This document shows positions 1-33,384 of a stretch of 33,384 nucleotides of DNA, in pieces (the stretch's first letter is position 1; each line of letters begins with the position of its first letter). The stretch is from assembly GCA_019359505.1 (NCBI GenBank), contig JAHHHD010000051.1:1-33384 (forward strand), given 5' to 3'. The DNA comes from Drouetiella hepatica Uher 2000/2452 (GTDB taxonomy: Bacteria > Cyanobacteriota > Cyanobacteriia > Elainellales > Elainellaceae). A program made the translations under genes and the position numbers. The notes under the pieces were generated by a model. That model made no database searches, was not told where the DNA came from, and saw only the letters and a program-made list of their open reading frames with translations.

Positions 1-129
1 CCTGATAATTGTCGTTTTGAGTCAGCCGCGATCTCTTCTGTTTTTGATCTCTCAACCGATCTCAGCAGCTCAATAAGAGAAGAAAGTGCCTTTAAATTCA
101 CACGCCTATGTAATTGACATTTCACAGAC

Positions 130-1481
130 GTGACCGTTCCTTGGGCACGTCGTACCAATCGTCTCGCTGAAGCGCTCACGGCTATTGTCTTGGCATTAGG
201 AGGGGCAGCAGGCATTCGTTTATGCCAACAGTTGGGCTACTCGCTTTGCCGCAATAGCTTGCTGCAACTGATTTTCAAGCTGCCAATGCCAACGATTCCA
301 ACTCCAAAGACACTGGGTGTCGATGACTTTGCCTTACGCAAAGGGCAGCGCTACGGCACGATTTTAGTAGATTTAGATCGGCATCGTCCCATTGCTCTGC
401 TCAATGATCGTGAAGCTGCAACGTCAGTAGATTGTCTACAACAGCGCCCCGGCATTGCAGTGTTGTCTCGTGACCGCTCCAAAACCTACAAGCAAGGCAT
501 GAGCCAAGGAGCACCGATGCTATTCAAGTGGCAGATCGCTTTCGCCTATTGCAGAATCTAGCGGAGGTCTTGGAACGCTTCCTTGCCACTCAAACTCCTG
601 CTCTCAAAGCGGTAGACATGGCTTATCAACAGGAGCTACGCCAAATACCCCTGCCCACTCCCCCCACTGCTAGACAGCAGCAAGCTGAGCAACGACGGGC
701 AGGGCGATTAGAACGCTACGAGCAGATTCACCGCTTACGCCAGCAAGGAGTCATGGTATCCGATATTGCTCATCATCTGGGGATGGGAGAGCGAACGGTG
801 TCTCGTTTTCTGGCAACTCCCCAGTTTCTAGAATGGCAACCGCATCCTTGTCATGCTAGAAGCAGCGGACTCGACCCCTACAAGCCGTATCTCATTGAGC
901 AATGGAATGCAGGATACCGCCAAGTCAAGCAGTTGTTTACCCAGCTTCAACAACAAGGGTATCGAGGCAGTTATCCCACCGTGGCACGCTATACCCACCA
1001 GCTTCGTCAAGCGCAGCGCCAGCAGTTGAATGATCAGTCGGGTAGAGGAATTGCTCCACTGGTTAAAGGGATTCAGTTACCTCCACCTTTGACTGCCCGT
1101 CGTGCCACCTGGTTAATCCTTCAGCGACCAGAACAACGACACGATGAGGATAAAGAGATCATCAGACGATTACAAGCTCAGCATTCAGACATTGCAACCG
1201 CCATTACCTTGTCTCGTTGCTTTGCCGAAATCGTGCGTCAACGGCAACCGAAGCAGTTTGATGTTTGGTTGAAACAAGCAACGAGCAGTTCTTTGACTCA
1301 GTTTCAGAGGTTTGCTCGCAGTTTACAGGAGGATTATGAAGCAGTCAAAGCGGGTGTGACGCTTGCAACCAGCAATGGTCAAGTAGAAGGACAGGTAAAT
1401 CGACTGAAGATGTTGAAAAGACAGATGTACGGTCGGGCAGGATTTGACCTATTGCGACGAAGAGTTCTGTTTGCTAGTTGA
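130..1481 (+). pseudogene. ISL3-family transposase, frameshifted and 5'-truncated
   Basis: Two overlapping reading frames together make one ISL3-type DDE transposase. The first (130-561) carries the [13 protein letters not shown] start of the HTH region and the [14 protein letters not shown] catalytic segment. The second (in frame to 1481) carries [14 protein letters not shown], a resolvase-like HTH insertion, and the typical ending NGQVEGQVNRLKMLKRQMYGRAGFDLLRRR. The frame changes at about 514-516, where one base appears lost from a [12 protein letters not shown] coding segment. The N-terminal zinc-binding domain is missing: upstream of 130 the same frame meets a stop at 115-117, although bases around 97-125 still faintly resemble that domain. 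Almost certainly inactive. I could not identify convincing terminal inverted repeats; the right end may lie near 1520-1545. Confidence 0.88.
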
Positions 1482-1640
1482 TGACTCATCAGTGGATGTG
1501 GGATTAAATTCCCACCTTGATCACCAAAACATGACAAGAGCCAAATCTACTTGACACGTTCACGGTCTCATAGTCGACTAAGCTCACCAGCCGGAGCCGC
1601 TCGGGGAGCTACACGTTACGAAAAGCCGTCATGCCGCCCT

Positions 1641-1682
1641 GGGCAGGGTGTCTGCGCCTAGTTCGGCGCAGACACCCTGCCC
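1641..1682. repeat. Perfect 18-bp-stem hairpin
   Basis: The arms 1641-1658 and 1665-1682 are exact reverse complements (18 bp) around a six-base loop. No T-tract follows on either strand, so it is not a standard intrinsic terminator. It lies 40 bp beyond the 3' end of the minus-strand three-gene operon, next to a second palindrome. It may be part of an IS or MITE end, or may protect the operon transcript's 3' end. Confidence 0.85.
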
Positions 1683-1687
1683 AATCT

Positions 1688-1733
1688 GTGGGGGCTAGAC
1701 CCACATCATTCTCGTACTCTGTCAAGCCCCCAC
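1688..1733. repeat. Palindrome with 9-bp arms overlapping the operon's last stop codon
   Basis: GTGGGGGCT (1688-1696) is the exact reverse complement of AGCCCCCAC (1725-1733), with 28 bases between. The right arm encodes the last Val-Gly-Ala of the GRDP-like gene and overlaps its TGA stop. With the neighbouring 18-bp hairpin it looks like the end of a small mobile or palindromic element that may have supplied the stop codon. Confidence 0.7.
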
Positions 1734-2408
1734 CCGAAGCACGTTATGCTCGACCAGCGTTGCCACAAGTGCGACCTTTTCTTCGTCGTCGAGCCCCAAC
1801 ACCTCACGAACGTAGAAGGCACCCGTCTGAGCGATGAACGCGAGGGCATCCCGTGCCAACGCATTGGCGGACAGCAGCAACTCACCCGACGGGGTCAAGA
1901 GACTAACTATCTCGCCTTCGTACTGAAGTGTTAGCGTCCCTACATGGTCATTGAAGACTCGCCGCCGCAGCGTCACACTCTTCTCGTCGTACCATACGTC
2001 GGGAAGCGACTCGCCAAAGAGTTCGCGGTAGCAATGTTGAAAGTCTTCAAATGAAGTGACCTCGACCGAGTTCCTAGTATGCGCTTCCGGAGCATTGCTC
2101 GGGTTATGAGGCACATACCGGACGAAGAACCGTTGGCAGAAGTCCATGTATTGTTTGGTAAAGAGGATAAATTGATGCCAAACCTCATCTACTCGTAAGG
2201 AGTACATATCCCAGATCTTCGATTCATCCGCGTGCGTGAGTACGAGGAACCTCTTCACCTCGGTGAAAAGCCTCTCCCCCTCTTCGGCAGTCTCGACGAT
2301 ATGGTCTTTCAGCAACTTTTCGATGAGGAATGGTGCTTCGTACGCCAACGCATCAATGGAACCCATCACTGTTGGGGATGCGGCAGATTCGGCTTGAGTG
2401 ACAGTCAT
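1722..2408 (-). CDS. GRDP-like (PF07173-type) protein with C-terminal recognition-like domain
   Basis: A 228-aa protein. Residues 20-143 carry the signature of the glycine-rich-domain-containing-protein-like family: the segment VDEVWHQFILFTKQYMDFC (W77, H78, C91), then H101 and FEDFQHCYRELFG. The conserved His/Cys/His could bind a metal, but the family's biochemical role is not established. Residues 145-228 form a separate domain resembling the C-terminal extension of the upstream cupin (segment SGELLLSANALARDALAFIA, then a stretch ending LVEHNVLRV). The ATG overlaps the cupin stop as ATGA, and a GAGGGTG Shine-Dalgarno lies about 6 bases upstream, so the two genes are translationally coupled. 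Its last codons run into a palindrome, so the C-terminus may have been altered. I infer a tailoring or recognition role towards the cysteine-rich product of the same operon. Confidence 0.8.
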   Translation of the reverse strand: MTVTQAESAASPTVMGSIDALAYEAPFLIEKLLKDHIVETAEEGERLFTEVKRFLVLTHADESKIWDMYSLRVDEVWHQFILFTKQYMDFCQRFFVRYVPHNPSNAPEAHTRNSVEVTSFEDFQHCYRELFGESLPDVWYDEKSVTLRRRVFNDHVGTLTLQYEGEIVSLLTPSGELLLSANALARDALAFIAQTGAFYVREVLGLDDEEKVALVATLVEHNVLRVGA

Positions 2409-3436
2409 GGTAACACCCTCATGAATAAACCGGTTTCTTCTAGTACTTGGGCGATCGCCGATTGTTCCTCCTTAGAAAGATGTCCGGGCAAAGCGCAGAC
2501 GTCAAAGATCGATTCTCTCGCGATCAAGGCGATTGCAGCGCAGGCTTCGTTGCTGATGATAATCTCATCGAGCGGTCCGTTCGGCGTCTCCACCTCCAGG
2601 GCCACCATGTCGCCGTGTGGGCGTGGCCGGAGGACTAGACCCATGTGTGTCCTGGCGAGGATCCACGGTGCTTCGGTGGCATTCCCCTCAAAGGGTCTGG
2701 GTGACATCTGATCGATCCAATTTCGAGTCACCGGAGAAGCGAGCCTGTAACACCGCGACAGGAGCTCCGGTGCCTGAGGTACATCCATAGAGGCGAGAAT
2801 GAGGGCAAGTTGATGAACGGACCTCTGTCGCTGACGAGCGACCATGACGCTCGTATATGGATGGTCGTATTCCGCAGTAGAGAGTCCGGGCGTGACAAGA
2901 GCGGGCAGCGGCTCTTCGTAGTCGCACAACTGCTCGCCGTCTAGCGGGCTGCTGATGTGAAGGGACAAAGACCAATCGCACGAAGTATTCCTTGGCTCAT
3001 GGATGCACGGTTCGTAGATGAAACCAACTGTCCCAGCTGATGCGTGAAAAAGGTTCTTCGGCACTAGCTCACGCCGTCGATAAGATTCCACACGGTTATA
3101 TGTCAGTACCTCAAGTTCATTCCGGCACACTGCGGTAATCGTCCACGCCGTATGCTCGTGTGGTCCGGGCGTCCCACCAGGCGGCCAGTACCCGAATGCG
3201 AACCGCACACCCAAACCCGGTATAGTGAAAAAAGGCACGAGTCCCCGCCGTAGGCGATTGTCTTCTAGGAGGCGCAGTTCCCACGATAGACAGTCCGCCA
3301 AGAACTCGTCATCGACGACAGCAGTTCCCACGATAGACCGTGCGCGAAGAACCGCGTCCCGTTCCGGGTGCACTTGCGTTCCCAATGTGGGAAACCGTAG
3401 GTCTTCAAACACTTCGCAGAGTTGTTCGAGTTTCAT
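2405..3436 (-). CDS. Cysteine-dioxygenase-type cupin with C-terminal extension
   Basis: A 343-aa protein. Residues 65-165 match the cupin core of thiol (cysteine) dioxygenases: FGYWPPGGTPGPHEHTAW places H93 and H95 in motif 1, and CIHEPRN plus SLSLHISSPL place the third iron ligand at H146 with H160 in the SLHxxSPP-like motif. Known family members use Fe(II) and O2 to convert a thiol to a sulfinate. Bacterial cysteine dioxygenases are usually about 200 aa; here an extra C-terminal region follows, including a domain at about 262-343 resembling the C-terminus of the next gene. It lies 172 bp downstream of the cysteine-rich protein gene and overlaps the GRDP-like gene by 4 bp. I infer that its substrate may be the cysteines of that protein rather than free cysteine; this is untested. 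The start ATG at 3436 has only a weak ribosome binding site. Confidence 0.78.
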   Translation of the reverse strand: MKLEQLCEVFEDLRFPTLGTQVHPERDAVLRARSIVGTAVVDDEFLADCLSWELRLLEDNRLRRGLVPFFTIPGLGVRFAFGYWPPGGTPGPHEHTAWTITAVCRNELEVLTYNRVESYRRRELVPKNLFHASAGTVGFIYEPCIHEPRNTSCDWSLSLHISSPLDGEQLCDYEEPLPALVTPGLSTAEYDHPYTSVMVARQRQRSVHQLALILASMDVPQAPELLSRCYRLASPVTRNWIDQMSPRPFEGNATEAPWILARTHMGLVLRPRPHGDMVALEVETPNGPLDEIIISNEACAAIALIARESIFDVCALPGHLSKEEQSAIAQVLEETGLFMRVLP

Positions 3437-3608
3437 TGCGGTGTACTCACTAACTATAGGTACAACAGTGAGACTGACAGACGGACATGGGCTTCAGAAT
3501 AACGATGTACCCACTCATTTGCTTGCGCTTACTCAAAGCTGGATAGCAGTTTCTCGAATTCTGACAATCTCAGCCCCCTTGTACTCTGAAAAATGCGGGG
3601 AATGATGC

Positions 3609-4097
3609 CTAGTCAGTCCCGTACCAACAGTAGGATCGGCAGCGAAGACAGTAGGATTGGCAGGTCCAACAGTAGGACTGGCAGGTCTTGCGGAGGGGCG
3701 TTGGGCGCGTCAGAATACGGAGCCGCCCTTTATTGACCTCTCTGAGGCCCACTATTTCATTAGTAGTTGCGTTGAGGTCTGTTGTTTCCACAGTTACACC
3801 CTGGCGATAGGTAATCTGTGCATCCTTCTTTACCCAGATGATTGTTGCTCCGAACAACATGAACGACTCGGGTACTTCCCTGAAGTAGAGAATGTCACCT
3901 CTGGCGATCTCAAGGCATTCCGAGAGATCATTCAAGCTCCGATACAGATTAACGTATCCCTCGGCTCTCGATGGACCGATGTAGCCTCGCAAGGTAATCG
4001 CACTTGTCGCTCCTTCAGTAACCAACAATCTCGCCAAGAGCGGGTTCTCCGGGATATTCTCGCCTGAACTAGTCTCTTCGCTAGTCTCTTCCGCCAT
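3609..4097 (-). CDS. Small protein with C-terminal triple cysteine heptad; candidate modified-peptide precursor
   Basis: A 162-aa protein of unrecognised family. The start is ATG 4097, which follows a strong AAGGAAGG Shine-Dalgarno with 9-base spacing; an in-frame upstream start at 4148 has no such support. Residues 1-20 are acidic and Glu/Ser/Thr-rich. Residues 25-115 look like a small folded beta-rich domain (for example GDILYFREVPES and GATIIWVKKDAQITYR). A basic linker (RPTPLRK) leads to three heptads, CQSYCWT, CQSYCLR and CRSYCWY, then Gly-Thr-Asp and the stop. The six cysteines are C139, C143, C146, C150, C153 and C157. No signal peptide, membrane segment or Gly-Gly cleavage site is seen. 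It is the first gene of the operon with the thiol-dioxygenase-like cupin and the GRDP-like protein, so a substrate or precursor role is the leading inference. A metal-binding tail is the main alternative. Confidence 0.72.
   Translation of the reverse strand: MAEETSEETSSGENIPENPLLARLLVTEGATSAITLRGYIGPSRAEGYVNLYRSLNDLSECLEIARGDILYFREVPESFMLFGATIIWVKKDAQITYRQGVTVETTDLNATTNEIVGLREVNKGRLRILTRPTPLRKTCQSYCWTCQSYCLRCRSYCWYGTD
3621..3683 (-). repeat. Three tandem 21-bp units encoding Cys heptads
   Basis: Reading on the minus strand, 3683-3663, 3662-3642 and 3641-3621 are three imperfect 21-base units, each containing TCCTACTGT. They encode C-Q/R-S-Y-C-x-x. The close DNA identity suggests recent in-frame amplification of the putative core region. 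Confidence 0.9.
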
Positions 4098-4106
4098 CGT
4101 TGCTTT

Positions 4107-4114
4107 CCTTCCTT
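4107..4114 (-). promoter_or_regulatory. Shine-Dalgarno deciding the start of the Cys-heptad gene
   Basis: On the minus strand AAGGAAGG lies nine bases before ATG 4097. This favours the 162-aa product over the longer 179-aa frame that opens at 4148. Confidence 0.7.
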
Positions 4115-4266
4115 TTGGACTGAAATAGATGATGGCAGCATATCTCACTTATTCTGCCGCGGCAACAGGAGAGGTCGATTTTTTCCGCCGAACGATTGAG
4201 ATGAGCCGCCGCAGATAACCTAGAGCATCCAACATATAACTTATCAGCAGTCGGCTCCATCGATTT

Positions 4267-4420
4267 GTGTACGCCCAGCATGGGCATGAACTAATGGGGT
4301 GAAAGTCCCCTGGAGGAGAACCAACGTCCAAATGCTCGAAAGTATTGGAGCCAAGTGACGACCCCTCGTGGGGTCGAGCCGTCGAGTAGAGAGGACTCCT
4401 ACGATGGTTAGGCTTGCTTT
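4267..4420 (+). mobile_element. Group II intron 5'-end fragment (domain I)
   Basis: The plus strand starts GTGTACGCCCAGCATGGGC and continues with ATGGGGTGAAAGTCCCC and a GGAGCCAAGTGACGA segment. These match, as I recall them, the 5' end and domain I stems of cyanobacterial group II introns. No reverse transcriptase frame and no domain V follow nearby, so only a 5' piece is present; its right limit is uncertain. A 3' intron piece in the same orientation lies at about 19.5-19.7 kb. Confidence 0.55.
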
Positions 4421-4560
4421 GTGTTCTCCGTTGCTCTCGCCTTTCGGTTTCAAGAGTTTCACAAGATTCAGCCCTGCACCGTTGGGAGCCTTCCCCTTAC
4501 AGAATCCTGCCTGCGGTTTTCCCGCACAAGCCTCTTCATTCGGTCTCTTACCAAGTAGGA

Positions 4561-4657
4561 TTACAGCGGTTTTCGCTTGAATAAGCCACACGAGCAGCCG
4601 AGAAAAATAGCTACTTGGTACTTAACCTGTGGCTTACTGATCTGAAAATCGCTGTAA
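4561..4657. repeat. Inverted-repeat element with 29-bp arms (MITE-like)
   Basis: Arms 4561-4589 and 4629-4657 are imperfect reverse complements, about 23 of 29 positions by eye. They share TTACAGCG at the outer ends and TAAGCCAC at the inner ends. The intervening 39 bases encode nothing visible. The small hairpin element fits a MITE or a collapsed IS with internal deletion. Confidence 0.6.
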
Positions 4658-4720
4658 GTGACACCAGGCGACCTGGCTTAGCCAGAGGATATCTGGCTTG
4701 GTAACGCAGGAAGCTCTCCC

Positions 4721-4807
4721 AAGTGAAGCTCCGTCGCTGACTGCGGCGATTCAGCTCTTTAAAGCTCAGATGAGTGCTTAGAGTAGTTGCGCGGGACGCA
4801 ACTACTC
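4721..4807 (+). repeat. Dispersed palindromic repeat A, long copy 1
   Basis: About 87 bp ending in the hairpin GAGTAGTTGCG (4781-4791) / CGCAACTACTC (4797-4807). The whole stretch, including GTCGCTGACTGCGGCGATT and a TTTAAAGCT segment, recurs inverted at 8085-8167. Shorter copies of the hairpin core occur at 13382, 22933 and 28103. Confidence 0.85.
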
Positions 4808-4834
4808 TGATAGTTTCAGACTACTTCAGACATT

Positions 4835-5172
4835 GTGGAGTCCTGTCCTGGCACAACCGTACAAGGGTTTGAGTTGGATCTCGGCTAAACGAGCTTCATT
4901 GACTGCCTTCAGGTGACGACTCCATAACGGTAGTTAGGCTAATGTTGAGCACTCGTGCCGTATCTCAGATACCACTGCCATTGAGTGCTATCTCCGTAAC
5001 CTGCTGTTTGATTTCCGGTAGGTAAGTATGATAGGTATAATCCTGAATAAAGGGGCTACGCTGACACTTTTGATTGCAACCATTTGTAGCAAGGTTTTCC
5101 AGCACCAGAGCGACCATGCCTGACGATATCATTGCTGCCACAGTCTGGACATAGGACAGGTTCTAATACCAT
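4835..5172 (-). pseudogene. Decayed IS1-family transposase (InsA-like) remnant
   Basis: From ATG 5172 the minus strand encodes MVLEPVLCPDCGSNDIVRHGRSGAGK, the CxxC zinc-finger start of IS1 InsA. The continuation is in other frames: CQRSPFIQDYTYHTYLPEIK, then KQQVTEIALNGSGI, then the HTH-like DTARVLNISLTTVME. At least two frameshifts and several stops separate these pieces, and the InsB catalytic part is not recognisable. It is flanked on the left by dispersed repeat A. Confidence 0.7.
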
Positions 5173-5256
5173 TTGCCATCTGAGGAAAAATTACTCTTCT
5201 CATGACTCTTTCATTTCTACACCTCTAGAACATTACCAAATCGATGGAAGAAAGAA

Positions 5257-5496
5257 ATGGTTGACCCCAAGTTACTTGAACAGCTAAAAACTGCCTCGGT
5301 GGATGAGCGTATTGCTGTGATTGAAATGCTGGTGCAGTCTTTGAAAAGCGACATCAACCCTGGTGTTGCCCCCTCACTCGAAACGACAACCGATTCACAC
5401 CATCCCGCGTTTGGATTCATGAAAGAGACTGGGGCAATTCTCGGCGATGTGCTCACCCCAGTTCTACCTGAAACTGCCTGGGAAGTCCTTCAGTGA
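5257..5496 (+). CDS. Antitoxin of a VapBC-type pair
   Basis: A 79-aa protein starting MVDPKLLEQLKTASVDERIAVIEMLVQSL, a helical, charged N-terminus typical of small antitoxins that pair with PIN-domain toxins in cyanobacteria. The C-terminal half (SLETTTDSHHPAFGFMKETG) is probably the toxin-binding tail. A GGAAG ribosome binding site precedes the ATG. The stop codon overlaps the GTG start of the toxin by four bases (GTGA), so translation is coupled. In such pairs the antitoxin binds the toxin and usually represses the shared promoter; the exact antitoxin family cannot be named from sequence alone. Confidence 0.8.
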   Translation: MVDPKLLEQLKTASVDERIAVIEMLVQSLKSDINPGVAPSLETTTDSHHPAFGFMKETGAILGDVLTPVLPETAWEVLQ

Positions 5497-5882
5497 ACCT
5501 CCTCCTCGATACCCACATTTGGCTCTGGTACGCCCTCGGTGATTCCCAACTCTCAGAAAATCTGCGGTCAACGATCGCAGCAGAAACTACGGAGCTTTGG
5601 CTCAGCCCCATTAGTGTCTGGGAAGTGCTGCTTCTGGTAGAAAAAGGACGCATCTCTCTGCAATTGGATGCTGCCACCTGGATTGATCAATCCCTCAAAG
5701 CGTTGGCAATGCGGGAAGCTTCACTCAATCATCAGATTGCAATTCTGAGTCGGCAGCTTACTTTGTCGCACCAAGACCCCGCCGATCGCTTCATCGCCGC
5801 GACAGCTATTCACTATCAACTCCAGTTAGCTACCGTCGATGCTCGTCTCACAGGTGCCGATTGGTTGCAGACCATCAGTTAG
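5493..5882 (+). CDS. vapC: PIN-domain toxin, VapC-type ribonuclease
   Basis: A 129-aa PIN-domain protein of normal VapC length. The acidic metal-binding residues are visible: D6 in LLLDTHIWLW, E44 in SPISVWEVL, D95 and D98 in HQDPADRFIAATA, and D116 in TVDARL. VapC toxins are Mg-dependent endoribonucleases that cut tRNA or rRNA to arrest growth when the antitoxin is lost. The GTG start overlaps the antitoxin stop. The reading frame is intact and all key residues are present, so the module appears functional. Confidence 0.9.
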   Translation: MNLLLDTHIWLWYALGDSQLSENLRSTIAAETTELWLSPISVWEVLLLVEKGRISLQLDAATWIDQSLKALAMREASLNHQIAILSRQLTLSHQDPADRFIAATAIHYQLQLATVDARLTGADWLQTIS

Positions 5883-5905
5883 AACAATGATAAGTCAGGG
5901 TAATC

Positions 5906-6248
5906 ATGGATAAACTGCCGCACTATCACACCTGCATTCAGACGTTATTGAAGCAGCACAGTCAGTTTAGAACCCAGGATGAAGCGGTTGAAAATGAACT
6001 GGTCTTCGATCATGATCGTGACCACTACCAACTCATACGCGTCGACGGTCAAGGCTTGAACCGCGTCTATCATACCGTTCTTCAATTCGACATCAAAGAC
6101 ATCAAGATCTGGCTTCAGCAAAACACCACCGATATTGATGATTGATGTAGGACAAGAATTGATCGAGATGGGCAATCTCAAAAACGCGATCGTCCTGGGG
6201 CTGCATCCCGCCCATAAACGACCTTATACTGGCTACGGCGTTGCCTAA
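5906..6248 (+). pseudogene. xisI: xisI (fdxN-element excision controlling factor), frameshifted
   Basis: The first 79 residues (MDKLPHYHTCIQTLLKQHSQF to DIKDIKIWLQQNTTDIDD) are clear XisI sequence. The frame stops at 6145, but the shifted frame continues with the normal XisI ending (VGQELIEMG, ILGLHPAHKRPYTGYGVA) to a stop at 6246-6248. The cause is visible: ATTGATG is tandemly duplicated (6134-6147), a 7-base insertion. XisI proteins usually pair with XisH, and no xisH is seen here. XisI and XisH families are widespread in cyanobacteria beyond the heterocyst fdxN element, so heterocyst formation cannot be inferred. Confidence 0.9.
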
Positions 6249-6263
6249 AGTCCTCACCCATTT

Positions 6264-6677
6264 ATGCTACAAATTACCAAACGCACCGCCATCCCTCTCA
6301 GCGAAATTGAGCTGAGTGCTATTCGCTCGCAGGGCGCAGGGGGGCAGAACGTCAACAAAGTTGCTACTGCCATTCACCTGCGTTTCGATATCAATACCTC
6401 GTCCCTTTCGCCCCTCTACAAAGAGCGCCTGCTCAACCTGGGCGATAGCCGCATCACCAAAGATGGCATTATTATCATCAAAGCCCAACAGCATCGAACT
6501 CAAGAGCTAAATAAAGAAGATGCGCTCAACCGCCTCCAAGAACTGCTTCAAAGCATGACAGTCATTCCTAAAAAGCGCAAACCCACAAAGCCTTCGCGCA
6601 GTGCCAAGCAAAAGCGGCTCGACAGTAAAGCCAAACGGGGGCAAATCAAAACGCTCCGAGGCAATGTCGAGGAGTAA
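6264..6677 (+). CDS. arfB: Alternative ribosome-rescue factor B (peptidyl-tRNA hydrolase, class I RF-like)
   Basis: A 137-aa protein with the release-factor catalytic motif GGQ (residues 26-28) in RSQGAGGQNVNKVATAIHLRFD, then SRITKDGIIIIKAQQHRTQELN, and a basic Lys-rich tail (KKRKPTKPSRSAKQKRLDSKAKRG). ArfB (YaeJ) enters stalled ribosomes lacking a stop codon, placing its basic tail in the empty mRNA channel while GGQ hydrolyses the peptidyl-tRNA. Length and architecture match the family, and no codon-recognition domain is present. An IS3-family element begins ten bases after its stop, so its terminator may have been displaced. Confidence 0.93.
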   Translation: MLQITKRTAIPLSEIELSAIRSQGAGGQNVNKVATAIHLRFDINTSSLSPLYKERLLNLGDSRITKDGIIIIKAQQHRTQELNKEDALNRLQELLQSMTVIPKKRKPTKPSRSAKQKRLDSKAKRGQIKTLRGNVEE

Positions 6678-6720
6678 AGCCTGAAGTGACCCCATCGCTT
6701 CGGACAGCAAAACCTGACTT

Positions 6721-7567
6721 CTAAGGTGATTTCTCTTTTATATCACATTCCTTCTTTTGTTGCTCATTCCATTCCATTTCATATTCACTTGGTATCAAAT
6801 ATCCAAGTGACGAATGTATTCTCTTCTTTAAGTAGACTTCATCTAGAAACCTCCCTATCTGCTCACGAGCTTCTGCAAAATTACGATACTCTGATAAATC
6901 TACCTCCTCTTCCTTTATTGTTCTCATTAACCGCTCTGCATACCCGTTCTGCCACGCCTCTCCTACTGCCGCCATGCTGATCCTGGCTCCCACTCCTTTG
7001 AGAATTTCAACGTACTCATTGGCGGCATACTGTACCCCTTGATCTGAATGATGGATCTCTGGCTGATGCTGCTCTAATCCCTTTTTCAAAGCTGTAACGG
7101 TTAAGCTCACCTCCATACTCCGTGACAGATGCCAGCCCCGAATACTGCGGGTAAATACATCCATTAACACCGCCAGGTATACAAACTCTTGCTGCAATCG
7201 GATATAGGTGATGTCCCCTACCCAAACTTGGTCAGGATGATCAATTACCAACTCACTCACCAAGTTAGGATAGCGTCCAAACTCATGGTTGCTATTGGTT
7301 GTGCGTTGCCGCCGCTTCGGAGCTTTACCGCATAGCCCCAGTTCTGCCATCAACCTAGCAATTCGCTTGTGATTAACGCTCTCGCCCTTCTCGTTTCAAC
7401 TGTTGGGTAATTCGCCGATAGCCATACCGGGGATAGCGTCCCGCTACCTCTACAATCAAAGCTTTAATGGTGCTCTCGTCAGGCGGCTGACTCGCTTGGT
7501 AATACCAATTCGATCGCCTATATTCCAACACCTCGCACACCATTGTTATTGGGTACTCGCCTTGCAT
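6721..7567 (-). pseudogene. IS3-family orfB transposase, frameshifted
   Basis: Two frames form one OrfB. The N-terminal part (7567-7373) has QGEYPITMVCEVLEYRRSNWYYQ and PRYGYRRITQQL. The C-terminal part (to 6721) has the rve DDE core: DQVWVGDITYI, IHHSDQGVQYAA, and the Glu of the third motif in NGYAERLMRTIKEEEVDL. The break is at about 7373-7380, where one extra base turns the expected EGESVNHKR into EGRER plus a stop. With orfA it would normally be expressed as a -1 frameshift fusion. Confidence 0.9.
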
Positions 7568-7572
7568 CTGCT

Positions 7573-7893
7573 CTATGAGCGCCCGTTTTTGCCGTCGCTC
7601 AAGTACCCCGATGCCTTTTTTGCTATCTCCAGTTTCATCGTCAACTGTCCGACTAGCCGCTCTAACTCAGCAATCCGCTCTTGGTCTTGACTGCTTTGGG
7701 CATCACGTTCAAACAGGCTTGGGGCTTGTTCAACAAATTCTTTACGCCAGCGTGCCAAGACATTGGCATTGAGCTTGTGGCTGCGACACACTTCGCTTGG
7801 GGTTTTTTCGCCACTGATTATCTCCAAGACAAGTTTCGCCTTAAATTCGGCAGTGTATTGACGACGGTGAGTTGCCATTGTTTTTCCCTCCAT
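7573..7893 (-). CDS. IS3-family orfA (HTH_Tnp_1)
   Basis: A 106-aa protein with the orfA helix-turn-helix: RRQYTAEFKAKLVLEIISGEK, then SEVCRSHKLNANVLARWRKEFVE, followed by a leucine-zipper-like stretch (ERIAELERLVGQLTMKLEIAKK). The true start may be the internal ATG giving MATHRRQY (7878). OrfA binds the IS ends and supplies the N-terminus of the OrfAB transposase. The frame is intact, though its partner orfB is broken. Confidence 0.9.
   Translation of the reverse strand: MEGKTMATHRRQYTAEFKAKLVLEIISGEKTPSEVCRSHKLNANVLARWRKEFVEQAPSLFERDAQSSQDQERIAELERLVGQLTMKLEIAKKASGYLSDGKNGRS
7615..7621 (-). promoter_or_regulatory. A6G slippery heptamer for programmed -1 frameshifting
   Basis: On the minus strand AAAAAAG sits near the orfA end (codons for IAKKASG). 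A -1 shift there leads into KGIGVLERRQKRALIEQMQGEY, joining orfA to orfB. This is the standard IS3-family expression site. Confidence 0.7.
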
Positions 7894-7940
7894 AGGACAA
7901 GAATACTACTCTTAGCTCCTTGTCCGAAATTTAGGGGTCA

Positions 7941-8443
7941 TTACACTATGTACGACTAAGCAGCAAAAATGGCGCGATTTGCAAATGAGTGACGTTTCCT
8001 CTTAACGCCAAAGATTTTTACTGGCTTAAGTTTTCGACCTGCTTTCAAGCGTTAAGCTCAAAGCATTACCGAGGCGATCGTTAAGAGTAGTTGCGTCCCG
8101 CGCAACTACTCAACTCATCTAAGCTTTAAATGGCTTAATCGCCGCAGTCAGCGACACAGCTTCACCTGACTGGCGCTATCAAGCTTGACAGCCGCTCCCA
8201 AAGCCAATTCGCCTAATCTCGCTCAATCCGGTTTGGTAATTGAAGGGGAGCTATATGATTTGCCACTCAATTTCTCAGGTGTTCTAGCGATCGGATGGCA
8301 ACAAATTGCAGCTTCGCTACCTTTGCCTCAATTAGGAATACTCAAACAATCTTTGAATCTCAACATATTGCTATGGATATTTTTATTCCTTATACCTCTT
8401 TGGATAGACAGAATAAAACTATACCAAGTGGTATAGCTGATGG
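7941..8443. other. Gene-free stretch between the IS3 element and the first HTH gene
   Basis: About 500 bp with no convincing gene. It holds the inverted copy of dispersed repeat A (8085-8167). A possible 83-aa frame from TTG 8185 has a hydrophobic end but no ribosome binding site or recognisable family and is not called. Confidence 0.6.
8085..8167 (-). repeat. Dispersed palindromic repeat A, long copy 2
   Basis: The inverted counterpart of 4721-4807. The hairpin is 8085-8111 (GAGTAGTTGCG / CGCAACTACTC), and the flank to 8167 matches the other copy, including AATCGCCGCAGTCAGCGAC. These two copies bracket the TA, xisI, arfB and IS3 block in opposite orientation. Confidence 0.85.
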
Positions 8444-8704
8444 ATGCAACTTAACAGTAGTAGTTCTATGCCTGCAATCGAGCAATCAAAGCTGATAGCC
8501 TTGGTACGAGAAACGCGACAGCGGCTTGACCTCTCACAAGTCAAATTTGCCGAAAAGCTGGGAGTTTCCTTTCAAAGTGTGAATCGTTGGGAGAATGGAC
8601 GCACAAAGCCCATGCCGATCGTATTGAAGCAGATCGAACTGCTACTACAGCAGATGGGAGAACAGGGCGCAGACCTTCTTGCTCAATATTTTAGGAAACC
8701 GTAG
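8444..8704 (+). CDS. Small XRE-type HTH DNA-binding protein, paired with hybrid kinase 1
   Basis: An 86-aa protein with an XRE/Cro HTH: LVRETRQRLDLSQVKFAEKLGVSFQSVNRWENGRTKP, followed by helix VLKQIELLLQQMG. The start may be ATG 8444 or ATG 8468 (MPAIEQSK); neither has a strong ribosome binding site. The stop lies two bases before the ATG of the histidine kinase, so the two are almost certainly co-transcribed. A second, paralogous HTH-kinase pair follows 5 kb downstream. It is probably an autoregulator or output partner of the kinase; this is inference from arrangement only. It contains no receiver domain. Confidence 0.85.
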   Translation: MQLNSSSSMPAIEQSKLIALVRETRQRLDLSQVKFAEKLGVSFQSVNRWENGRTKPMPIVLKQIELLLQQMGEQGADLLAQYFRKP

Positions 8705-8706
8705 CG

Positions 8707-11700
8707 ATGACAGGTTCAGTGCAGGGCAAGGCTGCCAACTCTATTTTTGCGAACGGTGGCGAAATGGGTGAGTTGATGCGATCGCTCGATTGGGCACAAA
8801 CACCCGTTGGGTCAGTGCAGTCTTGGAGCCAGAGTCTCAAATCGCTGGTTAAGACATTACTCACCTCGCGCTATCCCATGGTGCTGACCTGGGGAGCCGA
8901 GTTCACGCAGTTTTACAACGATGCCTACTCTCAATTAATTGGGGATAAGCATCCAGCAGCCCTAGGGACGGACATCCGGGAAACACTAGCAGAAGCCTGG
9001 GATACACTTGGACCGATGATTCAGCGGGTAATGGCAACGGGGGTCGCAAACTGGACTCCAGCACTGCCGCTGGTTCTAGAACGCGCCGGGTATCGAGAAG
9101 AGTCTTACTTTAGCGTCTCCCATGCTCCAGCCGAAGATGATGCAGGACAGATTGTGGGAATGCTGGCGGTCTGTAGCGAGGTGACGCAGCAAGTTTTAGG
9201 AGAACGGCGACTCCGGCTATTGCGGGATCTAGCTGCTCAAACGGGTGAAACACGCAGTGTGCAAGACACCTGCCAGGATTTGAGAACGGCGATCGCGGCT
9301 CATCCCTTAGACGTTCCGTTTGCACTCCTTTATTTACGAGAGTCGGACGGCAAGATGCTCACGCTACAAGGGACAGTGGGCTTAACAGTAGACGATCAGC
9401 TTTGCCCCCATTTGGTTGATTTAGCGACAAGCCATCCGCTTTGGTCATTCGCATCAGCGGCGACTGGTGAAACCGTTCTGGTGGAAGCATTGGATCACCA
9501 TATAACAGTGACTGGAGGTCCGTGGAATGAGCCAGTTCACACGGCTCTGATGATGCCGATCGCCGCTTCGAGTCAAACTGCGCCATTAGGTATTTTAGTA
9601 GCTGGCGTGAATCCTAATCGGGCACTCGATGAAGGCTATCGATCGTTCTACGAGTTGTTAGTTGGACAGGTTTCCGTATCGATTCGCAATGCCCAGGCGT
9701 ATGAGGAAGAGCGCCGCCGCGCCGAGATGCTAGCCGAACTCGATCGGGCAAAGACCGCCTTTTTTTCGAATGTCAGCCACGAGTTTCGCACGCCTTTGAC
9801 GTTGATGCTCAACCCTCTAGAAGAGGTGCTGCAAAGCAACCACTTGCCACCCACGGAACGAGAGCAAATTACCGTCGCCCAGCGCAACGCCCAGCGGCTA
9901 CTCAAGCTCGTCAACACCCTGCTTGACTTTTCGCGGATCGAAGCGGGACGCGCACAGGCACATTTTGAACCCACAGAACTCGCTACCTATACCATTGAAT
10001 TAGCAAGTCTATTTCAGTCTGCCATTGAGCAAGCAGGACTGCGATTGATTGTGGATTGTTCACCGTTGCCACAACCTGTATTTGTAGATCGCGATATGTG
10101 GGAGAAGATTGTGCTAAATCTACTCTCAAATGCATTTAAGTTCACCTTTGAGGGAGAAATCACGATTTCCTTACATCCGGTGGGCAATCAGGTGGAACTG
10201 ATAGTGGGCGACACAGGGACGGGCATTCCTGAAACCGATTTGCCCCGATTATTTGAGCGATTTCATCGAGTTGAAGGTGCACAAGGACGCACGTTTGAAG
10301 GCACTGGAATTGGATTATCGCTGGTGCAAGAACTGGTGCATTTGCACAATGGCACGATCGCCGTTGAGAGTACCCTAGGTCAGGGCAGCACGTTTCGAGT
10401 CCAGTTGCCGTTGAACGAAACGCCTGCTTCCGTACAGGGCGTTGACGCAGCATCGGCTTTGGGGAATCGCTATCCTCACAATCATCCTCAACCAACCGAT
10501 AGTGCAATACCCTATGTGCAAGAGGCATCTAGTTGGTTACGCGGGAACGAAAGAGTAAATGAGCCTTCCTCGCCCCGCTCCCCTACCCCCGCACGCATCT
10601 TTCTCATCGATGACAATGCCGATATGCGGAACTATCTGCACCGCATCTTGAGCAAGTTTTACCAGGTTGAGGTATTTACCGAAGGATCAGCTGCACTCAA
10701 CGCCGCCCGCGCTTTAACTCCCGATTTAGTCCTTAGCGATGTGATGATGCCAGGGATGGATGGGTTTGAGTTGCTCAAGCAATTGCGACGCGATCCACAA
10801 ACCCGCGAGGTTCCTATTCTGCTACTGTCTGCTCGCGCCGGAGAAGAAGCAGCAGTGGAAGGGCTGAGTGCTGGAGCCGATGATTATCTGGTCAAACCGT
10901 TTAGTGCTCGCGAACTGTTGGCAAGGGTAGCCGTGAATGTAGAACTGGGGCGATCGCGTCAAGATACTGCTCGTCGTCGCCTCGATCGGGTTTTGTCGTC
11001 TGTTTCTGATTTCGTTTATATCTTTGATCTGGCGGGACGCTTCACCTATGTCAATCAATCGCTGCTCGAACTCTGGCAGAAATCGTTTGATCAAGCGGTG
11101 GGTAAAAACTTTTTTGACCTCGATTACCCACCTGAATTAGCCGATCGCCTACAGCAGCAAATTCAACAAGTCATTACCACACGCCAACCACTCAAAGACG
11201 AAACACCTTACACCAGTGCCTTTGGCACAAGAGCTTACGAGTACGTTTTCGTGCCCCTGTTTGACGCACAGGGTACCGTCGAAGCTGTGGCTGGAACCAC
11301 TCGTGATATCAGCGATCGTAAACAGGTGGAAATCGCCTTGCGCGATAGTGAGGAGCTAAAGCAACGCATTTTAGAGAGCAGCCAGGACTGCATCAAACTG
11401 TTAACGCTCAACAGCGAAATTGCCTATATGAGCAGAGGTGGGTTAGGTCTGTTGGAAATCGATGATCCAACGTCCGTTCTGAATACCTGCTGGCTTGATT
11501 TCTGGCAAGGCGAAGATTATGAAAATGCCAAACAGGCGGTTGCGGTTGCCAAAGCGGGCAACATCGGTCAATTTCAAGGCTACCTTCCCACCCGCAAGGG
11601 CACACCAAAATGGTGGGATTGTATCATCACGCCCGTGCGGAATAGTGAGGGACAGATCACTCAACTGGTTGCCGTCTCACGCGATATTACTGAGCAAAAG

Positions 11701-13311
11701 CAAGAGAAAGATATCTTGCGGGAGAGTGAAGATCGGTTCCGTAACATGGCAGACAACGCTCCTGTAATGGTTTGGGTCACCGATCCTACGGGTTACTGCA
11801 CTTACCTCAGCCAAAGCTGGTATGATTTTTCAGGTCAAACGAAGGAAACAGGTTTGGGGTTTAGATGGCTGGATGTAGTCCATCCAGAAGACTTTGAATA
11901 TTCTAAAAACACATTTCTGACCGCAAACGCTCGCCACGAAGCCTTTCGGTTGGAGTACCGCTTGCGGCGCAAGGATGGTGAGTATCGCTGGGCGATCGAT
12001 GCGGCAAGTCCCTGGTTCGGTGTGGATGGTCAATTCAAGGGCTACATCGGCTCTGTGATTGATATAAGCGATCGTAAGCAAGCAGAAGCTGAACGGGAGC
12101 AACTCCTACAACGAGAAAAAGCGGCACGGGAACAAGCTGAACAAGCCAACCGGGTCAAAGATGAGTTTTTGGCAGTACTGTCGCACGAGTTGCGATCGCC
12201 CCTCAATCCCATTCTGGGTTGGACTCGATTACTCCAGAACGGCAAACTCGATGCGGCCCGTCAACGAGAAGCCTTGAACACGATCGAACGGAACGCCAAA
12301 CTCCAGACGCAACTGATCGAAGACTTGCTCGACATCTCCCGCATCATGCAAGGCAAACTCTCTCTCACTGTAGCTCCCGTGAGTTTGACTTTTGTGATTT
12401 CTGCTGCCCTAGAAACCGTGCAGTTGGCCGCAGAAGCCAAAAACATTGGAATGATCCTAAATTTAGCTCCAGAGGTTGCCTCTGTTTCTGGGGATGTTAC
12501 CCGGTTGCAGCAAGTAGTATGGAATTTGCTCAGCAATGCCGTCAAATTTACGCCTAACGGTAGACAAGTAACCGTTGAACTCAAGCAAATGGGTCAACTC
12601 GCGCAAATTCGAGTCATTGATACAGGCAAAGGCATCAATCCACAGTTCTTGCCGTATATATTTGAGTATTTTCGGCAAGAAGATGGCTCAACCACTCGCA
12701 AGTTTGGCGGATTGGGGCTAGGGCTAGCGATCGCCCGTCAAATTGTTGAAATGCATGGAGGAACCCTGTGGGCAGAGAGCCAAGGTGAAGGGCAAGGCGC
12801 AACCTTCATCCTGCAATTGCCGACGATACAACAAGCAGCATTGATCATCCCTCAGCCAGCTCGGAATCCATCAGCCTCAGATATAGAATTGCCTCTAGGA
12901 GGCATTCATGTTTTGCTCGTGGATGATGATTCAGATACCCGTGAGTTTCAAGCATTTGTGCTGGAAAAAAGTGGCGCAAATGTAACAGCGGTTGCTTCTG
13001 GGTTCGAGGCACTGCAAGCTTTGGAGCAGTTCACTCCTGATATCTTAGTGAGTGACATCGGCATGGCGGAGATGGATGGCTACATGCTGATGCGACAGAT
13101 TCGCTCGCGTCTACCCGACCGAGGGAAAACAACTCCAGAGAAGGATTCTCTGTTGCCAAAGGCAATTGCTCTGACAGCCTATGCCGCAGAGGTTGATCAG
13201 CAGCGAGCGCTTCAAGCAGGATTTCAGGCTCACCTCACAAAGCCCGTGGAGCCAGAAACGTTGGTGCAAACGATCGCACGTTTATGTGGGGTTGAGATAG
13301 AGGTAATTTAG
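8707..13311 (+). CDS. Hybrid histidine kinase 1 with two HisKA-HATPase-REC modules
   Basis: A 1534-aa soluble multidomain kinase; no membrane segment or signal peptide seen. Order by approximate residue: divergent PAS-like 20-160, GAF 170-335, HisKA 350-415 with H358 (SNVSHEFRTP), HATPase 460-570 (NLLSNAFKF, GTGIPE, GTGIGLSL), REC 632-745 with D678 (LSDVMMPGMDG) and VKPF, PAS 755-875, PAS 880-1000, PAS 1005-1125 (each ending DISDRKQ or DITEQKQ), HisKA 1150-1215 with H1160 (LSHELRSP), HATPase 1260-1370 (LGLGLAIA), REC 1395-1525 with D1450 (VSDIGMAEMDG). All four phosphotransfer residues and both ATP lids are present. No effector domain is attached, so output presumably goes to a separate regulator, with the adjacent HTH protein a candidate. 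The second half closely resembles the C-terminus of kinase 2, including identical DNA stretches around the HisKA. Confidence 0.95.
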   Translation: MTGSVQGKAANSIFANGGEMGELMRSLDWAQTPVGSVQSWSQSLKSLVKTLLTSRYPMVLTWGAEFTQFYNDAYSQLIGDKHPAALGTDIRETLAEAWDTLGPMIQRVMATGVANWTPALPLVLERAGYREESYFSVSHAPAEDDAGQIVGMLAVCSEVTQQVLGERRLRLLRDLAAQTGETRSVQDTCQDLRTAIAAHPLDVPFALLYLRESDGKMLTLQGTVGLTVDDQLCPHLVDLATSHPLWSFASAATGETVLVEALDHHITVTGGPWNEPVHTALMMPIAASSQTAPLGILVAGVNPNRALDEGYRSFYELLVGQVSVSIRNAQAYEEERRRAEMLAELDRAKTAFFSNVSHEFRTPLTLMLNPLEEVLQSNHLPPTEREQITVAQRNAQRLLKLVNTLLDFSRIEAGRAQAHFEPTELATYTIELASLFQSAIEQAGLRLIVDCSPLPQPVFVDRDMWEKIVLNLLSNAFKFTFEGEITISLHPVGNQVELIVGDTGTGIPETDLPRLFERFHRVEGAQGRTFEGTGIGLSLVQELVHLHNGTIAVESTLGQGSTFRVQLPLNETPASVQGVDAASALGNRYPHNHPQPTDSAIPYVQEASSWLRGNERVNEPSSPRSPTPARIFLIDDNADMRNYLHRILSKFYQVEVFTEGSAALNAARALTPDLVLSDVMMPGMDGFELLKQLRRDPQTREVPILLLSARAGEEAAVEGLSAGADDYLVKPFSARELLARVAVNVELGRSRQDTARRRLDRVLSSVSDFVYIFDLAGRFTYVNQSLLELWQKSFDQAVGKNFFDLDYPPELADRLQQQIQQVITTRQPLKDETPYTSAFGTRAYEYVFVPLFDAQGTVEAVAGTTRDISDRKQVEIALRDSEELKQRILESSQDCIKLLTLNSEIAYMSRGGLGLLEIDDPTSVLNTCWLDFWQGEDYENAKQAVAVAKAGNIGQFQGYLPTRKGTPKWWDCIITPVRNSEGQITQLVAVSRDITEQKQEKDILRESEDRFRNMADNAPVMVWVTDPTGYCTYLSQSWYDFSGQTKETGLGFRWLDVVHPEDFEYSKNTFLTANARHEAFRLEYRLRRKDGEYRWAIDAASPWFGVDGQFKGYIGSVIDISDRKQAEAEREQLLQREKAAREQAEQANRVKDEFLAVLSHELRSPLNPILGWTRLLQNGKLDAARQREALNTIERNAKLQTQLIEDLLDISRIMQGKLSLTVAPVSLTFVISAALETVQLAAEAKNIGMILNLAPEVASVSGDVTRLQQVVWNLLSNAVKFTPNGRQVTVELKQMGQLAQIRVIDTGKGINPQFLPYIFEYFRQEDGSTTRKFGGLGLGLAIARQIVEMHGGTLWAESQGEGQGATFILQLPTIQQAALIIPQPARNPSASDIELPLGGIHVLLVDDDSDTREFQAFVLEKSGANVTAVASGFEALQALEQFTPDILVSDIGMAEMDGYMLMRQIRSRLPDRGKTTPEKDSLLPKAIALTAYAAEVDQQRALQAGFQAHLTKPVEPETLVQTIARLCGVEIEVI

Positions 13312-14056
13312 TGCCACAGATCTTGAGAACGCTTGCCGCTAAAAGATCCTAGTTATCAAATTTCCTAGAAAACAATATTTTGAGCAGTTGCGCGGCAAGG
13401 CAACTGCTCCGATAAATGAGATTAGAGTGAAACCTTTGTTTGGAGAGCGTTCGAGAGACGTGTACTGATTTTCAGCCCCATTAGCAGTCTCACGAGATTT
13501 CGCCCTCCTGGTATACTACAGGCTGTGATTTGAGTCCAAGTTTAGTCTATCTTGGATTTGAGACAGTAAATCTCATAAAGAGATAGCGGCAGTCGCGCTA
13601 GCAGCTAACAGTAAACAGTCATCCCCAAACATACAGTAGGCATTCTCTAAATGGTGCAAACCCTGATTGCAGAAGGCTACTTCGTAAGCTGAAGTGATCT
13701 GGAGATTATGTACTGGATTTACAGAATATTTCATAACCGCTAGAATCTGCTATGAATCCACTAACCGCAATCGTTGAGATCTAAGCTGAGTAATAGTTTT
13801 GAGATTCCGTGGCACTAAATTACACGTATCTCGGCTTGACCCCTAAATGTCTGCCTGTCCGTGACATCCTTGTACCAAGAACCGCGATCGCTCTCATTGA
13901 AGGAGATGCAGTCTAAATACAGCTTTGGAATTTTCGTCTTAGTAAGCATGACAAAAGACGGCTAGACGGTGACGAATAACCTGCGGGAAATAAATCTCTC
14001 AAGGGACAGATGACAGCTTGTATCATTGAGAGAAAAATGAGTTTAGCAAATGTTAA
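13312..14056. other. 745-bp spacer between the two HTH-kinase units
   Basis: No gene is seen. It contains one copy of repeat A (13382-13409). At 13837 there is a 12-base match (TGACCCCTAAAT) to the right terminal repeat of the IS3 element, possibly a solo IS end. The promoter of the second HTH-kinase unit should lie near its right end, but I cannot place it with confidence. Confidence 0.5.
13382..13409. repeat. Dispersed palindromic repeat A, core copy 3
   Basis: Hairpin GAGCAGTTGC / GCAACTGCTC. The same base pair is changed on both arms relative to GAGTAGTTGC / GCAACTACTC (T-A to C-G), a compensatory substitution that keeps the stem intact. Confidence 0.8.
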
Positions 14057-14371
14057 ATGAAGCCGTTCATGCCTCCCCTTGCCAAGACAGTGGCGCTTAA
14101 ACAAGTACCGCTGCTGACACAACCTTTATTTGGTAATTTGATTCGTGAATTGCGGCGTTTGAGCAACATGACGCAGGGGCAGTTTGCTGCGGCGATCGGC
14201 GTGAGCTATGTCACAGTCAGCCGTTGGGAAGCCGGTCGGATTCAACCGTCTGCCTTAGCGTTGCGTCAAGTGCAAGCCTTTATTGAAAGGTTGAGTCAAT
14301 CGACTGCTGAACCAATCCAAGTTAGGGGCAAAGAGCTTCTTGCCTTATCTTTTGGTCAAAGGCAAAGGTAG
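14057..14371 (+). CDS. Small XRE-type HTH DNA-binding protein, paired with hybrid kinase 2
   Basis: A 104-aa protein. The HTH is LIRELRRLSNMTQGQFAAAIGVSYVTVSRWEAGRIQP, followed by LALRQVQAFIERLSQ. It aligns well with the HTH of the gene at 8444, keeping the pattern Q-F-A-x-x-G-V-S-x-x-x-V-x-R-W-E-x-G-R. It has a longer N-terminus and a short C-terminal tail (VRGKELLALSFGQRQR). It ends three bases before the kinase start, reproducing the spacing of the first pair. The repeated arrangement suggests that HTH and kinase work together; the target DNA is unknown. Confidence 0.85.
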   Translation: MKPFMPPLAKTVALKQVPLLTQPLFGNLIRELRRLSNMTQGQFAAAIGVSYVTVSRWEAGRIQPSALALRQVQAFIERLSQSTAEPIQVRGKELLALSFGQRQR

Positions 14372-14374
14372 GCG

Positions 14375-17300
14375 GTGAAGATGAAGAAGCCGAGTCTAGA
14401 GGATGTTGCGGGTTATAGAGAGATAGCGGCATTAATGCGATCGCAGTTTGTCAGTGCAAAGGAAGCTGCTGATGGGTCACAAACGACTCTTGGTGCGATC
14501 GAAACCTGGTCTTCCAGCTTAAAAAGTGCCTTCGCAATCCTCTTAAACTTCAGTTGTCCCATGTTTTTAGTTTGGGACTGCGCTTCCACCCAGAATTGCT
14601 CTGGTGAACGCATACTCTTCTACAATGAAGCCTATCTCTCCCTACTAAAAGAGATTCAGCCTCTGATCCCAGTCGATCGGATCAAGGACGGTTGGCCTGA
14701 AGACTGGCGCACGCTTCAGGCAGATGTCGAACAGGTATTCACAACCGGGCAAGTGTTGCAGCGTGAGCAGAACCTGGTTCTCGCTGAGCGGAAGGGCAAT
14801 GGCAACGGACATCTTTATGTCTGGTCTTACAGTGCAGTCTGGGATGAAACGGGTCAGATTAGGGGCGTTTTTGCAACGGGTTGCCAAGTCCTCACTGAAG
14901 AGATTGTCGCTATAGCGACTGTTGAAGAGGGCTTACAAGAGAGGCAAGAGTTGCTGCTATCTCACCCAACGTTGGAACCGCAAGAGGTTCAGTCTTCGCT
15001 CCAGCAAGCAGAAGCGGCATTGCGAGAGAGTGAAGCTCGCTTTCAGGCATTTATGAGCCATAGTCCTGCGTCTGCCTGGATTGCCGATCAGGACGGTCGC
15101 TTACTCTATCTCAGCCCTACCTATGCCCAAATGTTTCAATTGCCGCCGCAAGATGCCGTGGGAAAGCAGATTCATGATATCTATAGTGAGGAATTTGCTC
15201 AACAATTTATAGAGAATAACCGCCGTGTTTTTCAGACAGGGCAAGTAGTTGAAACAGTTGAGACAGCCCCTCGACCGGATGGCAGCCTTGGAAGTTTTTT
15301 GGTGTATAAGTTTCCGATCGCTCAAGCGTCTGGAGCGATGCTTCTAGGCGGAGTCGCCGTGGATGTTACTGAACGTCAACAGACTGAGGAAGCGCTACGA
15401 CAACGGGAAGAAGCCTTGCGTCTGATAACGAACGCGCTCCCGGTGCTGATTGCTTATGTAGACAAAGACCATTACTACCGCTTCAATAACCAAACCTACG
15501 AAACCTGGTTTGGACGACCCGCCGTAAGCCTTACGGGTCAACCTGTACGAGCAGTGTTGGGAGATGCTGCTTACGAAGCGATTCGTCCTTACATAGAGCA
15601 GGTACTCTCTGGTCAACAGGTCAGTTTTGAGAGCCAGATTCCTTACCGCGAGGGTGGTATCCGCTATATCAGAGCAGACTATATCCCTCACACCAACACT
15701 CAGGGCGAGGTTGAAGGCTTCTTCAGTTTAGTCAGTGACATCAGCGATCGCAAAAAGATTGAACAGGAACGCGAACGGTTTCTCAGCGTCGGTTCAGATT
15801 TGCTAGTGATTACAGGTATTAACGGTTCTTTTCAATGGGTGAGTCCGACGTTTGAACGAACGCTCGGTTGGACAGTCGATGAAATGACATCCCGTCCTTG
15901 GATTGATTTTGTCCACCCAGACGATGTCGGCGCATCTGTTCTCGAAACCGATCGTCTCTTCTCTGGCAACGAAACCATTGCGTTTGAAAACCGTTATCGG
16001 CATAAAGATGGCTCCTACCGCTGGTTTCTCTGGAACGCACGCCCCTATCCAGAAGAACATATGATCTACGGAGCAGCAGTTGATATTACTGAGCGCAAGC
16101 AATCTGAAGAGGCTCTACGGCAGAGTGAAGAGCAGCTAAGACTGGCTCAACAGGCAGCCGGAGCAGGGTTGTGGGATTGGGATATGATTGCTGACCGTGT
16201 CACCTGGTCAGAAGAATACTATTGGCTCTATGGGTTAGACCCTATAGTGACACCTTCTTACGAAAACTGGCTGGCATCAGTTTTAGATGTTGATCGCGAT
16301 CGCGTGGCTCAAGCCACACGTGAAGCGCTAGAGTATCACATCGATCTCAATGTGGAATTTCGCATTCTTCATCCAAGCCAGGGAGAGCGATGGTTAACGG
16401 CAATCGGTCAAACGTTTTACGCTGATGACGGGCAGCCAAAACGCATGACAGGCATTGCTTTGGATATCACTGACCGTAAGAGAGCGGAAGCGGCTCTGCG
16501 GGAAAGTGAAGCCCGGTTTCAGGCGATCGTCCGCAATGTGCCAGGAACGATCTATCGCTATACATCCCATCCGGATGGTTCTGATGCCTTCACCTACGTG
16601 AGCGAGGGTTCTCGTGAATTACTTGAGTTAGAACCAGAGACTATTATTCAAGATTCAAGCTCTATTTGGGCGTTGTTTCACCCAGAGGATCTACCAGCAC
16701 TGCGAGAGTCAGTAGCGGTAGTCGTGGAAAATTTACTGCCGTGGCAATGGGAAGGACGGCTCATTACCCCGTCTGGTCAACTCAAGTGGATTCAGGGTCG
16801 ATCGCGTCCACAGCAAACTGAACAGGGAACGGTGTGGGACGGTTTGTTGATTGACATTACTGAACGTAAGCAAGCTGAACACGCCTTACGCCGCAGTGAG
16901 GCGTGGGCGCGGCTGGCGATTCATGTGGGTCGTTTGGGGGGGTGGCGGCTGCACCTGGAGACAAATCTCGTCGAAATGGACGAGCGCATGCGAGAAATTT
17001 GGGGAGAGCCGAGTGATGCAGTCATGATTCCTCTACCAAGCGTCATCGCGCGGATGCACCCAGACGATCGCGTGCGAGTCACCCATGCCGTTAATGCTGC
17101 CATCGACCCACACGCCTCAGGCACTTACGAAATTGATTACCGGATCGTGTGGAATGATGGCACCGAACGGTGGGTACTAGCAAAGGGGCAAGCCCAATTT
17201 GAGGGCAAGGGCGAGTCTCGGCGGACAGTCGATTTCTTTGGCACGCTACTGGATATTACCGATCGCAAACAGGCAGAAGCAGCGCTGGCAGCTCAAGAAC

Positions 17301-19330
17301 AGCGCTATCGCTACATTTTCGAGGCAGTCAGTGTTGCCATTTGGGAAGAAGATTTTTCTGACGTTAAAACCGCTATTGATCAACTCAAAGCAGCAGGAGT
17401 TCAAGATTTTCGTCAGTATTTTGTCGAACATCCAGAATTTGTGCAACAAGCAGCTGGGATGGTGGGTCTGCGAGATGTGAACCAGGCAGCCCTGCGAATG
17501 TTTGGCACCGCCGATAAGACGCAACTGTTAACGTCTCTGCATCGAATTTTTGTCCCTGAAACCCAGGAAGCATTTGTTGGAGAATTATTGGCGATCGCGG
17601 CTGGAGAACCCTTCTTTGCAGCAGAAACTGTGCTGCAAAACTTACAGGGCGATCGCTTTGATGTCTGGTTCGTGCTTACCTTGCCGCCAATGTCAGAACC
17701 ATACGACCGGGTATTAGTCTCTCTGCTCGACATCAGCGGTCGCAAACGAGCGGAAGTTGCTTTGCGGGACAGTGTTGAGCAATTAAGTTTGGCGCTAACG
17801 GCTGCAAAACTGGGTGATTGGAGCTGGCAGGCTGCAACAGACATCGTGACCTTGTCGGAGCAAGCCGCTGCCATCTTTAGTATTCCACCAGGACCCTACA
17901 CAACCTGGACACAGATGCAAAATCTCCTCCATCCAGACGATCGCGAGCGAGCGCGTTTGCAAGTGGAACAGGCGATCGCAGAGCATAGTGATTACGATAT
18001 TGAGTATCGAGTCATGCGGCCTGATGGCACAGAACGATGGATTGCTGCCAAGGGACGCGCTCAGTATGACTCTGGGCAGGTTTTAGGCATGCTGGGCGTT
18101 GTGCAAGATATCACCCCGCGTAAGCAGGCTGACGTAGAACGAGAACAGCTTTTAGCGAGGGAACAGGTCGCACGCGAGGAAGCCGAACGAGCGAATCGCA
18201 TTAAGGATGAGTTTTTGGCGGTGCTGTCGCACGAGTTGCGATCGCCCCTCAATCCCATTTTGGGTTGGTCAAAGCTATTGCAACAAGGCAAGCTGGACGC
18301 TGCCAGAACAACGAATGCGCTGGCGACGATCGAGCGCAATGCCAAGCTACAGGCACAGCTTATTGATGACCTGCTCGACATCTCCCGCATTCTTCGAGGC
18401 AAACTCACCTTAAACACCTTGCCCATATCGCTCTCGTTTGTGATTACGGCGGCGATAGACACAGTGCGGTTGGCCATTGATGCCAAAGCGATTCGACTCA
18501 AGCTGGCAGTTGACCCAGAGGTGGGGCAGGTTTTGGGTGACGCAGCACGGTTGCAGCAAGTGGTTTGGAATCTCTTAGCCAACGCCGCTAAGTTCACGCC
18601 GTCCGGTGGGCAGATCACTGTGTCGCTCACGCAAGTGGAAACCTGCGCCCAAATTCAGGTCAAAGACACGGGCAAAGGGATTCATCCCACGTTTCTGCCT
18701 CATGTCTTTGATCATTTCCGCCAGGAAGACGGAGCAACCACCCGGCAATTTGGCGGCTTGGGGCTCGGACTCGCGATCGTGCGGCAAATTGTGGAAATGC
18801 ATGGTGGCAGCGTACAAGCAGAAAGCTCTGGTGAGGGATTGGGAGCCACGTTTACGGTCAGACTTCCCCTGGCAAAAACCGGATCAAATCAGGCTCAAAC
18901 GATTCGCTTAGACCCTCCCGTTGTTGACTTAAAGGGGATGCGAGTTCTTATTGTCGATGATGAAGCCGATATGCGAGAGATCGCCGCCTTTATCCTAGAA
19001 CAGCAAGGAGCAGCAGTCATCACTGCCGCTTCGGCACAGGAAGCACTGACAGTGCTGGATCACTTTACTCCTGATGTGTTGCTCAGTGACATTGGGATGC
19101 CAGATATGGATGGCTACATGCTGATACAGCAGGTGAGGAGTCGTGCCGCATCAGACGGTGGACAAATTCCAGCGATTGCCCTCTCTGCCTACGCTGGGGA
19201 GTTTAACCAACAGCAGGCACTCGCAGCGGGCTTTCAGCAGCATCTTGCCAAGCCTGTAGAGCCCATGGTTTTGATCGAAGCGATCGCTAACCTAAGGCAT
19301 CAGTCACAGCAGCAGGAGTTCAAGCCGTAA
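14375..19330 (+). CDS. Hybrid histidine kinase 2 with a chain of about eight PAS domains
   Basis: About 1651 aa; the start is GTG 14375 or, equally likely, ATG 14381. The N-terminus (1-190) is a divergent PAS-like domain similar to that of kinase 1 (WSSSLKSAFAILLNFSCPMFLVW against WSQSLKSLVKTLLTSRYPMVLTW). PAS-type domains follow at roughly 215-340, 340-460, 465-572, 575-700, 703-830, 835-965, 970-1122 and 1130-1250; most end in a DI[TS]-x-RK linker to the next. Then come HisKA with H1286 (LSHELRSPLNP), HATPase 1385-1500 (NLLANAAKF, DTGKGI, GLGLGLAIV) and REC about 1520-1640 with D1572 (LSDIGMPDMDG) and AKPVEP. No transmembrane segment is visible, so it is probably a cytoplasmic multi-input sensor. 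Signals are not deducible. Catalytic residues are intact, and the C-terminal half is paralogous to that of kinase 1. Confidence 0.95.
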   Translation: MKMKKPSLEDVAGYREIAALMRSQFVSAKEAADGSQTTLGAIETWSSSLKSAFAILLNFSCPMFLVWDCASTQNCSGERILFYNEAYLSLLKEIQPLIPVDRIKDGWPEDWRTLQADVEQVFTTGQVLQREQNLVLAERKGNGNGHLYVWSYSAVWDETGQIRGVFATGCQVLTEEIVAIATVEEGLQERQELLLSHPTLEPQEVQSSLQQAEAALRESEARFQAFMSHSPASAWIADQDGRLLYLSPTYAQMFQLPPQDAVGKQIHDIYSEEFAQQFIENNRRVFQTGQVVETVETAPRPDGSLGSFLVYKFPIAQASGAMLLGGVAVDVTERQQTEEALRQREEALRLITNALPVLIAYVDKDHYYRFNNQTYETWFGRPAVSLTGQPVRAVLGDAAYEAIRPYIEQVLSGQQVSFESQIPYREGGIRYIRADYIPHTNTQGEVEGFFSLVSDISDRKKIEQERERFLSVGSDLLVITGINGSFQWVSPTFERTLGWTVDEMTSRPWIDFVHPDDVGASVLETDRLFSGNETIAFENRYRHKDGSYRWFLWNARPYPEEHMIYGAAVDITERKQSEEALRQSEEQLRLAQQAAGAGLWDWDMIADRVTWSEEYYWLYGLDPIVTPSYENWLASVLDVDRDRVAQATREALEYHIDLNVEFRILHPSQGERWLTAIGQTFYADDGQPKRMTGIALDITDRKRAEAALRESEARFQAIVRNVPGTIYRYTSHPDGSDAFTYVSEGSRELLELEPETIIQDSSSIWALFHPEDLPALRESVAVVVENLLPWQWEGRLITPSGQLKWIQGRSRPQQTEQGTVWDGLLIDITERKQAEHALRRSEAWARLAIHVGRLGGWRLHLETNLVEMDERMREIWGEPSDAVMIPLPSVIARMHPDDRVRVTHAVNAAIDPHASGTYEIDYRIVWNDGTERWVLAKGQAQFEGKGESRRTVDFFGTLLDITDRKQAEAALAAQEQRYRYIFEAVSVAIWEEDFSDVKTAIDQLKAAGVQDFRQYFVEHPEFVQQAAGMVGLRDVNQAALRMFGTADKTQLLTSLHRIFVPETQEAFVGELLAIAAGEPFFAAETVLQNLQGDRFDVWFVLTLPPMSEPYDRVLVSLLDISGRKRAEVALRDSVEQLSLALTAAKLGDWSWQAATDIVTLSEQAAAIFSIPPGPYTTWTQMQNLLHPDDRERARLQVEQAIAEHSDYDIEYRVMRPDGTERWIAAKGRAQYDSGQVLGMLGVVQDITPRKQADVEREQLLAREQVAREEAERANRIKDEFLAVLSHELRSPLNPILGWSKLLQQGKLDAARTTNALATIERNAKLQAQLIDDLLDISRILRGKLTLNTLPISLSFVITAAIDTVRLAIDAKAIRLKLAVDPEVGQVLGDAARLQQVVWNLLANAAKFTPSGGQITVSLTQVETCAQIQVKDTGKGIHPTFLPHVFDHFRQEDGATTRQFGGLGLGLAIVRQIVEMHGGSVQAESSGEGLGATFTVRLPLAKTGSNQAQTIRLDPPVVDLKGMRVLIVDDEADMREIAAFILEQQGAAVITAASAQEALTVLDHFTPDVLLSDIGMPDMDGYMLIQQVRSRAASDGGQIPAIALSAYAGEFNQQQALAAGFQQHLAKPVEPMVLIEAIANLRHQSQQQEFKP

Positions 19331-19372
19331 TGGTTTTGTTACCTGGATTTATAACTACGGCTGTACTGCAAG

Positions 19373-19525
19373 AGCTGAAAACCAGACTTAGCAAGGGTTT
19401 CAGCCATTACGATCGCCATAAATCTAGTAGAATCAGAGGCTGAAAGCTTTACACGGCAAGGCTTTCAGCCTTAGTGCTGTTTATTGTTCCTTTACTAAAT
19501 GAAGGCGGGAGCGCGCCTCTCAAAA
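19373..19525 (+). repeat. Dispersed repeat B, full copy
   Basis: Two hairpins (CTGAAA 19375-19380 with TTTCAG 19398-19403; GGCTGAAAGC / GCTTTCAGCC within 19438-19470) separated by CGCCATAAATC and AATCAGAGGCT, then TGTTTATTG and a purine-rich GGCGGGAGCGCGCC tail. The first 120 bp recur inverted at about 27838-27958, and the tail recurs at about 28147-28216. Confidence 0.8.
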
Positions 19526-19544
19526 AAATTAACAACATGTCTAG

Positions 19545-19682
19545 AACATCACCTCCGTAAGGGTTGTTAAGAATTGGAGACACTGAATCTCAAGGCGTTG
19601 CTTGAGCCGTGTACAGTGAAAGTTGTAAGCACGGTTCTGAGGGGAGGGAGGGGGACATATCTAAAACTCTCTCCTTTACCCG
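19545..19682 (+). mobile_element. Group II intron 3' fragment (domains V-VI)
   Basis: Domain V is clear at 19604-19638: GAGCCGTG pairs with CACGGTTCT and TACA with TGTA around a GTGAAAGT cap, with an AGC-type bulge. A GGGAGGGAGG / CTCTCTCC stem follows, resembling domain VI, and the likely 3' end is at about 19680 (CTTTACCCGAC). No reverse transcriptase frame or 5' half is adjacent. The beta-helix gene begins about 20 bases after this end. Confidence 0.75.
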
Positions 19683-19703
19683 ACCGCGACCGCGAGGTGA
19701 TTT

Positions 19704-21167
19704 ATGACTCATCAATTCATGTTCCATGCTGACGACTTCGGCGGTGATCTTCAGCGTGCTTTCGATGAAGCGGCCGGTGGTCACTTGTATTTTGACGGAA
19801 GCAAGAATTACCCCATTGACTCCGTCAAAGTGACGAAACCGATTACGGTCACAACTAACAGTTGTCAGTTTACCTATGCAGGAAACGACCCTTCAACATT
19901 TGTGCTGGAGATTGCCACGGACAATGTCCGTTTCGATTCGTTTCGCCTACTGATCCCAGGTGGCCATTTCACAAGGGGAATAGGTGTCATTTCAAATCGG
20001 GGCTTTCGATGTGACCAGATTGAAGTCATATCGGTAGATCAGAGCGCCGTCACATTGGAGGGAGCGCCAGGAGATATTTTTAGTAGCGGTGTCCATGGTG
20101 TGCGGCTCGACGACTTAAAGGACGCACGTCTCGGGAGTGTGCGGTGCAAAAACTTCGAATTGGCGCTTGCGATACGACGTTGTTCGGATTTGATGATTGG
20201 CGGAGTTGATGTCACAAACTATTTACTTGCCGTTTGGTATGTCGATTGCGTGCACTGCTGGGCTGGGCCAAGTCGTATACGATCATCCCTAAACGGCGAA
20301 AAAGCTCCCGGCAACTGCGGACTACTTCTGGAAAATCGATCCGGCCCTGATTACTCAAGCGGCTCACTTACATTCGTGGACTGGGACGTTGCCAACGCGC
20401 CTGAACACGGTATCCGGCTCGGTGGTAAATACGCGCTGTCAAACATACAACTAGTCCGGCCCGTCGTGCATGAATGTGGATCTTCTGGCATAAAGATCTT
20501 CGCTGGACCGTTCATCTTTCACAGAGATTGCTTGATTGATCGCCCTGCTGTGTATGACGTGGGCACATCCGACAGCGAAAATGAATGTGGGTTGCTCCTC
20601 CAAAACGTTTCAAGGTCGCTGATACGCGAACCGAAGGTGTTTGCGATGAATCGCGAACATTGCGGTCGACACGGCATTAGGATTAGCGGATGCGATCATT
20701 TGCACATTCTTAATCCAATGATCGAGCAAGCACTCCTTGACGGGATACGCATCGACAATAATCTGTCCGCAACGCCGCCGGACGAAATCTACATGGCCCA
20801 TCTGACAATTCACGGCGGCTCAATTATCAGATGCGGGGGGCACGGCATACATGTGTTCTACGATGGCATTAAGGGAGATCGCCTACTCCGCTTCCTTCGA
20901 CTCACTGGGTTTCCTTTTATTCAGGGGTGCGCGGGCTCGGGGATCGTTTTCGACCGGGGCGACTCTGGCGAACAGAGAGGATCTTCGCTGACGGGCGAAA
21001 TCATCGACTCAGGCCAACCCCAAGTGGTGGCCAATAAGGAAGTGCCAGGTAGTTTCAAGGTAAGAGCTCGTTTAGGTGAACTGCCTGCGTTAGCGGATGG
21101 ATCCATTCTGCAAGTGGAGGGTGAATTTGTGCTCATACGGAAAAACGGAGCTTGGGACTTGGCGTGA
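19704..21167 (+). CDS. Right-handed parallel beta-helix (pectate-lyase-fold) protein, gene-cassette encoded
   Basis: A 487-aa protein with no signal peptide. The N-terminus (HADDFGGDLQRAFDEAAGGHLYFDGSKNYPIDSVKVTKPITV) is the usual cap of pectate-lyase-like beta-helix proteins. The body repeats short strands with G-I-x-I or G-I-R-I turns (HGIRLGGK, SGIKIFAG, HGIRISGCDHLHILNPMIE, DGIRIDNN, HGIHVFYD, SGIVFDRG) through about residue 420. Such folds serve as polysaccharide lyases or hydrolases, phage tail-spike depolymerases or adhesins; I see no diagnostic catalytic triad, so the activity is open. It starts just after a group II intron 3' end and is followed 115 bp later by an attC site, so it is most simply an integron cassette. 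I noticed no HIP1 octamer in it, unlike the kinase genes. Confidence 0.75.
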   Translation: MTHQFMFHADDFGGDLQRAFDEAAGGHLYFDGSKNYPIDSVKVTKPITVTTNSCQFTYAGNDPSTFVLEIATDNVRFDSFRLLIPGGHFTRGIGVISNRGFRCDQIEVISVDQSAVTLEGAPGDIFSSGVHGVRLDDLKDARLGSVRCKNFELALAIRRCSDLMIGGVDVTNYLLAVWYVDCVHCWAGPSRIRSSLNGEKAPGNCGLLLENRSGPDYSSGSLTFVDWDVANAPEHGIRLGGKYALSNIQLVRPVVHECGSSGIKIFAGPFIFHRDCLIDRPAVYDVGTSDSENECGLLLQNVSRSLIREPKVFAMNREHCGRHGIRISGCDHLHILNPMIEQALLDGIRIDNNLSATPPDEIYMAHLTIHGGSIIRCGGHGIHVFYDGIKGDRLLRFLRLTGFPFIQGCAGSGIVFDRGDSGEQRGSSLTGEIIDSGQPQVVANKEVPGSFKVRARLGELPALADGSILQVEGEFVLIRKNGAWDLA

Positions 21168-21281
21168 CAGCGTGAGTTGGCCCAACATACCAGTAATCGC
21201 GATTAAGCTCGGCTTTTGGCGTGTGCAGATCAAGTCCGTAAGACGCAATAAATCAAAGGCAGAGCGCCGTATGTTTTTCCG

Positions 21282-21373
21282 GTCTAACTAGTCGCTCCAG
21301 CCGACGCCCGCTCGAAGTTTCGAGTAGCCCCGAAGGTCCTCGTCGCGGGCGCGGCTGAGCTCGGGCGTTAGCT
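21282..21373 (+). other. Integron attC recombination site (59-be)
   Basis: R'' is GTCTAAC (21282-21288, fits RYYYAAC) and R' is GTTAGCT (21367-21373, one base off GTTRRRY); the CTAAC/GTTAG cores are complementary. Inside, AGCCG (21299-21303) pairs with CGGCT (21352-21356) and CGCCCGC (21305-21311) with GCGGGCG (21345-21351), leaving A21304 unpaired as the typical extrahelical base. Length about 92 bp. No intI or attI lies in the window. Confidence 0.85.
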
Positions 21374-21429
21374 GTCTTTGTTTCGGTCGTTGGGACGCAA
21401 TTCTGAGATAGTCGTTGGGAGTTCGATGA

Positions 21430-22137
21430 ATGATTCAAGCAGTCCTTTTCGATTTAGATGGAACGCTACTCGATCGCGATATATCCATCAAACAGTTCGT
21501 TGCAGCCCAATATGACAGACTCATCACTCACTTGAGCTACATTCCTAAAGCCGCTTACACTAGCAGATTTATCGAATTGGACTGTCGCGGTCATGTTTGG
21601 AAGGATAAGGTTTATCAAGAGCTAGTTGCGGAGTTTGAGATTAAAGAGTTGAGTTGGCAGACATTGCTTCAAGACTATGAGACACAGTTTCAGGGGCATT
21701 GTGTCCCTTTCCCTTTTCTCGTTGAGGTGTTAAGTGGGTTGAAACAGCAGGGCCACTTGTTGGGTATCGTGAGTAATGGTTTAGGAACATTTCAATCTCG
21801 TGCTATTGAGGGATTAGGGATTCAAGACTACTTTGAAGCAATCTTGATTTCTGAAATCGAGCAAGTGAGAAAGCCACAAGTAGAAATTTTTCATCGAGCC
21901 GTGAAGCGATTGGGAGTGACAGCCAAAAACACTGTGTTTATTGGAGATCACCCAGAAGCAGATATCACGGGTGCTAAGAACGCAGAGATGAAGGCAATTT
22001 GGAAACGCAGTTTGTACTGGCAAGATGCAAAAGAGGCAGATGCAATCATTGATGAACTCAATGAAATTCCTTTGATTCTTAGGCAATTTGAGAGTAGTTG
22101 CCAGACAGCTAGCATAGTCCATGAACCCGACCGTTGA
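21430..22137 (+). CDS. HAD-superfamily hydrolase (phosphatase), YjjG/phosphoglycolate-phosphatase-like
   Basis: A 235-aa protein with all four HAD motifs: DLDGT (D8 nucleophile, D10 acid/base), SNG in GIVSNGLG (motif II), K in VRKPQVEIF (motif III) and GDHPEADITGA (motif IV). Helical cap residues lie between motifs I and II, as in subclass I enzymes acting on small phosphoesters such as nucleotides or phosphoglycolate. The final 15 residues (SSCQTASIVHEPDR) look like read-through beyond the usual domain end, and the underlying DNA contains a GAGTAGTTGC half of repeat A. It lies 57 bp downstream of an attC site but has no clear attC of its own, so cassette status is uncertain. Confidence 0.9.
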   Translation: MIQAVLFDLDGTLLDRDISIKQFVAAQYDRLITHLSYIPKAAYTSRFIELDCRGHVWKDKVYQELVAEFEIKELSWQTLLQDYETQFQGHCVPFPFLVEVLSGLKQQGHLLGIVSNGLGTFQSRAIEGLGIQDYFEAILISEIEQVRKPQVEIFHRAVKRLGVTAKNTVFIGDHPEADITGAKNAEMKAIWKRSLYWQDAKEADAIIDELNEIPLILRQFESSCQTASIVHEPDR

Positions 22138-22221
22138 GAGGCTGCTGGTTAAGTTCGAGAGGTTACTGGCGGCGGGTTATGGGCATCGTTCGACGTCTTC
22201 ATTGGCGTGAGGGTAAATGGT

Positions 22222-22749
22222 ATGAGTCAAAATCCCGACCTGACGATTCGTCGCGCTAACCCTGAGGACGCAGGCTTGCTGTCCGAGTTAGGTGCGCACA
22301 CCTTCTCCGAGACGTTCGCCGCCGATAACAGCCCGGAAGACATGTCTGCTTACCTTGCTGCGTCGTTCAACCTCGCGCAGCAGAAGGTCGAGTTGAACGA
22401 TCCTGCCTCTATCTTCTTCATCGCGGAAGTTGGCGGTTTAGCGGCAGGTTACGCCCAGCTTCATGTAGGCGAGTCGGCAGAGGGCGTCGAAGATTCTAAG
22501 TCCGTCGAACTAGTGCGGCTGTACGTGTTGCGGGAATGGCTCGGTCGCAGCGTTGGAGCGGCGTTGATGCGCGCTTGTGTAGACGGGGCACGGCGGGCAG
22601 GACACGAGACTATTTGGCTCGGCGTGTGGGAGCGAAACGGGCGGGCGCAAGCGTTCTACCGCAAGTGGAACTTTCGCGCGGTCGGTGATCATGTGTTTCA
22701 TTTGGGTTCAGACCCCCAAAGGGACATCCTGATGGAGCGTGTATTATAG
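22222..22749 (+). CDS. GNAT N-acetyltransferase (PaiA-like)
   Basis: A 175-aa protein counted from ATG 22222 (MSQNPDLTIRRANPEDA); a GTG at 22207 would add five residues. The N-terminus (LGAHTFSETFAADNSPEDMSAYL) resembles PaiA-type polyamine acetyltransferases. The acetyl-CoA-binding motif A is VELVRLYVLREWLGRSVGAALM, followed by WLGVWERNGRAQAFYRKWNFRAVGDHVF (motif B). GNAT enzymes transfer the acetyl group of acetyl-CoA to an amine; polyamine or antibiotic amines are possible substrates. Its codon usage is richer in G+C than the preceding HAD gene, indicating a different origin. Confidence 0.92.
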   Translation: MSQNPDLTIRRANPEDAGLLSELGAHTFSETFAADNSPEDMSAYLAASFNLAQQKVELNDPASIFFIAEVGGLAAGYAQLHVGESAEGVEDSKSVELVRLYVLREWLGRSVGAALMRACVDGARRAGHETIWLGVWERNGRAQAFYRKWNFRAVGDHVFHLGSDPQRDILMERVL

Positions 22750-23198
22750 CCGTTGAGGTCGTTTGCTCTCTGGCAGGTGCCGCCGCCCATAGTCGGAGGA
22801 CAACAATTCATGCAAAATTGTATCACGAGGGGCTTCAAACCCTCTCGTATCAAGACTTTGAAAGATTAAACTTTTGTACTCCTCTTAAAATTGGTAAAAA
22901 TACCATAAGGTGCAGTTTAATCTCGATAACCTGTTGAGTAGTTGCGGCACAGTGGAACCACTCAACGAAAGTGTAAGGTTTCAGGCTATGAAAAGGCATA
23001 AAATCTCATAATGTACTACCAGCTTCAACTATTAAAAAGTCCAAAAATAGTCCAGTGTGTACTACTGTAATCCTGACGCTGTCTGCTTTTGGCAGTTGCG
23101 TTACTCAAAGCAAGAGCTTTGCAACTTATCTTCAAGAAAATCTTTTAAGCGCTGAAAGCTTGGCTAGGCAAGCATTTTGCTGCCTTTATGATACTTAA
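22750..23198. other. Gene-free stretch with palindromic repeats
   Basis: No gene is visible. It contains a small hairpin (CGAGGGG / CCCTCTCG, about 22829-22850) shortly after the GNAT gene, a copy of repeat A at 22933-22966, and a TTTCAGGCTA segment that also flanks another copy of repeat A. Confidence 0.55.
22933..22966. repeat. Dispersed palindromic repeat A, core copy 4
   Basis: GTTGAGTAGTT pairs with AACCACTCAAC with one mismatch. On the opposite strand the following bases read AGCCTGAAAC before the hairpin, as they do before the copy at 28103, confirming a common origin. Confidence 0.7.
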
Positions 23199-23306
23199 TT
23201 ACGTGAATCGTTGTCAGACCCAGAATTGTTTGAATACGATGCCAGCGAAGATCGAATTTATTTATCGGAGCCAGTTGCAGTCGTGAGCCACGAAGAACAA
23301 CCATGA
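23199..23306 (+). pseudogene. 3' stump of an unidentified gene overlapping corA
   Basis: An open frame without a start encodes ESLSDPELFEYDASEDRIY, then LSEPVAVVSHEEQP and a TGA that overlaps the corA ATG as ATGA. The composition looks like a genuine acidic C-terminus, and the 4-bp overlap is typical of a former operon partner. The frame is closed upstream by TAA at 23196-23198. The rest of the gene seems to have been replaced by the repeat-rich DNA to its left. Family not recognised. Confidence 0.55.
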
Positions 23307-24463
23307 CCCAATCTCGACGCTACACCGAATCCTCATCCAAGACTGAGTTTTTCAACGAACGGAGAGGCGCTCCTGGAGACGTTCACTTTCATCCTGATGC
23401 GCCACCGCCCAAAATTACCCTGCTCGACTACAACGCATCTGGAGTCGAGCAGATTGACATTCATCAACCTGAAGACTGTATTCCGTATTTAGACAGTGAA
23501 TCGATTTCTTGGGTAGATGTCGGTGGGCTAGGCGGTGAGGAAATCTGGCAGCGACTCAAACAGGTATTCAACCTGCATCCGTTGGCATTGGAAGATATTA
23601 TCCACGCTCCTCAGCGCCCCAAAATGGAGGAGTATGAGGATCAAATAGTAGTGATTGCTCGGATGGTGTCGCTCAAGCAGGATGGCAAAAGCTTGATGAC
23701 TGAACAAATCAGTTTGGTCGTGGGTGAGAACTACCTGTTGAGTGTCCAAGAAGAACCTGACTATGATTGCTTGGAGTTTGTCCGAGAACGGCTTCAGTCG
23801 AGTCGATCTCAGCTTCGCAAGTCGAGTGTCGATTATCTGCTGTATTCCTTGATAGATGCCATCATTGACGGGTTTTTTCCCATCTTGGAAATGTATGGAG
23901 AGTTGATTGAGGACTTAGAAGCAGAAGTCGTAACTTCTCCGAGTCCACAAACTTTGGAGCGGATCTATCAAATTAAGCGAGAACTCCTGGAGCTTCGACG
24001 TGCCATTTGGCCGCAAAGAGATGCCATCAATGCGCTAATTCGAGATAGCAGTGACTTGATTAGCCATGATGTACGACTCTACTTGCGGGACTGCTACGAC
24101 CATGCTGTTCAAGTTCTAGATATTGTTGAAACCTATCGGGAGCTCGCTTCTAGCTTGACGGATATTTATTTGTCTTCGGTCAGTAACCGGATGAACGAAG
24201 TAATGAAAACTTTAACGATTATTTCCAGTATCTTTATTCCACTGACGTTTATTGCTGGAATCTATGGCATGAACTTTAATACTGAAGAATCTCCCCTTAA
24301 CATGCCTGAACTGAATTGGTATTGGGGATACACTGCCACGATAGGAGTAATGGTGATCATAGCGGTTGGCATGATTATCTTTTTCTGGCGCAGAGGTTGG
24401 TTCAAAAGCTTCGCAGCAGTTAGGAGTAATGAGCAAACATCCGTGAAACGCAGGAGAGATTAG
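23303..24463 (+). CDS. corA: CorA-type magnesium/cobalt transporter
   Basis: A 386-aa protein of normal CorA size. The cytoplasmic N-terminal funnel (1-300) includes WVDVGGLGG, LHPLALEDIIHAPQRPKMEEYEDQ and a long stalk helix. Two C-terminal transmembrane helices follow: TLTIISSIFIPLTFIAGIYG ending in the GMN signature (IYGMNF), and ATIGVMVIIAVGMIIFFWRR. The inter-helix loop is acidic (NTEESPLNMPELNW). CorA forms a homopentameric inner-membrane channel for Mg2+ and also Co2+ or Ni2+. It appears intact. It overlaps a gene stump at its start, so its original promoter may have been lost. Confidence 0.96.
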   Translation: MTQSRRYTESSSKTEFFNERRGAPGDVHFHPDAPPPKITLLDYNASGVEQIDIHQPEDCIPYLDSESISWVDVGGLGGEEIWQRLKQVFNLHPLALEDIIHAPQRPKMEEYEDQIVVIARMVSLKQDGKSLMTEQISLVVGENYLLSVQEEPDYDCLEFVRERLQSSRSQLRKSSVDYLLYSLIDAIIDGFFPILEMYGELIEDLEAEVVTSPSPQTLERIYQIKRELLELRRAIWPQRDAINALIRDSSDLISHDVRLYLRDCYDHAVQVLDIVETYRELASSLTDIYLSSVSNRMNEVMKTLTIISSIFIPLTFIAGIYGMNFNTEESPLNMPELNWYWGYTATIGVMVIIAVGMIIFFWRRGWFKSFAAVRSNEQTSVKRRRD

Positions 24464-24511
24464 ATTGGATAATTCATCCATTGCGGTTTAAGTCCCTTCG
24501 CGCAGCGATCG

Positions 24512-25528
24512 CTAAGTTGCTGGGAAAGTCTTGCACCACTCGCCAGATAGTTCAACCTCACATAGTTCACAAGGTAGCCTTGAATCATCAGTATCAATGA
24601 CCAGAAACAACCGATATTCGTCTTCCCGTGAGGCACAGATCCCTTCCACCTTTCCCACAAATAAACCACCGTCAGGTGTACGGAGTTCAATCCATCGCGG
24701 GTTGGCATCTAGCATTCCTAATGTCGAGCCGTTGACGATGCCGTCGGAGGTAGCATCTGGTGAATCTTCTGCTGCCGCTGAGAAAATGACTCCTCTTTGA
24801 GTAATTGTGGCATCTGTAAAACTTAGTCTAAGCCCGTTTAAGCTGCCTAAATCGTACTGGCAAATATTTTTTAGGCGAGGAGGATGCTGACTTTCTGGAT
24901 CTTGTAAGTAAGCCTCGAGCTTATCCCAATGTAAATCACCCGTTGCGTTGACTGGCAAGTTGTTGCTTTGGGGTGCGCCGTTTCCCCGATTCAACAGCCG
25001 AATCTGACCTGCTTGAAATACTGCTCCTTCAAGATTGAGTTCACTGCCAGAGAACTCAGCACAAGCTCTAAGCTGAGTATAGAGTGCTCCTGCCTGGTGC
25101 AAGGAAAGCTTAGAGTCTGGTCGTACCATTAAAATTTGTTCTCGTCGCGCCGTTGATCCAGACCCAAACGCTAGGAATAACTCTCCATCGGGGGTGGGAA
25201 CTGTAGTGCAAGCTTCTAGATCCATCTTGAATTGCTTGTTGTCGCACCGATCGTCAAACTGCCGTAGCCCTCCTTCTCCAGCCGGTAACGTAATTGCTTC
25301 AACCTCAAAGCTTTGAGGATCAATCAGCACCAGAAAATTGGCATCATCTTGAACCAGGGCAAGCCGATTGCCAAACCAAGTTAAACTGGAGCCTGCTCGT
25401 ACATGCGGTGGACGATCAAGCGTTGGATCTGCCCCTTCGCGGTAGAAGAGTGGCATACTTGTTTGCACAATCGCCCGCAAAGTTGGATCTCGCATAGCAT
25501 GAATAGTCGGAATCATTGCTTCACTCAA
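24512..25528 (-). CDS. Conserved hypothetical, beta-propeller-like protein
   Basis: A 338-aa soluble-looking protein without a signal peptide. Repeated beta-strand segments (LTWFGNRLALVQDDANFLVLIDP, GELFLAFGSGSTARREQILMVRP, FQAGQIRLLNRGNGAP, LNGLRLSFTDATITQRGVIFSAAAED, GLFVGKVEGICASREDEYRLFLVIDTDD) suggest a beta-propeller similar to phytase-like or DUF6929-type proteins; that family name is recalled, not searched. No enzyme motif is evident beyond scattered Asp and Glu that could bind calcium. It converges with corA, with 48 bp between the stop codons. Confidence 0.75.
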   Translation of the reverse strand: MSEAMIPTIHAMRDPTLRAIVQTSMPLFYREGADPTLDRPPHVRAGSSLTWFGNRLALVQDDANFLVLIDPQSFEVEAITLPAGEGGLRQFDDRCDNKQFKMDLEACTTVPTPDGELFLAFGSGSTARREQILMVRPDSKLSLHQAGALYTQLRACAEFSGSELNLEGAVFQAGQIRLLNRGNGAPQSNNLPVNATGDLHWDKLEAYLQDPESQHPPRLKNICQYDLGSLNGLRLSFTDATITQRGVIFSAAAEDSPDATSDGIVNGSTLGMLDANPRWIELRTPDGGLFVGKVEGICASREDEYRLFLVIDTDDSRLPCELCEVELSGEWCKTFPAT

Positions 25529-25635
25529 CCCCCAGTTCTCCTTTGATTCGTTATAACTTCTCTGAAGCCTGCCTCCCGCTTCCTGCTCTATAACGAGGCT
25601 GACTTGTTGGAGCGAACTCCTTGGAGGTTAGGTAA

Positions 25636-25654
25636 ACGCCTGACTTTCAGGCGT
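25636..25654. terminator. Short perfect hairpin between minus-strand genes
   Basis: ACGCCTGA (25636-25643) pairs with TCAGGCGT (25647-25654) around CTT. It sits between the small gene to the right and the beta-propeller-like gene to the left. It has no T-tract, so termination is only a possibility. Confidence 0.35.
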
Positions 25655-25691
25655 GAATTGTCCCTGATACCGAACATAAGAACAGAGGAAA

Positions 25692-26075
25692 TTAACTTGC
25701 ATCATGGCATATCTTTGGATTGGATTCAAAGTGGTAGGTTAACAGGCAGAGGTAGAGGGTAGTATCTCGTTTCTCTATCCAATCAATCCAGGCGATCGCC
25801 CAACAAAAACGACTATTCACTAACAACCATCGCAACAGACGATCGCGGCGTGAATCCACATTTGAGGGTAACGTTCCGCCTAATCGATGCAGCCGAATAG
25901 CATAGCAAACTGCCGATCGCTCAGATTTGAGTGCCAACATTTGGAGAATCTTCTGTTGGCTTTCACCAAATTCACGTTCAGCCAATGCCCAGTAGATTCG
26001 GGATACTGTCCACTTGAGGCGATATGAATCCTGAAATGCTGCGATCAGAGATGGCTTAAGAGCTTGCTTATTTAT
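25692..26075 (-). CDS. Small helical protein of unknown family; start codon uncertain
   Basis: From TTG 25985 the product is 97 aa. The same frame is open further up to about 26081, giving 127 aa if it begins at 26075: NKQALKPSLIAAFQDSY, RLKWTVSRIYWALAERE, then ESQQKILQMLALKSERSAVC and a second helical part rich in Trp. At 26075 the codon is ATA, nine bases after a perfect AGGAGG, so this may be a mutated ATG or a rare start. The helical pattern with E and H residues loosely recalls ferritin-like domains, but I cannot confirm it. Two HIP1-like GATCG sites suggest long residence in the genome. Confidence 0.45.
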   Translation of the reverse strand: MNKQALKPSLIAAFQDSYRLKWTVSRIYWALAEREFGESQQKILQMLALKSERSAVCYAIRLHRLGGTLPSNVDSRRDRLLRWLLVNSRFCWAIAWIDWIEKRDTTLYLCLLTYHFESNPKICHDAS

Positions 26076-26214
26076 TAGCCTTCACCTCCTGATGGTTCAG
26101 AGATTGGTCAAGAACTCAATTTTAAGGCTGTTTGGTCAATGCTATTGAGTTTTGCATTTTGGACAAGGCTCTAACATTCACTGCCGCTTTCATTGTCGAG
26201 TTAAGGAGCCTTTG

Positions 26215-26443
26215 TGTGTCATGGGTGATAGCATTTCCCAATCAGACCAGTCCCAGATTTTCAATCGATTCTATCGAGTGAACAGCGATCGTTCTCGGTA
26301 TACGGGAGGGAGGGGCTGGATTAGGGTTAGCTATTGCAATGGCGATTGCCCAATCGCATCATGGCAATATTCAAATTGAGAGTCAGTTAAGTAAGGGCAG
26401 CACATTCATTGTATGTCTGCCCTTAATCCAAACAACGAAGTAG
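26215..26443 (+). pseudogene. Histidine kinase C-terminal stump (HATPase), frameshifted
   Basis: The plus strand encodes VMGDSISQSDQSQIFNRFYRV, then [10 protein letters not shown]; after a frameshift near 26310 it encodes [19 protein letters not shown], then [19 protein letters not shown] to a TAG at 26441-26443. This is the G1/F/G2 part of a histidine kinase ATPase domain. No HisKA or sensor region is present, and upstream frames are closed. Confidence 0.85.
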
Positions 26444-26464
26444 GAATGGCTATACGTTAAAATT

Positions 26465-26612
26465 GCGATGCAAAAACGTTTGTTTATGCACCGAATTACA
26501 GGCAACGGAAGATCAAGAGTTCTGGTGTTGCATAAACCTATTGCAGAACGTAATTCAATGGCAATGGGTTAACGCCGAATCATCTCTCAGAGTTCTAGCT
26601 CATAGATTTGCG
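26465..26612 (+). repeat. Left inverted repeat (about 148 bp) of the recombinase element
   Basis: The sequence GATGCAAAAACGTTTGTTTA to the codons for the recombinase C-terminus recurs reverse-complemented at about 27370-27516. Identity by eye is about 80 percent, with shared blocks TTGCATAAACCTATTGCAGA and CAATGGCAATGGGTT. Confidence 0.85.
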
Positions 26613-27189
26613 CGATCTCATCGGACTGAATTCCCAAATACGCCAACGTCTGCCGCTGAGTTGCATGACCGAATGCCTCCATCAGAAGCGGAATAGCCGT
26701 GCCTCGCTCCATTCGCTGCCAGTATCCCCAGGTCTTGCGAAGGGTATGGCTGCCATAATTTCCCTTCAATCCAACGTCTTGGCACCACCCCTTCACCATC
26801 GTGCTGACGGTAGTCACTGTCAGACAACCTCGCTGCCCAGTGAATAAATTATCCTCATCCTGAAGCTGGCTGTCTTCCAGCCAAGTCTGAATTGCCGAAA
26901 TCGCCGTGCCATTAAGGGTTACAGGACGATACTTGTTCGTCTTGCGCTGCTTCAACTCCAAGACATCTCCCACTCGCTGAGATCGCACCTGCTTGACTTT
27001 AATCGACAGCAGTTCATTTGCCCGATAAGCGGTGTTGATGCCCAGCGTGAACAAACATAAATCACGGGGATGATCTGCTAGCACTTTCTTAATACGACCG
27101 ATCGCCTTCTTATCTCGAATTGGCTCCACCTTAATGGTTGATCCAGAGGCCGGATGGTGGGGATTTTCTCCTTTTTGAAACGGCATCAC
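26587..27189 (-). CDS. Catalytic-domain-only tyrosine recombinase
   Basis: A 200-aa integrase-family protein. The catalytic set is complete: R56 in AYRANELLSI, a beta-hairpin Lys in QRKTNKYRP (K83 or K86), H148 and R151 in SHTLRKTWGYW, H175 in FGHATQ and Y184 in LAYLGI. Full-length integrases carry an N-terminal arm-binding and SAM-like core-binding region of 100-200 aa. Here the catalytic fold begins almost at the start, so DNA binding must rely on the catalytic domain or a partner. The gene is enclosed by about 150-bp inverted repeats, whose left copy includes its last codons, and is preceded by a long palindrome. It could be the recombinase of a very small self-contained element, or the remnant of a larger one. 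Confidence 0.88.
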   Translation of the reverse strand: MMPFQKGENPHHPASGSTIKVEPIRDKKAIGRIKKVLADHPRDLCLFTLGINTAYRANELLSIKVKQVRSQRVGDVLELKQRKTNKYRPVTLNGTAISAIQTWLEDSQLQDEDNLFTGQRGCLTVTTVSTMVKGWCQDVGLKGNYGSHTLRKTWGYWQRMERGTAIPLLMEAFGHATQRQTLAYLGIQSDEIAQIYELEL

Positions 27190-27196
27190 GCCCCTT

Positions 27197-27252
27197 TTTG
27201 CTAACTCATTAAGTTTTACTATTATTACGCAAAAACTTAATGAGTTAGCAAA
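27197..27252. promoter_or_regulatory. Palindrome with perfect 21-bp arms upstream of the recombinase
   Basis: Arms 27197-27217 and 27232-27252 are exact reverse complements (core CTAACTCATTAAG) with a 14-base spacer, starting only seven bases before the recombinase start codon. It could be an operator, a recombination core site or a transcript hairpin over the ribosome binding site. Confidence 0.8.
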
Positions 27253-27311
27253 TCGATATTTTTAGATATATTTAGTAGAACAATACTCAAAGCTAAGCTG
27301 GAAGCTCATTT

Positions 27312-27371
27312 AGCGCGATTGTTCAGCCCACTAACTTCTTATCAATAGTTAGTGGGCTGAACGATCCCGCT
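27312..27371. repeat. Hairpin with 16-bp perfect arms
   Basis: GTTCAGCCCACTAACT (27321-27336) pairs with AGTTAGTGGGCTGAAC (27347-27362) around a 10-base loop, and the pairing extends imperfectly outwards. It adjoins the right inverted repeat of the recombinase element. It lacks a T-tract. Confidence 0.8.
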
Positions 27372-27516
27372 AATCTATGAGCTAGAACTTTGAGAGATGT
27401 AATTGGTGTAAACCCATTGCCATTGGATCACGTTCTGCAATAGGTTTATGCAACGCTAGATCACTTGATCTTTCGTTACTTGAAATTCGGTGCACAAACA
27501 AACGTTTTTGCATTGA
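27370..27516 (-). repeat. Right inverted repeat of the recombinase element
   Basis: The reverse-complement match of 26465-26612. On the plus strand it still encodes the recombinase C-terminus (IYELEL then TGA), so it derives from the 3' end of a second recombinase gene in opposite orientation. Confidence 0.85.
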
Positions 27517-27603
27517 ACCAGCAATACATGAAACTGGCACAACCAATTCTGACTTTACCGAGAACAGGGTGCAATCAGGATAGGGATGGCGTTGATGGAA
27601 AGC

Positions 27604-27855
27604 TCATAGGCAGTGCTTCTCCAAATGCCGTTTGTATTCTTCGAGCGCGATCAGGATTTCAGGATTCTTGAAAATATCAAACTCCGCACGGCGATTCATT
27701 TTGTGAAGTAAATCTCGTCGTTGCTCCAGCACTTCCAGATAAATGGACTGATAGCCTTTTAAGGAAGTCTGCCAAGCAAGATTTGATTCATTAAGTTCGC
27801 GGTCGGAAACCTCAAATCGATTTCTGCCTTCATTTAGTAAAGGAGCAATAAACAA
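27604..27855 (-). pseudogene. 5'-truncated gene fragment of uncertain family
   Basis: An 83-aa frame: NEGRNRFEVSDRELNESNLA, WQTSLKGYQSIYLEVLEQRR, DLLHKMNRRAEFDIFKNPEI, LIALEEYKRHLEKHCL. The charged helical character and the YxxIYLEVLEQRR pattern resemble the cytoplasmic C-terminal tails of cation/proton antiporters, but this is only a resemblance. Its first codons lie inside dispersed repeat B, so the original 5' part has been cut off by that repeat. Confidence 0.45.
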
Positions 27856-27958
27856 CGCTAAAGCTGAAAGCCATACAGTATAAGGATTGTAGCCTCTGAT
27901 TTTACTGGATTTATGGCGACGTAATGGCTGAAAACCTTGCTAGGTCTAGTTTTCAGCT
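27838..27958 (-). repeat. Dispersed repeat B, inverted copy
   Basis: The reverse complement of this stretch matches 19373-19493, including CTGAAAAC, TTTTCAGCCATTACG, CGCCATAAATC, AATCAGAGGCT, GGCTTTCAGC and TGTTTATTG. Confidence 0.8.
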
Positions 27959-28102
27959 AGATCACGTTTGTGTAGCGGCAGAGTCTTTCTCCAATCACCA
28001 GGAAGACTCTGGCGTAAATTTGGACTATATCGCCATTAAGTTATGGTCTAAAACACTCGGCTTCTCGTTCTCCAAAATGTTTGAACTAGCCTGAAACTGT
28101 AT

Positions 28103-28130
28103 GAGTAGTTGCACTGTTGAGCAACTACTC
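28103..28130. repeat. Dispersed palindromic repeat A, core copy 5
   Basis: A perfect GAGTAGTTGC / GCAACTACTC stem with loop ACTGTTGA. The flanks (AGCCTGAAACT before, CTAAAGCTCAG after) resemble those of other copies. Confidence 0.85.
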
Positions 28131-28146
28131 TATTTCTAAAGCTCAG

Positions 28147-28216
28147 TCATAGCAGTGATTCTGAGCTTAGCATTGTTTATTGTTTCGTTGCTATGTAAAG
28201 GCGAAAGGGGACGCTC
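28147..28216 (+). repeat. Dispersed repeat B, partial copy (tail)
   Basis: GCTTAGCATTGTTTATTGTT followed by GGCGAAAGGGGACGCTCGCGC resembles the tail of the full copy (19470-19520). It ends just before the stop codon of the glycosyltransferase gene, at the border of the five-gene cluster. Confidence 0.6.
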
Positions 28217-28221
28217 GCGCT

Positions 28222-29022
28222 CTAGAGCCAAGGTAGTCCAGCGCTGTATTTTTCCATCATATACCTATTCCCCTCCACAATATAATCAGGAGGCACAGGG
28301 CCATTCTCCTTCAAGCGATAGTTAACCGTGTATTTTTTTGAGGATAAATAGCTAGGGAACTTGGCGCACAAATTGTGAAAGAAGTACCTGTCGCCTCTTC
28401 GCGGATGATACCAATAGTGTGCTGTCTGAGCAATTGTGCTTCTTCTGAACGCATAGCAGTTTGTATCAACATAACTCGGCCAGCCGTTCTTCAGATGGGA
28501 GTACGGCGGATACATGCCAATGCTCTCACAGTTGTCATCTGCGACATAGACTTCATCGTGCGTGTAAATCTTTCTCATCGAATGCGCCCAATCAACTCTA
28601 TCCCTGCCGAGCAGGGCGACCATCGAACTAACGTGTTCGGGATCCCACCAATTGTCCTCATCAAGAAATAATATGTATTTTGAGTTCACGAGAAGGGGAA
28701 AGGAGGCATAAATGCGATGACCGCTCAACAACCCATCTTTTCCAGTGTTAAAGGGCAATACACACACCGTGCACCTGCTGCTATTGGCCCCTGATAGGAT
28801 CTGCCGGACCTGCTGCTCAAACTGGAGCCCATCAACCACTATCAAATGGTCGATGTCCCCGTGGTCTTGGTCAAAAACACTCTGGATAGCCCTACCCAAG
28901 AACAGACTACCCGTTGTGGGCGTGATCACAGCGACACTTAGATGCCGGTGCCCAGCGTCGCCAATGATTTGATCAACATGCCCATAGATGTCACCCAAGA
29001 ATCCATTCTCGATATTTAGCAC
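28222..29022 (-). CDS. GT-A fold glycosyltransferase, family 2-like
   Basis: About 266 aa. The GTG at 29022 is preferred because AAGGAGG lies four bases upstream; the frame also allows a start at 29079. LSVAVITPTTGSLFLGRAIQSVFDQ is the usual GT2 N-terminus, LIVVDG and YILFLDEDNWWDPEHV give the nucleotide-sugar and metal-binding DxD-type motif (DED), and the C-terminal half has CYAFRRSTIAQTAHYW and PRRGDRYFFHNLC. No membrane segments are seen. GT2 enzymes transfer a sugar from a nucleotide sugar to an acceptor; the acceptor is unknown. It is the last gene of a five-gene minus-strand operon, 77 bp after the Ham1-like gene by this start. Confidence 0.82.
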   Translation of the reverse strand: MLNIENGFLGDIYGHVDQIIGDAGHRHLSVAVITPTTGSLFLGRAIQSVFDQDHGDIDHLIVVDGLQFEQQVRQILSGANSSRCTVCVLPFNTGKDGLLSGHRIYASFPLLVNSKYILFLDEDNWWDPEHVSSMVALLGRDRVDWAHSMRKIYTHDEVYVADDNCESIGMYPPYSHLKNGWPSYVDTNCYAFRRSTIAQTAHYWYHPRRGDRYFFHNLCAKFPSYLSSKKYTVNYRLKENGPVPPDYIVEGNRYMMEKYSAGLPWL

Positions 29023-29099
29023 AAAACCTCCTTCAGGTCTCCGACGCAAGAACCCAATGAGCGCGCGAACAACGGGCAATTCACCTCAAAGATTGCTGG

Positions 29100-29642
29100 T
29101 CAGAACTCACCTTGATACTCGCCCTCCCACTCTGGAATCTCTAGAATCCGCCTTACAAATGTCGGCGCAGAGTTCCGATAGGCATCTAGGGCAATTCGGC
29201 GAGCAGAAAATCTGCTCTTTGCTCCCATTCGCCGCAGCTCAAATAGAGTCAGATCAGTGCCTTGAGGAACAAAATATGGCTCGAAAGATGATATACACAC
29301 ATCTGGGGGCACCTCTATTCTACCGTTGATGATTCCTCGGTACACATACAGATTGACATCGTCATGATATCCAAGTGACGTAATCCACGATGCGTCGGCG
29401 CAAGCCTTCATCCCTTTCGCTCGAAACTTTAGATCGACAATTATCTCTCCGTCGACCTTCAGTACAGTGTCCTCCACGAGCGTATGAGCATCCGAGCTCA
29501 ATATCTTATACATGATCACCTCATCCATCGTTCCCAAGACTTCTCGGGTACTGTGTCCCAGTTTCGCGGACATCCCTAGCGCTGTGTACTCATCAACCTT
29601 GTGTTGACTAGAGGTGAGAACGAACATGTCCACCATTCTCAA
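29100..29642 (-). CDS. Ham1/RdgB-like nucleoside triphosphate pyrophosphatase, divergent
   Basis: A 180-aa protein counted from TTG 29642; ATG 29636 or ATG 29627 (MFVLTSSQHK) are plausible starts. The N-terminal FVLTSSQHKVDEY corresponds to the TGNxxKxxE substrate loop of Ham1/ITPase enzymes, LVEDTVLKVDGE to the EDT motif, SFEPYFVPQGTDLTLFEL to the FxPxF-PxG-TxxE segment, and KSRFSARRIAL to the terminal KxxxSHR region, with His replaced by Ala. The family removes pyrophosphate from (non-canonical) purine NTPs to give NMPs. An NMP is exactly the substrate class of LOG enzymes, and two LOG genes lie immediately upstream, so a joint nucleotide-processing role is likely. Confidence 0.72.
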   Translation of the reverse strand: MRMVDMFVLTSSQHKVDEYTALGMSAKLGHSTREVLGTMDEVIMYKILSSDAHTLVEDTVLKVDGEIIVDLKFRAKGMKACADASWITSLGYHDDVNLYVYRGIINGRIEVPPDVCISSFEPYFVPQGTDLTLFELRRMGAKSRFSARRIALDAYRNSAPTFVRRILEIPEWEGEYQGEF

Positions 29643-29666
29643 ATACGATCAAACGCGAGCGATAGG

Positions 29667-30221
29667 TTAAACACGAAAGCGTCCAGCCAGGAACACGTCA
29701 ACGGCTTCTTCTGACGTCTCGACGACAACGTACCTGGCGGAACTACCCAAGCTACTTGGCGATGCCTCATGCATTGTTCCAAGCAGATCCGAAAGGCAAT
29801 TCCAGTAGCCCTGCGTATTGATCAAGTATATTGGCTTGTGGTGAATATCGCGTCCCACGCAAGCCAATTGCTCAATTAGTTCCTCAAGCGTCCCGGGTCC
29901 ACCAGGCAATGCCATGAATGCACTGGACAAACCAGACATCAGCATCTTTCGCTCATGAAAACCCTTGACCTCATGGTATTCACTGACCTCGCGGAGTAAA
30001 TGCTCGGTATTAACGAGCGCTGTAGGCATAACGCCAGTTACATGCCCTCCCCTGGCAATTGCAGCCCGCGCAACTACACCCATTAGACCACTGCCGCCAC
30101 CACCATAGACAAGGCCAAGTCCAGCCATCGCAATCGCACTTCCCAAGCGACGGGCTGCATCAGCATACTCCGGGTTCGTACCGACGCTCGAACCACAAAA
30201 CACGCAGACCCTCGTTAGCAT
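29667..30221 (-). CDS. LOG-family phosphoribohydrolase (cytokinin-activating type)
   Basis: A 184-aa protein with the full LOG signature: VCVFCGSSVGTNPEY, YGGGGSGLMGVVA (about 39-51), the Arg/Lys pair in FHERKML and the motif PGGPGTLEEL (106-115) with the catalytic Glu. LOG enzymes cleave the N-glycosidic bond of nucleoside 5'-monophosphates, classically cytokinin ribotides, releasing the free base and ribose 5-phosphate. All catalytic residues are present. It lies 63 bp downstream of a degenerate paralogue and 24 bp upstream of the Ham1-like gene. The genes between two glycosyltransferases suggest a biosynthetic rather than housekeeping role. Confidence 0.92.
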   Translation of the reverse strand: MLTRVCVFCGSSVGTNPEYADAARRLGSAIAMAGLGLVYGGGGSGLMGVVARAAIARGGHVTGVMPTALVNTEHLLREVSEYHEVKGFHERKMLMSGLSSAFMALPGGPGTLEELIEQLACVGRDIHHKPIYLINTQGYWNCLSDLLGTMHEASPSSLGSSARYVVVETSEEAVDVFLAGRFRV

Positions 30222-30284
30222 TGCTTCGCCTCATCTAGCAGCCCAAAAAGAATCACTCGATGCATAAGAGTCCCACCGCTCTAA

Positions 30285-30884
30285 TTAGGATAACTCGCTT
30301 GAACCACTATCGAATCGAGCGGGGCTTGTTCTGCTCAGCAATGTCGCCAAGAAGTTAGGCACAATACACTCCACGTCAGCAAACTCAGTGTAACGCGCAT
30401 GAAAGTCATCAGGAAGGAATGACTCTAGCCTCATCTTCTCAAACATCTGCAACAGCGGACTCCAGTAGCCCGCTGCGTTGACAATGTATACCGGCTTTCG
30501 CCCGAGTACGCGTGGCATCCAAGTCAGGTACTCCATAAGCAAGTCTAGCGTACTCACGCCGCCGGGCAGCACGACAAAACTGTCAGACAGAGTAAATATC
30601 ATCGTTTTGTATTCATGCAGTTCGCTGACTGCTACACGCCCATCGGATTTCTCAGCCCCCTCCGATGACAAGGGCGAACGGGACGAGACACGAATGACGC
30701 GGACACCATTCTCCGTAATAATTCCGGAAATCCGCCGAGTTAACTCGCTTGAGCCATCTTCGCAAACCAGACCGATTCCCTCGCGAGCCATTGCAAAAGC
30801 TAATCTTCCTGCCATCTCGACAAAATCTATCCCGGTATATTCCTCTACATCCCCCAGTACACAGAAGTATCTCATCCGCGTCAC
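30285..30884 (-). CDS. Degenerate LOG-family paralogue
   Basis: A 199-aa protein with the LOG fold pattern (FVEMAGRLAFAMAREGIGLV, HEYKTMIFTLSDSFVVLPGG, LGRKPVYIVNAAGYWSPLLQMF) but altered catalytic motifs. The glycine-rich GGGxxGLM loop is replaced by CEDGSSELTRRIS, and PGGxGTxxE reads PGGVSTLDL, losing the catalytic Glu; the HERK pair is HEYK. It is probably catalytically dead and could be a structural or regulatory partner of the canonical LOG encoded next to it, since LOG proteins form dimers or hexamers. Its GTG start overlaps the upstream stop by one base; ATG 30875 (MRYFCVL) is an alternative start. Confidence 0.8.
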   Translation of the reverse strand: MTRMRYFCVLGDVEEYTGIDFVEMAGRLAFAMAREGIGLVCEDGSSELTRRISGIITENGVRVIRVSSRSPLSSEGAEKSDGRVAVSELHEYKTMIFTLSDSFVVLPGGVSTLDLLMEYLTWMPRVLGRKPVYIVNAAGYWSPLLQMFEKMRLESFLPDDFHARYTEFADVECIVPNFLATLLSRTSPARFDSGSSELS

Positions 30885-33133
30885 TATCTATGAAAGAACG
30901 CATAATCGTTGTCGTATTTTACGATATGACCTAGGTTAAGCCCTTTATTGATGCCGCGCACGTAGTCAGCAACCATTCGGAGTTTCTGATCCCAAGCCAC
31001 CTCAGTAAGAGCACGCCCCTGATGTTTTAAGTCAGGATTGCTGGCGTGGAAGTCCGCCATGGACGACGCCATGTAAACATGAGGCTCCACAAACGATTCA
31101 GATCTCAAGAACAAGGTGATTGCCGGATTATTTTGCGCGATATGCTCATCGAACTGCACATCATGAATGGTGTTCGCGGACATATAGTAGCTATCGCCAG
31201 CAGTCAACTTCAGGCGATCCTCAATTGTTTGGACTTCTACTTCCTCGCGGCCGAAGTGGGGAGGCCATACACCATGCACGTGAACCAGTTTCACGCCGCT
31301 GTATCGATCCGCCCTGTCCGCCATCGGATCATTGAGCAATCGGTGTACCGAATCGCGCTGCGCATAAATAGACTGATGCATTGTCCCGATGACTACCACG
31401 GACGCAAAGTCAAAAGGATGTGAATGGGGCGGTTCCACAATAGAAGAAGGATGGGGCGAGCGACCGCATAAGAATCCTTTTGCGCGAACATTCGGCTGCC
31501 AGATGTGCATGCTCAGAGCCCATGCCGAAGTTGGTGTCTTGCCGAGAAACCTCTCAACACCGGGCCGGGGCGTAACGGTTCCTTCCGTCCTCTCTGCTCC
31601 TGAGAGGACGAGTCGTGTCTGACCACACCAACCGTAAACTGCATGTTTGCTAGACCTGTGAGATATCTCACTCAAGGCTTGTTCGACCGTACCGTCGCGA
31701 CGCGACGAGTCACGAATCATGTCCAGAAAGGTTGCGAAGGTTTCTGGCTCTCCGAGTGTTCGAACAAACGTATTCATCCGGATGAGTCGTTCATCCCCCC
31801 TCGGGAGCGCACGTATAGAGTCCAACAGCAGGCGAACAGTTGAGAGCGGCTCCACGCTCCTCGGCTGACTTCGCCAGTCCTCTACGAGTGACAGTAGTTG
31901 CTCCCGAACCGGAGCAGATTGCTCCAGCTTTGCCATGCGATCACGGATGTCACGGAGTGACATCCCGTCCGTGCTCACAGGGGGACAACAATTTGGCAGT
32001 TGCGGCGGTACCATTTGCTGATCGACATTCAATAGAAGGTCCTGCGCGAGCGTTGCGGGACCACACTGATCCTCGGTCGGCCGCAGATTACCATCAGTCC
32101 AGAGAGTGTAGCTCTGACCGGAACAGAATTCTTCAAACAAAGCGATGAATTTGCCCATGGTCTGATCTTCAACGAGCTGCCGATTTGTACGTTTTACTTC
32201 ATTTATCCGCTCAACATCCGGCATATTCTCCCTCAGAACGTGCGCCACCCCAAGTTCCTCGAAGTTAGCACCTATCACTCCAGGGTACTCTCTCAGGACG
32301 GCCTTCAGTTGCAAGTACTGGCTGTAGCTCTGGGGTGGAAGAAACATTACGTTCTTCCTTAGAAAATAGTTTTCATAGAACCCATGCAGGCCAGCGCTGG
32401 CAAGCACCATATCTGCAGACTTCAAGTACGCGATATGCTCGCGCGGCGGCAGACTATCGATGGTCAATCGAGAGTGCTCAAACCTCGCAAATTCTCTCTG
32501 CATAAACTTCTTTCCGCCACCACAGATCAGAATGTGGTATCTCTCTAGCTTCTTCTCCGCGGAGATGTAAGCAATCAATCTCTCGTAGAATACAGGAAAA
32601 TCGTAAAGATTTGAGTCGATGCCGCCCAGAGAGACGAGCAGAAACGGATGAGGGACTGCCTTTGGCAGAACGTTGGTATCTACAAGTGGCGCCACCATCT
32701 TGAACTTGGTTGAGCTGCCAAACCGATGCGCCGATGCGCCGATGCAATGAAAATCCTCAATGTAGTATCTTTCAACATCGTCGAGACTTATCGGCAAACG
32801 ATTCCACATCCAGAACAGCGTATCGACAAAGACGCAGGGCAGATTCGCCCGCTTCGCAATGTCTACACCACTCGGATAGGTGTTCGCAACGACAATGCAC
32901 CCATTCTTGTTCAACCCACCACCTACCGCGACAATGGCTTGTTCGGTCATTTCCTCGATATGGGCAACTTCGTCGAAGACGTCACTACTTGCCGCCAATT
33001 GATAGGAAGTCCCACACCCGGCAAAAAGGAGCCTCCGTTGTGGCTGGATCGCTTTGATCTGTCGAGCGATGGTTACACTTGATGAGATCGGGCCGAATCC
33101 AAAGGGTTCGGCGAGGAAGAGGATGTTCTTCAT
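30884..33133 (-). CDS. GT-B-like glycosyltransferase fused to a C-terminal cupin
   Basis: A 749-aa two-part protein. The N-terminal 1-320 resembles GT-B glycosyltransferases: MKNILFLAEPFGFGPISSSVTIARQI, then HPFLLVSLGGIDSN, a YHILICGGGKKF strand, DSLPPREHIAYLKSADMVLASAGLHGFYE (acceptor/nucleotide region as in MurG/MGT types) and NVMFLPPQSYSQYLQLKA. Residues 330-540 are a helical linker without known motifs. Residues 560-700 look like a cupin: EPPHSHPFDFASVVVIG, a later GDSYYMSANTIHDVQF and AITLFLRS, with H-x-H and a third His as potential metal ligands. I do not know this fusion as a named family. It is the first gene of the five-gene operon; the ATG 33133 is preceded by about 250 bp of non-coding DNA where the promoter must lie. 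Confidence 0.7.
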   Translation of the reverse strand: MKNILFLAEPFGFGPISSSVTIARQIKAIQPQRRLLFAGCGTSYQLAASSDVFDEVAHIEEMTEQAIVAVGGGLNKNGCIVVANTYPSGVDIAKRANLPCVFVDTLFWMWNRLPISLDDVERYYIEDFHCIGASAHRFGSSTKFKMVAPLVDTNVLPKAVPHPFLLVSLGGIDSNLYDFPVFYERLIAYISAEKKLERYHILICGGGKKFMQREFARFEHSRLTIDSLPPREHIAYLKSADMVLASAGLHGFYENYFLRKNVMFLPPQSYSQYLQLKAVLREYPGVIGANFEELGVAHVLRENMPDVERINEVKRTNRQLVEDQTMGKFIALFEEFCSGQSYTLWTDGNLRPTEDQCGPATLAQDLLLNVDQQMVPPQLPNCCPPVSTDGMSLRDIRDRMAKLEQSAPVREQLLSLVEDWRSQPRSVEPLSTVRLLLDSIRALPRGDERLIRMNTFVRTLGEPETFATFLDMIRDSSRRDGTVEQALSEISHRSSKHAVYGWCGQTRLVLSGAERTEGTVTPRPGVERFLGKTPTSAWALSMHIWQPNVRAKGFLCGRSPHPSSIVEPPHSHPFDFASVVVIGTMHQSIYAQRDSVHRLLNDPMADRADRYSGVKLVHVHGVWPPHFGREEVEVQTIEDRLKLTAGDSYYMSANTIHDVQFDEHIAQNNPAITLFLRSESFVEPHVYMASSMADFHASNPDLKHQGRALTEVAWDQKLRMVADYVRGINKGLNLGHIVKYDNDYAFFHR

Positions 33134-33384
33134 TGGCGTCTACGTGATCATCTGGGATGCCCCCAGCCGTGCTAGGGAATGCTTAACGGTTCGCTTGAGC
33201 GGCTGCAAGCAACCTCAACCTCAATGTTAAAGTTTCTTGTCAGTCCGCTCCAAGCATATTATGGGGGTACGGGGCTGAAATTGAGTAGTACACTCGATTT
33301 CAAGACTCGGAGGAAGCGGGTGACGACTTTCCAAGCGGGTGACACCCGATGTCTATAACAATATCGCACGCACTCGCCTCTTGT
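33134..33384. other. Upstream region of the right-hand operon
   Basis: No gene is seen. It should contain the operon promoter (minus strand). It includes GCTTAAC (33181-33187) and GTTAAAG (33226-33232) with partial symmetry between them, weakly resembling a short attC. Confidence 0.4.

Follow-up and report, generated by a model that had tools for sequence, protein, structure and literature searches.

Does the cysteine-tailed small protein encoded in this stretch of cyanobacterial DNA act as a precursor peptide whose core is modified by the products of the two genes that follow it? In the window, by which we mean the whole stretch of 33,384 nucleotides analysed here, the preliminary description had placed three genes on one strand and a six-cysteine heptad tail on the small protein, an arrangement that is confirmed by the coordinates and translations:

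3609..4097, minus strand: gene for a 162-residue precursor-like protein, with an N-terminal domain at about residues 14-98, an EVNKGRLRI leader at 120-128, and a Cys core at 139-157
3621..3683, minus strand: three 21-base units coding for CQSYCWT, CQSYCLR, and CRSYCWY
2405..3436, minus strand: gene for a 343-residue cupin, with a thiol-dioxygenase fold predicted at residues 1-183, His93, His95, and His146, and a C-terminal winged-helix/RRE-like domain at about 254-340
1722..2408, minus strand: gene for a 228-residue GRDP-like protein, with a GRDP-like domain at about residues 25-141 and a C-terminal winged-helix/RRE-like domain at 144-227

We find that this set is real and recurrent, and we call it RiPP-like, since its sequence features make membership of that class putative. 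The 162-residue gene is separated from the cupin gene by a gap of 172 bases, the cupin gene and the 228-residue gene overlap by 4 bases, and the ATG at 4097 is immediately preceded by the purine-rich AAGGAAGGAAAG. A promoter and terminator scan gave no excess over shuffles, and the three proteins yielded no usable result against Pfam, NCBIfam, or PADLOC.

The three genes have a G+C content of 0.52-0.56, versus 0.43-0.52 in seven other genes of the window, and a third-position G+C of 0.60-0.63 versus 0.42-0.57. The 162-residue protein is present only in its own genome among 195 relatives (its own included), as is the full 228-residue architecture among 194 genomes, 18 of which have any match. 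Likewise, the full-length cupin occurs only in its own genome among 386 genomes of the phylum; six of these have any match, the other five matches spanning just 81-105 residues. This restriction, together with the higher G+C, is consistent with acquisition of the three genes. Cupin matches of about 80-105 residues in other genomes of the host phylum and in Actinomycetota, weak at E 6e-4 to 4e-7, were excluded as covering a partial cupin core.

The six tail cysteines of the 162-residue protein (139, 143, 146, 150, 153, and 157) fall in three CxSYCxx heptads, encoded by units that agree pairwise at 15, 17, and 15 of 21 bases. Three C-x-[ST]-x-C motifs in one protein did not arise in any of 20,000 shuffles of its sequence. 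A seventh cysteine occurs at residue 61. Eleven aligned small proteins share the motif E-x3-G-R-L-x-I, followed by variable cores that retain Cys; Arg125, Leu126, C143, and C146 are invariant among them, and E120, G124, I128, and C139 nearly so. The Glu of the motif is not conserved outside the cupin loci. The N-terminal domain was found in 12 of the 35 compared loci, eight with and four without a cupin, and all nine typed cores that follow such a domain, including that of the window, contain C-x-[ST]-x-C. Over the typed cores, for which most close pairs were entered once while L022 and L118 were both counted, the residue two positions after a Cys is Ser in 26 of 51 instances. Four of the eleven aligned proteins, mycobacterial peptides (L020, L021, L023, and L028) of 48-62 residues, consist of barely more than the motif and a Cys-rich end, the start sites of L020, L023, and L028 having been chosen by us inside longer open frames. 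At the level of sequence, these small genes show what is expected of RiPP-type precursors, being gene-encoded, with a conserved leader, a variable core, and adjoining putative modifying genes.

Distant bacteria carry the gene set too, namely Streptomyces, Mycobacterium, and Oxalobacteraceae, as well as a Bacteroidetes record in which no peptide is visible. A Streptomyces plasmid carries all three genes in identical order, with identities of 52% for the cupin, 53% for the GRDP-like protein, and 29% for the small protein. The cupin search of genome contigs gave 12 loci, from Sorangium, Streptomyces (two), Actinomadura, mycobacteria (five), Oxalobacteraceae (two), and a Bacteroidetes MAG; with the Streptomyces plasmid, the window, and genomes G661 and G1160, these make up 16 cupin loci. 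Fourteen of the 16 have a GRDP-like gene and 13 a motif peptide, which could not appear in L027, where 116 bases precede the cupin. Neither partner was found, by our rules, at the cupin loci of Sorangium (L017) and Actinomadura (L019). For the latter, no motif peptide lies within the rule in the 8 kb upstream, and the contig ends 83 bases past the cupin; a GRDP-like profile gave one weak partial match in the Sorangium genome and none in that of Actinomadura. A Sorangium neighbour (L017 3701-6232) considered as a leader-binding protein was rejected, its Pfam match being a glycosyltransferase. The last 50 residues of this neighbour appear PqqD-like by eye.

In the genus of M. palustre, the cupin profile matches 18 of 198 genomes, of which three have the whole cupin and the rest match through the C-terminal domain alone. 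No relative was found among viral contigs with the cupin alignment, and the only match among 61 genomes from the phylum of the Bacteroidetes record was the source itself. Of 100 genomes from the family to which the Actinomadura genome belongs, none matched at E 1e-40, but the source genome was likewise without a match, so this shows little.

GRDP-like genes with the winged helix occur beyond the cupin loci. In 150 Streptomyces-genus genomes, some GRDP-like match is present in 77 and the full architecture in four (G527, G661, G1450, and G1517); G1450 and G1517 have no cupin nearby and encode motif peptides with CxSxC tails. The motif derived from the cupin loci, its pattern somewhat widened, was then found beside cupin-free GRDP-like genes in mycobacteria and also in two Streptomyces-genus genomes. 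In the stretches fetched, a motif peptide is present at all 19 cupin-free GRDP-like loci (L048-L064, L116, and L117), at 14 of them directly upstream by a strict rule, set after the first loci had been seen, and at five by eye. In four of these five (L053, L054, L060, and L062) the motif lies inside a longer protein, over the length rule; in L064 the peptide adjoins a GRDP-like gene that is broken into pieces. The background for the strict rule, taken from random places in these loci, is 129 of 5416 (2.4%). For GRDP-like genes without the winged helix, a similar rule is passed by one of 43, this number being the 45 rows classed as partial minus two cupin rows (L086 and L087). Two of the four rows classed as full in the same search pass; in the other two the peptide precedes the cupin and lies farther off than the rule allows. 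Rows L086-L089 correspond to L022, L118, L116, and L117. The 35 compared loci include near-duplicates, judged by eye, and are not independent (L016/L018, L022/L118, L024/L025, L026/L065, L051/L052, L056/L058/L061, and L059/L063), and L018, L118, L023, and L064 contain frame-broken members.

The GRDP-like protein is thus the constant partner, and the cupin is accessory. This bears on the earlier expectation that the Cys tails would always co-occur with both partner genes, which holds for the GRDP-like gene and fails for the cupin: L051, L052, L116, and L117 have C-x-S-x-C tails and a GRDP-like gene, 15 more loci pair a GRDP-like gene with other Cys cores, and the fetched stretch contains a cupin in none of these.

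What, then, might the constant partner do? Its GRDP-like label stands through its relatives: two of the six scanned relatives without the extra domain (L084 and L072) match PF07173 just above the cut-off, L084 belonging to the window's own genome, whereas the 228-residue protein itself has no PF07173 match in Pfam. Identities to the window protein across loci are 41-57%. Asp74, Trp77, His78, Thr84, Tyr87, and His101 are identical in all 31 GRDP-like proteins with the extra domain. In those without it, Asp74, His78, and Tyr87 are kept in 44 of 44 and His101 in 43 of 44, although these 44 were recruited by profile, which biases toward conserved positions. By this conservation, the domain looks like an active site. 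The GRDP-like domain might nevertheless be only a chaperone or adaptor, the enzyme being the cupin or a host enzyme encoded elsewhere, and no reaction for DUF1399 was found in the portions available of the open-licence papers that name it. We regard this alternative as doubtful, given that the fetched stretches of 19 loci contain a GRDP-like gene but no cupin, and given the near-invariance, as in an active site, of Asp74, His78, Tyr87, and His101.

The C-terminal domain of the 228-residue protein provides a possible means of recognition. The AlphaFold model of the protein is of moderate quality (pLDDT 78, pTM 0.58), with residues 151-220 at 89-95. The domain superimposes best on the C-terminal winged helix of JmjC-type oxygenases, namely MINA53 (4bu2; Z 11.6, 85 residues at rmsd 2.5) and NO66 (4cck; Z 9.6, 84 residues at rmsd 2.1), with Z at 9-12 for the two, and a homologous domain is present on the cupin: the C-terminal domains of the two families align with an hhalign probability of 98.9% (E 3e-17). 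The next matches are leader-binding domains of RiPP enzymes: McbBCD chain 2 (Z 6.5), the RRE of PbtF (6.4), and MccB (6.3), followed by TbiB1 (6.0), ThcOx (6.0), NisB (5.8), and PqqD (5.4), the RRE values of 4-6.5 lying in a range labelled by the structure-comparison tool as possibly a common arrangement. These scores suggest a likeness to RREs without proving it, because unrelated proteins reach similar values (6.3 for a Rickettsia methyltransferase and 6.1 for the carbamoyltransferase GdmN), and the modelled domain appears closer to the NO66/MINA53 winged helix. When the two alignments were searched against PDB sequences, all rows were weak (E 0.15 or worse).

No protease or other further gene is common to most of the 35 loci, and the next shared gene clusters are small, covering seven and six of the 35; judged by eye, one probably encodes ABC transporters and the other is GNAT-like. 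This weighs against the RiPP-like reading, which does not account for the release or export of a product. The missing common exporter or protease would suit a different role, in which the Cys tail binds metal or senses thiol redox state, the winged helix serves as regulator or scaffold, and the cupin reports on oxygen or thiol state, with no covalent product formed. The CxxC/CxSxC spacing is suitable for metal binding, and winged helices often bind nucleic acid. We nevertheless consider such a sensor unlikely: the nearest solved relatives of the domain are oxygenase domains and then RiPP-enzyme domains, and the short cupin-free mycobacterial peptides, of which ...VTVGRLTITSSADRSAEALCFKAAANAALCFRRIG, encoded upstream of a GRDP-like gene, is an example, keep the leader motif with only 1-3 core cysteines.

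The accessory partner was labelled a thiol-dioxygenase-type cupin in the preliminary description. Its modelled fold bears this out, while Pfam gives no family match up to E 10. The AlphaFold model (pLDDT 88) aligns over residues 1-183 with a Pseudomonas thiol dioxygenase (4tlf; Z 14.2, rmsd 3.0, 157 aligned) and with 3MDO (6xb9; Z 14.0, rmsd 3.3, 158 aligned). The top Foldseek rows are NO66, MINA53, and YcfD, which also have a winged helix after the cupin; over whole chains the structures superimpose poorly (rmsd about 20). His93, His95, and His146 are kept in all 14 cupin sequences, which are 45-60% identical to that of the window across loci, and the model points to a thiol-dioxygenase fold with a putative three-His iron site. 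CDO has a Ser-His-Tyr second sphere, which is incomplete here: Ser158 is found in 13 of 14 sequences and His160 in 14 of 14, whereas Tyr at position 162 is found in none. All 14 carry I, S, T, or V at the position that we take, by eye, to align with Tyr157 of CDO.

These best fold matches are small-thiol dioxygenases, and both partners are missing at two cupin loci, as might be expected if the cupin acted on cysteine or mercaptopropionate and stood beside the peptide incidentally. This seems quite improbable to us, since the cupin shares its extra C-terminal domain with the GRDP-like protein and has a motif peptide near it in 13 of 16 loci.

We consider it fairly probable that the genes form a compact RiPP-like operon, in which docked proteins modify the core cysteines of the 162-residue protein. 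The earlier proposal that the tail is a RiPP-like core recognisable by two partners is supported by the recurrence of the set, the conserved leader with its variable Cys core, and the shared C-terminal domain. The winged-helix/RRE-like domains of the GRDP-like protein and the cupin would bind the GRLRI segment; the GRDP-like domain, through Asp74, His78, Tyr87, and His101, would perform or enable the basic modification of core cysteines; and the cupin, in the loci that have one, may oxidise these cysteines further, most simply to sulfinates. Judged from its modelled fold, a sulfinate would be the simplest product of the cupin, and the Cys/Ser alternation leaves other linkages open. Three-His cupins also carry out other sulfur chemistry.

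More tentatively, the GRDP-like proteins could represent a new class of Cys-acting peptide-modifying metalloenzyme, with Asp74, His78, His101, and Tyr87 at its site, and the cupin could be the first thiol dioxygenase to be guided by a leader, its products being sulfinates of peptidyl cysteine or a new kind of sulfur linkage; we hold this possible without thinking it probable. If the metalloenzyme reading is true, it would be the first reaction for a family that is also found in plants. The operon would represent a further RiPP-like class, of two or three genes, with two putative catalytic domains that have no described role there in the literature searched, and would offer a possible reaction for the GRDP/DUF1399 family. 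GRLxI beside a GRDP-winged-helix gene can serve as a search motif for more loci in mycobacteria, Streptomyces, and others. In the parts of the open-licence literature covered by our search, we found no peptide-modifying role described for GRDP-like or thiol-dioxygenase proteins, and the two domains are not described there as a pair.

Several known systems resemble this one in part. The portion available of PMC12710340 describes JmjC proteins (PF08007) that carry fused RRE-like domains, the closest of the bacterial fusions occurring in RiPP-like contexts; the terms 'cupin', 'GRDP', 'glycine-rich', and 'mycobact' are absent from its main text in a term search. According to the portion available of PMC12257519, a biphenomycin-type RiPP pathway includes the cupin-like hydroxylase PbsQ, whose target is ornithine. 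PbsQ is a cupin that acts on a RiPP precursor, as is proposed for the window cupin, and differs from the latter as an ornithine hydroxylase related to a JmjC protein. Cupins in RiPP pathways are thus already known from that source, of another kind.

The loci resemble those of RRE-dependent RiPP enzymes (PqqD, TbiB1, PbtF, ThcOx, and McbBCD) in having small genes with a conserved leader and a variable core beside proteins with a winged-helix domain, RRE-like in the model here, but differ in their GRDP-like and thiol-dioxygenase domains, their GRLxI motif, and the absence of a common protease. With NO66, MINA53, YcfD, and the RRE-JmjC fusions, the window cupin shares the order of a cupin core and then a winged helix, as ranked by Foldseek. 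JmjC ribosomal oxygenases have an HxD...H iron site, whereas the window cupin has H93-x-H95 (14 of 14) and aligns to thiol dioxygenases, and the GRDP-like protein has no cupin at all. The 228-residue protein and its relatives carry the D-x2-W-H, T-x2-Y, and H-P signature of GRDP-like proteins (PF07173, DUF1399); unlike PF07173 proteins, the 228-residue protein lacks a match to the family and has an added domain. Finally, the window cupin shares with the thiol dioxygenases (3MDO 6xb9, P. aeruginosa 4tlf, CDO, PCO, and ADO) the predicted fold of residues 1-183, the HxH and later His, Ser158, and His160, and is set apart from them by its extra C-terminal domain.

The operon region is flanked on either side by open frames that we take to be transposase genes, ISL3-like and IS3-like (window 130-1481 and 6721-7893), an arrangement in line with acquisition of the region. 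Between 5257 and 5882 lies a small gene pair, presumably encoding an antitoxin and a PIN-domain toxin. Two further features of the window are the following:

19602-19684, group II intron match (Rfam, 61.5 bits)
28222-33133, minus strand, gene run

The intron match, directly downstream of which lies a 487-aa frame at 19704, is the single Rfam match in the whole window. The gene run is possibly a sugar or metabolite cluster; its 749-aa protein, whose C-terminal part appears cupin-like by eye, adjoins two putative LOG-type genes.

Precursor genes of unusual form, or candidates for such genes, occur at several of the compared loci from other genomes:

L018 7500-7985, irregular precursor gene
L030 1051-1498, irregular precursor gene
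L053 7462-8130, long motif protein, mycobacterial
L054 1299-1964, long motif protein, mycobacterial
L060 7035-7925, long motif protein, mycobacterial
L062 6778-7614, long motif protein, mycobacterial

In the irregular genes, the Cys tail is in a different frame from the N-terminal domain, or that domain is largely absent; assembly error, decay or a second start may account for this. The long mycobacterial proteins have long tails rich in Ser, Thr, and Asn, and may be exported precursor variants. A hydrophobic stretch, seen by eye, immediately precedes their GRLxI leader motif.

In the Sorangium stretch (L017, 3701-10821), the cupin is flanked by an asparagine-synthase-type gene on one side and an ABC transporter on the other, and a glycosyltransferase gene comes before it. 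This is a RiPP-like context of a different sort, without a GRDP-like gene. The glycosyltransferase has an end that looks PqqD-like by eye. In one Oxalobacteraceae locus (L025, 9703-12932), a JmjC_2-like protein (21.3 bits, under the cut-off of 22) and a carbamoyltransferase are encoded after the operon; both belong to types tied to RRE fusions in PMC12710340.
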